This document shows, piece after piece, positions 1 through 64,000 of a stretch of DNA of 64,000 nucleotides. The notes under the pieces were generated by a model, which had not been told where the DNA came from, searched no databases, and saw only the letters and a program-made list of their open reading frames with translations. Location of the stretch: positions 62,001 to 126,000 of the forward strand of contig QOPF01000001.1 of the NCBI GenBank assembly GCA_003331625.1. The letters are read 5' to 3'. The number at the start of each line of letters is the position of its first letter. The stretch's first letter is position 1. Made by a program: the position numbers and the translations under genes. The DNA comes from Gammaproteobacteria bacterium. GTDB taxonomy: Bacteria; Pseudomonadota; Gammaproteobacteria; Magnimaribacterales; AG-339-G14.

Positions 1-947
1 AAATTTTCATCTTTTACCACCACTTCCATAGACTGATTTTCATCATCCATCACAATGGATAATATTTCAGCGGGCGACAAAGTGTTGACTAATAACTTAG
101 CTTGGTCATCTTCCCAAACAACAATATCAATTCTTTCATTTCCTAATTCATTAGAAACAGCCTGTACTCGAGAACCTCTCATTCCAACACAGGCTCCCAC
201 TGGATCAATTCTTGCATCATTTGTTTTTACTGCAATTTTAGTTCTTGCTCCCGCTTCCCTTGCTACAGCTCTAATTTCAATTACTTCTTCAGCAATTTCT
301 GGAACTTCTAATTTAAATAATTCAGAGACCATCTCTTTTGAACTTCTGCTTAAAACTAACTGAGGACCTCTGTTTTCTCTGATGCTCTCCTCTAAAATTC
401 CCTTAATTCTATCTCCGACTCTATAAATTTCTCCTTGGATTAAATCTTTCCTAGGCAGAGAAGCTTCTGCACCATCTCCTAGATCTACAATGATAAATTC
501 TCTTGTAACTTTTTTTACTGATCCCGATACCAATTGACCTAGCGAAGGTCTAAATCTTTTAATAATTTCTAAACGTTCTGCATCTCTAACCTTTTGTACA
601 ATGACTTGTTTAGCCGCTTGGGCTGCAATTCTTCCAAAATCTGCATTTTCTACTTGCTCTTTAAATATATCGCCAACTTTTAACTCATTTTCTTCTGCAA
701 AATCGCTATCCACTAAAATATGAACTTCACTATCTTCATAATTTTCGAAATCAACCACGTCCTTATATCTAAACGATTCGTAATCTCCAGTTGTTTGATT
801 TATATCTACAAGAATATTTACTTCTTCTTTGTATCTTTTTTTTACTGCACTAGCCAAAGCAAATTCAATTGCTTCAAAAATTGTTTCCTTCGGCAAATCC
901 TTTTCGTTTGAAACAGAATCAGCTACTAATAAAATTTCTTCATTCAT
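1..947 (-). CDS. nusA: Transcription termination/antitermination factor NusA (partial, 3' end outside window)
   Basis: NusA binds RNA polymerase and nascent RNA and tunes pausing, intrinsic termination and antitermination. The frame starts at ATG 947 and stays open to the window edge, giving 315 of the usual ~490-500 residues. The N-terminal RNAP-binding domain (starts MNEEILLVADSV) is followed by an S1 domain at about 137-200 (GQLVSGSVKKV) and the first KH domain with DPVGACVGMRGSR at 248-260. The second KH domain and C-terminal repeats lie beyond position 1. The start overlaps the end of rimP by 8 nt, so the two are translationally coupled. infB is expected next by conserved synteny, but this is not visible. 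Confidence 0.96.
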   Translation of the reverse strand, partial: MNEEILLVADSVSNEKDLPKETIFEAIEFALASAVKKRYKEEVNILVDINQTTGDYESFRYKDVVDFENYEDSEVHILVDSDFAEENELKVGDIFKEQVENADFGRIAAQAAKQVIVQKVRDAERLEIIKRFRPSLGQLVSGSVKKVTREFIIVDLGDGAEASLPRKDLIQGEIYRVGDRIKGILEESIRENRGPQLVLSRSSKEMVSELFKLEVPEIAEEVIEIRAVAREAGARTKIAVKTNDARIDPVGACVGMRGSRVQAVSNELGNERIDIVVWEDDQAKLLVNTLSPAEILSIVMDDENQSMEVVVKDEN

Positions 948-1395
948 TGTTAACACCTATTAAATTTGAGGATAAATAATCTCTATTCATAATTTCATAA
1001 TTTTTGCCTTCGGAAAGAATAAAAATCTCTTTTTCAGAGACATCTTTAAGCTCTCCTTTTAATTTGCATTTTTTTCCATCTAAAAAACAGGAAATTTTTA
1101 CTGTCTCGCCTAGAAAATCTTTTAATTGATTTATTTTGAAAAACTTACGATCGATACCTGGCGATGATATTTCCAAACTAAAATCGAAATTCAACTCAGC
1201 ATAATTATCTAAAACTTCTCGGGTCTGAATATTTACCTTTTGACAGTCTTCTAAAGAAATCAAGCAATCCTGCTTGTCAATATATATGACAATGTGCTTT
1301 GATGATGAGCTGCCAGAAATTTCTATTCCCCAAATAAAGCAACCAAGGCTTTCTACATCCTGTTTTAAAATATTTTCAATTTTTTCTTCGAGCAT
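940..1395 (-). CDS. rimP: Ribosome maturation factor RimP
   Basis: RimP assists late maturation of the 30S subunit. The 151-residue protein has the normal family length, with the conserved core LEISSPGIDR near residues 75-85 and a C-terminal SH3-like half. It lies directly upstream of nusA and overlaps it, as in most Proteobacteria. The start ATG 1395 is preceded by an AAAAAGG ribosome-binding site. A strong promoter at 1481-1509 and a perfect palindrome in the leader (1414-1435) precede it, so expression of rimP-nusA can begin independently of the upstream tRNAs. Confidence 0.95.
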   Translation of the reverse strand: MLEEKIENILKQDVESLGCFIWGIEISGSSSSKHIVIYIDKQDCLISLEDCQKVNIQTREVLDNYAELNFDFSLEISSPGIDRKFFKINQLKDFLGETVKISCFLDGKKCKLKGELKDVSEKEIFILSEGKNYEIMNRDYLSSNLIGVNNE

Positions 1396-1413
1396 TTTCC
1401 TTTTTACATAATA

Positions 1414-1435
1414 AATAGGCCCTTAAGGGCCTATT
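1414..1435. repeat. Perfect 22-bp palindrome in the rimP-nusA leader
   Basis: AATAGGCCC and GGGCCTATT flank a central TTAA and form a perfect inverted repeat. In the minus-strand transcript it lies between the rimP promoter and the rimP ribosome-binding site and would fold as a 9-bp hairpin with a 4-nt loop. No T-tract follows it in the minus direction, so it is not a normal intrinsic terminator for the tRNA transcript. A leader hairpin, an RNA-processing site or a protein-binding site are all possible. Confidence 0.6.
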
Positions 1436-1480
1436 AAAATTTAAAAACTATTAACTAGTAAAAACAATAATTTGATGGCG

Positions 1481-1509
1481 AGTATAGGTATATAGAGACT
1501 TTTGGTCAA
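1481..1509 (-). promoter_or_regulatory. Sigma-70 type promoter for rimP-nusA
   Basis: Read on the minus strand: TTGACC (-35, 1504-1509), a 17-bp spacer, TATACT (-10, 1481-1486), then a GC-rich CGCC discriminator. The predicted start is near 1474, between tRNA-fMet and rimP. The elements match those upstream of tRNA-fMet almost exactly. A GC-rich discriminator is typical of stringently controlled promoters; that regulation is inferred. Confidence 0.75.
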
Positions 1510-1521
1510 GGATTACTATTT

Positions 1522-1598
<77 letters not shown>

Positions 1599-1610
1599 AA
1601 AAGCTTGGCG

Positions 1611-1639
1611 AGTATAGGATTTACTATGTATTTGGTCAA
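1611..1639 (-). promoter_or_regulatory. Sigma-70 type promoter for tRNA-fMet
   Basis: On the minus strand: TTGACC (1634-1639), a 17-bp spacer and TATACT (1611-1616), followed by CGCC. The predicted start near 1604 leaves about 6 nt of leader before the tRNA 5' end at 1598. The blocks CTTGACCAAA and CCTATACTCGCCA are identical to the rimP promoter while the spacer between them differs, as expected for selection on promoter elements. Confidence 0.8.
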
Positions 1640-1644
1640 GTTTA

Positions 1645-1731
1645 TGGTGCCGAAGAGAGGATTTGAACCTCCACGGACCTAAGTCCACTACCCCCTCAAG
1701 ATAGCGTGTCTACCAATTCCACCACTTCGGC
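1645..1731 (-). tRNA. leuU: tRNA-Leu (anticodon GAG)
   Basis: An 87-nt class II tRNA with a long variable arm. Acceptor GCCGAAG pairs with CTTCGGC, followed by A73 and encoded CCA. The anticodon stem CTATC/GGTAG holds the loop TTGAGGG, giving anticodon GAG. Its 5' end is 2 nt after the secG stop codon, so it is probably cut from the secG transcript. The same secG-leuU linkage exists in E. coli. Confidence 0.96.
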
Positions 1732-1733
1732 AA

Positions 1734-2054
1734 TTATTCTGGAAGGTCTTCAATGAGATCTCTTTCTTCAAGACTTTCTTGAGGTTGAGAGTTTTTAAAG
1801 ACTTCTAACTCTGAATCTAAAGATGTTTTTTGGTAAGCCGATATTGCTACAGTTATAACGAAAAAAGATATAACAAGGCCCCAAGTTATTTTAGTAAGTA
1901 TATTTGTAGCATCAGTTGGTGCAAACATTGCATTGTTTGCTCCTCCGCCAAAGGCAGAGCCAATATCAGCTCCCTTCCCATGTTGTAAAAGAATTATTAT
2001 TACCAAGGTAATAGCTATTAAAACTTGGAGTACTACAAATACAGTTATCATCAT
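1734..2054 (-). CDS. secG: Preprotein translocase subunit SecG
   Basis: SecG is the small SecYEG subunit that aids protein export across the inner membrane. The 106-residue protein has two membrane segments (about 2-23 and 55-73) joined by the typical loop LLQHGKGADIGSAFGGG (22-38), with an acidic C-terminal tail. It abuts tpiA with no gap and is followed within 2 nt by tRNA-Leu, so mRNA and tRNA probably share a transcript. Confidence 0.96.
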   Translation of the reverse strand: MMITVFVVLQVLIAITLVIIILLQHGKGADIGSAFGGGANNAMFAPTDATNILTKITWGLVISFFVITVAISAYQKTSLDSELEVFKNSQPQESLEERDLIEDLPE

Positions 2055-2771
2055 TTAAATTTTGGTTGCGATATTAGCAAATTCTTTTGAATCAAGCGAC
2101 GCATTTCCTACCAAACAGCCCTCTATTCCGGTAATTGATACTATTTCCTTTATATTTTCTGAAGAGACGCTGCCGCCATATAAAATTGGTATAGAAAAAT
2201 CAAAGTAATTTTTTATAAACTTACTAATGATATCAACACTATCTTTTATAGAATCTGTATTAGCAGCTATTCCTGTTCCAATTGCCCATATAGGTTCGTA
2301 AGCTATAAAGGCTGGCTTGTGGTTAGATTTAAAAAATGACTCTAATTGGTTTTTAAGAAATTCATTTCTTTCACCTTTTTCCAAAACTTTTTGTGATTCT
2401 CCAATGCAAAGAATTTTTTCTATTTGTTCTGTATCAAGACGAGCCGCTTTTTGCAAAACTGTTTCATTCGTTTCTCCTTCCGCTCTAATTTCTGAATGAC
2501 CTAATAAACAAAATTGAACATTTTTATTTTTTAGGATTTTTGCACTAATTTGTCCCGTAAAAGGTCCATCTAAGTGTCTGGACACGTCTTGTGCTCCCAA
2601 CAAGAATTCATCAATTTTATTATCATTAATTTTTGCCAGCTCTGTTGAATTTGGGCACAAAATTATTTTAATATCTTTGAAATTAGCGTTATCAAAATTT
2701 TTTAAAAACTCGTCTTGCCAAGAAATAAAATCTATCTGATTCATTTTCCAATTTGCTACCAAGTATTTCAT
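2055..2771 (-). CDS. tpiA: Triosephosphate isomerase
   Basis: Interconverts dihydroxyacetone phosphate and glyceraldehyde 3-phosphate in glycolysis and gluconeogenesis. The 238-residue protein carries the substrate-binding lysine in VANWKMN (K9), the catalytic histidine in LLGHSEIR (H92) and the catalytic glutamate in AYEPIWAIGTG (E159), plus the phosphate-binding YGGSV. It is slightly shorter than the ~250-residue norm. The glmM-tpiA-secG order matches Pseudomonas-type genomes. Confidence 0.97.
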   Translation of the reverse strand: MKYLVANWKMNQIDFISWQDEFLKNFDNANFKDIKIILCPNSTELAKINDNKIDEFLLGAQDVSRHLDGPFTGQISAKILKNKNVQFCLLGHSEIRAEGETNETVLQKAARLDTEQIEKILCIGESQKVLEKGERNEFLKNQLESFFKSNHKPAFIAYEPIWAIGTGIAANTDSIKDSVDIISKFIKNYFDFSIPILYGGSVSSENIKEIVSITGIEGCLVGNASLDSKEFANIATKI

Positions 2772-2777
2772 AGAGCT

Positions 2778-4139
2778 TTAATCATTAATTTGAATAGCAA
2801 AACTAGTCAAGCTTTCACTATATTCAGAGGTTTTTTTTGAATCATTTGATTCAACTAAAATTCTTAAAAGAGATTCTGTGCCAGATTTTCTAACTAGGAT
2901 TCTTCCGTCAAACTTTTTTAATTCATCTTGCACTTTTGCACATAAATTTTGAAATTTTTTATTTTTAAGAATTTTTTCAGCATTCGAAACTTTTATGTTT
3001 GTTAAAATTTGTGGGTATTTTTTGAAGGAAGAAAGAATTTCATTCAAAGGTTTATTGAAAAAGAGGAATGCCTCTAAAAATTTAATTGCGGCAATAATTG
3101 CATCTCCAGTTGCAACATTATCAAGGCATATAATGTGACCTGATTGTTCGCCGCCTAATTGCCAACCTAATTCAATTAATTTTTCTAAAACATATTTATC
3201 TCCCACCTTTGATCTAACCAATTCTATGCCCATATCTTCAAAAGTTTTTTCTAAACCTTTATTAGTCATCTCAGTTCCAACAACTCCTTTTGAACCAAGC
3301 ACTATTTGATTTTCAAACTTGAATTTTGCTAACAAAAATAAAATGTCATCGCCATCAAGAGCTTTTGCATCTTTGTCGACTAAGATGAGCCTGTCTCCAT
3401 CCCCGTCTAAAGCAACTCCAAAATCAGCTTCATGATCGAGAACTGCTTTTTTTAAAACATTTAAATCAGTAGAACCGCACTCTTGATTGATATTCAATCC
3501 AGTTGGCTCATCTGATATTGAAATTACTTCTGCTCCTAGTTCTCTAAACACTTTGGGAGCTACATCGTATGCAGCTCCATTTGCAGAATCGATAACAATT
3601 TTAAGATTCTTTAAAGAAATTTCTTTTGAAAGTGAATTTTTACAATACTCTATATATCTTCCGCTTGCATCTGAGAGCCGAGAAGCTTTTCCAAGTTTTT
3701 CAGGATTTACTACTTCAATTGGGTGTGAGATTTTTTCTTCAATTAAAAGTTCAAGCTCATCAGAAATTTTTTTGCCCTGGTCGTCAAAAAACTTTATTCC
3801 ATTATCTTCATAGGAGTTATGAGAAGCACTAATAACTATTCCAGCTTGGCCTTTAAATGTGCTAACTAAATATGAGATTGCAGGTGTAGGTAAGGGACCG
3901 ACAAGTGTGACATTCAAGCCAGAAGAAATAATTCCTGCTTGAAGAGCCGCTTCTAACATATAGCCTGAAATCCTAGTATCTTTTCCAATGATAAATGAGT
4001 CAATGCCTTGGTCTTTAAATACTTCTCCAGCGGCCCAACCTAATTTAAGGATAAAATCTGGACTAGTTTTAGAAGAAATTGGTCCTCGAATACCATCTGT
4101 TCCGAAAAACTTTTTTTTTGCATTGATTATTTTGACCAT
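2778..4139 (-). CDS. glmM: Phosphoglucosamine mutase
   Basis: Converts glucosamine-6-phosphate to glucosamine-1-phosphate for UDP-GlcNAc, feeding peptidoglycan and lipid A. The 453-residue protein has the N-terminal FFGTDGIRG, the phosphoserine loop VISASHNSYEDNG (the second serine, S106, is the expected phosphorylation site), the metal loop DGDGDR and the C-terminal RKSGTE phosphate-binding loop. It overlaps folP by 13 nt, as in the conserved ftsH-folP-glmM operon. Confidence 0.97.
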   Translation of the reverse strand: MVKIINAKKKFFGTDGIRGPISSKTSPDFILKLGWAAGEVFKDQGIDSFIIGKDTRISGYMLEAALQAGIISSGLNVTLVGPLPTPAISYLVSTFKGQAGIVISASHNSYEDNGIKFFDDQGKKISDELELLIEEKISHPIEVVNPEKLGKASRLSDASGRYIEYCKNSLSKEISLKNLKIVIDSANGAAYDVAPKVFRELGAEVISISDEPTGLNINQECGSTDLNVLKKAVLDHEADFGVALDGDGDRLILVDKDAKALDGDDILFLLAKFKFENQIVLGSKGVVGTEMTNKGLEKTFEDMGIELVRSKVGDKYVLEKLIELGWQLGGEQSGHIICLDNVATGDAIIAAIKFLEAFLFFNKPLNEILSSFKKYPQILTNIKVSNAEKILKNKKFQNLCAKVQDELKKFDGRILVRKSGTESLLRILVESNDSKKTSEYSESLTSFAIQIND

Positions 4140-4930
4140 AAGTTTTTCAATAAATTAACAGTTTCTTTTACTTGATGAACTCTTAAAATATTAGCTCCTC
4201 CCAAAATAGCTATTATACCAGCAGATAAACTTTGGTCATTTAAGTGATTCTCGCTAGATTCAAAAAGAAGTTGTAAGAACTTTTTTTGTGATAGCCCTGC
4301 TAACAAAATTCTATTTTCAGATATTTTATTTAGATTAGATAATAAATCTAAATTTTGAAAATTACTTTTACCGTATCCAAAACCAGGGTCATAAATTATT
4401 TTTTCAGTGGAGAGCCCACCAGCTTCAAATTCTGCCTTTTTTTCTTTAAAAAAAATTTTAATTTGCTCAAAAATATTTGCCTTATTATCTCGATTACCTT
4501 GATGACAAATGCATATCGGAATGTTTTGAGAACAAATTAAATCAAAACTTTCTTTATCTTCGAAAGAAAACACATTGTTTACAAGGTCAATTCCTTTTGA
4601 AATAGCCTCTCTTATTACCTGATGATTAAAGGTATCTATAGAAAATAATATTGGATAATCCTTTATTTTATCTAAAACTTTTCCTAGTCTATCTAGCTCC
4701 TCTTGTGGAGTTATTGTTTTGAATCCTGGCTTGGTACTATGTGCACCAATATCTATGAAATGCGCTCCATCTTCAATCATGCTTTCAATTTCATTGAAAA
4801 CCTTTAACTCATCTAAAGAATTATTTGCATTAAAGAATTTATTCCCGTCAAAAAAGGAATCAGGAGTTAGATTTATAATCCCCATTATCCTAGGAGATGA
4901 AAAGTCTAACTCTTTTTTAGGAAAGAGCAT
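4127..4930 (-). CDS. folP: Dihydropteroate synthase
   Basis: Condenses p-aminobenzoate with dihydropterin pyrophosphate in folate synthesis; the sulfonamide target. The 267-residue protein has the first signature GIINLTPDSFFDGNKF (17-32) and a TIM-barrel layout. The second loop reads DIGAHSTKPG (60-69) where most enzymes have DVGGESTRPG, so the usual arginine is lysine (K67). It lies between ftsH (9-nt gap) and glmM (13-nt overlap). Confidence 0.94.
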   Translation of the reverse strand: MLFPKKELDFSSPRIMGIINLTPDSFFDGNKFFNANNSLDELKVFNEIESMIEDGAHFIDIGAHSTKPGFKTITPQEELDRLGKVLDKIKDYPILFSIDTFNHQVIREAISKGIDLVNNVFSFEDKESFDLICSQNIPICICHQGNRDNKANIFEQIKIFFKEKKAEFEAGGLSTEKIIYDPGFGYGKSNFQNLDLLSNLNKISENRILLAGLSQKKFLQLLFESSENHLNDQSLSAGIIAILGGANILRVHQVKETVNLLKNLWSK

Positions 4931-4939
4931 TAAAAGATT

Positions 4940-6850
4940 TTAAGCTTGTTCAGCAGGATCCTTTATAGGAGGCTCTTGGCCTTTTTCTCCACCTTTATCT
5001 GATGATTTGTCATCATCATCTGTTTTTCGGGGCTTAGCGCCTACCATGATGTCATCAATTTGATCGCTTGTTAGGGTTTCAAGTTCAACAAGAGATTCTG
5101 CCATCAAGTGTAATTTATCAAGATTATCCTTCAATACCTTAGTTGCTTTTTTGTAACATAAGTCGATAATTTTTTTTGATTCTTCATCAATTAAATTAGC
5201 TGTTTTATCTGAAATTGAATTTGACTTAGAACCCGCACTTCTTCCGAGAAAAGGCTCGTCACTTTCTTCATCGTACTTAATTGGTCCAAGTTTGTCTGAT
5301 AGTCCCCATTTGGTAACCATATTCCTAGCTAACTCTGTAGCTCTTTCGATATCGTTAGAAGCTCCAGTAGTAACGCCGCCTTCTCCATAAATCAGTTCTT
5401 CAGCTATTCTGCCGCCAAATAGTCCACAGATTCTGTCAATAATAGATTCTTTGCTGTAACTATATTTATCTTCCTCTGGAAGAAAAACAGTCACTCCCAA
5501 TGCTCTACCTCGTGGAATGATTGAAACTTTGTAAACTGGGTCATGATGTTCTAAAGCATTACCAACTATTGTGTGGCCGGCTTCATGATAAGCAGTTTTT
5601 GTTTTCTCATCTAAACTCATCACCATACTCTTCCTTTCGGCGCCCATCATTACCTTGTCTTTTGCTAGCTCCAATTCTTCCATAGAAACTTTTTTCTTAC
5701 CCGCTCTAGCGGCAAACAAAGCAGCTTCGTTAACTAAATTAGCAAGATCAGCACCAGAAAACCCTGGTGTTCCTCTTGCAATGTAAGAAGTTTCAACGTC
5801 TTTATCTATAGGAACTTTTCTAACATGTACATTTAGAATCTGTTCTCTTCCTTTAATGTCCGGCAAAGGAACTACTACTTGACGATCGAATCTTCCTGGT
5901 CTTAATAAGGCAGGATCTAAAACATCAGGCCTATTCGTGGCCGCAATGATTATTATTCCTTCATTTGCTTCAAAACCATCCATTTCTACAAGTAACTGAT
6001 TCAAAGTTTGTTCTCTTTCGTCATGACCTCCGCCAAGTCCTGCGCCACGATGACGTCCAACAGCATCTATCTCGTCTATGAAGACAATACATGGAGCTTG
6101 ACGTTTAGCTTGTTCAAACATATCTCTTACTCTTGAAGCACCAACACCTACAAACATTTCAACAAAGTCGGATCCGGAGATTGAAAAGAAAGGAACTTTA
6201 GCCTCTCCCGCTATGGCTCTTGCTAATAAAGTTTTACCAGTACCTGGTGATCCTACCATTAGAATACCTCGAGGAATTTTTCCTCCTAATTTTTGAAACT
6301 TAGACGGGTCTCTGAGAAAATCTACTAATTCTTGAACTTCTTCTTTAGCTTCTTCTACACCAGCAACATCTCTGAAAGTAGTTTTTACTTTGCCTCCTTC
6401 AAGAAGTTTGGCTTTGCTTTTTCCGAAAGACATTGGGCCTCCTCGGCCTCCCATGCCTCCTTGCATTTGACGCATGAAGAAAAAGAAAATTGCTAAAATT
6501 ATTAAAATAGGGAAACTTGCTACTAAAAGTTGAGTCCAGATACTCTCTCTTTGTGGTTCCTCACCCAAAACTTCAACTCTGTGCTCAAACAAATCAGTCA
6601 TCAATTGATCGTCTTGAACATAAACTGGTCTTGTAGTTTTAAATGGATTACCTTCTTGCGTAACTCCTTCTATAGTGTAGCCATCTCCTTTAAAAGACAC
6701 TTGAGAAATTTGATCCTTATTAACTAAAGATACAAATTCCGAATAATTCATATTTTGCGATGGACTTTGGTTGTAAATGTTTTGAATTGCAATAAAAGTG
6801 ATTCCTGATATGGCAAGCCAAACTAATATATTTCTCATTAATTGTGACAT
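4940..6850 (-). CDS. ftsH: ATP-dependent zinc metalloprotease FtsH
   Basis: Membrane-anchored AAA protease that degrades misfolded membrane proteins and regulators such as LpxC and sigma-32 in related species. The 636-residue protein has membrane segments at about 7-25 and 108-127 flanking a periplasmic domain. It has Walker A GSPGTGKT (200-207), Walker B FIDEID (257-262), the SRH region ([17 protein letters not shown]) and the zinc site HEAGH (422-426), with a charged C-terminal tail. It sits 3 nt after rlmE, the classical linkage. Confidence 0.98.
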
Positions 6851-6853
6851 AAC

Positions 6854-7438
6854 TTAATTTTTAAATTTTTTCCCTATTAAATAACATTCATTCGAGCTAG
6901 CTCTGGATGCTTGTGGCTTAACTCTAGAAACTTCTTCAAACTTATCCTTCATGAAAGATTTAAGATGTTCAAACGAATTTCCGTGAAAACATTTTGCAAG
7001 AAAAGAGCCGCCTTTTACAAGGAGTTTATTTATTAGATATATCTCTATATTCAAAAGTTCAATCATATTTTCAGAGTCAATTACACTTATACCACTTATA
7101 TTGGGGGCTATATCTGATAAAACAAGGTCAAAAGAATGATTAAAATCTTTGTCTGAAATTTCTAATAAATCTTTCTTTACAAAGAAAACTCCATCAATTG
7201 GCTGCATAGGCAGTATGTCTATAGCTGTAATTTTTGATTTCCCTTTGACAGTTTCTTTGACAACTTGGCACCAGCTTCCAGGAGCCGAACCAATATCCAA
7301 AATATTTTGATTTGGTTTTATTAAATTATGAGATTCGTTTATTTGTTTTAACTTGTAGGCTGCCCTTGATCTGTAACCTTCTTTTTTAGAAAGTTTATTG
7401 AATTTCTCTCCACCTACATAACTAGATTTCTTATTCAA
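6854..7438 (-). CDS. rlmE: 23S rRNA 2'-O-methyltransferase (U2552) RlmE
   Basis: S-adenosylmethionine-dependent methylation of U2552 in the 23S rRNA A-loop during 50S assembly. The 194-residue Rossmann protein has the motif LDIGSAPGSW for SAM binding, the catalytic LVLSDIAPNISG, and GGSFLAKCF with the catalytic lysine. It is placed between greA (1-nt gap) and ftsH, as in E. coli, except that yhbY (an RNA-binding protein gene) is missing from the usual position. Confidence 0.96.
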   Translation of the reverse strand: MNKKSSYVGGEKFNKLSKKEGYRSRAAYKLKQINESHNLIKPNQNILDIGSAPGSWCQVVKETVKGKSKITAIDILPMQPIDGVFFVKKDLLEISDKDFNHSFDLVLSDIAPNISGISVIDSENMIELLNIEIYLINKLLVKGGSFLAKCFHGNSFEHLKSFMKDKFEEVSRVKPQASRASSNECYLIGKKFKN

Positions 7439-7439
7439 C

Positions 7440-7919
7440 TTAAATATGCTTTATAGAGACTATTTCATATTCTTGAGGGCCTGATGGACTTTCAAATTTA
7501 GAAACATCTCCCTCGCTCTTTCCAATTAATGATCTAGCAAGCGGTGAAGAATAGGATATTTTTCCTTCGTTAACATTTGCCTCATCTTCTCCAACTATTT
7601 TAAAAACCACTTCCTCATCTTTGCCTAAATCAAAAAGAGTTAGAGTTACGCCAAAAATTACCTTTCCTAATGGCGAGATTGAGGTCACATCAATGACTTG
7701 AGAGTTAGTCAGCTTAGATTCTATTTCTCTGATGCGTGATTCTGTAAGGCCTTGTTGTTCTTTAGCTGCATGGTATTCAGCATTTTCTTTAAGGTCCCCA
7801 AATTCTCTAGCTGCTGCAATCTCTTTTGATAAACGGATCCTCACATTTGTAGTGAGGTGTTCATGTTCTAAACGAAGAGCTTTTTCACCCTCCACTGTCA
7901 TCGGCGCCTTGTCTGTCAT
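7440..7919 (-). CDS. greA: Transcription elongation factor GreA
   Basis: Rescues backtracked RNA polymerase by stimulating cleavage of the transcript 3' end. The 159-residue protein has the N-terminal coiled coil with the acidic tip EFGDLKENAEYHAAKEQQG (about 39-57) that enters the polymerase secondary channel, and a C-terminal FKBP-like domain ending in the ISYSSPLARSLIGK region. It follows carB by 4 nt, the carAB-greA arrangement known from Pseudomonas. Confidence 0.97.
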   Translation of the reverse strand: MTDKAPMTVEGEKALRLEHEHLTTNVRIRLSKEIAAAREFGDLKENAEYHAAKEQQGLTESRIREIESKLTNSQVIDVTSISPLGKVIFGVTLTLFDLGKDEEVVFKIVGEDEANVNEGKISYSSPLARSLIGKSEGDVSKFESPSGPQEYEIVSIKHI

Positions 7920-7923
7920 ATCT

Positions 7924-10900
7924 CTAATGGATATCTTGAAGTTTTTTTACCTTCCAATCAACCTGATTTTCAATAACCTTACATATTGCTCTTGCTCCAT
8001 CAATAGTTGTTGAGCTACAAATCCTTTGATCTAAAGCTGTTCGTCTTATGGAAGCTGAATCAAGGATAGATTCTCTTCCCTCAGTGGTATTAAACACTAA
8101 ATTAATTTCTTTATTTTTCATAAGATCAACAATGTGAGGACGTCCTTCTAAAACCTTATTTATTTTTTTAACTTTAAATCCATATTTTTCAAGATTTCTT
8201 GCCGTTCCCCTCGTAGCAACTAATTTGAATCCAGACTTAGTTAAACTTTCAGCAATTTCTTTCAAATGAATTTTATCGGGATTTCGAACGCTCAAAAATG
8301 CTGATCCTTTTTTGGGAATTCTCACTCCAGCAGCTAGTTCAGCTTTTTCAAAAGCTTCGATGAAAGTAGGCGCTATGCCCATTACTTCTCCCGTTGATCT
8401 CATTTCTGGACCAAGAATTGGATCTACTGATTGAAATTTTTCAAAAGGAAGTACTGCTTCTTTTACAGAAAAAAACTTGGGTCTTTTAAATTTTGTAATT
8501 CCTAATGATTTCAGTGATTTTCCTGACATTACTTGCGCTGCTAATTTTGCCAAGGGAGAACCAACTGCTTTGGAAACAAATGGAATAGTTCTTGATGCTC
8601 TTGGGTTAACTTCTAATAGATAAATTTTTTCGTTTGCAAAAGCTAACTGAATATTAACCAATCCTGAAATTTTCATTTTTTTTATAACTTTGATAGCGGT
8701 AGCTTCAATTTCTTTCAAGATTTTTTTATTTGTACTATATGGAGGTAACGAACAAGCTGAATCCCCAGAATGAATTCCGGCTTGTTCAATATGTTGCAAA
8801 ACGCCACAAATTATATGAGTCTTACCATCACTAATAGCTTCAACATCAAACTCAATTGCCAAATCAAGAAACTTATCGATTAAAACTGGATTTTTTTTAT
8901 CAACCTCCAAAGCTTCTGTTAAATACTTTTTTAAATCTTTGTCGTCATAAACAATTTCCATAGCTCTTCCGCCTAAAACATAAGACGGTCTTACTACAAC
9001 TGGATAACCAATTCGGTTTGCAATTTTGATTGCCTGCTGATTATTAGAAGCCATACCATTTTCGGGTTGCAATAGTTTGTTTTTAATTACAAATTTTTGG
9101 AATCTAGAGCGATCTTCAGATAAATCTATTTGATCAGGAGAAGTTCCTAAAATAGGAACACCATTTTTTTCAAGGTCTTTAGCAAGCTTTAAGGGAGTCT
9201 GCCCACCGTATTGAATTATTAATCCTTTTGGTTTCTCAACATCATAAATTTCTAAAACATCTTCAAGAGTGATAGGTTCAAAATATAATCTATCCGAAGT
9301 ATCGTAATCTGTTGAAACGGTCTCAGGATTGCAATTAACCATGATCGTTTCAAAGCCTTCTTCTTTTAGAACTTGAGCAGCATGAACACAGCAGTAATCA
9401 AATTCTATTCCTTGTCCTATTCTGTTAGGTCCTCCACCCAAAACCATAATTTTCTTTTTCTTGGTTGGGTTAGATTCACATTCCTCTTGGTAGGTTGAAT
9501 ACATATAAGCAGTAGATGTTTCAAATTCTGCTGCACAAGTATCAACCCTTTTAAAGACGGGTTTAATTTTTAAATTTCTTCTTTTTAAACGAATGTCTTT
9601 TTCTGTTTTGCCAGTAAGTTCGGCGATTCTGGTATCAGAAAATCCTATTTTTTTTGCTTCGAGAAATAGACCGCGTTTTTTAAGAAAATTTTTAGACTTA
9701 ATATTTTTTTCAAACTTTATTATTTCTTGGACTTCCTGAAGAAACCATAAGTCTATACCGGTAAAAGATTGAATTTCGTTAATATCCATCCCTTTTCTGA
9801 AGGCTTCACCTATAAACCAAAGTCTTTCTGGAGTAGGAGTTATCAATCTGGGTTTAATTGAAGAAATAGTTAAGCCTTCTTCCGGGCTTTCAAAACCTGA
9901 AGAGCCGATTTCTAAACCTCGCATGGCTTTTTGCAATGATTCTTTAAAATTAGAGCCAATTGCCATAACCTCGCCCACAGACTTCATTTGCGAAGTTAAG
10001 GTTGTATTAGCACCAGAAAATTTTTCAAAGTTAAACCTTGGAATTTTTGTAACGACGTAATCTATTGTTGGTTCAAAAGAAGCAGGAATAGATTCTTTGC
10101 TTATGTCGTTTTTTAATTCGTCCAAAGTAAAACCAACGGCAAGTTTTGCAGCAATTTTTGCTATGGGGAATCCTGTTGCTTTTGATGCCAAGGCGGAAGA
10201 TCTAGAAACTCGAGGATTCATTTCTATTACTAACATCTCCCCATCCTCAGGGTTAATTGTAAATTGAACATTAGATCCTCCTGTTTCCACACCAATTTCT
10301 CTTAAGATGGCCATAGAGGCATTTCGCATCATCTGATATTCCTTATCAGTGAGAGTTTGTGCTGGAGCAACTGTTATAGAGTCTCCTGTGTGAACTCCCA
10401 TTGGGTCAAAATTTTCTATGGAACATATGATGATGCAATTGTCAGCTTTGTCTCGAACTACCTCCATCTCGTATTCTTTCCAGCCAGCTAAGTACTTGTC
10501 GATATAAAGTTCTGAAGTAGGTGATAGATCTAAACCTCTATGACAAATCTCCTCAAACTCATCACTGTTATAGGCAATGCCTCCGCCTGAACCACCTAAG
10601 GTGAAATTAGGTCTTATGATGCATGGATATCCAACAAGCTCCTGAACTTCCCAACATTCTTCTATATTGTGAGCTAATTTTGCTAAAGGAACTTTCAGAC
10701 CAATTTTCTCCATTGCTGCTGCAAATAGCTCTCTGTCTTCAGCTTTATCGATAGCTTTTTTAGTAGCTCCAATCAACTCAATATTGTATTTTTTAAGAAT
10801 ACCCTTCTTATCTAAATCGAGAGCAACATTCAAGCCAGTTTGTCCTCCCATAGTAGGTAATATTGCATCTGGCTTTTCTTTTTTAATGATTTTTTCCAAG

Positions 10901-11118
10901 GATTGCCAGGTAATGGGTTCAATATAAGTTGCATCTGCTAAGCCTGGATCTGTCATTATTGTTGCAGGATTAGAATTAACCAAAATAACTTTAAAGCCCT
11001 CTTCTCTTAATGCTTTGCATGCTTGAACTCCTGAATAATCAAATTCACATGCTTGGCCAATGATTATTGGTCCAGCGCCAATGATTAAAATAGATTTTAT
11101 GTCAGTTCTTTTTGGCAT
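7924..11118 (-). CDS. carB: Carbamoyl-phosphate synthase large subunit
   Basis: Makes carbamoyl phosphate from bicarbonate, ammonia and two ATP for pyrimidines and arginine. The 1064-residue protein shows the internal duplication of the family: two ATP-grasp halves, each with a [10 protein letters not shown]- or [10 protein letters not shown]-type nucleotide fold and an [20 protein letters not shown] loop. An MGS-like allosteric domain forms the last ~140 residues. The start lies inside carA (17-nt overlap), so the subunits are coupled. Confidence 0.98.
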
Positions 11119-12226
11119 ATTTTTTTACTTGGTTTATAAACGTATCAAATAATGATTGCAATTCTTGTGGTCCAGGGCTTGCTTCAGGATGACCTTGAAA
11201 ACCAAATACTCTGTTCTTTTGAAAGGATATTCCTTGAATTGAATTATCAAACAGCGAACGGTGCGTAATGGAAACTCCATCAGCTAACGTCTTTTCTGAA
11301 ATGGTGAACCCATGATTTTGACTGGTGATAGCTACCTCATTAGAAAGTAAATTTTTGACCGGATGATTGGCTCCATGATGTCCAAATTTCATCTTTTCTG
11401 TTTTCATACCCAAAGCTAACCCTAAAAGTTGATGACCTAAACAAATTCCAAATAAAGGGATTTTTGAAGAATTGATAAGCTCGGCAATAGTATCTATAGG
11501 TTGGTGACATGGTTCAGGATCACCTGGACCATTTGACAAGAAAACGCCATCAGGTTTCTTTTTTATAATGGTTTTGAAATCAGTATTCGCTGGCATGACC
11601 TCGACCGAACAGCCTCTATCAACTAAAAGTCTTAAGATGTTATGTTTTACACCAAAATCTAAAGCGATAATTTTAAAAATTGAATTGGGCTTTTTTGATT
11701 CATAACTTGGTTTTGACCATTTGTAGCTTTTCTTAGTAGAGACAACCGTAGCTAAATCTTTTCCCTTTAAGCTTCCAAACTTCTCAAAAAGCTTATCTAC
11801 TTCTTTCTTTGTTTTCTTTTTGTAAGAAATAAAAGCAGGTTGAGAGCCTTTTTTTCTTAGAACTCTCGTTAATTTTCTGGTATCTATGTTTCTTATACCG
11901 GGTACTTTATTGACTTTCAGAAAGTCGGATAAAGATTTTTCATTTCTCCAATTACTCTCTACTCTAGATAAATCTCTTATGACTACGCCACTTGCTCCTC
12001 CAATAGAAGATTCGTGATCATCTAGGTTGGTACCGACATTTCCAATGTGGGGATAGGTAAAGCAAATTAACTGGTCGGTATAAGATAAATCGGTAATTAT
12101 TTCTTGGTAGCCAGTCATTGAAGTATTGAAGACAAGCTCGCCAACTTTTTCTTTGGTATGACCAAAAGCAATGCCATCAAAAATTTCACCTGATTTTAGA
12201 ATGAGATACGCAGGTTTAGCTTTCAT
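11102..12226 (-). CDS. carA: Carbamoyl-phosphate synthase small (glutaminase) subunit
   Basis: Hydrolyses glutamine and channels ammonia to CarB. The 374-residue protein has the N-terminal CPSase_sm_chain domain ([18 protein letters not shown]) and a class I glutaminase domain with nucleophile cysteine in FGICLGHQ and the His-Glu pair in [11 protein letters not shown]. The ATG at 12226 follows a GCAGG ribosome-binding site. The leader carries an attenuator-like hairpin and repeated half-sites, which suggests control by end products; dapB, its usual upstream neighbour, is elsewhere. Confidence 0.97.
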
Positions 12227-12248
12227 AAATTACCTGCTTTGTTTGAGC

Positions 12249-12288
12249 AAAAAAAAACGCGAACAAAGTAAAAACTATGGATCGCGCT
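12249..12288 (-). terminator. Attenuator-like intrinsic terminator in the carA leader
   Basis: In the minus-strand transcript AGCGCGA (12288-12282) pairs with TCGCGTT (12262-12256), one pair being a wobble, across a 19-nt loop. The stem runs straight into nine T residues (12257-12249). It stands 23 nt before the carA start, so termination here would prevent carAB expression. The T-run is on the correct side only for the minus strand. Pyrimidine-dependent attenuation is known for related operons; here it is inferred. Confidence 0.55.
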
Positions 12289-12294
12289 GTAAAA

Positions 12295-12329
12295 TCTAAT
12301 GCCGTTTGCATTAGAATGTGACTCTAATG
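12295..12329. promoter_or_regulatory. Three alternately oriented TCTAATG half-sites between carA and map
   Basis: TCTAATG (12295-12301), its inverse CATTAGA (12309-12315) and TCTAATG again (12323-12329) are separated by exactly 7 nt each. The first two extend to a perfect 8-bp inverted repeat. The regular 14-nt period resembles an operator for a multimeric repressor. In RNA the middle copy could pair with either neighbour, giving mutually exclusive hairpins. It sits in the divergent carA-map promoter region and overlaps a TCTAAT that could serve as a carA -10. The binding factor is unknown. Confidence 0.55.
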
Positions 12330-12364
12330 AAATAACTATGTAAAGTCCATCAAAAATTTAACAT

Positions 12365-13129
12365 ATGATAAAAAATTTAGAAGATATAAAGGGAATGAGA
12401 GTTGCAGGAAAACTTGCAGCTCAAACTTTAGAGATGATAAGTGAATTTGTTAAGCCTGGAGTATCTACGGAAAAATTAGACAAAATTTGTCATGACTACA
12501 TCATTAATGAAATTAAATGCACCCCAGCCCCTCTTAACTACAATGGCTTTCCCAAATCTATATGCACTTCAATTAATCAAGTAGTTTGTCATGGCATACC
12601 ATCTGAAAATAGAATTCTTAAAGATAAAGATATTATTAATATTGATGTAACCGTTATTAAAGATGGCTATCACGGCGACACTAGTAAAATGTTTATGGTA
12701 GGAAAATCTCAACCTCATGCTAAACGCCTTGTGGATATCACGCAAGAATGTCTTTATCGAGGAATAGAGCAAGTTAAACCTGGTGCGAGATTGGGTGATA
12801 TTGGTCATGCCATTCAAGTTCATGCCGAAGGTAATCATTATTCAGTCGTTAGAGAATACTGTGGACACGGTATAGGAAAAATCTTTCATGAAGACCCTCA
12901 AGTTTTGCATTATGGCCAACCCAATACCGGCATGTCCTTAGAAGAAGGTATGTGCTTTACCATCGAGCCTATGATTAATCTTGGGACTTACAAAACCAAA
13001 TTGTCTAAAACTGATGGCTGGACTGTAGAGACTGCAGATGGCAGATTATCTGCCCAATGGGAACATACTATTCTTGTCACTCAAGATGGTTTTGAAGTTC
13101 TTACCAAAAGAAGCGAAGAAAGTTTTTAG
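12365..13129 (+). CDS. map: Type I methionine aminopeptidase
   Basis: Removes the N-terminal methionine from nascent proteins. The 254-residue pita-bread fold protein keeps all five metal ligands in NIDVTVIKDGYHGDTSKMF (two Asp), GHGIGKIFHEDP (His), FTIEPM (Glu) and AQWEHTILV (Glu). It starts a plus-strand run with dapC 3 nt after its stop. In E. coli map is divergent from rpsB; here it is divergent from carA. Confidence 0.97.
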   Translation: MIKNLEDIKGMRVAGKLAAQTLEMISEFVKPGVSTEKLDKICHDYIINEIKCTPAPLNYNGFPKSICTSINQVVCHGIPSENRILKDKDIINIDVTVIKDGYHGDTSKMFMVGKSQPHAKRLVDITQECLYRGIEQVKPGARLGDIGHAIQVHAEGNHYSVVREYCGHGIGKIFHEDPQVLHYGQPNTGMSLEEGMCFTIEPMINLGTYKTKLSKTDGWTVETADGRLSAQWEHTILVTQDGFEVLTKRSEESF

Positions 13130-13132
13130 TCT

Positions 13133-14302
13133 ATGAATAATTTAATAGCTGAAATTCAATCTTATCCATTTGAAAGACTAAGAAAGCTCATCACTCCAAA
13201 AAAAGCTCCAGAAGAGATAAATCTTTCGATCGGTGAACCCAAACATCCGGCAAATCCAAAAATTCTAGATGCTATAAATCAAAACAAAGAATTATTCAGT
13301 CATTATCCGCCGATGGCGATGGTGCCTGAATTAAAAAAAAGCTATCAAAATTATTTGGCCAATAATTTCGAATTGAAGGATATCAAAGATGAAGAAATAT
13401 TTTTGGTTGGCGGAACTAGAGAAGGTACGTTCTCTGCCATTCAAACTATGGTCAATAGAGAAGCAGTAAGCAAAAAACCATATGTCTGTATGCCAAACCC
13501 TTATTATCAAATTTATGGTGGTGCGACTTTGTTTGCTGGAGCTAAGCCTTACTTCTTAAATTGTTCTGAAGAAAATAATTTTCAAATAGATTTGGAAAAC
13601 GTAGATCAAGCAATTTGGGAGCAGTGTCAGCTCCTCGTGCTTTGCTCACCTTCCAATCCTACTGGTAAAGTGATGAGTAAAGATGAGCTTTGTAAGGTAG
13701 TAAAGCTCTCCAAAGAATTTGGTTTTAAAGTTTTAAGCGATGAATGCTACATAGATATCTATTTTGGTGAAAAACCTACCTCCCTTTTAGAAGCTGCCAT
13801 GGAAGTAAACGGTAGTTTGGAGAATGTTTTAGCGCTTCACAGTTTATCGAAACGTTCTAATCTACCGGGTTTCAGATCTGGTTGCGCAACCGGAGATGCC
13901 AACATCATTTCTGCCTTCTCAAAATATCGTATGTTTCATGGTGTCAGTGTGCCCTTACCCATTCAAAATGCGAGTACTTTGGCTTGGGCAGACGATAAAA
14001 CCGTTGAAGACAATCGAGCAGCATATGCAGAAAAATTTAAATTGGCTGAAGAAATTTTAGACAAAGACTCTTTAACTCCGGATGGTGCTTTCTATCTTTG
14101 GTTGAAAGTCAGTGATGCAGAAGCTTTTACCAAAAAACTTTACGACGAAGAACAAGTCATAGTTTTACCAGGTAAATATTTAGGTGCTGAAGACAATGGA
14201 CAAAATCCTGCAGAACAATATTTAAGAATTGCTTTGGTGCATGATATAGAATCAACAACAAAAGCATTAACGAGCATAAAAAAGGTTTTAGATAATGAGT
14301 AA
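13133..14302 (+). CDS. dapC: Succinyldiaminopimelate aminotransferase DapC
   Basis: PLP enzyme of the succinylase branch of lysine/diaminopimelate synthesis, transferring an amino group to N-succinyl-2-amino-6-oxopimelate. The 389-residue fold-type I protein begins with the DapC-typical NNLIAEIQSYPFERL and has the SPSNPTGKVM loop, SDECYIDIYF, and the PLP lysine in SLSKRSNLPGFRSG. It overlaps dapD by 8 nt, which supports DapC rather than another class I aminotransferase. The glnD gene often present between map and dapC is absent. Confidence 0.93.
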   Translation: MNNLIAEIQSYPFERLRKLITPKKAPEEINLSIGEPKHPANPKILDAINQNKELFSHYPPMAMVPELKKSYQNYLANNFELKDIKDEEIFLVGGTREGTFSAIQTMVNREAVSKKPYVCMPNPYYQIYGGATLFAGAKPYFLNCSEENNFQIDLENVDQAIWEQCQLLVLCSPSNPTGKVMSKDELCKVVKLSKEFGFKVLSDECYIDIYFGEKPTSLLEAAMEVNGSLENVLALHSLSKRSNLPGFRSGCATGDANIISAFSKYRMFHGVSVPLPIQNASTLAWADDKTVEDNRAAYAEKFKLAEEILDKDSLTPDGAFYLWLKVSDAEAFTKKLYDEEQVIVLPGKYLGAEDNGQNPAEQYLRIALVHDIESTTKALTSIKKVLDNE

Positions 14303-15182
14303 TTGGACTGGCTTAGGAATTGGAACAAAAAACAGTGACGGTGACTGGATCGAAATGTTTTTTACCGAAGAAAATATTTCCTCTAACGATCTTGAGTTAT
14401 CCGATGCTGCTTTTGAAAAAGTTTCTGTCAGTGATGACAAAGCTCCTACTTCTGTACCAGAAGCCTATTTGAAACTGCATTTGCTTTCTTACCGCTTGGT
14501 CAAGCCAAACGAAACCAATCTCGATGGTATTTTTGGAATTTTACAAAATGTCGTTTGGACATCTGAAGGTCCCTTCTCGATTGCTGATTTCAAAAAAGCA
14601 CAACTTGAGGCAAGAAAAGAGAACCGACACATCTTGGTCCACAGCATTGATAAATTTCCGCGTATGACCGATTACGTGACTTTATCCGATGTCCGAATTG
14701 CCGATGCCAACAGGGTGAGATTGGGAGCTTATCTCGGATCCGGAACAACCATCATGCACGAGGGCTTTGTGAACTTTAATGCTGGTTCTTTGGGCGAAGC
14801 AATGATCGAAGGCAGAATTTCTCAAGGAGTTGTGATTGGCGATAAAACCGATATCGGTGGTGGTGCTTCCACTATGGGTACTTTATCCGGTGGTAACGAT
14901 GTTCGAATTTCTCTTGGAAAAAATTGTCTGCTTGGGGCCAATTCCGGTTTGGGTATTCCACTTGGAGACCGATGCACAGTTGAAGCTGGACTTTATCTGA
15001 CAGCTTCTTCGAAAGTGGAAGTTATCGATGACAAAGGTGAGATTTCTGAAACGGTGAAAGCGTATGAACTTGCTTCTCAATCTGATCTTTTGTTTATCAG
15101 AAATTCTTTAACGGGTTCCATTCAATGTCGCCCGAATAAAAAAGTCATAGAACTCAACGAAGAATTACACTCCAACGATTAA
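14295..15182 (+). CDS. dapD: Tetrahydrodipicolinate N-succinyltransferase DapD
   Basis: Succinylates tetrahydrodipicolinate, the step before DapC. The 295-residue protein has an N-terminal alpha/beta region and a C-terminal left-handed beta-helix of hexapeptide repeats (about 140-240), including MHEGFVNFNAGSLGEAMIEG and GGGASTMGTLSGG, as in the Pseudomonas/actinobacterial DapD type. Codon use is visibly less AT-rich than in most neighbours. Translationally coupled to dapC through ATGAGTAA. Confidence 0.95.
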   Translation: MSNWTGLGIGTKNSDGDWIEMFFTEENISSNDLELSDAAFEKVSVSDDKAPTSVPEAYLKLHLLSYRLVKPNETNLDGIFGILQNVVWTSEGPFSIADFKKAQLEARKENRHILVHSIDKFPRMTDYVTLSDVRIADANRVRLGAYLGSGTTIMHEGFVNFNAGSLGEAMIEGRISQGVVIGDKTDIGGGASTMGTLSGGNDVRISLGKNCLLGANSGLGIPLGDRCTVEAGLYLTASSKVEVIDDKGEISETVKAYELASQSDLLFIRNSLTGSIQCRPNKKVIELNEELHSND

Positions 15183-15201
15183 CTCAATCGTATAGTCATC
15201 A

Positions 15202-15807
15202 ATGAAGGAAGCTTCTAATCCAATTCCTGCCGGTCGACTGCAAAGAGCGGCTTCAAGTCAAGAGACTTACATCTCTAAATTTCGTCAAGTACTTGCAAGG
15301 CATGGTCTAACCATGGCTTCGGTAGCGATTATTTGTCTTCTGTTACCATCCATTCAAACTGCCCTATTATCTTCACTGGATAATTTATTTAGAAATCCTT
15401 TGAAGTATCTTCTTTGGAGTTTGGTAGTTGCAACTTTTATCTTTGGGTTTCTGAAATATACGAAAAGAGAGATTGATCTGCGTCAATTATTTTGGATTGG
15501 GTATCTCTTCATGATTTCTGTAGTTGAAGAGATTGCATTCAGACTTTCTTTACCTCTATTAATTACATCAGATGTTACCGGTATCAGTTTCTTTTGGCTT
15601 GGAGCTATAGTTAGCAACCTTCTTTTTGCAACCATTCACTATTTCACTTTACGCTGGAAACTTAATGCCTGTATTTTCACTTTTCTAGGCGGAATGGGCT
15701 TTAGCAGAATGTTAGATACAACTGGAGACTTGACTGCCGTAATACTTTTGCATTGGGCGATAACTTTTCTAAATACTCCTTCGGCTCCAAATAGTTCTAT
15801 AAAATAA
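15202..15807 (+). CDS. CPBP-family intramembrane metalloprotease (CAAX protease/Abi)
   Basis: Membrane protein of the CPBP (Abi) family, related to eukaryotic Rce1 proteases. The 201 residues contain several membrane segments and the family motifs in order: EEIAFR (E109, E110, R114), a histidine in FATIHY (H146) and HWAITFLN (H184). The substrate is unknown; relatives work in prenyl-protein processing or bacteriocin immunity in other bacteria. It follows dapD by 19 nt and is probably co-transcribed with it. It is convergent with the HNH-HIT gene. Confidence 0.85.
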   Translation: MKEASNPIPAGRLQRAASSQETYISKFRQVLARHGLTMASVAIICLLLPSIQTALLSSLDNLFRNPLKYLLWSLVVATFIFGFLKYTKREIDLRQLFWIGYLFMISVVEEIAFRLSLPLLITSDVTGISFFWLGAIVSNLLFATIHYFTLRWKLNACIFTFLGGMGFSRMLDTTGDLTAVILLHWAITFLNTPSAPNSSIK

Positions 15808-15815
15808 AACTCTTT

Positions 15816-15840
15816 AAAATTAGAACTAGTAATTAGTTTT
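15816..15840. terminator. Weak bidirectional terminator-like hairpin
   Basis: AAAATTAG (15816-15823) can pair with TTAGTTTT (15833-15840), two pairs being wobble, in the 36-nt gap between two convergent genes. The arms end in A/T runs that give short U-tails in both directions. It is AT-rich and weak, so the call rests mainly on its position. Confidence 0.35.
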
Positions 15841-15843
15841 ATT

Positions 15844-16824
15844 TTAATATTCTTTCTTATCGGGTATCACTCCCCTTATGCCGCCTCTTGGATTATTTAT
15901 GTCTCCTTTCCTTCTTGGAATAAGATGTATGTGACAATGATAAATTGTTTGTCCTGCATCTTCACCGTTGTTCATCCCAACATTAAAGCCGGTTACATCT
16001 TTATCTCTTTTCATAATGAATTCCTTATGTTTAACCAGAAGATTGTTAAAAGAATTCAACTCAGGTTGGTATAGTCCGAAATAATCCTCTACATGTCTTT
16101 TTGGAATGAACAAAAGATGTCCATTAGTCACCGGATATTTATCCTTAACGACCATCATGAATTCATCCTCATCCAATATTCTTGACTGCGGCAGGTTACA
16201 AAAAACACAGTCTGACTTTCTATCGTTAAAGACATCTTCTTGGTATCGAAAATCAGTGTCGTCTTTATTCGATTTTTGAGCATTACACGTATAGCAAAGA
16301 GCTTGATAGTTAGATAATTCATTCTTACCTTTTTTTGTTCTAGGAATAATGTGATCCACTTCCAAGGCTTTCACTTCATTAGATACCCCACAAAGCTCGC
16401 ACTTTCCTTTAGCTCTTTTTAAAACTTCATAACGGTCACTTCCCGGAATTGATTTGTCAGCAATTTTTCTATGCTGCCACATTTTTTTTCCTCTTTGTTC
16501 TATGATATTTTGAATTTTTTCATCACAAATTTTTATGAGTTCTTTCTGTTCATCAGATGAGAGGCTATCAAAATCATTGAGAAAATATGTATCCCCTTCC
16601 TTGGATGTAACCTTATTTTTTGTTAATACCCTTCCAACCATGATCTTTGTTCTTTCTTGATAGTATTCAACCTGACTTACGTCATAGACTAATAAGTCTT
16701 TAGCAATTTTTTCTGAATCAGCTTTACCTTTGTTTACTATTAGATTTCTAATCATTACTGGTTGGTAAACATGAGACATTCTCATGTCTTTTATGAGGTA
16801 CTTTTTGAGCTTTTTGTAGTTCAT
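15844..16824 (-). CDS. HNH endonuclease-HIT domain fusion protein
   Basis: A 326-residue protein of unknown role made of three parts. Residues about 1-70 look like a helical or winged-helix segment (MRMSHVYQPVMIRNLI). Residues about 130-190 form a complete HNH nuclease finger: C142-x2-C145, DH at 157-158, N173, C177-x2-C180 and K184. Residues about 204-320 form a HIT domain with CVFC (206-209) and the triad HCHIHL (H296, H298, H300). HIT proteins hydrolyse or transfer nucleotides on nucleotide substrates; HNH proteins cut DNA. The joining suggests nucleic-acid end processing, repair or defence, but no partner gene reveals which. Confidence 0.88.
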   Translation of the reverse strand: MNYKKLKKYLIKDMRMSHVYQPVMIRNLIVNKGKADSEKIAKDLLVYDVSQVEYYQERTKIMVGRVLTKNKVTSKEGDTYFLNDFDSLSSDEQKELIKICDEKIQNIIEQRGKKMWQHRKIADKSIPGSDRYEVLKRAKGKCELCGVSNEVKALEVDHIIPRTKKGKNELSNYQALCYTCNAQKSNKDDTDFRYQEDVFNDRKSDCVFCNLPQSRILDEDEFMMVVKDKYPVTNGHLLFIPKRHVEDYFGLYQPELNSFNNLLVKHKEFIMKRDKDVTGFNVGMNNGEDAGQTIYHCHIHLIPRRKGDINNPRGGIRGVIPDKKEY

Positions 16825-16870
16825 TTTTTAGCAAGTCCTTTTTCTTAAGTTCTTTTTAAAAGACTTAATG

Positions 16871-18358
16871 TCATGATGAATTCAATTTGCCTTTAATAAA
16901 GAAAGAAAGAACTATTAAGACCGCGGCTAAGATCAAGTAGTAATAGATTAGCTCAGAAAATATTGGCGTCATGCTACTCAAACCGGACTCGGTTGCCTCT
17001 CCGCCAAATAATCCAGCAAGCACTCCGCCAAGAGAGGAAGCTAAAAACCACAAACCCATCATTTGACCAAGATATTTTTTTGGAGAGTATCTGGAAAATG
17101 CCGATAAACCAACTGGCGATAAAGCGAGTTCACCAAAGGTATGTAACAGGTAAGTTAAGAGCAACCACTGGACTCCTACCGGTGCTTCGACCATGGCGTA
17201 TTGCACAGCGTAGAGCATCACGATAAAGCCGAGCCCCATAAAAATTAAACCAATAGCAAATTTAATGGGCGTATTGGGATTTAAATTTCTTTTGCCTAAA
17301 AAGACCCAAAGATAAGCAAAGAACGGAGCAAACATCACCACAAAAAGTGGGTTTAAAAATTGCGTCCAACTGACAGGTGCTTGAAAAGAACCAAAAGTAA
17401 GATTCACATAATCTCTGGTAAAGATTGATAACGAGCCTGCCGACTGATCAAAGCCAGACCAAAAAGCGGCCGCTCCTACAAATAATAATAAAAGCATCAA
17501 AACGTTTTTCTTTTCAAAGCTCGTAAGGCCTGCAAAGAAAAACAAGTAGCCAAAATAGATAAACGAGATGACAACTAGAAAGTCACGAAAACGTTCGGCA
17601 AAAAATACTGGATCAATGCTCCAAAGCCCAAGAACACCTGAGATGACTACTGCAGCAAAAAATAAAACCGTAATAATAGTCCAAAGTCGCAAAGTGCTTC
17701 TGCGTCCTTCTCCCATCTCATTAGGATTTAAACCGGCAGTCCCAAGCTGACTTCGGAAATAAATAAATTGAATGACACCAAAGAGCATACCAATACCTGC
17801 AGCGCCAAAACCCCAATGCCAACCGATACGCTCGCCCAAGTAACCACAGATAGCAAAACCAAGCATGCTGCCAATATTGATAGACATGTAAAAAATAGTG
17901 AATCCAGAATCTCTGCGATCGTCATGATCTGCATATAGCTGCCCCACGATAGAGGAGATGTTAGGTTTTAAAAGTCCGGTACCAATGGCAACGAAAGCCA
18001 AGCCCAAAATAAAGGTTTCTTGCAACGGAATGGCTAAAGTAAAGTGACCCAGCATGATGATGAACGCACCATAAAGCACTGCCTTTTGATAACCCAATAA
18101 GTTATCTGCCAGCCAACCGCCTGGTAAGGCTAAAAAATAAACCATACCCGCATAAATTCCATATACAGCATTGGCTTCAACATTTGACCATCCTAATCCT
18201 GGATTGCCAACCACGCCGATTGTCATATAGAGAACTAATAAACCACGCATGCCGTAATAGGACATTCGCTCCCAGAGCTCAGTGAAAAATAATGTCCTTA
18301 AGCCAATGGGATGACCGAAGAAATTACTTTGTGATAGATTAGATTCTTTTTCAGACAT
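16871..18358 (-). CDS. Proton-dependent oligopeptide transporter (POT/PTR2 family)
   Basis: Inner-membrane symporter importing di- and tripeptides with protons. The 495-residue protein has about 14 hydrophobic segments and the ExxER proton-coupling motif in TELWERMSYYG (E27, E30, R31), followed by the PTR2 signature region FTIFYMSINIGSMLGF. The fit to DtpA/DtpB or related bacterial POTs is clear; the exact subfamily is not. Codons are richer in G and C than those of adjacent genes. It is divergent from the RDD gene with 3 nt between the two start codons. Confidence 0.94.
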   Translation of the reverse strand: MSEKESNLSQSNFFGHPIGLRTLFFTELWERMSYYGMRGLLVLYMTIGVVGNPGLGWSNVEANAVYGIYAGMVYFLALPGGWLADNLLGYQKAVLYGAFIIMLGHFTLAIPLQETFILGLAFVAIGTGLLKPNISSIVGQLYADHDDRRDSGFTIFYMSINIGSMLGFAICGYLGERIGWHWGFGAAGIGMLFGVIQFIYFRSQLGTAGLNPNEMGEGRRSTLRLWTIITVLFFAAVVISGVLGLWSIDPVFFAERFRDFLVVISFIYFGYLFFFAGLTSFEKKNVLMLLLLFVGAAAFWSGFDQSAGSLSIFTRDYVNLTFGSFQAPVSWTQFLNPLFVVMFAPFFAYLWVFLGKRNLNPNTPIKFAIGLIFMGLGFIVMLYAVQYAMVEAPVGVQWLLLTYLLHTFGELALSPVGLSAFSRYSPKKYLGQMMGLWFLASSLGGVLAGLFGGEATESGLSSMTPIFSELIYYYLILAAVLIVLSFFIKGKLNSS

Positions 18359-18361
18359 ATT

Positions 18362-18778
18362 ATGGATTCTATTCTAGATTATAAACCAGCTGGCTTTTTT
18401 AGGAGAATTGCTGCTCTATTTTATGATTTAATTTTAATTATCGCTCTTTGTATTGGATCAATACTTTTAATAACCTTTTTTATAAATACTGAAATTTTGA
18501 GTCCTTTTATGTATTTATTTTTTTTAGTTTTAAGCATAAGTTTTTACTGTTACTTTTGGAAACAAAATAAGGGACAAACTTTAGGCATGCAGGTTTGGAA
18601 AATAAAATTGTCTCAAATAGACGGTGCTGATGTAAAACTAAGCAATATGATTGCTCGCTGTATTAGCGGGTTAGTGTTGAATCTTTTTTTTGGTATAAAT
18701 TATTTGCCCATGATTTTTCGAAAAGATAAGAAGACGTTAAATGATATTTTGTCTAAGACCGTTTTAGAGAAAATTTAA
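18362..18778 (+). CDS. RDD-family membrane protein
   Basis: Small 138-residue integral membrane protein with the RDD layout: PAGFFRRIAALFYDLILI at 10-27 carries the family Arg and Asp, followed by a second hydrophobic segment and KNKGQTLGMQVWKI-like text around residue 68-82. The role of RDD proteins is mostly unknown; some have been linked to ion or metabolite transport. It is head-to-head with the POT gene and its 3' end overlaps lptG by 4 nt. Confidence 0.85.
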   Translation: MDSILDYKPAGFFRRIAALFYDLILIIALCIGSILLITFFINTEILSPFMYLFFLVLSISFYCYFWKQNKGQTLGMQVWKIKLSQIDGADVKLSNMIARCISGLVLNLFFGINYLPMIFRKDKKTLNDILSKTVLEKI

Positions 18779-19818
18779 ACTCGTTTAATAATTCTAATTC
18801 CAAAAAATAATAGCGCTAGGGAGGATAGAATAATCCCCCAGAAAGCACTAAAACCAAAAATCAAAGAAATATTACCAAATATTTTAATCAGTAGATTGAA
18901 GCCAAAAGCTATTAAAATTCCTAATACGAAACGGTCTACACTTTTATTTCTTCCTATTGAGCGTAAGGAAATAGCTAAAGCAAAGACAATCAAACAAATT
19001 AAAGAAATTGGTTCAAGCAATTTTTTCCAAAATTCATACCCTACTTTATTTTGATCAGCTACTTCATTAATAGATTGCCAATATTGAAAATTATCTGTTA
19101 AAGACATATGTTTTAAACTTCGTTCAGAATATTTCCAAGTAACTTTAGGGGGATCATTCCAAATTAAATCAGGAACTCTTGCTTTGTTTTTATAATCATT
19201 GGCTTTTTTAATAATCCAACTTTTTTCATCGATACTAAAATTTTTAGAGCTAATTATTTTATCTACATTTCCATTTTCATTTAAGTCGTAAATTTTTAAT
19301 TCTTTGGCCTCGCCTTGATCTATGATAATTTTTGAGAACCGATCATTTTTAAAAACCCATTTTTCCTTATATTCTGATGATAGTTTCTGCGGCTCGAATT
19401 TAAAAGTGTTTGCTTTTTCTTGCAACCCAGGGATGAAATATTGCCAAGATATAAGCATAAAAATAATGCCAATAATTACTGGCTTTAAAAGCGCATAAAT
19501 AATCCATGATAATTTTTTTCCTGAAACCCTAGCTGCTATAAGTTCTCCTGAATCAGAAATAAAGCCCATACAAATGATTGTTGAGACAATAGCACTCAAA
19601 GGAAAGATATCTAATAAGGCATCCAGGGAGGTATAAAATAAAAAAAACAAAACTCTATCAATAGAGTAAGAACTACTTAAATCTTCAAATTCACCTAAAA
19701 AGGAGAGAATGAGATCTAAGAGAAAAAAAATCCCTAAAGTTAAAAGTAAAAATCTCCATGCATATCTTGTAAAGAGATTTTCCAAAGTATCTCCAATGAT
19801 GTATCTATAAGAAAACAT
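18775..19818 (-). CDS. lptG: LPS export ABC transporter permease LptG
   Basis: One of two permeases (LptF/LptG) that with LptB extract LPS from the inner membrane and pass it to LptC/LptA. The protein has three N-terminal membrane segments, a periplasmic beta-jellyroll domain (about 125-245) and three C-terminal segments. ATG 19818 (MFSYRYIIGDTLEN) is preferred; a TTG at 19827 would add three residues. It overlaps the end of lptF by 14 nt from this start. lptFG divergent from pepA is the E. coli order. Confidence 0.94.
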   Translation of the reverse strand: MFSYRYIIGDTLENLFTRYAWRFLLLTLGIFFLLDLILSFLGEFEDLSSSYSIDRVLFFLFYTSLDALLDIFPLSAIVSTIICMGFISDSGELIAARVSGKKLSWIIYALLKPVIIGIIFMLISWQYFIPGLQEKANTFKFEPQKLSSEYKEKWVFKNDRFSKIIIDQGEAKELKIYDLNENGNVDKIISSKNFSIDEKSWIIKKANDYKNKARVPDLIWNDPPKVTWKYSERSLKHMSLTDNFQYWQSINEVADQNKVGYEFWKKLLEPISLICLIVFALAISLRSIGRNKSVDRFVLGILIAFGFNLLIKIFGNISLIFGFSAFWGIILSSLALLFFGIRIIKRV

Positions 19819-20959
19819 AAAACACAAGATAAGAAAACATAGTTGCGATTAAAAACAAAACGAACAGGTTAATCATGAAATTTGAGGAATACTTTAGTCC
19901 ACTTATATTAAAACTTAAGTTTTGAGAATTTTGATCAATCGCTAACAAAATAGCCGCAATTAAATAAATTCCATGAATAGAGAAGAAAACTAAAGTTGAA
20001 TTGATAGAAAAATTACTAAAAACTTCTTGAGAGATAGCCAAGCCATAATAAGACATAAATATAATTAATCCCGATAGAAAAATAAAAAATCTTCCCGAAT
20101 GTCTCAAGCGCATTGTGAGGGCTGCGGCAATTAATGCGGAAATAATAATAATCAGCGGCATAGAGGACCTTTTTAATAGTTCAATGCGTTCTGTATTTTT
20201 AGAAAAAAATAGCTCATGGAAATATTTTCGTTTTAAATCGTCAATATTTAAAATTGGTTTTTTTGGTAAAATTAAAAAAAATTCATCAAAAGAAAAATCT
20301 AAGGGCATTTGTTCCGATAAAACTGAAAACTTTCCTGATGAAAACGATATTCTATTTTCTGTCTCATTAAGAGGTTTTGAAATCAATTCGTCCGCAGTCA
20401 AAATAAATTCTGAATCATTTGTTTCAAAGCTAGAAAAAACATCTTGAAAGCCCCTATCGGAAGCATCCTTTGCATAAAAAACCGCATTAAGATCATCTAA
20501 AATATTAATTTTTTCTGAGCCCATTAACTTAAATCGATCAGAAAATCTTTCGGCGTCATTTAGAAAAGCTAATTTGTTATTTGATAATGGTGTTAAGTAA
20601 AAAGATAAAACTGCGATAAATAGAGCAAAAAAAACAGCAGGAATGCATGAAACAAAAATAGTTCGTCGCTTGCCAAAGCCCATTTTAGAGAAAGCTAAAA
20701 GTTCGTTATTTTGATCTAGTCTATAAATTGCAATTATCGTTCCGATAAAAACGCTTAAAGGAAGAACGACTTCCACGATTTCGGACATACTATAAATAGA
20801 AACTAAAATTAAAAGTTCAGGGTATAACTCGCCACTAGAAACTTTCTCTAGATAAGTTGTAAACTCATTAAGAAAGAAAACACTAAACAGAACTATTAAT
20901 GTTAAAAAACTTATCTTAGTTATCTGTTTTATTAAATATAATGTAATAATTCTTGGCAT
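19805..20959 (-). CDS. lptF: LPS export ABC transporter permease LptF
   Basis: Partner permease of LptG. The 384-residue YjgP/YjgQ-family protein has the same topology: membrane segments near 12-30, 50-75 and 100-120, a periplasmic domain, then hydrophobic segments from about 265 on, with LKRSSMPLIIIISALIAAALTMR. The ATG start 20959 faces pepA, with about 60 nt of shared promoter region. Confidence 0.94.
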   Translation of the reverse strand: MPRIITLYLIKQITKISFLTLIVLFSVFFLNEFTTYLEKVSSGELYPELLILVSIYSMSEIVEVVLPLSVFIGTIIAIYRLDQNNELLAFSKMGFGKRRTIFVSCIPAVFFALFIAVLSFYLTPLSNNKLAFLNDAERFSDRFKLMGSEKINILDDLNAVFYAKDASDRGFQDVFSSFETNDSEFILTADELISKPLNETENRISFSSGKFSVLSEQMPLDFSFDEFFLILPKKPILNIDDLKRKYFHELFFSKNTERIELLKRSSMPLIIIISALIAAALTMRLRHSGRFFIFLSGLIIFMSYYGLAISQEVFSNFSINSTLVFFSIHGIYLIAAILLAIDQNSQNLSFNISGLKYSSNFMINLFVLFLIATMFSYLVFYVFL

Positions 20960-20969
20960 TGATATATTC

Positions 20970-20998
20970 TTGTTAAGCTATTATCCCACATGTTTAAT
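20970..20998 (+). promoter_or_regulatory. Probable sigma-70 promoter for pepA-holC-valS
   Basis: TTGTTA (20970-20975), a 17-bp spacer and TTTAAT (20993-20998) on the plus strand, about 17 nt before the GGAG ribosome-binding site of pepA. On the opposite strand TGGGATAAT within the same region could act as an extended -10 for lptF. Confidence 0.5.
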
Positions 20999-21021
20999 AG
21001 TAAATTTTGTAAGGAGAAAAA

Positions 21022-22518
21022 ATGAAAAAATTATTAAATCTATCGATAACTTCTAATAAAAAATTAAATTTTGCGAAGGACAAATTCCAAGCTCTTATTG
21101 TTGGCGTCTCGGATAGCAAAACTCTTAACGGTGACGTAAAGAATATCGATAACGCTACAAATGGCCTTATTAAAAAACTTATATCTCGAGAAGAGCTAAC
21201 TGGCAAGATTGGTAATAGCGTTTACTTACCTACTTTGAATGGTATAAAAGCCGATAAAACTTATCTCATTGGAACTGGGGGGAAAAATAAAAAGATTTCT
21301 GAAGTTGAATTTTTTAAAATATGTCAGTCGATTTCTTCGGCAGCTTTATCTTCAAAAAATTCTTCAATAAAAGTGATTATTCCAGAAATATTAGTTGAAA
21401 ATAGAGATACCAATTGGACCATGGAAGTCTTAGGTCGTCATTTAGAGTCTTCGAGCTATCAATACTTTTTTAAAGGTAAAAAGGATCAGCCAAAAAATGT
21501 TCTTAAAAAAATTGAGATTTTTATTGAGTCAAAAAAATCTAATCTCTCTCGTTCTTTAACAAAAGGTCGAATTGTAGGGAGCGGAACCAATTTCAGCAAA
21601 GAATTGGCTAATACCCCAGCAAATATATGCACTCCTTCTCATTTAGCAAATCAGGCTCGTCAACTTGCCAGAAATTTTCCTACAATAAAAACTAAAATTC
21701 TTGGCGAAAAAGAGATGAAAAAACTAGGTATGGATTGTTTGTTATCAGTCGGAAACGGTAGTGCCCAAGAATCTAAGTTCATCATAATGAATTATGCTGG
21801 TGGAAAAAAAGCAGATAAACCTCATATCATCGTTGGTAAAGGTATAACTTTCGACACAGGTGGAATAAGCATCAAACCAGCTAGAGCCATGGATGAAATG
21901 AAATACGATATGTCAGGAGCAGCAAGTGTTCTTGGTACTATGAGAGCCATAGCAGAATTAAAGCCCAACAAAAATATAATTGGAATAATAGCTTCAGCCG
22001 AAAACATGCCTAGCAGCACTGCAACTAAACCTGGAGATGTAGTTAAAACTATGTCAGGACAAACAGTTGAGATTCTTAACACTGACGCAGAAGGCCGTCT
22101 AGTATTATGTGATGCCCTTACTTACGTAGAGAGATTTAAGCCAGCCAGTGTAATTGACATTGCAACTTTGACAGGAGCATGTGTTGTAGCTTTAGGTAAT
22201 GAAGCAACAGGGCTTCTTGCAAATGATCAAAAATTGGCCGACAAAATACTAACTTCAGGTATCACCAGTGGAGATAAAGCATGGCAACTTCCTTTATGGG
22301 ATGAATATCAAGGTGCCTTGAAGAGTAGATATGCCGATATTGCTAACATTGGCGGTCAAGCAGGAACAATCACTGCTGCATGTTTCCTTTCAAGATTTAC
22401 TGATAAATATAAATGGGCTCACTTAGATATTGCTGGAACTGCATATGGAATAGGTGGTCAGAAAGTATCTTCAGGTAGGCCAGTTCCGCTTCTGTCTGAA
22501 TACTTACTTTCTGCATGA
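21022..22518 (+). CDS. pepA: Leucyl aminopeptidase PepA (M17 family)
   Basis: Cytosolic di-metal aminopeptidase that releases N-terminal amino acids from peptides; in E. coli the homologue also binds DNA and regulates carAB. The 498-residue protein has the metal and catalytic motifs GITFDTGGISIKP, MKYDMSGAA and the M17 signature NTDAEGRLVL. A clear AAGGAG lies 7 nt before the ATG. It overlaps holC through ATGA. A carAB regulatory role here would be interesting given the carA leader structures, but is unproven. Confidence 0.97.
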   Translation: MKKLLNLSITSNKKLNFAKDKFQALIVGVSDSKTLNGDVKNIDNATNGLIKKLISREELTGKIGNSVYLPTLNGIKADKTYLIGTGGKNKKISEVEFFKICQSISSAALSSKNSSIKVIIPEILVENRDTNWTMEVLGRHLESSSYQYFFKGKKDQPKNVLKKIEIFIESKKSNLSRSLTKGRIVGSGTNFSKELANTPANICTPSHLANQARQLARNFPTIKTKILGEKEMKKLGMDCLLSVGNGSAQESKFIIMNYAGGKKADKPHIIVGKGITFDTGGISIKPARAMDEMKYDMSGAASVLGTMRAIAELKPNKNIIGIIASAENMPSSTATKPGDVVKTMSGQTVEILNTDAEGRLVLCDALTYVERFKPASVIDIATLTGACVVALGNEATGLLANDQKLADKILTSGITSGDKAWQLPLWDEYQGALKSRYADIANIGGQAGTITAACFLSRFTDKYKWAHLDIAGTAYGIGGQKVSSGRPVPLLSEYLLSA

Positions 22519-22958
22519 CAAAAAAAATAAGTTTTATTTCTGCAGGAGTAAATGAGACTGAGGCGGTAAATTTTTTACTTAAGTTTGTAGAAGATAAGTT
22601 TTTAGATATCGAAGAAAATTCGAAAACTAAAATTAATTTGAGATGCAATGATGCCTCTCAAGCTACCCTTTTGGATCAAAAGCTTTGGGATGAAGTAGAT
22701 GATGTCTTCTTGGCTCATAGAATTTCAAATGAAAATAATTTACCTCCTTGTCCTGTTGAAATTTCTTATCCAGGAATTAAGACTTCAAATGATTTTTCAA
22801 CTTTAATAAATCTCAATCCAAAGTTACCTCCAGATTATCAAGATTATGAAACTGTTTATCAAATTGTTGTCAAAGACAACTCAACTTTACAAGATCAGGC
22901 AAGAGAGAGCTTCAAACAATGTAAAATTGATGGTTTAGATCCTTCATACAAAAATTAG
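22515..22958 (+). CDS. holC: DNA polymerase III chi subunit HolC
   Basis: Chi links the clamp loader (via psi) to single-stranded DNA-binding protein. The 147-residue protein shows the HolC pattern: a catalytic-less Rossmann-like fold with LRCNDASQATLLDQKLW near residues 39-55 and a later NLPPCPVEI segment. The location between pepA and valS is the conserved pepA-holC-valS order, which supports the call despite modest sequence conservation. Confidence 0.9.
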   Translation: MTKKISFISAGVNETEAVNFLLKFVEDKFLDIEENSKTKINLRCNDASQATLLDQKLWDEVDDVFLAHRISNENNLPPCPVEISYPGIKTSNDFSTLINLNPKLPPDYQDYETVYQIVVKDNSTLQDQARESFKQCKIDGLDPSYKN

Positions 22959-22960
22959 CA

Positions 22961-25693
22961 GTGAAAAAAATTTATAACCCCAAGAATCTAGAAAAAAAAT
23001 GGTATGGATTTTGGGAAAAATCAGGTTTTTTTAAACCTACTTTTAAAAATAAAAAAACTTTTTCAATTATGATTCCACCTCCAAATGTAACTGGAAGTCT
23101 TCATATGGGTCATGGTTTTCAGAACACTCTAATGGATGCGATGATAAGACTCAAAAGAATGCAGAAATACGATGTATTGTGGCAGGTTGGAACTGATCAT
23201 GCGGGAATTGCTACGCAACTGGTCGTAGAAAAAAAACTTGAAAATCAAGGTTCTTCCAGAGAGTCTCTAGGAAGAAATAAATTTGAAAAAGAAGTTTGGA
23301 AGTGGAAAAAATTTTCTGGCAATACCATAACTAAACAATTAAGACGGCTTGGATCATCAGTAGATTGGTCATCTGAAAAATTTACTATGGATAAAGATTT
23401 TAGCTTTGCCGTTACAGAAGTATTCTGCTCGCTTTATGAAGAAGGTTTAATTTATAAAGGACATAGATTGGTAAATTGGGATCCTTCCTTGCAAACTGCT
23501 TTATCTGATTTAGAAGTCACAAACGAGGAAGAAAATTCCTATATTTGGAAAATAAAATACAAACATAAAGATGGATTTATTGTTGTTGCAACAACTAGGC
23601 CTGAAACTCTCCTTGGAGACATGGCAGTAGCCGTAAATCCTAATGATAAAAGATATAAAAAGCTTATTGGTAAGAAAGTTAAGTTACCTTTAACAGACAG
23701 AGAAATACCTGTTATTGCCGATGACTACGTAGATATGTCTTTTGGGACAGGATGTTTAAAAGTTACTCCTGCCCATGATTTTAATGACTTTGAAATAGCT
23801 AAACGACATTCTTTAGCTTATCTAAATATATTAAATAAAGATGGAACTTTGAATGAAAAGGTTCCTCAAAAATATCAAAAATTAAATATGAAAGCGGCAA
23901 GGAAAGTTATTCTTCAGGACTTAGATGAAGAAAAGCTTCTAATAGAAACAAAAGATCATAGGCTCGCTATACCTAGAGGCGAGAGGACTGGAGAAATTTT
24001 AGAACCTTACCTCACCGAACAATGGTACTTAAAAACAAAAGGCATGGCCAAAGAGGCAACGAAGCTAGTAAAAACTAAAAAAATTGAATTCACACCAAAA
24101 AACTGGGAAAAAACCTTCTTTATGTGGATGAATAGTATTGAAGATTGGTGCATAAGTAGACAATTATGGTGGGGTCATAGAATTCCTGCATGGTATGACA
24201 AAGATATGAATGTCTTTGTAGGCAAATCTGAATTAGAAATACGAAAAAAACATAAAATTTCTGGAACCTTGACCAGAGATAATGATGTTTTAGATACTTG
24301 GTTTTCATCTCAACTTTGGACATTTGCTACTTTAGGTTGGCCAAAAAAATCAAAATTGCTTAAAAAATTTCACCCTTCTTCAATATTAGTAACGGGGTTT
24401 GACATAATATTTTTCTGGGTCGCAAGAATGATAATGATTTCAGAAAAATTTCTAAAGGAACCTCCATTTAAAAAAGTTTTTATCCACGGTCTTGTTAGAG
24501 ATTCTGAAGGACAGAAAATGTCTAAATCAAAAGGAAATATCATAGATCCTATAGATGTGATTGATGGGATATCGCTTGAAAATCTGGTTGAAAAAAGAAC
24601 TGAAAATTTAATCGTTCCTAGCTTAAGAGAAAAAATTCTCAAAGCTACTAAGAAAGAATTTCCTAAGGGCATTCCTTCCTATGGCACTGATGCTTTAAGA
24701 CTAACTTTTACTTCGTTGGCCTCAGGCAGCAGAGATATTAATTTCGATCTAAAAAGAGTTGAAGGCTATAGGAATTTTTGTAATAAATTATGGAACGCCT
24801 CTAGATTTATTAACTTGCAATGTACAAATTATAAGAAAACAAAAAAACTTAGCGAAGACCCTGTAGATAAATGGATTAGGCATGAATTTAATAAATGCTT
24901 AACTGAATATGTTGATCATATCGATAATTCTAGATTTGATCTGGCAACTAAAGTTTTATATGAATTTATTTGGGAAAAATTTTGTGACTGGTATATAGAA
25001 TTCTGCAAAATCAGATTTAATGATTCTTTAATTTCTAATACAGAAAAAAAGTACATTAAAAATTCGCTTCTGGATATTTTTGAAAAGACTTTAAAGATGT
25101 CTCACCCCATCATGCCTTTTATAACTGAAGAAATCTGGCAATCTTTTAGAGAGAAATTCTTATCTAAAGATAAAAGCATTATGGTTTCAGAGTTTCCAAG
25201 TAAATATTCTACGGTTTTAAAGCAAAGAAATATTGAAACTTTAAAGTCAGTTATTTCCGGTATTAGAAACATAAGATCAGAGATGCTTATTTCACCAAAG
25301 ACAAGTATCAAGATTATTGTAGAAAAAAATAGTAAGTTAAAAAAACTTCTTGATGAAAATAAAAATTATCTATTTAGCCTTTCAAAAGTCAATGAAATAG
25401 ATGGTTCCTATATTAAGATACCGCCCTCTGCAATTTTTATTATAGAAGGAACAAAACTTCATATCCCTTTAGAAGGCCTAATAGACGTAGAGGCAGAGAT
25501 AGAAAGAAATCTTAAAAATCTAGAAAAGCATAACAAGTCCTTTTTTACCTTGAGTAATCAATTAGAAAATAAAAAATTCCTATCAAATGCACCTAGGCCT
25601 CTCATAAAGGAAAGAAAAAATAATTTTAAAGAAGTTAAATTAAAAATCTCAACCTTAGAGAAACAGATTAAAATTCTAAAAAAAATAAAGTAA
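22961..25693 (+). CDS. valS: Valyl-tRNA synthetase
   Basis: Charges tRNA-Val and edits misactivated threonine. The 910-residue class I enzyme has the HIGH-type motif PPNVTGSLHMGHG (about 40-52), the CP1 editing domain with TTRPETLLGD, the KMSKS motif (QKMSKSKGN), an anticodon-binding domain and a C-terminal coiled coil (from about 845). It starts with GTG at 22961, 2 nt after the holC stop, and is about 40 residues shorter than E. coli ValS. Confidence 0.97.
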   Translation: MKKIYNPKNLEKKWYGFWEKSGFFKPTFKNKKTFSIMIPPPNVTGSLHMGHGFQNTLMDAMIRLKRMQKYDVLWQVGTDHAGIATQLVVEKKLENQGSSRESLGRNKFEKEVWKWKKFSGNTITKQLRRLGSSVDWSSEKFTMDKDFSFAVTEVFCSLYEEGLIYKGHRLVNWDPSLQTALSDLEVTNEEENSYIWKIKYKHKDGFIVVATTRPETLLGDMAVAVNPNDKRYKKLIGKKVKLPLTDREIPVIADDYVDMSFGTGCLKVTPAHDFNDFEIAKRHSLAYLNILNKDGTLNEKVPQKYQKLNMKAARKVILQDLDEEKLLIETKDHRLAIPRGERTGEILEPYLTEQWYLKTKGMAKEATKLVKTKKIEFTPKNWEKTFFMWMNSIEDWCISRQLWWGHRIPAWYDKDMNVFVGKSELEIRKKHKISGTLTRDNDVLDTWFSSQLWTFATLGWPKKSKLLKKFHPSSILVTGFDIIFFWVARMIMISEKFLKEPPFKKVFIHGLVRDSEGQKMSKSKGNIIDPIDVIDGISLENLVEKRTENLIVPSLREKILKATKKEFPKGIPSYGTDALRLTFTSLASGSRDINFDLKRVEGYRNFCNKLWNASRFINLQCTNYKKTKKLSEDPVDKWIRHEFNKCLTEYVDHIDNSRFDLATKVLYEFIWEKFCDWYIEFCKIRFNDSLISNTEKKYIKNSLLDIFEKTLKMSHPIMPFITEEIWQSFREKFLSKDKSIMVSEFPSKYSTVLKQRNIETLKSVISGIRNIRSEMLISPKTSIKIIVEKNSKLKKLLDENKNYLFSLSKVNEIDGSYIKIPPSAIFIIEGTKLHIPLEGLIDVEAEIERNLKNLEKHNKSFFTLSNQLENKKFLSNAPRPLIKERKNNFKEVKLKISTLEKQIKILKKIK

Positions 25694-25706
25694 GTTGTAA
25701 CTTTTT

Positions 25707-25737
25707 ATGGATTAATCCATTTACTGGAATTTTTTTT
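25707..25737 (+). terminator. Possible terminator after valS
   Basis: A perfect 14-bp palindrome ATGGATTAATCCAT (25707-25720) is followed 9 nt later by eight T residues (25730-25737). It lies in the convergent gap after valS. The stem is short and AT-rich and the T-run is displaced, so the call is weak. Confidence 0.35.
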
Positions 25738-25770
25738 ACATCTAAGTTGGCATAAAAGATATTAAATTAG

Positions 25771-26961
25771 CTAGAGGACTAAAAAAGATCTTTCGATTAT
25801 AAGGTTCAAGCTATATCCAAAAATAATCAAAGAAACTGCTAAAACTGAATAATTCTTAACTATTTCTAATTTAAAAAGATTTAATAAAGAAACAAGCAAG
25901 GCAACGACTAAAAAAATGAGAATTTGACCGATTTCTATCCCTAAATTGAAAGCAATAAGAATTTTTAACATATCTTCTGAAGGTAAAAATATTTCATTTA
26001 TGGCTCCTGCAAAACCTAGGCCATGAATAAAGCCAAAAACCAAAGTAATAAATATCAAGTTCAGATTATTTTGATAATTGTTAGATAATCTTAAATAACT
26101 AAATACCATGAAGCCTAGAGATAAGAAAAATAAAGCCTGCGAAGGAAAGAAAATAAAAATTATAAAAGTTAAAAGAGTCCAAAGAGAAATTATATAGTTT
26201 GAAAATAAAACTAACTGGTTAGTTTTTTTACCTAAAACCTCAATAGAACAAACTAAAATCGAAAACCCTATCATTATCTCAACCAAACTTGCAGAAGAAA
26301 TTATCAAACCCTGAACACTTGAAAATAAACTTATAGAATGTCCGATGGTAAATCCTGATATAGCCAAAAGCAGAGTTTTATAGCTTTTGCATAGAAAAAT
26401 AATTAATAATAAAAATGCAATATGATCTAGGCCACTAAGAATGTGTAAAAACCCAAAATATAAAAAATTATAAAAGGATAAATTCATTGAAGCTTCTGAC
26501 TGCTCTACAAACAAATTTAGTTTTTTAGTTTCAGAACTGATAATAAAATCAGGAAGCTTTTCATCATTACTTTTTTGAGATGAAAAATCTAAGTGGGTTA
26601 TATTCAAATCAAAAAATAAGTTGTAGTTGAATATCGGCTTATCGGTCGAACAAGAAAAGATCTCTTTAATTTTTAAAAAGGCAGTATTCGTCCTTAAAAT
26701 TTCAAGATTAATAGAAGAACATGCTTCGGAATAAATTTTATTTTTAAAGTATGTTTCTAACGTATCAACTTTATAGCCATTATTTTGTAATTGGCTAAAT
26801 AAAATTGATTTACTTATCTTTGTCTTAACAGTTACTTCAAAATTACCATCTATATTTTCCCCTTCCCAAGATGTGTAAGATTGACTTTTTTGATGGGAAA
26901 AGACATTTCCAGAAAAGAAAATAAAAATTAAAAAACTAAAGAGAATATTTTTCAATATCAT
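25771..26961 (-). CDS. HupE/UreJ-family membrane protein
   Basis: A 396-residue protein with a signal peptide (to about residue 22), an extracytoplasmic domain to about residue 150, and a C-terminal membrane domain of the HupE/UreJ-2 type with GLDHIAFLLLIIFL, GFTIGHSISLF and FIHGLGFAGA. These histidine-bearing helices suggest a metal-related or transport role (HupE and UreJ relatives act with nickel), but no hydrogenase or urease gene is near. Its start overlaps the upstream PpiC-like gene by 26 nt, a pairing that points to joint function. Confidence 0.8.
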   Translation of the reverse strand: MILKNILFSFLIFIFFSGNVFSHQKSQSYTSWEGENIDGNFEVTVKTKISKSILFSQLQNNGYKVDTLETYFKNKIYSEACSSINLEILRTNTAFLKIKEIFSCSTDKPIFNYNLFFDLNITHLDFSSQKSNDEKLPDFIISSETKKLNLFVEQSEASMNLSFYNFLYFGFLHILSGLDHIAFLLLIIFLCKSYKTLLLAISGFTIGHSISLFSSVQGLIISSASLVEIMIGFSILVCSIEVLGKKTNQLVLFSNYIISLWTLLTFIIFIFFPSQALFFLSLGFMVFSYLRLSNNYQNNLNLIFITLVFGFIHGLGFAGAINEIFLPSEDMLKILIAFNLGIEIGQILIFLVVALLVSLLNLFKLEIVKNYSVLAVSLIIFGYSLNLIIERSFLVL

Positions 26962-27769
26962 AAAAATTTCTTAGATTTTCAATATATTCTTTTACTAAAG
27001 CATCATCTCTATCTTTAATGAACTTTGTTTTAACTTGGTCAGAAACCTCTTCAAAAGTTGGAACAAATTCTGATAAAACATCCAAACAAAGAATAATGGT
27101 ATGAATTCCGTTAATTTCAAAAATTTCTGAATGACCTCCTTGCGTCAATCCTTGAAATTGCTTAATTGAATCTGGTCCCAGATAATCTCTTATTTTTTGT
27201 GGGGTAAGAAAAATTGCCGGTAGTTCTGTTTCAATATCTTTGTCTGATAAGTTTAGAAAAGCATCTAAGTTGTTAGATTTTAGGAATTCCTTAGCTTCTT
27301 TGGCGTCATTATAATTTTTAAAAGAGAAAACTTTTAATTTATAACTTTTGGCTGAAGTAAAATAATCTTTATCGTTATTAAAATATTTTTTTAACTCCTC
27401 TTCTGTAGGCTCAGCTGAGTCACTAGACTTTAAAATATAATTAAACATAGTTTGGATAATATTTCCCTTAATTAAATTATCATTTCTAACCAGATTCATT
27501 TCCAAAGCTCTTTGAATTAATAATTCTTCATCGATAAGTCTTTCTCTTATTAATATTTTCTTTTCCAAAGAAAGTTCTGCATAGCTTTGATCATCTAGTA
27601 CTTTAATAATTTCTTCAAAACGTTGACGACTAATTTCCTTTTCGCCAACTCTAGCTATTGCTTGCTCAACATTTAAATTGGTTTCAAAAATTACAGAATT
27701 CATTGCAAAGAATAATGAAATAAAAAAGATAAAAATAAGACTAATATTTACGAATTTCTTACTAATCAT
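26936..27769 (-). CDS. PpiC-like peptidyl-prolyl isomerase, membrane-anchored
   Basis: A 277-residue protein with an uncleaved or signal-anchor hydrophobic N-terminus (about 7-26), a SurA-like helical region with ISRQRFEEIIKVL, and a degenerate parvulin-like region at about 120-235 (FTSAKSYKLKVFSF, LTQGGHSEIFEI). It is probably a periplasmic chaperone/isomerase. It overlaps the HupE-like gene (26 nt) and the acetyltransferase gene (8 nt), and may fold or deliver the extracytoplasmic domain of the HupE-like protein; that is inference. Confidence 0.75.
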   Translation of the reverse strand: MISKKFVNISLIFIFFISLFFAMNSVIFETNLNVEQAIARVGEKEISRQRFEEIIKVLDDQSYAELSLEKKILIRERLIDEELLIQRALEMNLVRNDNLIKGNIIQTMFNYILKSSDSAEPTEEELKKYFNNDKDYFTSAKSYKLKVFSFKNYNDAKEAKEFLKSNNLDAFLNLSDKDIETELPAIFLTPQKIRDYLGPDSIKQFQGLTQGGHSEIFEINGIHTIILCLDVLSEFVPTFEEVSDQVKTKFIKDRDDALVKEYIENLRNFYDIEKYSL

Positions 27770-28202
27770 CTTTGATCAAAATAAAATGCTCTTTTCCAGT
27801 ATCATCGATTATCAACTTTTGTTGAGTAAAATTATTCTTCTTATAGAATTCGACGGTTGAAGAAAGGCTAGATACTTTTATAAGGTTTTGTGGATATATC
27901 TCTCTTGATTTATCAATTAATTCAGAAATTAAAGCTTTCCCAAAACCTTTATTTCTGAAACCTTCAGATATTATTATTCTGCTTAAATAAGGATTCTCAA
28001 ATTCTTTATGAGGAGGGATTACTCTGCCATAAGCAACTAAATCTTTTTTTAGAAAGCCTAAAAGGTGCAAGCTCATCTCATCATAATGATCTTTCACAAA
28101 TGGATGTTTAGAATCTTCTGCAAAGAAACTTTTTCTTAGTCTTGAAATATGCTTTAAATGATAATCATCTAAATCAAGATAGTTATTCCATATCCATTCC
28201 AT
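27762..28202 (-). CDS. GNAT acetyltransferase, ElaA-like
   Basis: A 146-residue GNAT protein. It begins like ElaA (MEWIWNNYLDL) and carries VAYGRVIPP, the acetyl-CoA loop SEGFRNKGFGKALISEL and a C-terminal VEFYKKNNF. The substrate is unknown. It overlaps the PpiC-like gene by 8 nt and follows the aldo/keto reductase gene by 3 nt, forming a four-gene minus-strand block of accessory metabolism. Confidence 0.8.
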   Translation of the reverse strand: MEWIWNNYLDLDDYHLKHISRLRKSFFAEDSKHPFVKDHYDEMSLHLLGFLKKDLVAYGRVIPPHKEFENPYLSRIIISEGFRNKGFGKALISELIDKSREIYPQNLIKVSSLSSTVEFYKKNNFTQQKLIIDDTGKEHFILIKDD

Positions 28203-28205
28203 ACT

Positions 28206-29246
28206 TTATGGGCAAGGATTTGGACAGGCAGCATGTACTTCATCTAAATAATTTAAATTTTCTTCAGAAAGTTCAACTTCAAAACTATCTATTGCTAATT
28301 TAAGCTGTTCCATTGAAGTTGCGCCAATAATATTTGAAGTAACAAAATTTCTAGAATTTACAAATGCATTGGCCATCACCGAAGGGTCTAAGTTAATTTC
28401 TTTAGCGTAGTCAACATATTTTCTTATAGAAGATTCCGCTGATTCCGTCTCATATCTTTGACCTCTTCCGAATAACTCAGTCCTTGAGCCTTTCGGCATT
28501 GCTCCATCTAAGTATTTTCCTGATAAGTATCCTTGAGCAAGAGGTGAGTAAGCCAGAAGACCCACTTCAGATCTAAAGTAAAATTCTGACATTCCATATT
28601 CATATGTTCTATTGAGCAGGTTGTAAGCATTTTGCACTGATTGCACTCTTGGCAAGTTCATTTGGTCAGCGATTTTTATAAATTCAGATAACCCCCATGG
28701 CGTTTCATTCGAAAGGCCTATGTAGCGGATTTTTCCAGCATCAACGAGAGATTTTAAAACTTCTAAAGTTTTGGATATCTCGATACTTTCTAAATCATAA
28801 TGCTCGTAAAGACCTGCTTTGCCGCCGAAAATAGGTAATGGTCTGTCAGGCCAATGAAGTTGATATAAATCTACGTAATCTGTCTGAAGTCTTTTAAGGC
28901 TTCCGTCAATTGCTTCTTCTATATTTTTTTTATCTAGTCTAGTCTCTCCTCCTCTAAACCATTTCATACCACTTCTACCAGCTACTTTTGTAGCTAATAT
29001 AATCTTTTCTCTATTATTATTTTTTTTAAACCATTTTCCTATTATTGTTTCAGTACTTCCCTGAGTCTCAGCTTTAGGAGGTATTGAATACAACTCCGCG
29101 GTATCAAAAAAATTTATTCCCCTGTCAATGGCATAGTCCATTTGTTCGTGCCCCTCTGCTTCAGTGTTTTGCTGTCCCCAGGTCATTGTGCCCAAACAAA
29201 TCAAACTCACATCCAAATCTGTGTTTCCTAATTTTCTATACTTCAT
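28206..29246 (-). CDS. Aldo/keto reductase, Tas-like
   Basis: NADP(H)-dependent oxidoreductase with a TIM-barrel fold. The 346-residue protein starts MKYRKLGNTDLDVSLICLGT and has FFDTAELYSIPPKAETQG, close to E. coli Tas, with the catalytic Tyr in AELY and Lys in ILATKVAGR. A C-terminal NADP-binding region follows (NIIGATSMEQL). The physiological substrate is not evident. It is the first gene of the minus-strand block ending with the HupE-like gene and is divergent from the peroxidase gene. Confidence 0.88.
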   Translation of the reverse strand: MKYRKLGNTDLDVSLICLGTMTWGQQNTEAEGHEQMDYAIDRGINFFDTAELYSIPPKAETQGSTETIIGKWFKKNNNREKIILATKVAGRSGMKWFRGGETRLDKKNIEEAIDGSLKRLQTDYVDLYQLHWPDRPLPIFGGKAGLYEHYDLESIEISKTLEVLKSLVDAGKIRYIGLSNETPWGLSEFIKIADQMNLPRVQSVQNAYNLLNRTYEYGMSEFYFRSEVGLLAYSPLAQGYLSGKYLDGAMPKGSRTELFGRGQRYETESAESSIRKYVDYAKEINLDPSVMANAFVNSRNFVTSNIIGATSMEQLKLAIDSFEVELSEENLNYLDEVHAACPNPCP

Positions 29247-29299
29247 TATTATTCTCCCTCTAAATAAAAGAAATTAAATTTATCTGCTAAAATATTAAT

Positions 29300-29782
29300 A
29301 TGAGCGAATCATTATATGACTTTTCTGTAAATGATAATGCAAATAATGCAGTATCTTTAGACAATTTTAAGGGAAAAATATTACTTATCGTAAATACCGC
29401 TAGTAAATGTGGATTTACTCCCCAATATGAAGGTCTGGAAAATCTCCAAAAAAAATATGAAGAAAAAGGTTTTTCCGTATTAGCTTTTCCCTGTAATCAA
29501 TTTGGAAATCAAGAACCTGGAAATAATAACGAAATTCAGGAATTCTGCTCTTTAAATTTTCAAACAAGTTTTCCGGTAATGAGTAAAATCGATGTTAATG
29601 GGGAAAATGCAGACCCATTATTTAATTATCTAAAATCCGAAAAAAAAGGTCTTCTTGGTAGCAAAGGAATAAAATGGAACTTCACAAAATTTTTAGTTGA
29701 TCAAAATGGTGAAGTCATAAAAAGATATTCACCTAATACGGAACCTAAAGATATTGCTCAAGATATAGAAAATTTGCTTTAA
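29300..29782 (+). CDS. Glutathione peroxidase family protein (cysteine type)
   Basis: Reduces hydroperoxides using glutathione or thioredoxin. The 160-residue protein has the active-site NTASKCGFTPQYEGL (C37 in place of selenocysteine), the second motif FPCNQFGNQEPG with the catalytic Gln, and IKWNFTKFLVD with the catalytic Trp/Asn. Its 3' end overlaps the convergent rimI gene by 54 nt, so both C-termini are encoded on opposite strands of the same DNA. Confidence 0.93.
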   Translation: MSESLYDFSVNDNANNAVSLDNFKGKILLIVNTASKCGFTPQYEGLENLQKKYEEKGFSVLAFPCNQFGNQEPGNNNEIQEFCSLNFQTSFPVMSKIDVNGENADPLFNYLKSEKKGLLGSKGIKWNFTKFLVDQNGEVIKRYSPNTEPKDIAQDIENLL

Positions 29783-30238
29783 GGAAAGTAAATTTCCTTT
29801 TATTTTTTTTGAATAAATAACTGCGTCTTCTCTTCCCTCGCTCAATTTATAATAATTTTTTCTAAGGCCTATTTTTCTATATCCATTGTTTTCATAGAAA
29901 GCTATTGCTTCTCGATTAGATTCCCTTACTTCAAGAAAAATTTCCTTAATTCCGTATTCAATGGCAATACTTTCAATTTTATTCAATAAAATGTTTCCAA
30001 CTCCCTGTCTTTTCCTATTGGGAGCAACCGAAATATTTAGCAAATGACCCTCCAATAAACTGAAACTTGCAATGAAAAAACCTATGACTTTTTTATTATC
30101 TGTACAAACATAAAATTGATAGTTTTTATTCATACAATCAATAAAGCTTGAATAACTCCAAGGAGTAGAATTCGAAAGTTGTTCAATTCCAAAAACTTGA
30201 TCTAAGTATTTTTTTTTAATTATTTCAATCTTTCTCAA
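29729..30238 (-). CDS. rimI: Ribosomal protein S18-alanine N-acetyltransferase RimI
   Basis: Acetylates the N-terminal alanine of ribosomal protein S18. The 169-residue GNAT protein has LEGHLLNISVAPNRKRQGVGNILLNKIE with the RxxGxG acetyl-CoA loop and FLEVRESNREAIAFYENNGY, strongly RimI-like. A linkage to holD directly upstream (4-nt overlap) is the E. coli holD-rimI order. The C-terminus extends about 15-20 residues past the usual end, into the overlap with the peroxidase gene. Confidence 0.9.
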   Translation of the reverse strand: MRKIEIIKKKYLDQVFGIEQLSNSTPWSYSSFIDCMNKNYQFYVCTDNKKVIGFFIASFSLLEGHLLNISVAPNRKRQGVGNILLNKIESIAIEYGIKEIFLEVRESNREAIAFYENNGYRKIGLRKNYYKLSEGREDAVIYSKKIKGNLLSLKQIFYILSNIFRFRIR

Positions 30239-30534
30239 TTTTTTTCTATCTTAATCAAAAGCTCTTTTTTATCATTACTAGATAATTTCCTTAATTCATT
30301 AAGGTCTGCAAAATTTAGTCCTTTAGAAGCAAGAAAAGATAAAATTTCATCTGGATAATTTCCAGAAAATTGTTGTCTAAAAGAAATGTTAAATGATTTT
30401 ATGAATTTTAAATCCGGTTTGGAGATTTCTGCATTTTCTTTTTTAATTACCGAGTATCCATCAAAAGAAAAATTTCTTTTTAAAGACCATGAACTTATGC
30501 CCATTTCTCTTAATAGTTTTTCCTCTGATTTCAT
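30235..30534 (-). CDS. holD: DNA polymerase III psi subunit HolD (divergent)
   Basis: Psi bridges chi and the clamp loader. This 99-residue protein (from ATG 30534) carries KLLREMGISSWSLKR near the N-terminus, which matches the chi-binding LGITQWSLRR segment of E. coli HolD; the rest is poorly conserved. Overlap with rimI and the presence of holC in the same window support the call. A GTG at 30561 would add nine residues; the ATG is preferred because it puts the motif at the usual place. Confidence 0.72.
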   Translation of the reverse strand: MKSEEKLLREMGISSWSLKRNFSFDGYSVIKKENAEISKPDLKFIKSFNISFRQQFSGNYPDEILSFLASKGLNFADLNELRKLSSNDKKELLIKIEKN

Positions 30535-30579
30535 ATTAAATATCTTATATGATAAGCACACTTAAGTTAATTTTTAACG

Positions 30580-32247
30580 ATGAAGAAGATAGATAACAGT
30601 GCTATTTCAAAATATTCCCCTTTTGAAAGGATAAATCTTAAAAAAAGGACTTGGCCTTCAAGCCAAATCTCTAAAGCGCCCATATGGTGCAGTGTAGACT
30701 TAAGAGACGGAAATCAGGCTCTTATAGAGCCTATGGGAATTGAAAAAAAATTAAGATTTTTTTCGATGCTGGTTGATTTAGGTTTTAAAGAGATTGAAAT
30801 AGGATTCCCCTCTGCTTCGGAAACTGAGTTCAGTTTTGTTAGGAAGCTAATTGATGAAAATCTAATTCCTTCAGATGTAAAAATTCAGGTTTTATCTCAA
30901 GCTAGAGATCATCTGATAAAGAAAACTTTTGAAGCTACAGATGGCGCAAAAAATGTTATTTTCCATCTCTATAATTCGACCTCTATCCTTCAGAGAGAAG
31001 TAGTCTTTAAAAAGGACAAATCTGGTATTACTAAAATTGCAACGGATGGTGCCGAATTAGTTCAAAAACTTTCGGAAGAATATATCAAGACAAATTGGCA
31101 ATTTGAATATAGTCCAGAAAGTTTTACAGGAACAGAATTGGATTATGCCGCCGAAGTTTGCAATTCAGTAAACAAAATTTGGCACAAAGGTAATAATAAA
31201 ACGATCATTAACCTTCCAGCTACAGTAGAACTGTCTACTCCTAATATTTATGCTGATCAAATCCAGTGGATGAACGAAAATTTGGAAAATAGAGATAATA
31301 TTATCTTAAGTCTTCATCCTCATAATGATAGGGGGACAGCTGTAGCAGCTGCAGAACTAGGCTTAATGGCTGGTGCAGACAGAATTGAAGGCACTCTCTT
31401 CGGAAATGGCGAGCGAACAGGAAATGTTGATATTGTCACATTAGGATTAAATTTATTTTCTCAAGGAATTAATCCTGAATTAGATTTTTCTGACATTAAT
31501 AAAACAATGAGAGAAGTTGAATATTGTAATCAATTACCCGTCCATCCAAGGCATCCATATGCTGGAGATTTAGTTTTTACGGCTTTTTCTGGATCTCATC
31601 AAGATGCTATAAAAAAGGGGTTCAATGAAATGCGAAAATCAAATGATACCTCTTGGCGAGTTCCTTATCTTCCAATTGATCCAGAAGACGTTGGTAGAAG
31701 TTATGAAGCAGTAATCAGAATAAATAGTCAGTCTGGTAAAGGAGGAATATCTTATATCCTTGAGCAAGATTTTGGAGTAACTCTTCCAAGGCGTATGCAA
31801 ATAGAGTTTAGCCAGGTAATTCAAAAACTTGCTGACGATAGCGGAAAAGAACTTAATTCGAAAGAGATATGGGAAAGTTTTGAGGAAAACTACTTATTTT
31901 CTAATTCAAATAAAATTACTTATATTTCTCATGTTGTGGAGTCATCAAAAGAAGAAGATAAAATTAGCCTGACTATAAAAGATAATAATAAAGAAATTAT
32001 TATTAATGGAGAGGGAAATGGTCCGATTGATGCTTTTATAAATGCTTTGAATGATTATTTAAAAACTAATTTTAAAGTTTCAGATTATCATCAACACTCT
32101 AGAGGATCTGGATCTGATGCTGCTGCAATAGCTTATATTGAAATCCAGAATAATAAAATCTCAGATTGGGGGGCTGGAATAGACCAAAATACTACGGTTG
32201 CTTCATACAAAGCTATTCTTAATTGTATTAACAAAATTTTAAGTTGA
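30580..32247 (+). CDS. leuA: 2-isopropylmalate synthase, LeuA type 2
   Basis: Condenses acetyl-CoA with 2-oxoisovalerate, the first committed step to leucine. The 555-residue protein has the catalytic start CSVDLRDGNQALI, a metal site in LHPHNDRGTA, and a C-terminal regulatory LeuA_dimer domain (about 425-555). Length and the N-terminal PFERINLKKRTWPSSQI fit the type-2 (actinobacterial-like) form rather than the 523-residue E. coli form. No leuB, leuC or leuD lies nearby. It overlaps tilS by 9 nt in a convergent arrangement. Confidence 0.95.
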   Translation: MKKIDNSAISKYSPFERINLKKRTWPSSQISKAPIWCSVDLRDGNQALIEPMGIEKKLRFFSMLVDLGFKEIEIGFPSASETEFSFVRKLIDENLIPSDVKIQVLSQARDHLIKKTFEATDGAKNVIFHLYNSTSILQREVVFKKDKSGITKIATDGAELVQKLSEEYIKTNWQFEYSPESFTGTELDYAAEVCNSVNKIWHKGNNKTIINLPATVELSTPNIYADQIQWMNENLENRDNIILSLHPHNDRGTAVAAAELGLMAGADRIEGTLFGNGERTGNVDIVTLGLNLFSQGINPELDFSDINKTMREVEYCNQLPVHPRHPYAGDLVFTAFSGSHQDAIKKGFNEMRKSNDTSWRVPYLPIDPEDVGRSYEAVIRINSQSGKGGISYILEQDFGVTLPRRMQIEFSQVIQKLADDSGKELNSKEIWESFEENYLFSNSNKITYISHVVESSKEEDKISLTIKDNNKEIIINGEGNGPIDAFINALNDYLKTNFKVSDYHQHSRGSGSDAAAIAYIEIQNNKISDWGAGIDQNTTVASYKAILNCINKILS

Positions 32248-33213
32248 AAGTTTAGAAATATTTAATTTCTTTGAAGTCTTAAGAATACATACCGATCCTT
32301 TTTTTGAAGAAGATCCCCAAATAAACTTTGCTTTAGGAGATTTATTGTCCTTCATAAATTTATTAAAGAATAAATTAATTACTTTTGCGTTAGGTTGATT
32401 TAATCCGTTTAGGTTTACCCAATAAAAAATTACATTTTTTTGTCGTGTTAGAGATAAGTTTTTTAGCTTATCTATTAAAATATTATTTTTATTAATTTTT
32501 ACTTCGTTGAAGTCATATTCTGTATGAATAGATAAAACAGAGTTAGCTTCATTTAGGTTTTTGATTAACTGACTTAGATTTTTTCTATAAGCTGGCCACC
32601 TTTTTTCAAGTTTTGGTATTGCGATATTTCTTAGATAGTTTCTATCAAATGAATTATCTTTGTTGGATGGATCTTGAATAAATATTAATTTATCTTTTTT
32701 AGCTTTACTAATAATTTCACTTTTAGGAAAATTTAAAAAAGGCCTTACCAACTTTCCGTTACCTAAGTTTCTTTGAATGGGAATTGAAGTTAGTCCTTCT
32801 ATTCCGCTTCCTCGCATCGCTCTTAGAAAAAAAGTTTCAATGGCATCATCCAAATGATGCCCCATGAATAATAAAGAGTTTTTTTCTAAAACTTTCTCAA
32901 AAATTTTATATCTTTCATCTCTTAAATTTTTTTCTAAATTAGAAGAAGGACACTTTCTCTTTCTTAGAGTTCGAGATATAAGTTTTATATTTTCTTCATG
33001 ACATATTTTTTGGCAAGCTTTTTTCCAAGAAAGAGATTCTTTTTGAATATTATGATTAATATGTATTGCTATTAAATTGAAGTCAAAAATTTGGCGGAAT
33101 TTACTAAGTTCATGTAAAAGTACTACAGAATCTACTCCTCCACTAAGAGCAACATAACACTTTTTAATTTTTTTGTTTAAATAAGGTTTTATAGACTCAG
33201 AAAATTCATTCAC
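32239..33213 (-). CDS. tilS: tRNA(Ile)-lysidine synthase TilS
   Basis: Modifies C34 of tRNA-Ile(CAU) to lysidine so that it reads AUA. The 324-residue protein has the PP-loop SGGVDS (24-29), the second-motif region GHHLDDAIETFFLRAMRGSG and DPSNKDNSFDRNYLR. It is about 100 residues shorter than E. coli TilS and seems to lack the C-terminal subdomain; such short forms are known. It ends the long rpsB-to-tilS cluster, 2 nt after accA. Confidence 0.94.
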   Translation of the reverse strand: MNEFSESIKPYLNKKIKKCYVALSGGVDSVVLLHELSKFRQIFDFNLIAIHINHNIQKESLSWKKACQKICHEENIKLISRTLRKRKCPSSNLEKNLRDERYKIFEKVLEKNSLLFMGHHLDDAIETFFLRAMRGSGIEGLTSIPIQRNLGNGKLVRPFLNFPKSEIISKAKKDKLIFIQDPSNKDNSFDRNYLRNIAIPKLEKRWPAYRKNLSQLIKNLNEANSVLSIHTEYDFNEVKINKNNILIDKLKNLSLTRQKNVIFYWVNLNGLNQPNAKVINLFFNKFMKDNKSPKAKFIWGSSSKKGSVCILKTSKKLNISKLST

Positions 33214-33215
33214 TG

Positions 33216-34163
33216 CTAGATTGATCCATAAGACATAATTTTTTTATACCTCTTTTCAATTAAATCATCTAAATCTATCTCATTTAAAAGTTTTAAATTA
33301 CGATCAATTTCTTGAGAAATTAAGTTTGATGCTTTCATTGTATCTCTATGTGCGCCTCCTAAAGGCTCTTCAATAATGGTATCAACTAATCCAAAATCTA
33401 ATAAATTTTTTGCATCAAGCTTCATTGCTTCCGCTGCTTCTTGAGCTTTTGTCCCGTCTCGCCAAACTATGGAAGCACAAGCTTCAGGAGAAGCCACTGA
33501 ATAAATAGAGTATTGCAACATTGAAATGTGATCTCCAACTCCAATAGCCAAAGCTCCTCCTGAGCCGCCTTCGCCAGTAATGATTACAATTATGGGTACT
33601 CTTAGAGAAGACATAATGCTTAAGTTTTTAGCTATTGCTTCGCTCATGCCTCTCTCTTCACTCTCTATCCCAGGATATGCTCCTGGAGTATCAATGAAAG
33701 TGATGATTGGCAAAGAAAAGTCTTCTGCTAATTTCATTAATCTCGAAGCTTTCCTATAGCCTTCGGGCTGAGACATCCCAAAATTTCTTGAAATTTTATC
33801 TTCTGTAGACTTTCCTTTTTCGTGACCAATAATTACAACAGGCTGTCCTTTAAATCTTGCAAGGCCTCCAATTATTGCTTGGTCATCACCAAACAATCTA
33901 TCGCCATGAAGTTCATCAAAATCAGTAAAAATGTTTATGAGATAATCAGAAAAATGTGGTCTATGAGGGTGTCGAGCAACTTGAACTTTTTGCCAAATAG
34001 ACAAACCATCATAAATTTCTTTAGTAAGAGTTTCAATTTTGGTGCTCAAAGAAGAGATTTCATCATGAACACTTTTTTTAGCATCTTTGCTATCTCGAAG
34101 CGATTCTATTTTGTTTTCAAGATCGCTTATTGGTTTTTCAAATTCTAAATAGGTATAAGCCAT
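33216..34163 (-). CDS. accA: Acetyl-CoA carboxylase carboxyltransferase subunit alpha
   Basis: Carboxyltransferase half of acetyl-CoA carboxylase (with AccD), making malonyl-CoA for fatty acids. From ATG 34163 (MAYTYLEFEKPISDLENK) the protein has 315 residues, close to E. coli's 319, with GSGGALAIGVGD and SPEACASIVWRD motifs in the crotonase-like domain. An upstream ATG in the same frame would add 15 residues inside dnaE; the chosen start is 2 nt after the dnaE stop and has GAGA before it. Confidence 0.96.
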   Translation of the reverse strand: MAYTYLEFEKPISDLENKIESLRDSKDAKKSVHDEISSLSTKIETLTKEIYDGLSIWQKVQVARHPHRPHFSDYLINIFTDFDELHGDRLFGDDQAIIGGLARFKGQPVVIIGHEKGKSTEDKISRNFGMSQPEGYRKASRLMKLAEDFSLPIITFIDTPGAYPGIESEERGMSEAIAKNLSIMSSLRVPIIVIITGEGGSGGALAIGVGDHISMLQYSIYSVASPEACASIVWRDGTKAQEAAEAMKLDAKNLLDFGLVDTIIEEPLGGAHRDTMKASNLISQEIDRNLKLLNEIDLDDLIEKRYKKIMSYGSI

Positions 34164-34165
34164 GG

Positions 34166-37100
34166 TTATCTCAAACGATAATGAAAATCTAAATTTTCTT
34201 TGCCGCAATTTTCTACAAGTTTATCCATATTATCGTCATTTAAAAGAATTCTAAAATCTTTATCTAATTCAATATTAGCCGATCCTGAGATATGGTTGTA
34301 TTGCATTTCAATTTGACTGCCTTCTGATTCATCTTTGTTTAAAGCTATTTCTTTTAAATTTTCAATGATATTAAGCACGTCTTTCTTATCTTGTCCTTCG
34401 ATGTTAATTTTTAGTTTAGTTACAGCTCTGATTCTTGCTTCCTCAAGGGATTTTATAGTATTAACTCTCATCTTCTTTTGTAGTCCTATGTTTTTTTTAA
34501 GATTATCCTTCTCAAAGGTTACCTCTCCGGAAACTATATAGATAGTTTGAGAATTAAAGTTTCCCTCAAAATTTTCTAAGACCTCTGAAGAAATTACTAA
34601 TTCAATTCTATCCGTCTTATCATCAAGAGTAGCGAAGATTAACGGTCCCCTTCTTGTTTGAATTCTATTTTGTCTAATAATAACTCCTGCAAAAGTGTTT
34701 ATATTTTCTTCAGTAGCATTTTGTATCGAATTAGTACCTAATTTTTTGAGTTCCCAATAATGCTCCTCAACCGGGTGAGAGTTTAGAAAAAATCCAAGTG
34801 AAGAAAATTCTAGTTTTGAGTCAACTGAATGTTTTGATTTTTCTTTTTGGAGGGAAACAAAATTTTTGCTGTTACTTATTCCTCCAAAAAGATCTTCGAT
34901 TCCACTTTCTTCGGTCATACTATTTTGTTTAGCGTATTTCATAGCCTCTTCTAAACTTTCAAGCATACCTTTTCTTGATAAATTGAAAGAATCCATTGCA
35001 CCACTTTTTATAAGAGGCTCAATACCTCGCTTATCTATCTTGCTAAAATCTACTCTTGCACAAAAATCGTAAAGATTATCAAAAAGTTTTTTTTCTCGCT
35101 CACTAATAATATTTTCTATCGCTGATCTACCCAGCCCTTTGATAGCTCCCAATCCAAATAAGATTTCATTATCTCCATGATTAACAAAATTAAGAATGCT
35201 TTGATTTACATCGGGTTTTACTATTTCTATGCCAAAGTTTTTACAATCATCCAAAAGTAATCTTATTCTGTCGGTATCATCCATATCTGATGATAAGGCA
35301 GCGCACATGAATTCGACTGGGTAATGAGATTTTAACCAAGCGGTTTGATAAGCAATAAGAGCGTAACCCGCTGAATGAGACTTATTAAATCCATATCCGG
35401 CAAAAGTTTGAATTTGATCGAATAGACCTTCTGCAGCTCTTTCAATTTTTCCATTTCTTTTTGCGCCTTCTATAAATTCAGGCCTTTGTTTTTCCATTTC
35501 TTCAGGAATTTTTTTTCCCATAGCCCTTCTTAAAATATCAGCTTGGCCCAATGAAAAACCAGCATACTCTTGAGCTAGTTGCATAACTTGTTCTTGGTAA
35601 ACTATTACTCCGTAGGTATTTTTTAAAACTTTTTCAACATGTTTATCGCCAATGTAATCTGTTTTTTCTTTTCCATTTTTTCTTTTAATGAATGTATCTA
35701 CCATTCCTGCATCCAAAGGACCAGGGCGATATAAAGCAACCACAGATATAATGTCTTCAAAAGAAGAAGGTTTGATTTTTACTAAATATTCTTTTAGACC
35801 TCTAGATTCAAGTTGAAATACTGCTGTAGTTAATCCTTTTTGAAGAAGCTCATAAGTCAGTCTATCCTCTAAATCTATTTCATCTATTTCGATAGGGTTT
35901 AAATTTAATTTAATCCTTTTTTTATTGATTAAATATAGAGCATCTTTAATAATTGTAAGTGTTCTAAGTCCTAAAAAATCAAATTTCTGAAGGCCAACCG
36001 CTTCAATATCTTTCATATCAAATTGTGTAGCTAAAGTATTAGTGGCTTCGTCAAGATAAAGGGGAGAAAAATCATTTATTTTGGTTGGTGCAATCACAAC
36101 TCCTGCAGCATGTTTGCCGACATTTCTTATAATTCCTTCTAATTTTCTTGCCATATCAAAAATTTCTACAGCTTGTTCATCCGTCTTTAAAGCTCTTTTA
36201 AGGTCGTTATTTTCTAAAGCTTTTTCTAATGTCATATCGGGTGAAAAAGGTATCATTTTTGCTAACTTATCAGCTAGTCCATAAGATTTACCTTGAGCTC
36301 TTGCCACATCTCTTATAACTGCCCTTGCAGCCATTGTTCCAAAGGTACATATTTGAGCAACTGCTTCTTTTCCGTACTTTTGAGTAACATAATCTATTAC
36401 TTTATCTCTTCCGTCTTTACAGAAATCTATATCAAAATCTGGATTACTAATCCTGTCTGGATTTAAAAACCTTTCAAATAGTAAATCATATTTCAAAGGA
36501 TCTATGCCCGTAATTCCTAAGCAATAGGCAACTAAAGAGCCAGCTCCCGAGCCTCTTCCAGGTCCAACAGGTACATCATTTAATTGAGCCCAATTTACGA
36601 AGTCTGAAACAACTAAAAAATATCCTGAATATCCCATTTCAGAAATAATCTTTAATTCAAACTCTAGTCTTTCATAATATTTTGTTTGCTCTTCACTGGA
36701 AAAATTATCGATTTTTTCACTCAATCCTTTTTTAGAAAGATCAATTAGATAGTCAGAGGCTGATTTATTTACAGGTGTTTCAAAATCAGGCAAGACATAG
36801 ATTCCAGTTTCTATCTCAACGTTGCATTTTTTTGATATTTCATAAGCATTAGATAAAACATCAGGAATATCTTTAAATTTTTTATGCATTTCTTCAGGTG
36901 ATAAAAAGAATTGATCTTCAAAATAATTACGCGTTCTTTTTATATTACTAAGAACCTCTCCATTTTGTATGCACACTCTAGTTTCATGTGCTTCATAATC
37001 ATCTTGGTTGATAAATCTGACTTCATTAGATGCTGCAACTGGTAAACCAATTTCTGAAGCTTTAGATAGAATAAAATCATTGTATAAATCTTCTTGAGGC

Positions 37101-37627
37101 CTATTTATTCTTGAAATTTCTAAAATAAAATCTTCGCCGAAAATATTTTGAAAATAATTTATTCTTTTAATAAATAAATCATAATTATTGTCTAAAACTG
37201 ATTTTCCAATGTGGCCTCTAAAACCACCCGATAAAGCAATCAATCCATCCGAACACTCTGAAAGCCACTCGCTTTCAACAACAGGAATGCCTATTTTTTT
37301 ACCTTCAGTTTGAGATTTAGAAATTAATTTTATTAAATTTTTGTAACCAGAATGATTTTTTGCAAGCAAGGTTAAATTAGCATTTTCCTTATGAGATACG
37401 CTATCTTTAACATGATTTATTTCAACCCCTGCAATAGGCTTTATGCCTTTAGATCTCAATGACTTATAAAACTTTAGAAAGCCAAAAAGATTTGTAGAGT
37501 CAGTTAGTGCCAAGCTTTCAAAATTAAATTCTTTAGCCTTTTCAGCTAATTTATCTATTTTAATTATGCTATCTGAAATCGAATATTCACTATGTATGTT
37601 TAGATGAGTAAATTTTTTATCTAGCAT
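34166..37627 (-). CDS. dnaE: DNA polymerase III alpha subunit
   Basis: Catalytic subunit of the replicative polymerase. The 1153-residue protein has the N-terminal PHP domain (THLNIHSEYS), the C-family polymerase core with GPGRGSGAGS and catalytic aspartates in NPDFDIDF (395-402), a tandem HhH region, an OB domain around 970-1050 and a C-terminal tau-binding domain. It overlaps rnhB by 11 nt and precedes accA, the conserved rnhB-dnaE-accA order. Confidence 0.98.
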   Translation of the reverse strand: MLDKKFTHLNIHSEYSISDSIIKIDKLAEKAKEFNFESLALTDSTNLFGFLKFYKSLRSKGIKPIAGVEINHVKDSVSHKENANLTLLAKNHSGYKNLIKLISKSQTEGKKIGIPVVESEWLSECSDGLIALSGGFRGHIGKSVLDNNYDLFIKRINYFQNIFGEDFILEISRINRPQEDLYNDFILSKASEIGLPVAASNEVRFINQDDYEAHETRVCIQNGEVLSNIKRTRNYFEDQFFLSPEEMHKKFKDIPDVLSNAYEISKKCNVEIETGIYVLPDFETPVNKSASDYLIDLSKKGLSEKIDNFSSEEQTKYYERLEFELKIISEMGYSGYFLVVSDFVNWAQLNDVPVGPGRGSGAGSLVAYCLGITGIDPLKYDLLFERFLNPDRISNPDFDIDFCKDGRDKVIDYVTQKYGKEAVAQICTFGTMAARAVIRDVARAQGKSYGLADKLAKMIPFSPDMTLEKALENNDLKRALKTDEQAVEIFDMARKLEGIIRNVGKHAAGVVIAPTKINDFSPLYLDEATNTLATQFDMKDIEAVGLQKFDFLGLRTLTIIKDALYLINKKRIKLNLNPIEIDEIDLEDRLTYELLQKGLTTAVFQLESRGLKEYLVKIKPSSFEDIISVVALYRPGPLDAGMVDTFIKRKNGKEKTDYIGDKHVEKVLKNTYGVIVYQEQVMQLAQEYAGFSLGQADILRRAMGKKIPEEMEKQRPEFIEGAKRNGKIERAAEGLFDQIQTFAGYGFNKSHSAGYALIAYQTAWLKSHYPVEFMCAALSSDMDDTDRIRLLLDDCKNFGIEIVKPDVNQSILNFVNHGDNEILFGLGAIKGLGRSAIENIISEREKKLFDNLYDFCARVDFSKIDKRGIEPLIKSGAMDSFNLSRKGMLESLEEAMKYAKQNSMTEESGIEDLFGGISNSKNFVSLQKEKSKHSVDSKLEFSSLGFFLNSHPVEEHYWELKKLGTNSIQNATEENINTFAGVIIRQNRIQTRRGPLIFATLDDKTDRIELVISSEVLENFEGNFNSQTIYIVSGEVTFEKDNLKKNIGLQKKMRVNTIKSLEEARIRAVTKLKINIEGQDKKDVLNIIENLKEIALNKDESEGSQIEMQYNHISGSANIELDKDFRILLNDDNMDKLVENCGKENLDFHYRLR

Positions 37628-38177
37628 TTTTTACAGGTTTATAACTCTTTCTGTGATGTTTACTTGGTCCTAATGATTTTAAAATATTTAAATGCTCTTT
37701 TGTTGGATATCCTTTATTTTTTTCAAGGAAATACTTCGGATATTTTTTACCTAAATTAACCATTAAATTGTCTCTGTGAACTTTAGCTATTATAGAAGCT
37801 GCCATTACTTCAAAAATTTTACTATCAGCCTTTACGATGGCTTCACAAGGCAAATCAACTTTAGGGATATCAATGCCATCTACAATTACTTTTATTTTAT
37901 TTTTATTTAAACCATGTATAGCCCTTTGCATAGCAAGTAAACTAGCTCGTCGAATATTTAAATTATCTATTTCATCTTTGGTAGCGATGCCGATAGAGAA
38001 AGAAATAGCTTCTCTTTTGATGATTTTTGAGAGAGAGCATCTTTTTTCTTGAGAAAGTTTCTTAGAGTCTTTAAGACCTTCAATTTTATTTGAACCCAAT
38101 ATAACTGCAGCCGCCACAACTGGTCCAACTAAACTTCCTCTACCTACTTCGTCAACTCCTGCAATGACAGAGTTCAT
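37617..38177 (-). CDS. rnhB: Ribonuclease HII
   Basis: Removes ribonucleotides from RNA/DNA hybrids. The 186-residue protein has the acidic active site in AGVDEVGRGSLVGPV (DEVG), the later VDG (VIVDGIDIP) and KADSKIFEVMAASIIAKVHRD motifs. It overlaps lpxB by 4 nt and dnaE by 11 nt. Confidence 0.96.
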   Translation of the reverse strand: MNSVIAGVDEVGRGSLVGPVVAAAVILGSNKIEGLKDSKKLSQEKRCSLSKIIKREAISFSIGIATKDEIDNLNIRRASLLAMQRAIHGLNKNKIKVIVDGIDIPKVDLPCEAIVKADSKIFEVMAASIIAKVHRDNLMVNLGKKYPKYFLEKNKGYPTKEHLNILKSLGPSKHHRKSYKPVKNAR

Positions 38178-39289
38178 TCTAAAATTAATTTTTTAATAGC
38201 TCTAGAAAATTTTGCCGAATCATTCACTGACAGATTATCTTTCAGAGAAGATAGTTGATTTATTATTTTAGATTCTGATAAAAATACTGAGTTTACCTTA
38301 GACAAAATTTCTAAACCCGTTACTTTGTTTTGTCTTAACTCGGGAACAATTTCACTTTGAGAAAGAATATTGGGTAGAGAAATGTATTTTGATTTCAAAA
38401 AAAAGTTTGAAAGAATAAAATTACTAATAAGATTACTTTTATAAATAACTACCATGGGCTTTGCTAGAATAGCAGCCTCTAGTGTGGCGGTGCCTGAGGC
38501 GACAACTGCAACGTCAGCCATAGATAAGGCTTTTTGTGTTTCGCCAAAGACGATTTTGATTTTATCTTTAATTTCTATAAAGTTTTTTGGCATATCTTCT
38601 AACTTATTTAGAGCTAAAACTATTTCAGTATCTTCGTTATCTTTTTTATATAAATTAATAAAATCTATTAAAGGACCTTCGTGGTATTTTATTTCTGATT
38701 TTCTACTTCCAGGTAATATTGCTATTACTTTCTTTTGCTTGGGTAAATTAAAATCATTTTTAATGGCTTCTATGTTGATATCTAAAGGCAAACTTTTAGC
38801 TAAATGATGGCCAACATAAGAAAAATTTACTTTATGTTTTTTTAAGAGGTCTGATTCAAAAGGAAATAAAGAAAAAATCAAATGATAAAGTTTATTAAAT
38901 TTTTTTACTCTATCGTATCTCCAAGCCCAGAACTGAGGACAAACATATTGGATGGTTTTTATATTAGTTTCTTTTCGGAGAGCTTTGCAAACTCCGCTAT
39001 TAAAAGAAGGACTGTCTATACCAATAAAGACGTCTGGCTTTTCTTTTTTTAAAAAATTAATTAATTGCTTTCTTCTCTTTAAAATTTTCCTTAAGTTTAA
39101 TATTGGGTCTATTAAGCCCATATACGAAATATCTGAAATAGGAAAAAAACTATCTAGGCCTAAGCTTTCCATCATGGAGCCGCCGACTCCTATGACAGTT
39201 ATAGAATCATTATTCTTTTTTAGATCTTTGAGCAAATCATGGCCAAGAGTATCGCCAGATTTTTCTCCTGCGCAAACTGCAACTTTCAA
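38174..39289 (-). CDS. lpxB: Lipid-A-disaccharide synthase
   Basis: Joins UDP-2,3-diacylglucosamine and lipid X to form the lipid A disaccharide. The 371-residue GT19 protein has AGEKSGDTLGHDLL at the N-terminus, YVCPQFWAWRYDRV, and the nucleotide-binding ILPGSRKSEI and ASGTATLEAAI motifs. It lies between lpxA (10-nt gap) and rnhB. Confidence 0.96.
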   Translation of the reverse strand: MKVAVCAGEKSGDTLGHDLLKDLKKNNDSITVIGVGGSMMESLGLDSFFPISDISYMGLIDPILNLRKILKRRKQLINFLKKEKPDVFIGIDSPSFNSGVCKALRKETNIKTIQYVCPQFWAWRYDRVKKFNKLYHLIFSLFPFESDLLKKHKVNFSYVGHHLAKSLPLDINIEAIKNDFNLPKQKKVIAILPGSRKSEIKYHEGPLIDFINLYKKDNEDTEIVLALNKLEDMPKNFIEIKDKIKIVFGETQKALSMADVAVVASGTATLEAAILAKPMVVIYKSNLISNFILSNFFLKSKYISLPNILSQSEIVPELRQNKVTGLEILSKVNSVFLSESKIINQLSSLKDNLSVNDSAKFSRAIKKLILE

Positions 39290-39299
39290 ATTTTTCCTC

Positions 39300-40070
39300 T
39301 TATCTAACTATGCTTCTATCTGAATAAGAAATACTGTCTATGAAAATTTTCATTTCAGTAATATTGTTAAATTTAGAAATGATTTCTTTCTTAGCATCAA
39401 TGAGTTTATTTTTTCTCAAATATAATATTTTATAGGATTCCTTTAAAGCTTCACTGGCTTGTTTTGATAAGTCTTGTCTTTGAATGCCAACAACATTCAA
39501 TCCTCGTGGAATGGCAGGATTTCCACTCACTCTTACAAAAGCTGGTACATCCTTGGTGATTATTGTTCCCAAAGCGCTAAAACTAAAACTTCCAATATTG
39601 CAAAATTGATGAACGAGGGTAAAGCCGCTTAGTCTTGCTCCTGAACCTACTTTTACTACTCCGGCAACGCCTGAATTATTGGTCATAACAATATCATTTT
39701 CTAAAATACAGTCATGAGCAACATGAGTGTAAGCCATTAATAAATTATTATTCCCTATTTTGGTTATTCCTAATTCCTGAATGGTGCCTCTATTAATAGT
39801 AGACCCTTCTCTAATTTCATTGTTATCGCCAATTTCCAAGAAAGTTTCTTCGCCTTGATATTTCAGATCCTGAGGATCTCCTCCAATACTTGTAAATGGA
39901 TATATCAAGTTATCTTTTCCTATGGAAGTGTTCTTATGGATAAAGACATTACCTTCTATTTTTGTTCCGGATTTGATTTTTACTTTTGGGCCTATTACAG
40001 AATAAGGTCCAACGAAAACATTGCTATCTATTTCAGCTGAAGAATCTATTTGAGCTAATGAATGAATCAT
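39300..40070 (-). CDS. lpxA: UDP-N-acetylglucosamine acyltransferase LpxA
   Basis: First acylation of lipid A synthesis. From ATG 40070 ([15 protein letters not shown]) the protein has 256 residues, near the usual 262. It forms a left-handed beta-helix of hexapeptide repeats with the catalytic histidine region [12 protein letters not shown] and a C-terminal helical domain. The start overlaps the fabZ stop as ATGA; a longer frame upstream to 40106 reads inside fabZ and is not preferred. Confidence 0.96.
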
Positions 40071-40507
40071 TTGGGACGATCTGCGCATAAAACTGTAGCT
40101 GAGCAAATAAATTTATCACCTACAGTAGCCTTACACTCAAATTTCCAAATTCCTTTTTTTTCGGAAATTTTATTAGACTCCAATGTTAGTTTGTCTCCCG
40201 GAACAACAGGATTTTTAAATCTTAACTTATCTGCTCCCACAAAGTAATACATTGATCCTTCTTCAGGAGTTTTATTCATAGAAACAAATCCTAATATGCC
40301 CGAAGCCTGAGCAAGAGCTTCTAAAATTAAAACGCCAGGCATTACTGATCTATTTGGAAAATGACCTGCAAAAAAAGGTTCGCCATTAGTAATATTTTTA
40401 TATGCTTTTACATATTTATGTTCTTCAATCTCCTCAACCCTGTCTACTAATAAAAAAGGATACCTATGAGGCAGTAAAGTTTTTATTTTTTCTATATCAA
40501 TCATCAA
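40067..40507 (-). CDS. fabZ: 3-hydroxyacyl-ACP dehydratase FabZ
   Basis: Dehydrates 3-hydroxyacyl-ACP in fatty acid elongation and competes with LpxA/LpxD for hydroxyacyl-ACP. The 146-residue hotdog protein has [11 protein letters not shown], the catalytic histidine in [15 protein letters not shown] and the glutamate in LILEALAQA. It overlaps lpxD by 11 nt and lpxA by 4 nt. Confidence 0.97.
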
Positions 40508-41471
40508 ACTTCTTTTTTTGAATCGTAATATGTTTTAGCCATTTAGAATGTTCTAGAACAACTGAGCCTCCGGAATAAACTCCTGAGATTTCAATTGATT
40601 TTGTTACATAAGTCATAGGGTTTATTCTAACTTTACTTGCTATTTTTATATTATCAACAATCCCACAACCGCCGCCAATCAGACATTGATCTCCAATAGT
40701 GGTGCTTCCAGCAATAGCTGTTTTAGCTCCAATTATTGTATTTTTACCAATTTTACAATTATGGGCGATATGAACTTGATTATCTAGTTTTACTCCAACG
40801 TCTAAATTAGTTGAACCAAGAGATCCCCTATCTATTGTGCAAGCTGCTCCTATTTCGACATTATCTTGTAATTCTAAATTTCCTATGTGTTCGATTTTTT
40901 CCCAAGAATCTGAATTTTTAGCAAATCCTAAACCATCAGAGCCTAAAACTGAATTTGAATGAATAATATTATTTTTCCCCAAAATAGTTGCATGGTATAC
41001 GGATACATTTGGATGAATAAAAGTTCCAGAGCCAATTTCCACATTGTTACCTATGTAACAACCTGAATTAATTATCACTCCTTTCCCTATTTTTACGTCT
41101 TTTCCAATAAACACATTTTTGGCAACCTGAATGTCATCTGAATTTTTAAAGTTCATCGAATAATCTTGAGAGAGTTTTTTTCTTAAGTCATCAGAAAAAA
41201 ATTTAGTTAATCGTGCATAAGCTAAATGCGAATCTTCTACGACTATGCAATCCTTCCTGCAAAAATCTTTAAATTCTTTTTGAAGAATTACGGCAGAGGC
41301 ATTAGTTTTTTCAAGCTGCTTTGTAAATTTTTTATTGTAAATAAAAGAAATTGAGCCTTCTTTTGCTTCTATTAAAGGATGAATTTGGAAGATTAATTTC
41401 GAGGGCTCTCCTAATAATTCTCCATCAAGAAAATTTGAAATCTCTGACAGCTTAAAAGATTTTTTGGACAA
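40497..41471 (-). CDS. lpxD: UDP-3-O-acylglucosamine N-acyltransferase LpxD
   Basis: Third step of lipid A synthesis, adding the second acyl chain. The 324-residue protein has an N-terminal uridine-binding domain (about 1-100), a hexapeptide left-handed helix with the catalytic histidine in [11 protein letters not shown], and a C-terminal helix. It lies 2 nt after skp and before fabZ. Confidence 0.96.
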
Positions 41472-41473
41472 AT

Positions 41474-42004
41474 CTATTTATTCTTCTGTTCTTTATTTAT
41501 TAGATCAACAACTTCAGGAGTAAGATTTATTTTTTCATCTGTCCTATCAAAGGCTAATAGAGCTTGAGAATTTAATAACATTTTTATCTTTTTTGCCTTA
41601 ATAAGTTCATTAACGACTTTTTGAACAGATTCAGCTTGATCAGCTTGTAGTTTTTGAGTTACTTCCTGCTCTTTAGCTTGGATTTGTTGTGATAGAAGTT
41701 GAATACTTTGGTAAAGAGTTTGAATCTTTTTTAAAATTTCTTCTTGTTCGCTTTGCGAAAGAGTTGATTCTTCTTTTTTTAATTTTTCTGCAAGTTTAAT
41801 CCTTTCGCTGTCTTTTGATTGGGCCTCATCAGTAAGATCTTTGTAATCTGAAGAATCTCTTAAATCGTCAATACGTTCTCTAGCAAGATCCGTACCTAGA
41901 AAAATAGCATTGTAATCAATTACGGCTATTCCATCTAATAAGTAAGCAAGGTTTCCGAAACTTAATAGTGAAATAAGAATAAATAGTTTCTTTAAATTGT
42001 TCAT
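41474..42004 (-). CDS. skp: Periplasmic chaperone Skp/OmpH
   Basis: Holds unfolded outer-membrane proteins in the periplasm. The 176-residue protein has a signal peptide (about 1-20, FILISLLSFGNLAY), then IAVIDYNAIFLGTDLAR and a long charged coiled coil (about 40-140, QIQAKEQEVTQKLQADQAE). The position between bamA and lpxD is diagnostic. The 79-nt gap before it is one of the larger gaps in the cluster; nothing definite is seen there. Confidence 0.92.
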   Translation of the reverse strand: MNNLKKLFILISLLSFGNLAYLLDGIAVIDYNAIFLGTDLARERIDDLRDSSDYKDLTDEAQSKDSERIKLAEKLKKEESTLSQSEQEEILKKIQTLYQSIQLLSQQIQAKEQEVTQKLQADQAESVQKVVNELIKAKKIKMLLNSQALLAFDRTDEKINLTPEVVDLINKEQKNK

Positions 42005-42083
42005 TTTAACTCCATCAAAATATTATTTTAAATCTTAAAAGTATTGAATTTTACCCTTTTGGATAAGAAAATTCCTATTTTTT

Positions 42084-44408
42084 TTAAAATTGAGTTCCTA
42101 TCTCAAACTGAAAGGTTTCTGTTCTATCATTAGGAGAATCATTAAAAACTGACGCTAGTGCAAAAGATAATGGTCCAAGAGCTGTTATCCAAGTAACGCC
42201 TATTCCTATAGAATATCTTAATTCAGATAAATCAAACTCATAACAATTTGTTTCGTAAGATTGGCACCCATCGCTAAAAACATTTCCATAATCTAGAAAA
42301 ACTGAACCTCTTAAGGATCTTGGGTCTGGGACAAAGTCTAAGGGGATAATTAAATCTAAACCGCCGGTTATGCTATAAGGTCCTCCAACGGGTCTTTGAT
42401 ATCTTGGATCATACCCAGATTGGTATTCTGCTTTTGGGCCTAAATAATTTTGTTTGAAACCTCGAACAGATCTCATTCCACCAGCATAAAAATGCTGATA
42501 AGGAGGCGCTGTATTTGTATCATCATAAGCAAATAAAATCCCAATTTGAGATCTGTAACCAAGAGTTAAGTTTAATGGTAACGGTCTAAAAATCTTGAAA
42601 TCATGAACGAATCTTCCATAATTCAGATTACTTCCAGGTAAGGTTAGAGATAATGAAATAGTATTGCTGCTACCGTTGGTTGGGAAAAGTCCTCTGTCTA
42701 GTGTGATTCTAGCCCAAGAAACTGAACCACTATAAGTGTTAAAATCGAAACCTTCGGAATTATAAAAATCCTGAAGTTGTCTAGAGCTATAAACATTTGT
42801 TTTGAGCTGGGTATTATCTGTTGAAAGAGAAAGACTCAGTTGTTCAATTTCACTAATTGGTAACTGAAAAGATACATTTCCTCCGTAAGAATCAGTATTG
42901 TAGGCTGCAATATTAAAATTACCGTAATCTGTTTTTCTGTAAAATGCACCGTAACCAAGCCCTATTCCGTCGATAGTAAAATAAGGATCAAAGAAGTTAA
43001 AAGAAATATCTTGTCGCCATTCGCTATAGTTAATACCTACTGAAACTGAATTCCCAGTTCCAAAAGCATTTTTTTCTGAATAATTTGCCCCTAAACTAAA
43101 CCCATAAGCGCCATAACCCAATGAACCTCCTATGGAGCCAGAATATTGCTCTTCTACCTTGAAAATGACATCAACTTCATCTGTAGATCCAGGAACTGAT
43201 TTCTTTTCATAATCTACAGCTTTAAAAAAGCCCAGCCTATCTAATCGAAGTTTTGAACCTTCAAGTAAATTATTAGAGACCCAGCTTTTTTCCATTTGTC
43301 GCATTTCTCTTCTTAAAACAACATCATGCGTCCTTTCGTTACCTTCAAATGAAATACGGTTAACCATAGTCCTCTGGCCTGGATCTACAAAAAGCGTCAA
43401 GGCAACGGTCTTTTCGTTTTCATTTATATCCTTTGAAGTTGAAACTTCGGCATTTGTATAGCCCAAATTTTCTAAAAGGTTGGTAATTCTATCTTCTGTG
43501 AGTTTTAAAAAACCTTCAATATATATCTCATTTACGGGTATAGATATTAAACTCCTTACAAAAATCTCTTTATCTTCTAAATCTCCAGCAAGTTTAACTT
43601 CGCTAACTTTATACACTTCACCTTCATTTACTTTTATAGTCAAAAAAATATCTTTCTTATTTTTAGAGATGCTGACCATCGTAGAAACAATATCAAACTT
43701 TAAATAACCTTGATTTTTGTACATAGATTCTAAGGTCTCTAAGTCTCCTTTTAAATTTTCTCTAGAATATCCAGAGCCTCTGCTGAAGACCGAAAGCCAG
43801 TTTTTTTCTTTTAGTTTAAATTCTTCTAAAATTTCTTGATCGCTTAAAATCTTATTTCCCACAATATTAATCTTTCTCAGAGAAGCAGACTTTCCTTCGT
43901 CAATGATGACCGATAGTTTTATTCTGTTTTTAGGTAAATTTTCAGAACTCACTTCGACGTTAGAGGAATATTTACCTTGAGATGCATATTGCCTTTCAAG
44001 TTCAACGCTTAAATTTTCGAACACCGATCTTTTATAAAGCGAGCCTTCGTAGATTTCAGATTTCTTCAGGCCATCAAGCAGAGCTTCGGTTTTAATTTGT
44101 TTATTGCCTTCGATAAAAATTTCATCAATTGTAGGCCTTTCTTCGACTTCGATTAAAAGTGCATTACCGTCTCTACCTAATTTAACATCATCAAATTTTC
44201 CTGTTTTGAATATTGATAAAGCAATCTCCTTAAAAAGATTTTTATTTACAACATCGCCTAATCCAACTGGCATGACAGCGAAAACGCTTCCTGCAGAAAC
44301 TCTTTGTAGTCCAGTTACCCTAATATCGTCTACTACCCAAGCGTCACTTTCTTGCAAGAATGAAAGCGGTGAAAATAAAATTAAAAATATTAAAGTTCTT
44401 GAAAGCAT
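42084..44408 (-). CDS. bamA: Outer membrane assembly factor BamA
   Basis: Core of the BAM complex that inserts beta-barrel proteins. The 774-residue protein has a signal peptide (about 1-20), five POTRA domains (about 23-420) and a 16-strand Omp85 barrel with the lid motif VRGF (AGGMRSVRGFKQN). It ends in an aromatic residue (FEIGTQF), the barrel-targeting C-terminus. bamE is also in this window. Confidence 0.97.
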   Translation of the reverse strand: MLSRTLIFLILFSPLSFLQESDAWVVDDIRVTGLQRVSAGSVFAVMPVGLGDVVNKNLFKEIALSIFKTGKFDDVKLGRDGNALLIEVEERPTIDEIFIEGNKQIKTEALLDGLKKSEIYEGSLYKRSVFENLSVELERQYASQGKYSSNVEVSSENLPKNRIKLSVIIDEGKSASLRKINIVGNKILSDQEILEEFKLKEKNWLSVFSRGSGYSRENLKGDLETLESMYKNQGYLKFDIVSTMVSISKNKKDIFLTIKVNEGEVYKVSEVKLAGDLEDKEIFVRSLISIPVNEIYIEGFLKLTEDRITNLLENLGYTNAEVSTSKDINENEKTVALTLFVDPGQRTMVNRISFEGNERTHDVVLRREMRQMEKSWVSNNLLEGSKLRLDRLGFFKAVDYEKKSVPGSTDEVDVIFKVEEQYSGSIGGSLGYGAYGFSLGANYSEKNAFGTGNSVSVGINYSEWRQDISFNFFDPYFTIDGIGLGYGAFYRKTDYGNFNIAAYNTDSYGGNVSFQLPISEIEQLSLSLSTDNTQLKTNVYSSRQLQDFYNSEGFDFNTYSGSVSWARITLDRGLFPTNGSSNTISLSLTLPGSNLNYGRFVHDFKIFRPLPLNLTLGYRSQIGILFAYDDTNTAPPYQHFYAGGMRSVRGFKQNYLGPKAEYQSGYDPRYQRPVGGPYSITGGLDLIIPLDFVPDPRSLRGSVFLDYGNVFSDGCQSYETNCYEFDLSELRYSIGIGVTWITALGPLSFALASVFNDSPNDRTETFQFEIGTQF

Positions 44409-44417
44409 AACTAAATT

Positions 44418-45749
44418 TTAAGCAAAGATTCTAAAAATATCATTGAAAAATACGAAGATAAAAAGAAATAAAAGCAATAACGTTCCTATTTTATTAGAAA
44501 AATCTAAAAGCTGAGCTGGAAGGTCTCTCCCTAATATTCTTTCTATAGTCAATATGAGTGCCTGACCTCCATCTAGAACAGGGAGAGGAAAAAGATTTAC
44601 TATGCCAAGACTTATGCTTATAAAGGCAATTAGATATATAAACGAATAAAATCCTCCATAAATTACAGATTCACCAGCATATTGGCCAATCATTACTGGC
44701 CCGCCTAAATTTTTAGCAGATACTTGTCCAAACATGATTTTCCCTATAAAGATAATAGAGTTTTCAATCACACTGTATGTTTGAGCTATAGAATTTTTAA
44801 AAGCATCTAAGAAACCATATCTAATAAATTCTCTGTTATTTGGACTAAGGATGTAAGCTGCGCTAATGCCAATCTGCCAATTAAAATTGTTTTTAGATAG
44901 TTTTGGTTTTATTTTTAATGTTTCAAAACTTCCCTCTCTAAGTAACTTTAAAGAAATTTCCTGACCATTAGCTTCATTCACTAAGTTTTTAATATCTGTC
45001 CAGTTGTTAACAATACTATTATTTATTTCTAAAATTTTATCGCCCTGCTTTATTCCGCTTTTTTCTGCTGGACTAGAATTTACGACTGTTCCAACAATTG
45101 GTTCTATCGGAGGAAGAATTCCCAAAGATGAAAGCAAATTTGAAGGCTCTTTTGTACTAAGCCAGTCTTCTATTTCTATTTTCTGAAAATAAAAACTTGC
45201 ATTTCTTTTAACCTTAAAGGTAATTACCCCAGTATCGCCTAATCTTTTTGAAAGCATTAATTGAGCATCAGAGTATGAAGATATTTTATTTTTATCGATT
45301 TCAACTATTAAATCATCTTTAAGTAACCCAGAAGTTTCAGCTTTCGAATCTTTCATGACATCTCCTATTACGGGAGTTACTTTATAAACTCCATAGAGGT
45401 TGATCATAAAAAAAATAATTATTGCTAATATAAAATTAAATATCGGTCCGCCAAGAGTAATTAATAATTTTTGGTAGTATTTTTTTGATAAGTAGGAATC
45501 ATTGTTATTAGATACTTCAGAAATTTCTTCTCCATTCATTTTTACATATCCTCCAAACGGAAGAATCCTTAAATTAAAAATAGTTTTTGATTTTGTTTGC
45601 CAACTTTTAATAGATTTTCCAAAGCCAATAGAAAAATCTAAGACCCTTACTCCAAAAAGTCTTGCAAAGAAAAAATGACCTAGCTCATGAATAAAAACTA
45701 TTATAGAAATAAGAGTTAAAAAAGAGAATATATAGGTTAGAAAAGTCAT
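44418..45749 (-). CDS. rseP: Site-2 intramembrane protease RseP
   Basis: Cuts the anti-sigma factor RseA after DegS to release sigma-E in related bacteria. The 443-residue protein has the zinc site HELGH (21-25), two central PDZ domains (about 110-285) and the second metal motif in FPLPVLDGGQAL. It lies between dxr and bamA, linking stress control to outer-membrane assembly. It abuts dxr, with 1-nt overlap. Confidence 0.96.
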   Translation of the reverse strand: MTFLTYIFSFLTLISIIVFIHELGHFFFARLFGVRVLDFSIGFGKSIKSWQTKSKTIFNLRILPFGGYVKMNGEEISEVSNNNDSYLSKKYYQKLLITLGGPIFNFILAIIIFFMINLYGVYKVTPVIGDVMKDSKAETSGLLKDDLIVEIDKNKISSYSDAQLMLSKRLGDTGVITFKVKRNASFYFQKIEIEDWLSTKEPSNLLSSLGILPPIEPIVGTVVNSSPAEKSGIKQGDKILEINNSIVNNWTDIKNLVNEANGQEISLKLLREGSFETLKIKPKLSKNNFNWQIGISAAYILSPNNREFIRYGFLDAFKNSIAQTYSVIENSIIFIGKIMFGQVSAKNLGGPVMIGQYAGESVIYGGFYSFIYLIAFISISLGIVNLFPLPVLDGGQALILTIERILGRDLPAQLLDFSNKIGTLLLLFLFIFVFFNDIFRIFA

Positions 45750-46891
45750 TAAGTTAATTTTTTTAAATGATGATGAGCAATATTTTTTGCTTCATCGTTG
45801 AAATCTGTGATTGATTTCAATGATACAGAATTTAGCTTTATATTGCTTCTATCAGCATCATTTAATGCAGAAGCTATTAATTTAAAGATATTCTGAAAAC
45901 TAAGCTTTTTGTCTAAGAAACATTTAACTGCTACTTCATTAGCAGCATTGAGAATAATTGGCATACCTTTACCATGCTTCAGGGCAAAATATGCAAAATC
46001 GATGGATGGAAATTTTCGACGATTAATTTTATGAAATGTTAATTTCTTAAGTGTTTGTAAGTCTATTTTTTTTGAAACGCTAGAAATACTTTTTGGAAAT
46101 CCTAAACCATATGAGATTGGTATTTTCATATCAGGATTCGCCATAGATGCCAAAATAGTTCCATCAGAAAATTCTACGAAAGAATGAACTAAGCCTTCTG
46201 GATGGATTATGGTATCTATTTTTTCTGAATCAATATTAAATAAATATTTAGCTTCAATAATTTCTAAAGCCTTGTTCATTAGAGTTGAAGAATCAATAGT
46301 AATTTTTTTTCCCATTTGCCAAATTGGGTGCTTTAGTGCTCTTTGAATAGTAATTTCTTTAAATTTATTTTTTGGTAAGTTATAAAAAGGACCGCCGGAA
46401 CAAGTAAGAGTAATTTTAGATATGCTGCCCTGGTCTTTACCCCTAGTACTCTGATGCACTGCGCAATGTTCTGAGTCAATAGGAATAATCTCAGCTCCAC
46501 TTTTTTTTGCTTCTTTCATTAAGAACTCTCCAGCCATAACAAGAGGCTCTTTGTTTGCAATCAAAACTTTCTTACCAGACTTAATTGAATGATAAATAAG
46601 CTCTAGACCTTCTGATCCAGAAATAGCGGCAATAACAATATTTGTTTTATTATTAGAAATTAGTTTTAAAAGATCTTCTTTGCAAATTAGTTTTTTTGAA
46701 AAATTATTTTTTTTTGGATTTTCAAGAAAAATTTTTGAATTTTTAAAATCTTTAGCCTGGTTTTTAATCAAACTTTCATTTGAAGAAGCAACTAAACAAC
46801 TTACATCAAATTCTTTGTTATTTTTTTTAATTACTTCTATGGATGACTTGCCAATAGAGCCTGTTGAGCCAAGTATGATTACATTATCCAT
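45749..46891 (-). CDS. dxr: 1-deoxy-D-xylulose 5-phosphate reductoisomerase
   Basis: Second step of the MEP isoprenoid pathway. The 380-residue protein has NADPH-binding GSTGSIGKSSIEV at the start, NKEPLVMAGEFL, the metal site in PIDSEHCAV and the catalytic loop CSGGPF with KHPIWQMGKKITIDSSTLMNK split across it. It is flanked by cdsA and rseP as in Pseudomonas. Confidence 0.97.
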   Translation of the reverse strand: MDNVIILGSTGSIGKSSIEVIKKNNKEFDVSCLVASSNESLIKNQAKDFKNSKIFLENPKKNNFSKKLICKEDLLKLISNNKTNIVIAAISGSEGLELIYHSIKSGKKVLIANKEPLVMAGEFLMKEAKKSGAEIIPIDSEHCAVHQSTRGKDQGSISKITLTCSGGPFYNLPKNKFKEITIQRALKHPIWQMGKKITIDSSTLMNKALEIIEAKYLFNIDSEKIDTIIHPEGLVHSFVEFSDGTILASMANPDMKIPISYGLGFPKSISSVSKKIDLQTLKKLTFHKINRRKFPSIDFAYFALKHGKGMPIILNAANEVAVKCFLDKKLSFQNIFKLIASALNDADRSNIKLNSVSLKSITDFNDEAKNIAHHHLKKLT

Positions 46892-47568
46892 TAGACAAAA
46901 CTACCTAAAAGAAAAAAAAGAGGAATACAAAATAAATGGCTATCTATCCTATCTAGAACTCCTCCATGACCGGGCAATAAAGTTCCAAAATCCTTTATTT
47001 TTAAAAGTCTTTTTGCTTTGCTTGCTATTAAATCTCCAGAAATACTAACTAAGGAACAAGAGGTAAGAATGAGAAAAGATAAAAAATAACCTAAAGAATC
47101 GGTTAAAAAACCAGTAGATAAATATTCATAAAAGATTTTATCCTTGCTTACCTGTAAATCATTAAACAAAAAAGTGAAGAGAATTAATAAAAATCCAGGG
47201 AAGAATACCCCCGATAAAGTTCCTTCAAGAGTCTTATTCGGACTTATCTTTGGAAAAACAAAGTTTTTTCCAAGAAGCTTTCCAAAAACTAAGGCAAAAA
47301 TATCAGTTAATGCAGAAATTAATATTGCTGTGAAAAAAAAACTTCTTGGAAAGTAATTGGTAATTGGAAGAATCAAAATAATATTGATAACAATAAAGCC
47401 TAATATAATCCAAACGAATGTATTTCGTTTTTCTGACTGCCTTAAAAGCTCAACAATAGATAAAATTAAAATTATAAATAAGCAAAATTGAAAAACTATA
47501 TTGCTAGTAAAAAAAATTACCAACAAACTAAACAAGCCCAATAACAATCCGGTAATAATCCTCAGCAT
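46891..47568 (-). CDS. cdsA: Phosphatidate cytidylyltransferase
   Basis: Makes CDP-diacylglycerol for phospholipids. The 225-residue membrane protein has about six segments and the family signature KDFGTLLPGHGGVLDRIDS near the C-terminus, preceded by SPNKTLEG. It is about 50-60 residues shorter than E. coli CdsA, mainly at the N-terminus. It is placed between uppS (2-nt gap) and dxr (1-nt overlap). Confidence 0.94.
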   Translation of the reverse strand: MLRIITGLLLGLFSLLVIFFTSNIVFQFCLFIILILSIVELLRQSEKRNTFVWIILGFIVINIILILPITNYFPRSFFFTAILISALTDIFALVFGKLLGKNFVFPKISPNKTLEGTLSGVFFPGFLLILFTFLFNDLQVSKDKIFYEYLSTGFLTDSLGYFLSFLILTSCSLVSISGDLIASKAKRLLKIKDFGTLLPGHGGVLDRIDSHLFCIPLFFLLGSFV

Positions 47569-47570
47569 AT

Positions 47571-48281
47571 TTAACCTGTCTCTATCCCATATTTTCTTTT
47601 TCGAGATGCAAAGTCATCGCAAGCTAATCTTAAGTCTTCAATTTCAAAATCAGGCCAATATTTTTCTGAAAAATATAGTTCCGAATAAGCGGACTGCCAT
47701 AAGTAGAAATTACTCAATCTTCTTTCCCCTCCTGATCGTATAATTAAATCAGGATCAGGATATTTTTTTGTTTCTAAATATTCTTCAAAGTCAGATTCGA
47801 TAATTTGCAAGTTATCTTTTCTCTTCTTTTTGTCATCTCTAAGATATTGATTCATTGCGTTTAAAATATCCCACTTACCTCCATAGCTAGCAGCTACAAT
47901 TAAATTTAATTTAGGAGTATACAAACTTGTTTCTTTTGTTGATTTTTCAATTTTTTTTAGTAATTTTTTATTAAACCTAGAAATATCTCCAATAAAACTT
48001 AACTTCACTTTTTCTTTAATAAGATCAGGAGTTTGCTCTTCCAACGCGCTAAAAAATAAAGAGACTAAATCTGTAATTTCAGCTTCAGATCTAAGCCAAT
48101 TTTCTGTGCTAAACGCAAATAGAGTGAGATGATTGATATTATTTGCCAAGGCAAATTCAACTGCTAATTTTGCTTTTTTTACACCTTCTTTATGGCCTTC
48201 TTTGGAGGGTAAGCCTTTATTTTTTGCCCATCTATTATTACCATCCATGATAATCGCAACATGGTTAAGGCTTTGCTTCAT
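47571..48281 (-). CDS. uppS: Undecaprenyl diphosphate synthase
   Basis: cis-Prenyltransferase making the C55 lipid carrier for peptidoglycan and O-antigen. The 236-residue protein has the catalytic aspartate in IIMDGNNRWAK (D13), LFAFSTENW and the C-terminal DPDLIIRSGGERRLSNFYLWQSAYSE pattern split by conserved residues, with YSELYF. It lies 2 nt after frr. Confidence 0.97.
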   Translation of the reverse strand: MKQSLNHVAIIMDGNNRWAKNKGLPSKEGHKEGVKKAKLAVEFALANNINHLTLFAFSTENWLRSEAEITDLVSLFFSALEEQTPDLIKEKVKLSFIGDISRFNKKLLKKIEKSTKETSLYTPKLNLIVAASYGGKWDILNAMNQYLRDDKKKRKDNLQIIESDFEEYLETKKYPDPDLIIRSGGERRLSNFYLWQSAYSELYFSEKYWPDFEIEDLRLACDDFASRKRKYGIETG

Positions 48282-48283
48282 TT

Positions 48284-48841
48284 TTATATCTCTAAAAGAT
48301 CTTTTTCTTTTTTATCTAGAAGAACATCAATCTTTTCAATGAATTCATCTGTCAGCTTTTGTATAATTTCTTCACCACGCCTTAGATCATCTTGTGAAAT
48401 TTCTTTTTCATTACAAAATTCCTTTAGCATCCCATTAGCATCTCTTCGTTGGTTTCTGATGGAAACTTTTGAGTTTTCAGCTTCAGATTTTGCAACTTTA
48501 ATTAAGTCTTTTCTAGTTTCCTCTGTAAGTTCGGGAATTATTACTCTAATCACATCTCCTGAAGTCGCTGGCTGAAGACCTATATCAGAGGATTGAATAG
48601 CTCTTTCAATGCTTTGCACCTGATCTTTTTCCCATGGAACTATCGAAAGCGTCCTTGCGTCTTCTATTGATATATTACTCATTTGGCTTATGGGCGTAAT
48701 TGAACCATAGTAGTCAACTTCAATTGAATCCAACAAGGAAGGATTTGCTCTTCCAGTTCTTAATCTTTGTAGTTTCTTTTCCAAAGAAGATATTGTTTTT
48801 TGCATTTGCTCTTTGGATTCTGCTTCGGTTTCAATAATCAT
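48284..48841 (-). CDS. frr: Ribosome recycling factor
   Basis: Splits post-termination ribosomes with EF-G. From ATG 48841 (MIIETEAESKEQMQ) the protein has 185 residues, exactly the E. coli length, with LRTGRANPSLLD and the C-terminal EEIIQKLTDEFIEKID helix. A longer frame from 48877 would start inside pyrH and is not preferred. It begins 1 nt after the pyrH stop. Confidence 0.97.
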   Translation of the reverse strand: MIIETEAESKEQMQKTISSLEKKLQRLRTGRANPSLLDSIEVDYYGSITPISQMSNISIEDARTLSIVPWEKDQVQSIERAIQSSDIGLQPATSGDVIRVIIPELTEETRKDLIKVAKSEAENSKVSIRNQRRDANGMLKEFCNEKEISQDDLRRGEEIIQKLTDEFIEKIDVLLDKKEKDLLEI

Positions 48842-48842
48842 A

Positions 48843-49547
48843 TCAATCGTGCACCAATGTGCCAATTTCATCGCCATTTATTGCTGAAATTAAAGCATTT
48901 TTTTTATTTGCATCAAAGACTCTTACATTTAAACCATAATCTCTACAAAAACAAAGAGAGGTTTGGTCCATAACCTTTAAATTTTTATTTATTGCTTCAT
49001 TGAAAGTTAAATTTTTATATTTCTTTGCATTTACATCAATTTTTGGATCAGTTGAAAAAACTCCATCTACGTTTGTAGCCTTCAACATAATATTTGAATT
49101 CAATTCTACTGCTCTTACGCTCGCAGTAGAGTCAGTTGTAAAAAGAGGATTTCCTAAGCCTCCCACCAAGAGTACTGTGTTGTTAGACTCTAAAGCATTA
49201 TCAGCTTCTTCTTTGCTGTAAGCTTTAACAAAATTTCCAATTGCAAAAGATGAAAACAAAGAGTTTTTACAATCTTGAGAAGTTAGGTAGTTAGATAATG
49301 CAATGCCATTCATTATAGTTGAGAGCATTCCTATATAATCTGCAGAGACTTGATCGATATTTAAGTTTTTTAATTCTTTTCCCCTAAAGATGTTTCCACC
49401 GCCCAAAACGATTGCAAGTTGTGTATCGGAAGTTTTCTTAATAGTTTGAGAAACAATTTCAAAGGTACTCTGATCAAAACCTTTTTCTTTTTCTCCAGAG
49501 AACCATTCACCACTTAGTTTTAAAAGGACTCTGTTATAGGTTGGCAT
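48843..49547 (-). CDS. pyrH: Uridylate kinase
   Basis: Phosphorylates UMP to UDP. The 234-residue amino-acid-kinase-fold protein has LLKLSGEWFSGEK at the N-terminus, VLGGGNIFRG, the TVLLVGGLGNPLFTTDS loop and KATNVDGVFSTDP. It follows tsf by 3 nt in the rpsB-tsf-pyrH-frr cluster. Confidence 0.97.
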   Translation of the reverse strand: MPTYNRVLLKLSGEWFSGEKEKGFDQSTFEIVSQTIKKTSDTQLAIVLGGGNIFRGKELKNLNIDQVSADYIGMLSTIMNGIALSNYLTSQDCKNSLFSSFAIGNFVKAYSKEEADNALESNNTVLLVGGLGNPLFTTDSTASVRAVELNSNIMLKATNVDGVFSTDPKIDVNAKKYKNLTFNEAINKNLKVMDQTSLCFCRDYGLNVRVFDANKKNALISAINGDEIGTLVHD

Positions 49548-49550
49548 ATT

Positions 49551-50405
49551 TTAGCCTTCCAACTGAGATTTTACTTCTTCTGCAAAATCTTTTTTTTCAA
49601 CCTCTATACCTTCTCCTATTTCAATTCTTGTAAAAGATGAAATTTCTGAACTAGTCTCCGATAAAAAAGCTTCAATTTTTTTGGACGGATCTTTTACAAA
49701 AGGTTGTTTTAACAAACTAACATCAGAAAGTTGTTTATTTAATTTTCCTTCAATCATTTTTTCTAAAATCTCTAGTGGTTTATCTTCTTTTTCAACTTGG
49801 GATTTAAAAATTTCTCTTTCACGATTGATATAGTTTTCATCTAAATCACTTGGAGAAAGCACTAAAGGATTTGATGCAGCCACGTGCATTGCAATTTCTT
49901 TCGCTATATTTTCTTCGCCTGTGTTAAAAGCAACACCTGCAGCAATTTTTTTATTGGAATGTACGTAAAAGGCTAAAATTTCGCCTGTTAATTTTTCGAC
50001 TTTTCTGACTATGACGTTTTCACCTATTTTTTGAACAAGAGACATCCTTTTTTCTTCCATGCCGTTGCTTACTTCTTCGAGAAGATTTTCTTTATCTAAA
50101 TTCTCAATGGCAAAGTTTAGAGATTCATTGCAAAAGTCTATAAAATTATTATCTTTTGCAACAAAATCAGTTTCGCAATTTATCTCAACAAAAACAATAT
50201 CGTTTTCTTTCTTTTCTGCGATGATTATTCCCTCTACAGCTGTTCTAGAAGACTTTTTCTCTGCTTTAAGAGCACTATTTTTTCTTAAATTGGTTATTGC
50301 TTCTTCTAAGTTACCCTGAGATTCTTCTAGGGCTTTTTTACATTCCATCATGCCCAAACCAGTTTTTTCTCTAAGATTTTTTACATCTACTGCTTTTATA
50401 GACAT
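49551..50405 (-). CDS. tsf: Elongation factor Ts
   Basis: Nucleotide exchange factor for EF-Tu. The 284-residue protein has the N-terminal UBA-like domain VKNLREKTGLGMMECKKAL and the EF-Tu contact motif NCETDFVAKDNNF, followed by two dimerisation subdomains. The start abuts the rpsB stop with no gap, and the pair is a conserved operon. Confidence 0.97.
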   Translation of the reverse strand: MSIKAVDVKNLREKTGLGMMECKKALEESQGNLEEAITNLRKNSALKAEKKSSRTAVEGIIIAEKKENDIVFVEINCETDFVAKDNNFIDFCNESLNFAIENLDKENLLEEVSNGMEEKRMSLVQKIGENVIVRKVEKLTGEILAFYVHSNKKIAAGVAFNTGEENIAKEIAMHVAASNPLVLSPSDLDENYINREREIFKSQVEKEDKPLEILEKMIEGKLNKQLSDVSLLKQPFVKDPSKKIEAFLSETSSEISSFTRIEIGEGIEVEKKDFAEEVKSQLEG

Positions 50406-51212
50406 CTACTCCTCCTTGTTTTTTTCGTCAACTTTTCCGGAAATTGCATCTTCAGGCGCACCTGCATTGGCTTCTTCTGGAGAAGATTTTTTTACTACTA
50501 TAGGCCCATCTGCTGAAGCTCTGGTTCCTCCTGACATTTCAGAACCCTCTAGACAAGCATTTGAAATAATCCTTGAAATAAGAGATATCGATCTAATGGC
50601 GTCATCATTCCCGGGAATAATATAATCAACACTATCAGGATTAGAATTTGTATCAACAACTCCTATAATTGGAATTCCCATTTTTTTTGCTTCTGCTATT
50701 GCGATTTTTTCGTTTTCTACATCAATTACAAAAAGCGCTTCAGGAAGTCCACCAATGTTTTTAATTCCTCCTATTGAACGCTCTAATTTTTCCATTTCTC
50801 TTTTAATACCCAAGACTTCTTTTTTGGTTAATTCCTCAAACTTACCCTCTTCTTCTTGATTGGTTAATATCTCAAGCCTTCTTATTGAAGATCTTACTGT
50901 TTTGTAATTTGTAAGCATTCCTCCAAGCCATCTGTGGTTGATATATGGCATATTGCATCTAATCGCTTCCTCTTTGACTACTTTTCTTGCAGCTCTTTTA
51001 GTTCCCACAAATAAAATACGATTATTAGCTGAAGAAAGTTTTTTACAAAAATCTACAGTTGGTTTCAAACACTCTAATGTTTTTTCTAGATTAATAATGT
51101 GAACTTTTTTTCGGTCGCCAAATATATATGGCTCCATTTTGGGATTCCAAAATCTTGTTTGATGGCCAAAGTGAACTCCAGCTTTCAACATTTGTTCAAT
51201 GGATACTTCCAT
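50406..51212 (-). CDS. rpsB: 30S ribosomal protein S2
   Basis: Small-subunit protein, bound late in assembly. The 268-residue protein has [18 protein letters not shown] and [11 protein letters not shown] at the N-terminus, [14 protein letters not shown] and the C-terminal [14 protein letters not shown] signature, plus an acidic extension. AAGGAG lies 6 nt before the ATG. A structured leader (51213-51295) precedes it. Confidence 0.98.
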
Positions 51213-51295
51213 TTTTTGCTCCTTTTTATAGCCCTTGGGCTGGGTTATTCCTCCTCGCTGCTAGGTAACAAACTGATATTGAGCAATATCAGCAC
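51213..51295 (-). promoter_or_regulatory. Structured rpsB leader, probable S2 autoregulatory element
   Basis: The leader RNA contains a hairpin CTGATATT/AATATCAG (51273-51292, loop GCTC) and a second AGCCC/GGGCT hairpin (51230-51241) next to the ribosome-binding site, with a GAGGAGGAA stretch (51247-51256) between. S2 represses rpsB-tsf translation through such a leader in E. coli and other Gammaproteobacteria; here the fit is by position and structure only. Confidence 0.6.
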
Positions 51296-51329
51296 CCTGA
51301 TACCAAAAACAAACGAGTGTGATTTAATA

Positions 51330-51344
51330 TCTGTAATTTACAGA
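51330..51344. repeat. 15-bp inverted repeat upstream of rpsB
   Basis: TCTGTAA and TTACAGA flank a single central base, forming a perfect 7-bp inverted repeat about 120 nt upstream of rpsB, in the gap after dapB. It could be an operator or overlap the rpsB promoter region. No matching second copy or T-tract was seen. Confidence 0.4.
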
Positions 51345-51388
51345 AAAAGAATTAGAACATATAAGAAAAATAGAATAAAGAACTTTTA

Positions 51389-52186
51389 TTAAAAATCTTC
51401 AATCAAATCAACCATAGAATATATGCCGGGTTTTTTATCTATTATACTTCCTGCAAGAGATATTCCTTGTCCAAAGATATTTCTGCTAAGAGCATTATGA
51501 GTTACTGATATTTCCTCATTTTGAAAATTAAATATAACTTCATGCTTGCCTACTGAAGACTTATCTCGAATTGATTCTATTTTTATTTCTTCATTAAAAT
51601 TTATAAGACCTTTAGAGATATAATTCTTTATATCCAAGGCTGTTCCAGAGGGAGAATCTTTTTTTTGGTCGTGGTGAGTTTCAATAATTTTTATTTTCGA
51701 ATCTGATGATGATTGGCCAGAATTCTCAGATTCTAGAACAGATGTTTTAGCATTTATATTTAGAATAATAGGCTTAAGAATATGTGATTTAAAAAAAGCT
51801 ATGCCTTCACTTAAATTAGGAGCTTTTAAAACAGGAACAATTTTGGATAAGATTTCTAGTTTTTTGAAATGGTTATCATTGTGACCAGTAGAAGCCAGTA
51901 TCAAAGGAATCTTATTCTTAAGACAAAACTCATGAACTTTATCAAAATTCTCTGGGTAAGAAGCATCAATAACTATTGAATTGCTTACTTTTTCAGGATT
52001 TATTTCTTCGAGAGAAGATATTAATGGTTCTTTAATATGGTCAATTTTTTTTCCAACTAAAGGGTTTTTTTTTGAACAAATCCCATAAGCGATTATATTA
52101 TTCTCTGTAATTGATTTTCCTAATTTCCCAGTAGCGCCAATCAAAATAAATTCCGTCTGTTCTGGGGACAATGTTTTAATAGTCAT
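51389..52186 (-). CDS. dapB: 4-hydroxy-tetrahydrodipicolinate reductase
   Basis: NAD(P)H-dependent step before DapD in lysine/diaminopimelate synthesis. The 265-residue protein has the nucleotide-binding [13 protein letters not shown] near residue 15 and the catalytic [18 protein letters not shown] pattern (His and Lys pair). It overlaps dnaJ by 4 nt. In E. coli carA follows dapB; here rpsB does. Confidence 0.95.
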
Positions 52187-53262
52187 AGTTTTTTAAAGAA
52201 ATCTTTAGCTGAATTCAACCAAGAACTCATTAAAGGGGAGTTATCTGTATGAGACATATTTTCTTTGAATTTGTTCAAAAGATCTTTTTGATTTGTGTTC
52301 AAGTTTACTGGAACCTCCACTATTACTCTAACTAAAATATCTCCAACTTTTCCTCCTCTTAAAGGCTTAATTCCTTTTCCGTTAAGTCTAAAAATTTTAT
52401 GACTTTGTGTTCCTGTTGGAATTTTTATTTTTGCTTTACTCACTAAGGTTGGAACTTCTATTGATCCTCCCAAAGCAGCATCTACAAAATCTAATGGCAC
52501 TTCGCAATAAAGGTGTTTTCCATCTCTTTCAAAAATTTCATGTTTTCTTACATTTATTGAAATATATAAATCCCCTCGGCTTCCACCTCTTCCTGATTCT
52601 CCTTCGCCTGAAAGTCTTATTCGGTCTCCTTCGTCAACCCCGGCGGGAATTTTTACCGAAAGTTTTTTATTTTTATTTAGATAACCAGAACCATTGCATT
52701 TTGAACAATTTGAATCATGAGACTCTCCTTCTCCTCTACACTGAGGACAAGTTTGCTGCATAGAGAAGAATCCTTGTTGCTGTCTTATCACTCCAGATCC
52801 TCCGCAATATGAACATCTATTCCATAATCCACTACATCTTTCTTTTGATGGAATTTCTATATTTAAGGATTTACCAAAGACAGCGTCTTCAAGGGATATT
52901 TCCAGGTTATAACTTAGGTCGGCTCCTCTTGATGAACCTCTTCCTCCTCCTGATCCACCGCCAAAGATGTCAGAAAAAATATCTCCAAAAATATCACTGA
53001 AAGCATCTGCAGCTCCCTGTGAGCTTGAAAAAGAAGAATTAACTCCTTCATGGCCAAAGTTATCATACGTTTGTCTTTTTTGATCATCAGAAAGGATTTC
53101 ATACGCTTCGGAAAGTTCTTTAAACTTTTCTGATGCTTGTTCGTCATCTGGATTCCTATCTGGATGAAACTTCATGGCCAATTTCCGGTAAGCTTTTTTT
53201 AGCTCATCTTTGGAAGCGCCTTTAGTAACACCTAAAACATCATAATAATCCTTCTTACTCAT
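52183..53262 (-). CDS. dnaJ: Chaperone DnaJ (first zinc motif degenerate)
   Basis: Co-chaperone that stimulates DnaK ATPase and delivers substrates. The 359-residue protein has a J-domain with HPD (33-35), a G/F-rich linker (about 79-115), a Cys-rich zinc domain and C-terminal substrate domains. Only three of the four CxxCxGxG motifs are intact (C150/C153, C172/C175, C186/C189); the first is reduced to a lone C143 in RCSGLW. E. coli zinc centre I uses motifs 1 and 4, so it is probably lost or altered. It follows dnaK by 19 nt. Confidence 0.96.
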
Positions 53263-53281
53263 GATGTCTCAGTGGGGTTTT

Positions 53282-55201
53282 TTAACTTTTCTCTTCTTTT
53301 ACTTCTTCAAAGTCTGCATCCACCACTTCTTCATCAGAAGAGGCTTTGTTATCATCAGGATTATTTTGATTTTCCTGACTTTCTTGTTGTTGCTCAGTAT
53401 AAAGTCTTTGTGCCAAGGAAGAAGATGCATCAGCTAGTGATTTTGTTTTTTCCTCTATCAGATCCTTATCCTCACCCTTTAAAGCTTCTTCAAGAGCAGA
53501 TATTGCGCTTTCGATACTTTCTTTTTCAGATGCTTCTACTTTTTCTGCTGATTCTTCAAGTGTTTTTTTACATCCATGCAGCAGTGTGTCGGCAGCATTC
53601 CTAGCTTGAATGAGCTCTTCAAATTTTTTATCGTCTTCTGCATTAGCCTCGGCATCTTGAACCATTTTTTCTATTTCTTCTTCAGAAAGTCCGCTAGAAG
53701 CCTGAATGGTAATAGATTGTTCTTTATCAGTTGCTTTATCCTTGGCTGAAACATTTAGAATTCCATTTGCATCTATATCAAAAGAAACTTCTATTTGAGG
53801 CATCCCTCTTGGTGCAGCAGGGATTCCATCTAAATTAAAAAGACCTAGCTGCTTATTATCTTTGGCTTGCTTTCTTTCACCTTGCACAACGTTTACTGTA
53901 ACTGCTGTTTGATTATCTTCCGCTGTGGAAAAAATTTGAGATTTATTTGTTGGTATTGTGGTATTTTTGTCAATTAAAGGAGTCATGACTCCACCCATGG
54001 TCTCAATTCCTAAAGTTAAGGGTGTAACATCTAAAAGAAGAATATCAGTTACGTCTCCTGCAAGAACTGCTCCTTGAATTGCGGCTCCAGCAGCAACAGC
54101 CTCATCAGGATTTATGTCTTTTCTCGGCTCTTTACCGAAGAATTCTTTGACCTTATCTTGAACTAGAGGCATTCTAGTTTGACCTCCAACAAGGATAACA
54201 TCGCTTATGTCTGAGGTTGAAACTTTGGCATCATTAAGTGCTGTTTTGACGGGTAATAGAGTTTTAGAAATGAGATCGCCAACTAAAGACTCTAACTTAG
54301 CTCTTGTTAGTTTTAGGAGCAGGTGTTTAGGCCCGGAAGAATCCGCAGTAATGTAAGGAAGATTAATTTCAGTTTGTTGATTTGAAGATAGTTCAATTTT
54401 AGCTTTTTCAGCAGCTTCTTTTAATCTTTGAATCGCTGATGAATCCTGCGTTAGATCAAAATTTTGTTCTTTTTTAAATTCTTCTACAAGATGTTTAATA
54501 AGAACGTTATCAAAATCTTCTCCACCGAGGGATGTATCCCCATTTGTTGAGAGAACTTCAAATTGCTTTTCTCCGTCAACTTCAGCTAATTCTATGATTG
54601 AAATATCAAAAGTTCCTCCTCCAAGATCATAAACAGCAACTTTTTGATCTCCAGTTTTCTTATCCATTCCAAAAGCTAATGCAGCGGCTGTAGGTTCATT
54701 AATGATTCTTTTAACTTCTAACCCAGCAATTTTTCCAGCGTCTTTGGTAGCCTGCCTTTGAGAATCATTGAAATATGCAGGAACAGTAATTACTGCTTCT
54801 TTTATTTCGTGGCCTAAATAATCTTCTGCTGATTTTTTCATTTTAGTTAGAATTTGAGCCGAAATTTGTTGAGGAGCAAGCTTTTCCCCTTTCACTTCAA
54901 CCCAGGCATCTCCATTATCAGCTTTAATTATTTTAAAAGGCGTAGATTCAGCTTCTTTTTTTATCTCTCCATCAAACTTTCTACCTATTAATCTTTTAAT
55001 TGCATACAAAGTGTTCTCTGGATTAGTAACAGCTTGGCGTTTTGCGCTTTGACCAACGATGACTTCGCTATCTGTATAAGCTACAACGGATGGAGTTGTT
55101 CTGTCGCCCTCTGAATTTTCTATTATTTTGGGCTGACCACTTTCTAGAATAGCTACACAGGAATTTGTAGTACCTAGATCTATTCCAATTATTTTAGACA
55201 T
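53282..55201 (-). CDS. dnaK: Chaperone DnaK (Hsp70)
   Basis: ATP-dependent chaperone. The 639-residue protein has the phosphate-1 motif [12 protein letters not shown] at 5-16, [13 protein letters not shown], the phosphate-2 motif [13 protein letters not shown], a substrate-binding domain from about 390 and an acidic C-terminal tail ending in KEEKS. It lies between grpE and dnaJ with a possible heat-shock promoter immediately upstream. Confidence 0.99.
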
Positions 55202-55231
55202 AATATTTTCCTCATTTTTATCTAAATTATT

Positions 55232-55259
55232 TAATGAGGGCTAAAACAAAAAAAACAAG
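55232..55259 (-). promoter_or_regulatory. Possible sigma-32 heat-shock promoter for dnaK
   Basis: On the minus strand CTTGTT (55254-55259) and CCCTCATTA (55232-55240) are 13 nt apart, resembling the sigma-32 pattern CTTGAA ... CCCCATNT. It lies in the 65-nt grpE-dnaK gap. Two positions differ from consensus, and a sigma-32 gene is not visible in this window. Confidence 0.45.
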
Positions 55260-55266
55260 TTAAAAA

Positions 55267-55821
55267 CTAAACTTTATTTACTATGACAAGTGCGGGTCTA
55301 ATAATTCTATCTTGAATTTTATATCCTTTTTGAAGAACTTCTAATATTTCCTCGGGCTCTTGATTCTTATCTTCTTTTACAGATAAGGCTTCATGGAAAT
55401 TTGGGTTAAACTTCTCTCCTAGAGGATCTATTTCTTCTATATTTTGGTTTGATAAAGCTTTAGAAATATCATTCAAAACAAGTTCAATCAAGCTAGAGGG
55501 AATTCCATTTTCAGAATGTTCCAAAGATCGATAGAGGTTGTCTATTGGAGTAAGAAGATCTTTTGTAATAGATTCTGCAGAGAATATTCTAGATTTAAGA
55601 ATTTCTTTTTGAGAAATTTTTCTTATATTTTCTACTTCTGCTTGAGCTCTAAGCACTCTTTCTTCCAATCCTTTTACCAACTCTGATAAAACTTTATTTT
55701 CCTCTTCAGGAGTGTTTGAGGCTTTTTCTTCAGTAAGTTCTTTTTCCTTTAATTCTAAATCTTTTGGTGTTTCGACATCTTCCATTTTAGAGGCATTTTC
55801 TTTATTACTTTTTTTACTCAT
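55267..55821 (-). CDS. grpE: Nucleotide exchange factor GrpE
   Basis: Releases ADP from DnaK. The 184-residue protein has a charged N-terminal tail, a long coiled coil (about 40-90, with LRAQAEVENIRK) and the C-terminal beta domain with LNPNFHEAL-type sequence (EKFNPNFHEALS) and a GYKIQDRIIRPALVIV ending. It overlaps fur by 8 nt, so the heat-shock set appears coupled to the iron regulator. Confidence 0.95.
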   Translation of the reverse strand: MSKKSNKENASKMEDVETPKDLELKEKELTEEKASNTPEEENKVLSELVKGLEERVLRAQAEVENIRKISQKEILKSRIFSAESITKDLLTPIDNLYRSLEHSENGIPSSLIELVLNDISKALSNQNIEEIDPLGEKFNPNFHEALSVKEDKNQEPEEILEVLQKGYKIQDRIIRPALVIVNKV

Positions 55822-56239
55822 TTTCCTCTTTAGGTTCTACATAAAGCACAAGTTTGTGATCAATTAATTTATAACCATGAGAATCCGCTAACTTTTCTTG
55901 AATCTCTTCAATGACCTGATCATTAAATTCAATTACCTTTCCTGTTTTTAAACAAACCATATGATCATGGTGTTCGGCGAAATTTGGATTAGAAGATAGT
56001 TCATAAACAGAATTGCCTGATTCAAAATTCTGTTTCATAAGAATTCCGGCAGATTCAAATTGAGTTAAGACTCTGTAGACTGTTGCAAGTCCAACTTCAT
56101 CTCCTGAATCAATAATTTTTTTATAAACATCGTCAGCGCTAAGATGTCTTTCAGAGGATTGATCAAAAATCTCTAAAATTCTTACCCTAGGTAAAGTAAC
56201 CTTAAGACCGGCTTTTCTTAAATTTTTATCTTCGCTCAT
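55814..56239 (-). CDS. fur: Ferric uptake regulator Fur
   Basis: Iron-responsive repressor. The 141-residue protein has a winged-helix DNA-binding domain (LRKAGLKVTLPRVRIL; EVGLATVYRVLTQF) and a C-terminal metal domain with HHDHMVCLKTGKVIEF. The second cysteine of the E. coli CxxC is a threonine (CLKT), a variant shared with Pseudomonas Fur. It is divergent from bamE with only 8-26 nt between start codons. No clear Fur box was found at this site. Confidence 0.94.
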   Translation of the reverse strand: MSEDKNLRKAGLKVTLPRVRILEIFDQSSERHLSADDVYKKIIDSGDEVGLATVYRVLTQFESAGILMKQNFESGNSVYELSSNPNFAEHHDHMVCLKTGKVIEFNDQVIEEIQEKLADSHGYKLIDHKLVLYVEPKEENE

Positions 56240-56265
56240 ATTTAAATGTGTGCTTAAATCAGTTT

Positions 56266-56637
56266 GTGAATTTTAATAAATTACTATCTATTATAACTAT
56301 TTTTTTTATTTATTCCTGCGCTAGCAATTTTTATCAAGTTCCAATTGCCCAAGGAAATATAGTAAGTCTAGATATGCTTTCTAAGTTAGAAACTGGGTTA
56401 ACTAAGGTTCAAGTTCAATATATTATGGGGACACCATCAGTAAAGGATCCTTTTAATTCTAGCCAATGGGATTATATAGGCTTTGAATTAATAGGTAATG
56501 AACTAACAAGAGAGGTTCATCACACTCTTTTTTTTAAGGATAATAAACTTACTTCTTGGTCAAAAAAAATAGAGACTACTTCTAATGAAAATACGGAACG
56601 AGAATCTAAAAAACTGAGTACAGAAATATCAAAATAA
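56266..56637 (+). CDS. bamE: Outer membrane assembly lipoprotein BamE (SmpA/OmlA)
   Basis: Lipoprotein of the BAM complex. The mature part has the SmpA/OmlA core (LSKLETGLTKVQVQYIMGTPSV, then WDYIG). The GTG at 56266 gives a short lipoprotein signal (MNFNKLLSIITIFFIYSC) with the acceptor cysteine at residue 18; a GTG at 56248 would add six residues. The fur-bamE divergent pair is the Pseudomonas arrangement. The 3' end overlaps the transporter gene by 32 nt. Confidence 0.87.
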   Translation: MNFNKLLSIITIFFIYSCASNFYQVPIAQGNIVSLDMLSKLETGLTKVQVQYIMGTPSVKDPFNSSQWDYIGFELIGNELTREVHHTLFFKDNKLTSWSKKIETTSNENTERESKKLSTEISK

Positions 56638-57943
56638 TAGCGCTAGTAGAAATGTATCTAAGTGAGAAATAGAAAATTCTAAATTGGAAATTTGAAAACT
56701 TTACGTTTTCTCTTATAAATTCATAAGGAATAAGCCACCCAACTAATAAGGCTATAAAAAAGCCTCCCATCGGCAACATTATATTGTTAGTAATGTAATC
56801 GATTGCTTCAAGAAAATTGAAGCCTAATATTCTTTTCTCTGTCCATATATTGAAAGAGAAAATACTTCCTAATCCAACAACCCATATCAACATACCTAGA
56901 ATTAAAACTATATTTTTTCTAGCTAATTTCTTTTGCTCTTCCATCCAGGCAGTAAAAGGCTCTAACAAAGATATTGCAGAACTCAGTGCGGCTATAGAAA
57001 TAAGCGTAAAAAAAATAATAGAAAATATTTTTCCGTAAGGTAAAGAATAGAAAGCGACAGGAAGAGTCTCAAAAATTAATCCTGGTCCAGCATTTACTGA
57101 CAAGGAAGGGTTACTAAAAACTATTGGAAAGATAGCAATTCCAGCTGCCAATGCTACTAAGGTATCAAGCAATATAATTGTTAAAACTGTTTTGCCTATA
57201 AGTTGTTTTTCTGGCATGTAGGCTCCATATGCCATTATGGCTCCCATCCCAATAGATAAAGAGAAGAAGGCCTGTCCCATAGCGCTTACGATAACTTGTG
57301 GGGTCAATGCAGAAAAATCTGGATTGAACAAGAAGATCAAAGTTTTATTTATGTCGCCTGTTATTCCAGAATAAATTGAAACAAGTATGATGAATAAAAA
57401 TAAAAATGGCATTAATAAATTTACCGATCTGCCAATACCCTTTACGACTCCTAAGCCTACAATAAAACAAGTTGCTAAAAGAAATATCGTATGCCAAAAA
57501 ATCAACTTCATGGGAGAGGATGAAAAGTCAGAGAAATAATTTGTAGAGTAACTTGAAGGATTTTCTAGACCAGAAGGAAATAAATTAAAAATATAAGAGA
57601 ATGCCATTCCAGCAAAAACACTATAGTAAGATAAAATAAGAATACCTGCTAAGGCACCTAAAACTCCAAGATACTTCCAGGCAAAGGATATATTGAATTT
57701 CAAAGATATATCTTTCAAAGAGTTTATAGGGCTCTTTCTTCCATATTTACCTATTAAAACCTCTGAAGCCATAACTGGTAAGCCAATTAGCAAGATACAA
57801 ATCAAATATACTAATACAAATGCACTGCCACCATTTGAACCAACCATGTAAGGGAATTTCCAAATATTCCCAAGCCCAACTGCTGATCCAGAAGCAGCTA
57901 AAATGAAGGTGGTGTTACCTTGCCATATATTTTCTTTGCTCAT
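56606..57943 (-). CDS. Sodium-dependent transporter, NSS/SNF family
   Basis: Na+-coupled importer of amino acids or related amines. The 445-residue protein has about 11-12 membrane segments and the NSS signature of TM1: AASGSAVGLGNIWKFPYMVGSNGG (unwound helix with the sodium and substrate site). The exact substrate cannot be read. It interrupts the bamE-smpB neighbourhood known from Pseudomonas and overlaps bamE at the 3' end. Confidence 0.9.
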   Translation of the reverse strand: MSKENIWQGNTTFILAASGSAVGLGNIWKFPYMVGSNGGSAFVLVYLICILLIGLPVMASEVLIGKYGRKSPINSLKDISLKFNISFAWKYLGVLGALAGILILSYYSVFAGMAFSYIFNLFPSGLENPSSYSTNYFSDFSSSPMKLIFWHTIFLLATCFIVGLGVVKGIGRSVNLLMPFLFLFIILVSIYSGITGDINKTLIFLFNPDFSALTPQVIVSAMGQAFFSLSIGMGAIMAYGAYMPEKQLIGKTVLTIILLDTLVALAAGIAIFPIVFSNPSLSVNAGPGLIFETLPVAFYSLPYGKIFSIIFFTLISIAALSSAISLLEPFTAWMEEQKKLARKNIVLILGMLIWVVGLGSIFSFNIWTEKRILGFNFLEAIDYITNNIMLPMGGFFIALLVGWLIPYEFIRENVKFSNFQFRIFYFSLRYISTSAIILIFLYSVF

Positions 57944-57986
57944 TTGAAGATATTTTATAAAACTATTAACAAGTTATACTAATTGA

Positions 57987-58460
57987 ATGGCTAAAGACAA
58001 GAAAATTAACAGACAGCCAATTATTGAAAATCGTCAAGCAAAGTATAATTACGAACTTTATGATAATTTTGAAGCAGGAATAGCCTTGCTAGGATGGGAA
58101 GTTAAAGCTATTAGAGCTTCAAGAGTTGATATCAAAGATGGTTACGTGATGATGAAAAAAGGAGAAGCTTGGCTCATCGGATTATCAATTTCACCCTTGA
58201 AAGAAGTAACAGAAGTAGTAGACCCCTTAAGGACAAGAAAGCTTTTACTAACTAAAGCTGAGTTATCTAAAATATTTAAAGCTACTAAAGAGAAAGGCTT
58301 ATCCTGCCTTCCAATAAGAATATTTTGGAAAGATAATTTAGTAAAATTAAAGATCGGCCTTGGAAAAGGCAAGACTAAATTTGATAAAAGAGAGAGTATT
58401 AAAAGAAAAGAATGGAATAAAGAAAAGGCAAAAACAGTCAAGATTAATAGCAACTTTTAA
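57987..58460 (+). CDS. smpB: SsrA-binding protein SmpB
   Basis: Binds tmRNA and is required for trans-translation. The 157-residue protein has ENRQAKYNYEL, the KAIRASRVDIKDGYVM core and the basic C-terminal tail (IKRKEWNKEKAKTVK) that enters the decoding centre. The tmRNA gene starts 29 nt downstream, so SmpB and its RNA partner are adjacent. Confidence 0.97.
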   Translation: MAKDKKINRQPIIENRQAKYNYELYDNFEAGIALLGWEVKAIRASRVDIKDGYVMMKKGEAWLIGLSISPLKEVTEVVDPLRTRKLLLTKAELSKIFKATKEKGLSCLPIRIFWKDNLVKLKIGLGKGKTKFDKRESIKRKEWNKEKAKTVKINSNF

Positions 58461-58489
58461 AAAACTATTTAAAATAGAAGTCTTTTTAA

Positions 58490-58841
58490 GGGGGCGAAAT
58501 GGATTAGACATCTGTTTTTGAACCTAAAGTGCATGTCGAGCTTGTAGCAATCTCGTTAAAAAAAGTTACAAAACAATTAGTTGGCAATAAAGCAAACTAC
58601 GCTCTAGCCGCATAATTTGGCTAGCTCTCCTTACCTAATGTCTATTAAGGTAATTGAGAGTCGATTAATAGACTGCTTAGGAAGGTTTTTCTGTAACTTT
58701 TCTAATAAGCTAAAACAGAATACTTTTTATTTATCCTGCTCATCGGAGATTTAATAAAGGAATTTAAAAGATGAATCTAAACATGTAGATCTGATGGGGA
58801 TGAATTGATGGACGCGGGTTCGATGCCCGCCGCCTCCACCA
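58490..58841 (+). ncRNA. ssrA: Transfer-messenger RNA (tmRNA)
   Basis: A 352-nt tmRNA. The acceptor stem pairs GGGGGCG (58490-58496) with CGCCTCC before the encoded CCA at 58839-58841. The T arm GCGGGTTCGATGCCCGC is intact. The tag frame begins at GGC 58583 after TTAGTT and reads GNKANYALAA, then TAA at 58613. E. coli encodes ANDENYALAA; the C-terminal NYALAA recognised by ClpXP/SspB-type proteolysis is kept. It follows smpB; no terminator was seen after it. Confidence 0.97.
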
Positions 58842-58859
58842 AAATTGTATAATCGCATA

Positions 58860-59627
58860 GTGATTACTTATTTAATAAACCTTAAAAGAGCACGAGAAAG
58901 ATTAAATTCTTGTGAAAAAGAATTTAAAAAAATCGAACTTGAATACGTTCTTGTTGAAGCTGTAGATGGTAAGCAAATAAAGCTACCTCATCCAAATTTT
59001 TCTCATTTCAGATACTCTGCTCTTCATGGAAAAAAGATAAATCTAGGAGAGTTAGGATGTTATCTAAGTCATTTAAAAGTTCTTAAAAAGTTTATTGAAT
59101 CTGAACATAACCAAGCCTTAGTTTGTGAAGATGATATTGAATTTAATCCTTTAATAAAAAAAATTATTGAAGAGGCATTAAATTGTGGAATCAAATTTGA
59201 CCTTTTGCGATTAAGTGGAGGTAGTGATATCAACAAAGAAAAAGGAAGTCCTTTTAAACTAAAAAATCTTCACGATAAATTTCACTTATCTATCAATTTT
59301 GGATTTAAGTCCGGAACAGGATGTTATTTGATTAATAGAAAAGGAGCTACAGAAATTTTAAAAAGATTGAGTACTATGTCCTTGCCGATAGACCATGCGA
59401 TTGATAGAGACTGGCTCTTAAATTTAAAGTCTTTAAGTGTGACTCCATCTCCTGTAAATTTAAAGAAAGAGTTACATCTTGATAATTCATTTATAAATGC
59501 TACTAATGAATATAAGCTGAATTTTTTTATAAGATATTGGACTATGGTTCCTTATAGATTTTTTAACGAGTTAATCCGAATAATTTATAAAACATTCTTA
59601 TATATCAAAATTAAATTAGAACATTGA
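58860..59627 (+). CDS. Glycosyltransferase family 25 protein
   Basis: Likely adds a sugar to LPS or another glycan. From GTG 58860 the protein has 255 residues with the GT25 pattern: VITYLINLKRARERL at the start, GELGCYLSHLKVL, LVCEDDIEF (acidic DxD-like site) and GTGCYLINRKGA. A TTG at 58845 would add five residues. No ribosome-binding site is visible, and the frame begins just after the tmRNA CCA end, so it is probably read on the ssrA transcript or from a promoter in ssrA. A single GT25 gene gives no pathway. Confidence 0.85.
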   Translation: MITYLINLKRARERLNSCEKEFKKIELEYVLVEAVDGKQIKLPHPNFSHFRYSALHGKKINLGELGCYLSHLKVLKKFIESEHNQALVCEDDIEFNPLIKKIIEEALNCGIKFDLLRLSGGSDINKEKGSPFKLKNLHDKFHLSINFGFKSGTGCYLINRKGATEILKRLSTMSLPIDHAIDRDWLLNLKSLSVTPSPVNLKKELHLDNSFINATNEYKLNFFIRYWTMVPYRFFNELIRIIYKTFLYIKIKLEH

Positions 59628-59652
59628 CAACAAGGCAATAAATCTTCATCAT
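59624..59652 (+). promoter_or_regulatory. Probable promoter for rpsT
   Basis: TTGACA (59624-59629, overlapping the stop of the upstream gene), a 17-bp spacer and CATCAT (59647-59652). The start would be near 59659, only 2 nt before the rpsT ATG, which implies a nearly leaderless mRNA. The -10 matches consensus at four of six positions. Confidence 0.45.
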
Positions 59653-59660
59653 CGCCCATT

Positions 59661-59924
59661 ATGGCGAACATTCAATCAGCTAAGAAAAGATCTAGGCAAG
59701 CTAATGCAAAAAATGCTTTAAAAAGTGCTCAAAGAGCATCAATGAGAACTATGATCAAAAATGTAGAAGAAGCTATAGAAGATAAAGATACTGAAAAAGC
59801 TAAAAGTTTATTTAAATCTACTCAAAAGGTTCTAGACAAGTTGGCAAATAAGAAAATCCTTTCTAAGAACAAAGCTTCAAGACAAAAATCTAGGCTCACT
59901 AAGTCAATCAAAGCTCTAGGATAG
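59661..59924 (+). CDS. rpsT: 30S ribosomal protein S20
   Basis: Small-subunit protein binding 16S rRNA. The 87-residue, lysine-rich helical protein begins MANIQSAKKRSRQANA, typical for S20, with the central ALKSAQRASMRTMIK. No Shine-Dalgarno sequence is visible upstream (CATCATCGCCCATT). It is convergent with proB and overlaps it by 9 nt. Confidence 0.97.
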   Translation: MANIQSAKKRSRQANAKNALKSAQRASMRTMIKNVEEAIEDKDTEKAKSLFKSTQKVLDKLANKKILSKNKASRQKSRLTKSIKALG

Positions 59925-60701
59925 ATAGATCTTAGTTCCTCCCTTTCCTGTCTTTATTAGATCTACCAAATTATCTTTTTTTCTTCCATTTGCTATTCTT
60001 ACTTCTTTTTTTGTAGTTAAAAATTCTTGCGCAGCTTGAATTTTAGTTCTCATGCCTCCTCTTCCAAAAATGCCAGATTTGCCAAAAGATATTTTTCCTA
60101 AATTAAAATTTTTGATATTTAATTTATTAATAAGAACAGCATCCTGATTTTCTTCAGGATTTTTATTAAATAAACCCTCTTGATCTGTAAGAATTATTAA
60201 TTTTTTTGCATCCAACAAAGAGGCTACTTTTCCACTTAACCTATCGTTATCTCCATATTTTATTTCTTCTGTAGAAATAGAATCATTTTCATTAATAATA
60301 GGAATAGCCCCAAGTTTAATAAGATTAAATATGCTTTTTTTTGCATTTTCTGATCGTTTTTTTACCTTAAAATCAGAATGACTTAAAAGAACTTGTGCTG
60401 CTATTAAATCAAACTTTTTAAACTCATTTTGATAACTATTAACTAATCCTATCTGGCCAGATGCAGATAAAGCTTGAAGATAATCTATGGAATTAGGTTT
60501 TGAAGTTAAATTCCAAATTTTCATACCTTGTGCGATTGCGCCTGACGAAACTAAAACAACTTTAAATTTTTTTTTATTTAATTGATAAATTTGATTGCAA
60601 ATAGATTTTATAAACTTCAAATTTGGTCTTCCTGAAGGGAGAGTAGTCAAGCTTGAGCCTACTTTTATGACAATTAAGTCTGAAGAATTAATTTTGCTCA
60701 T
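59916..60701 (-). CDS. proB: Glutamate 5-kinase, short form without PUA domain
   Basis: First step of proline synthesis. The 261-residue protein has the amino-acid-kinase domain: VIKVGSSLTT, VLVSSGAIAQGM, NENDSIS and GRGGMRTKIQAAQ. E. coli ProB has about 367 residues with a C-terminal PUA domain, which is absent here. It overlaps obgE by 14 nt; the obgE-proB order matches Pseudomonas. Confidence 0.95.
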   Translation of the reverse strand: MSKINSSDLIVIKVGSSLTTLPSGRPNLKFIKSICNQIYQLNKKKFKVVLVSSGAIAQGMKIWNLTSKPNSIDYLQALSASGQIGLVNSYQNEFKKFDLIAAQVLLSHSDFKVKKRSENAKKSIFNLIKLGAIPIINENDSISTEEIKYGDNDRLSGKVASLLDAKKLIILTDQEGLFNKNPEENQDAVLINKLNIKNFNLGKISFGKSGIFGRGGMRTKIQAAQEFLTTKKEVRIANGRKKDNLVDLIKTGKGGTKIYLS

Positions 60702-61698
60702 CTTTTAACCTATTTCCAATCACTTCTAATAGCTTTTTTAAACCTTCGCCTGTTATAGATGATACACAAAAGACGTTTTTATTATTAAAGATTTTTTCTG
60801 CTTGATTTTTAATATCATTTATTTCTTTTTTTGGAATTTTATCTATTTGACTTAAAATTACCCATTGTTCTTTTTTAATTAATTCGTCATTAAAATTTTT
60901 TAATTCTTTATTTATTTCTAAAAAGTCTTGTTCAATCTGATTTAAATTTCCATCTTTAACATCTATTAAATGAAGTAATATCTTCACTCTGGAAAGATGT
61001 TTTAAAAAGCTAATTCCCAAACCAACTCCTTCTGAGGCTCCAGGAATTAACCCAGGTATGTCTGCAACAACAAAACTTGAATAAGTATTAATTTTTACAA
61101 CTCCCAAATTTGGGCTTAAGGTTGTAAAAGGATATTCAGCAATTTTTGGTTTTGCTGAAGAGATTTTAGATATCAGAGTAGATTTTCCCGCATTTGGCTG
61201 TCCTAAAAGGCCTACATCTGCTAAAACCTTCAATTCAAGTCTTATTTTAATAATTTCTCCAGATTTTCCTTCGGTTATCTTTCTGGGAGCTCTATTTGTT
61301 GAAGTTTTAAATCTTGCATTCCCAAGACCACCTTTTCCTCCTCTGGCTACTGTAAATTCATTATTTATAATAGTCATATCGCAAAGAAGTTCATCCGTTT
61401 CTTCATTTATTAGCATTGTTCCAGGAGGAACTTCCAAAGTGGTATCTATGCCATCTTTACCATGCATATTTTTACCTTTGCCTTGCCTTCCGTTTTGAGC
61501 TTTATATTTCCTTTTTAATTTAAAGTCTTGAAGAGTGTGAAGAGATTCATTTGCAACGAAATTAATATTGCCTCCTGAGCCTCCATCTCCACCATCTGGA
61601 CCGCCTCTAGGAATAAATTTTTCTCTACGAAAACTTAGACATCCGTTGCCACCGTCTCCTGAAGAAATTTCGATTATTGCTTCATCGATGAAGCGCAT
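60688..61698 (-). CDS. obgE: GTPase ObgE/CgtA
   Basis: GTPase for 50S assembly and stress-linked control. The 336-residue protein has the glycine-rich Obg domain (FIPRGGPDGGDGGSGGN; about 1-155), then the G domain with G1 GQPNAGKST, G3 DIPGLIPGASEG and switch-like SQIDK (G4, usually NKxD-type). It lies 4 nt after rpmA. Confidence 0.97.
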   Translation of the reverse strand: MRFIDEAIIEISSGDGGNGCLSFRREKFIPRGGPDGGDGGSGGNINFVANESLHTLQDFKLKRKYKAQNGRQGKGKNMHGKDGIDTTLEVPPGTMLINEETDELLCDMTIINNEFTVARGGKGGLGNARFKTSTNRAPRKITEGKSGEIIKIRLELKVLADVGLLGQPNAGKSTLISKISSAKPKIAEYPFTTLSPNLGVVKINTYSSFVVADIPGLIPGASEGVGLGISFLKHLSRVKILLHLIDVKDGNLNQIEQDFLEINKELKNFNDELIKKEQWVILSQIDKIPKKEINDIKNQAEKIFNNKNVFCVSSITGEGLKKLLEVIGNRLKDEQN

Positions 61699-61702
61699 GA
61701 TA

Positions 61703-61963
61703 TTAAGAAATAGTTTCTATATTGACAAACTGTTTTAGGATTTTACCTTTCTTGTTAAAAAAGACTTTTCCATTAGTTTTAGCAAATAAAGTATGGTCTT
61801 TACCTATACCAACATTTTCACCAGGATGGAATTTGGTACCTCTTTGCCTAACAAGAATTTCTCCAGCTGAAACTGATTGGCCGCCATATCTTTTCACGCC
61901 AAGTCTCTTAGACTGAGAGTCTCTTCCGTTTCTTGAGCTACCGCCTGCTTTTTTATGAGCCAT
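61703..61963 (-). CDS. rpmA: 50S ribosomal protein L27
   Basis: Large-subunit protein near the peptidyl-transferase centre. The 86-residue protein starts [20 protein letters not shown] and has [21 protein letters not shown], all typical. No N-terminal extension is present, so the start is MAHKKAGG. It overlaps rplU by 11 nt. Confidence 0.98.
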
Positions 61964-62270
61964 AATTTATTGATTCAATTTTTACTTTAGTAAGGTTTTG
62001 TCTATGACCTTGTTTTTTTCTGTAATCTTTTCTTCTTTTCATTTTTATAACTGTAATCTTTTTTGATTTTAAGTGATTAACTACTTTACCTGTAACAATT
62101 GCTCCTTCTAATAAAGGTTGTCCAACCTCAAGCTTTCCATCTTTATTGACAGCAAGAACTTCAGAAAATTCAACATTTTTACCTTCTTCAACAGAAATTT
62201 TTTCCAAAAGAATCTCCTCTCCTTCGGATACTTTATGCTGTTTTCCACCGCTTTTTATTACTGCGTACAT
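61953..62270 (-). CDS. rplU: 50S ribosomal protein L21
   Basis: Large-subunit protein binding 23S rRNA. The 105-residue protein begins [18 protein letters not shown] and carries the [19 protein letters not shown] basic signature. It heads the rplU-rpmA-obgE-proB unit. A TATACT -10 lies upstream. Confidence 0.98.
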
Positions 62271-62298
62271 TGTTATAAATTACAAAATAGAAACGAAT

Positions 62299-62325
62299 AG
62301 TATAGGATAAAGTCTTTCCTCGCAA
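62299..62325 (-). promoter_or_regulatory. Possible promoter for rplU-rpmA-obgE-proB
   Basis: On the minus strand TATACT (62299-62304) matches the -10 of the tRNA-fMet promoter, including the preceding TCC. A TTGCGA at 62320-62325 could be the -35, but the 15-bp spacer is short. It lies in the divergent gap to fabA. Confidence 0.45.
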
Positions 62326-62356
62326 TCTTTAAGAAAAGTGGAATAATAACTAGAAT

Positions 62357-62878
62357 ATGGATTTTCAAAATAAAAATAACTTCTCAAAAGAAGACCTTGT
62401 TAAATGTTCAGACGGTAAACTATTTGGTCCTAAAAATGGAAGATTGCCAAATAATGAAATGCTTATGATGGATAGAATTATTGAGATAAATGATTCTGGA
62501 GGAGAATATGAAAAAGGTAAAATACATGGGGAGCTAGATATAAGACCCGATCTTTGGTTTTTTGATTGTCACTTTTCATCAGATCCTGTTATGCCTGGCT
62601 GCTTGGGCTTGGATGCAATGTGGCAGTTATTGGGGTTCTATCTTTTATGGGAAGGAAATGATGGAATTGGAAGAGCTTTAGGTTCCGGACAAGTAAAATT
62701 TTATGGTCAAGTGTTACCAAAGGCTAAACTTGTTGAATATAAAATTAGTATTAAAAAAATAAGAAAACAAAAGCTTGTAATAGGATTTGCTGATGGGTTA
62801 ATGCTTGTTGATGGAAAAGAAATTTATTCTGCCAAGGACTTAAGAGTAGGATTATTCGAAGATCCACAAAACTTTTAA
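62357..62878 (+). CDS. fabA: 3-hydroxydecanoyl-ACP dehydratase/isomerase FabA
   Basis: Dehydrates 3-hydroxydecanoyl-ACP and isomerises the product, the entry to anaerobic unsaturated fatty acid synthesis. The 173-residue hotdog protein has the catalytic histidine in [23 protein letters not shown] split by conserved residues, with NRxxxMDR-like LMMDRIIEI. Directly upstream of fabB, as in Pseudomonas. E. coli FabA has 172 residues. Confidence 0.97.
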
Positions 62879-62882
62879 TGCG

Positions 62883-64000
62883 ATGAAAATTAAAAGAGCT
62901 GTCGTAACTGGAATGGGGTCTATATCTTGCATAGGAAATACTTTGGAAGATATATCTAATTCTCTTAAAAGTGGAAAATCAGGTATTTCAATTAATGAAG
63001 AATATGAAAACTTAGGTTTTAGAAGCAAAGTTTCAGGTTCAGTAAATATAAGCCTTAAAGAAAAAATAGATAGGAAATTGTTTAGATTTATGGGGGAAGC
63101 AGCTGCTTATTCCTATCTTAGCGCAACAGACGCGATAAAAGACGCAAGTTTACCAGAGGAGATATTTAATTCTGACAGGGTTGGGGTAATAGCTGGTTCT
63201 GGAGGTGCATCTTCAAGAAGTCAGGTAGAGGCTGCAGATATTATCAGGAGTAAAGGAGTTAAAAGAGTTGGTCCTTATAGAGTAACTCAAACAATGGGAA
63301 GTACTGTTTCAGCCTGTCTTGCTACTTCTTTAAAAATAAAGGGTATAAACTTTTCAATATCTTCTGCTTGTTCGACAAGTGCGCATTGTATTGGGTCAGC
63401 TTGGGAACAAATCCAGCTCGGAAATCAAGATGTAGTGATTGCTGGCGGTGCAGAAGATGAACACTGGACTCAGTCTGGATTATTTGATGCTATGGGTGCC
63501 CTGTCTGCCAACTTTAATGACGTACCTTCCGAAGCATCTAGGCCTTTTGATCAAAGTAGAGATGGATTTGTTATTTCTGGAGGTGGAGGAATAATAATCG
63601 TTGAAGAGCTAGAACACGCTCTTAAAAGAAAAGCAAAAATTTATGCTGAAATTAAAGGCTACGCAGCTACTTCAGATGGAGATGATATGGTTGCTCCTTC
63701 AGGTGAAGGTGCTAGAAACTGTATGAAAAAAGCCTTACAAATGAGTGGAATAAGCAAAATAGATTATTTAAATGCTCATGGAACTTCAACTCCTGCCGGA
63801 GATCCTATAGAGCTTGAAGCTATAAAAGCTGTCTTTAAAAATGATATTCCTATTGTAAGCTCAACTAAATCTTTAACAGGCCACACTCTTGGAGCGGCTG
63901 GAGTACAGGAATGTATTTATAGTATTTTAATGATGAACGAGAGTTTCATTGCAGGAAATAAAAATCTTTCTAATCCAATACCAGAAGCAAGTGAAATAAA
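62883..64000 (+). CDS. fabB: 3-oxoacyl-ACP synthase I FabB (partial, 3' end outside window)
   Basis: Elongates cis-3-decenoyl-ACP, working with FabA on unsaturated fatty acids. The frame starts at ATG 62883 ([18 protein letters not shown]), 4 nt after fabA, and stays open to the window end (about 372 of the usual ~405 residues). The nucleophile cysteine in [13 protein letters not shown] and the first active-site histidine in [12 protein letters not shown] are present, as is the second in [12 protein letters not shown]. Confidence 0.96.

What the first reader, a model, noticed from the sequence alone, without database searches (positions are those of the whole stretch)
15844..16824. HNH nuclease fused to a HIT nucleotide-hydrolase domain, with an unassigned N-terminal segment
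One protein carries a complete HNH zinc finger and a complete HIT triad (H296, H298, H300). HNH cuts nucleic acid; HIT family members act on nucleotide-linked or adenylated substrates (aprataxin and Hint are examples). A nuclease plus an end- or nucleotide-processing enzyme could be a DNA repair or self-contained defence protein. The first ~70 residues match nothing I can name with certainty. It stands alone with no partner gene.
Basis: partly seen in the sequence, partly recalled or inferred. Interest (0 to 1): 0.65.

Follow-up and report, generated by a model that had tools for sequence, protein, structure and literature searches.

The report
Mobile nuclease fused to HIT hydrolase
This gene encodes one member of an apparently undescribed family of mobile, probably anti-phage enzymes in which a DNA-reading module, a DNA-cutting HNH module and a nucleotide-handling HIT module are joined; it matters because the same HIT type repeatedly turns up tied to DNA-cutting enzymes.

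Summary
The 326-aa ORF at 15844-16824 (-) in a SAR86-type genome carries intact HNH and HIT domains. The "unassigned" N-terminus is a conserved domain, predicted to be a winged helix plus a long helix. It is not a one-off: about 19 non-identical homologues occur in scattered Pseudomonadota and in 14 viral/prophage contigs, with HNH and HIT catalytic residues invariant. It is an accessory, mobile gene: present in 2 of 40 genomes of its family, absent from 13 congeneric species syntenic at this locus (two have an empty ~21-bp gap), and under purifying selection (dN/dS about 0.06). Relatives sit beside recombinases, inside prophages, and once directly against a Pbe/Dnd-type defence locus. The same HIT subfamily also occurs as a separate gene touching HNH_4 nuclease genes (7 of 18 loci versus 0 of 25 for ordinary HinT) and fused to a PLD-helicase. 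Best reading: mobile restriction-like defence nucleases in which HNH cuts DNA chosen through the winged helix and HIT removes a nucleotide from an end, cofactor or signal. The defence role is inferred; the HIT substrate is unknown. Nine literature searches found no description.

The parts
15844..16824 (-). HNH-HIT gene, 326 aa (wHTH - HNH - HIT)
   Evidence: the whole ORF is the homologous unit shared with SAR86 AG-337-O23
16465..16824 (-). N-terminal conserved domain, residues 1-120: winged helix (1-89) plus long helix 90-120; motifs MRMSHVYQP and DxSQxEYY
   Evidence: AlphaFold2 model, mean pLDDT 82.5; conservation; best PDB fold neighbour a winged-helix DNA-binding protein, weak
16264..16401 (-). 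HNH nuclease domain, residues 142-187 (C142, C145, D157-H158, N172, C177, C180, N181)
   Evidence: Pfam PF01844 E 4e-12 and PF14279 1.6e-10; invariant in 14 homologues
15847..16215 (-). HIT domain, residues 204-326 (C206, C209, H236, Q292, H296, H298, H300, PRR), subfamily tail PRGGIRGVIPxKxxY
   Evidence: Pfam PF01230 E 7e-16; PHROG 19494 E 7e-32; invariant triad
15925..15939 (-). histidine triad H296-C-H298-I-H300
   Evidence: sequence, alignment
15808..16870 (.). variable convergent gap between CPBP (15202-15807 +) and POT (16871-18358 -): a cassette site holding different small ORFs, or nothing, in sister species

Best explanation
A member of an apparently undescribed, horizontally mobile family of three-domain nucleases used in conflict between mobile elements or phages and their hosts, most likely as restriction-like defence cargo. 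The N-terminal winged helix is inferred to select DNA (sequence, structure or modification), by analogy with winged-helix/SBD-HNH modification-dependent restriction enzymes. The HNH domain is inferred to nick or cut that DNA. The HIT domain, whose nucleotide-transfer His298 is intact, is inferred to strip a nucleotide from a product or regulator: either 5'-adenylated ends left by DNA ligase, which would keep the cut unrepaired, or a nucleotide signal or cofactor that gates the nuclease. Shown here: domain content, conservation, purifying selection, mobility, and recurrent association of this HIT subfamily with nucleases. Inferred: the defence role, DNA as target, and the order of steps. The HIT substrate is open (about equal odds between ends and signal).
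For: Fusion conserved at 48-90% identity over all three domains, catalytic residues invariant. Purifying selection in each domain. Sporadic: 2 of 74 genomes in one family, 2 other genomes of 368 Gammaproteobacteria, one of these a decayed remnant. Absent from 13 congeneric species syntenic at the site, two with an empty gap. Homology between the two SAR86 copies starts and ends at the ORF. Contexts: serine recombinase + DUF2924-type gene, or a resolvase, in 9 viral contigs; prophage terminase/methyltransferase or lysis/tail regions; tyrosine integrase in three loci. In G111 it abuts PbeA, PbeC and Orf5 homologues with a DndB-like gene on the other side. The same HIT subfamily is adjacent to HNH_4 genes of two or more unrelated groups, at 7 of 18 loci versus 0 of 25 HinT loci, p 0.001. 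An HNH+HIT pair moved alone between SAR86-family genera. A HIT-PLD-helicase fusion exists.
Against: No functional assay exists. PADLOC has no model that covers the protein. The window copy and the G065 copy lie in ordinary gene surroundings. Most free-standing viral HITs of this motif class (105 readable) have no HNH partner, form a separate clade, and mostly lack the first triad His. The winged-helix assignment rests on a model with 12 sequences and a weak PDB match. Viral-contig contexts are biased towards phage-like genes by the collection.
Confidence: 0.55

Rival explanations
1. A selfish or element-serving endonuclease: a free-standing homing-type HNH, or a phage enzyme for packaging or recombination, carried by prophages and integrative elements for their own transfer; HIT is an accessory end-processing domain.
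For: HNH genes near terminase are common in phages (general knowledge); here one homologue lies between a methyltransferase and the large terminase (L204), many lie next to recombinases, and HNH PHROG families match.
Against: Positions relative to phage genes differ between elements. The gene also occurs alone in chromosomes without any recombinase (window, G065) and in a defence island. No intron, intein or convincing flanking repeats at the window copy. HIT active site kept everywhere.
Confidence: 0.2
2. A DNA-repair enzyme: HNH opens damaged DNA and HIT removes 5'-AMP from stalled ligation ends, in the manner of aprataxin.
For: HIT enzymes act on adenylated substrates (general knowledge); intact triad and HNH metal site; DNA-binding-like N-terminus.
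Against: Sporadic, mobile, not core. HIT motif HxHxHLIPR and nearest structures are Hit/Fhit type. No aprataxin-type C-terminal zinc finger.
Confidence: 0.12
3. HIT is a nucleotide-signal switch: it hydrolyses an infection-related nucleotide (Ap4A, NAD-derived or cyclic) and so turns the nuclease on or off, as was hypothesised for ThsC in Thoeris type II. (This concerns HIT chemistry and overlaps with the defence reading.)
For: Hit/Fhit-like active site; a PADLOC HIT protein, ThsC, is assigned to a defence system (PMC8565338); the HIT also pairs with nucleases as a separate protein.
Against: No signal-synthase gene beside the window copy; ThsC similarity is weaker than to the general HIT family.
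Confidence: 0.25

Closest known systems
SBD-HNH / wHTH-HNH modification-dependent restriction endonucleases (ScoMcrA, SprMcrA, EcoWI; PMC7461809, PMC10853773)
   Same: winged-helix N-terminus plus an HNH of the McrA type; the HNH part of the profile matches ScoMcrA 5zmm at E 2e-5; found among accessory defence genes
   Different: N-terminal domain not detectably SBD by sequence; carries a HIT domain; modification dependence unknown
HIT hydrolases of the Hit/Fhit type (3imi, 1y23, FHIT)
   Same: fold, histidine triad, QT..H.H.H..PR signature
   Different: fused to HNH; extra C-terminal PRGGVRGVIPxKxxY motif; mobile rather than core
ThsC of Thoeris type II (PADLOC; PMC8565338)
   Same: a HIT protein assigned to a defence system
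   Different: no ThsA/ThsB beside it; weaker similarity (E 2e-10) than to the general HIT family; nuclease fusion
PLD-helicase proteins (PADLOC PLD_Helicase; PbeA)
   Same: relative L223 joins the same HIT subfamily to a PLD nuclease-helicase; L214 sits beside PbeA
   Different: no helicase or PLD in the window protein

Membership tests
HNH endonuclease superfamily | His-metal finger: [DE]H general base, Asn, second N/H, Cys4 zinc | tested here: met
   Pfam above cut-off; residues invariant in homologues
HIT superfamily | H-x-H-x-H catalytic triad in the HIT fold | tested here: met
   Pfam above cut-off, Foldseek to HIT structures, triad invariant
Aprataxin | C-terminal C2H2 zinc finger after HIT | tested here: not met
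   the protein ends 26 residues after the triad, no zinc finger
Aprataxin | hydrolysis of 5'-adenylated DNA ends | not testable with these tools
   needs biochemistry
SBD-HNH modification-dependent restriction enzyme | sulfur-binding (wHTH) domain N-terminal to HNH | tested here: inconclusive
   winged-helix fold predicted; no sequence match of the N-terminal profile to any Pfam family or to PDB chains including 5zmm; 5zmm not among the top 50 fold matches
SBD-HNH modification-dependent restriction enzyme | cleavage dependent on DNA modification | not testable with these tools
   needs biochemistry
Thoeris type II ThsC | HIT gene in operon with thsA and thsB | tested here: not met
   neighbours in the window are POT and CPBP membrane proteins
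Known PADLOC defence systems | a model that covers the protein | tested here: not met
   only partial HNH or HIT matches
Free-standing homing endonuclease | intron/intein or insertion into or next to a fixed target gene | tested here: not met
   varied positions, whole-ORF cassette in a convergent gap, no convincing repeats

The most novel reading that the evidence does not exclude
This HIT subfamily is a dedicated companion of nucleases in anti-phage defence: fused to or beside several unrelated nucleases (two or more HNH types, PLD-helicase), it strips nucleotides from ligase-adenylated ends or from a modified or signalling nucleotide, so that cleavage cannot be repaired or is triggered only by infection. 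That would be a new principle coupling nucleotide-transfer chemistry to restriction.
Probability: 0.25. Interest if true: 0.85.

Novelty: new variant of a known kind. Interest (0 to 1): 0.62.

Why it matters
If right, it defines a widely scattered but rare family of compact one-gene (or two-gene) mobile nucleases with a built-in nucleotide-handling domain, and turns the old question of what accessory HIT proteins do into a testable one: does HIT undo ligation, handle modified nucleotides, or sense an infection signal? It also shows that such cassettes reach streamlined ocean bacteria such as SAR86.

Tried and rejected
(1) 'Viral HIT genes are HNH partners': rejected. 120 viral contigs with the HIT tail motif show no HNH fusion, two (a duplicate pair) have an HNH nearby, and 101 of 105 readable copies lack the first triad His and form a separate clade. 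(2) Presence of the full fusion in E. coli or in the named plasmid and phage collections: not found. (3) N-terminal domain by sequence: no Pfam or PDB family. (4) Homology of the N-terminus with the N-termini of the separate HNH partners (TYKFAL motif): aligned at the expected place but not significant, E 0.12. (5) Test against an SBD Pfam model failed because the accession tried is not in the library. (6) The full-length AlphaFold model is poor outside the N-terminus and parts of HIT (pLDDT 69), so inter-domain geometry is not interpreted. (7) Literature: nine searches found no paper on an HNH-HIT fusion; PMC8565338 is the nearest, for HIT in defence. The held library is open-access only, so absence there is not proof of absence. 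(8) Own promoter, flanking repeats and own recombinase at the window copy: none convincing.

Full report
WHAT IS THERE. The ORF 15844-16824 (-) encodes 326 aa. Pfam finds HNH (142-187) and HIT (214-306), both above curated cut-offs. The window lies in a 1.09-Mb genome whose nearest named match is a SAR86 single-cell assembly, AG-337-O23, 90% protein identity. Homology between the two DNA loci begins and ends exactly at start and stop codon, with nothing else shared in the 17 kb of window compared. dS is 0.81 and dN 0.051, with omega 0.072, 0.050 and 0.046 for the N-terminal, HNH and HIT parts, so all three parts are maintained.

A FAMILY, NOT A CURIOSITY. A DNA pattern for the HIT tail (HxHLIPR...PxGGVR) hit 12 of 398 Pseudomonadota genomes. 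Five of these genomes, counting the window's own, carry complete three-domain fusions (L055 = window, L052, L061, L062, L064; the last genome has a second, N-terminally broken copy, L065), and one more has a partial remnant, L063. A second SAR86-family genome, G459, carries the AG-337-O23-type copy. A profile search of viral contigs gave 14 full or near-full fusions (L193-L206). Alignment of 14 proteins (A2) shows 48-90% identity to the window protein. Invariant residues include C142, C145, D157, H158, N172, C177, C180, N181 (HNH) and H236, Q292, H296, H298, H300, P303, R304 (HIT). The N-terminus is likewise conserved: M-R-M-S-H-[VI]-Y-Q-P and D-x-S-Q-x-E-Y-Y.

N-TERMINAL DOMAIN. No Pfam or PDB sequence match. 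AlphaFold2 on residues 1-126 (12 sequences) gives pLDDT 82.5 and the order H-H-E-H-H-E-E followed by one long helix, the layout of a winged helix plus stalk. Foldseek's best PDB hit is the winged-helix protein F93 of STIV (E 0.07, probability 0.97). Among predicted viral proteins the best are a DUF262 protein and an AAA ATPase of one siphovirus, TM 0.69-0.73 over the domain. DNA binding is therefore plausible but not shown.

ACCESSORY AND MOBILE. In the window's genus, 14 other genomes hold the POT gene that lies beside this locus. In 13 of them the CPBP neighbour is also in place, and none has the fusion gene. In two the POT and CPBP coding sequences are about 21 bp apart; the others carry different small ORFs. 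The gap is thus a cassette site. Elsewhere the fusion occurs in 2 of 74 genomes of one family and, by a strict N-terminal motif, in 2 other genomes among 368 Gammaproteobacteria. One of these (G611) is a remnant with an internal deletion; the other (G711) sits right after a tyrosine integrase. Other contexts: serine recombinase with DUF2924-type partner, or a resolvase, next to nine viral-contig copies; terminase/methyltransferase region (L204, L203); lysis and tail genes (L193, L196); tyrosine integrase (L033, L212). In G111 (L214) the gene starts 3 bp from a PbeA homologue, in a block with a PbeC-like ATPase and Orf5 (DUF262), with a DndB-like gene on the other side (PADLOC E 7e-195, 2e-24, 5e-212, 2e-15). 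PbeABCD is an experimentally supported antiviral module (PMC6459918), and PMC10853773 lists wHTH-containing HNH and GIY-YIG nucleases among the genes that gather around such loci. A small downstream gene with a GIY-YIG-like motif follows several copies; only the one in L199 is confirmed by Pfam. Gene names in these loci that carry no family-search citation are my reading of the translated sequences.

THE SAME HIT WITH OTHER NUCLEASES. The window protein's HIT belongs to a subfamily with the tail PRGGVRxVIPxKxxY (PHROG 19494, function unknown). As a separate gene it directly adjoins HNH_4-type genes in SAR86-family relatives G001, G027 and G023 and on plasmids of Polaromonas, Aromatoleum, Hymenobacter and Persicobacter. 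The HNH partners form at least two unrelated groups with opposite gene order. Counting by HMM, 7 of 18 such loci have the HNH next door, against 0 of 25 ordinary HinT loci (one-sided p 0.001). The HMM for partners was built from these partners, but Pfam independently detects HNH_4 in them (one, in L045, just below its cut-off). Between G001 and G027, which are different genera, a 1.4-kb block at 91% identity contains just the HNH+HIT pair. In G260 the HIT is fused to a PLD nuclease-helicase (PLD and helicase read from sequence). In the HIT tree these partners fall in several places, so the association was probably formed or reshuffled more than once; supports are moderate.

LIMITS. The free-standing phage HITs with the same tail are a different matter: 120 contigs, a long-branch clade, first triad His replaced by Tyr or Trp in 100 of 105 readable cases, and no HNH coupling. 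No model in the defence-system database covers the fusion. Nothing here tests catalysis.

HOW IT MOST LIKELY WORKS. Winged helix picks DNA (inferred), HNH cuts (inferred from intact residues), HIT removes a nucleotide through a His298 adduct (chemistry of the family, established knowledge) from either ligase-adenylated ends or a regulatory nucleotide (inferred, undecided). The mobile distribution and one clear defence island favour use against phages or rival elements (confidence about 0.55) over a selfish/packaging role (0.2) or repair (0.12). The signal-switch rival concerns HIT chemistry and overlaps with the defence reading.

STATUS. It works like a compact restriction nuclease related in layout to wHTH/SBD-HNH enzymes, but membership in that family is inconclusive. 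It is a true member of the HNH and HIT superfamilies and of no named system. Rated a new variant of a known kind.

Noticed in passing
viral contigs L071-L190: Free-standing phage HIT proteins with the GGVR tail are abundant (scan stopped at 120) and replace the first His of the triad by Tyr (72) or Trp (28) in 105 readable cases, keeping the middle His; a distinct phage HIT clade of unknown function.
   Followed up: partly
window 15808-16870 and L226-L239: The convergent gap between the POT and CPBP genes is a hypervariable cassette site in this SAR86 genus: empty in two species, different short ORFs in the others, without recombinase or clear repeats.
   Followed up: partly
L219 7122-8509 and L220 7871-9258: A two-gene HNH+HIT cassette, 91% identical over just the two genes, sits in unrelated surroundings in two SAR86-family genera. 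In L219 and L222 the HNH/HIT genes lie downstream of a glmS-like gene, an apparent integration hot spot.
   Followed up: partly
L223 4367-7945 (-): A 1192-aa protein joins the same HIT subfamily to a PLD nuclease, a DEAD/DEAH helicase and a long C-terminal region; a candidate defence protein.
   Followed up: no
L006/L070; L045 9850-13137: Nucleotide pyrophosphohydrolase genes (MazG-like; (deoxy)NTP type) occur near some of these HIT genes, hinting at nucleotide clean-up as a theme.
   Followed up: no
L050 (Streptomyces phage phiSASD1 gp3-gp4): The phage HIT gene gp4, with intact triad, follows a PAPS-reductase-like (AANH) gene.
   Followed up: no
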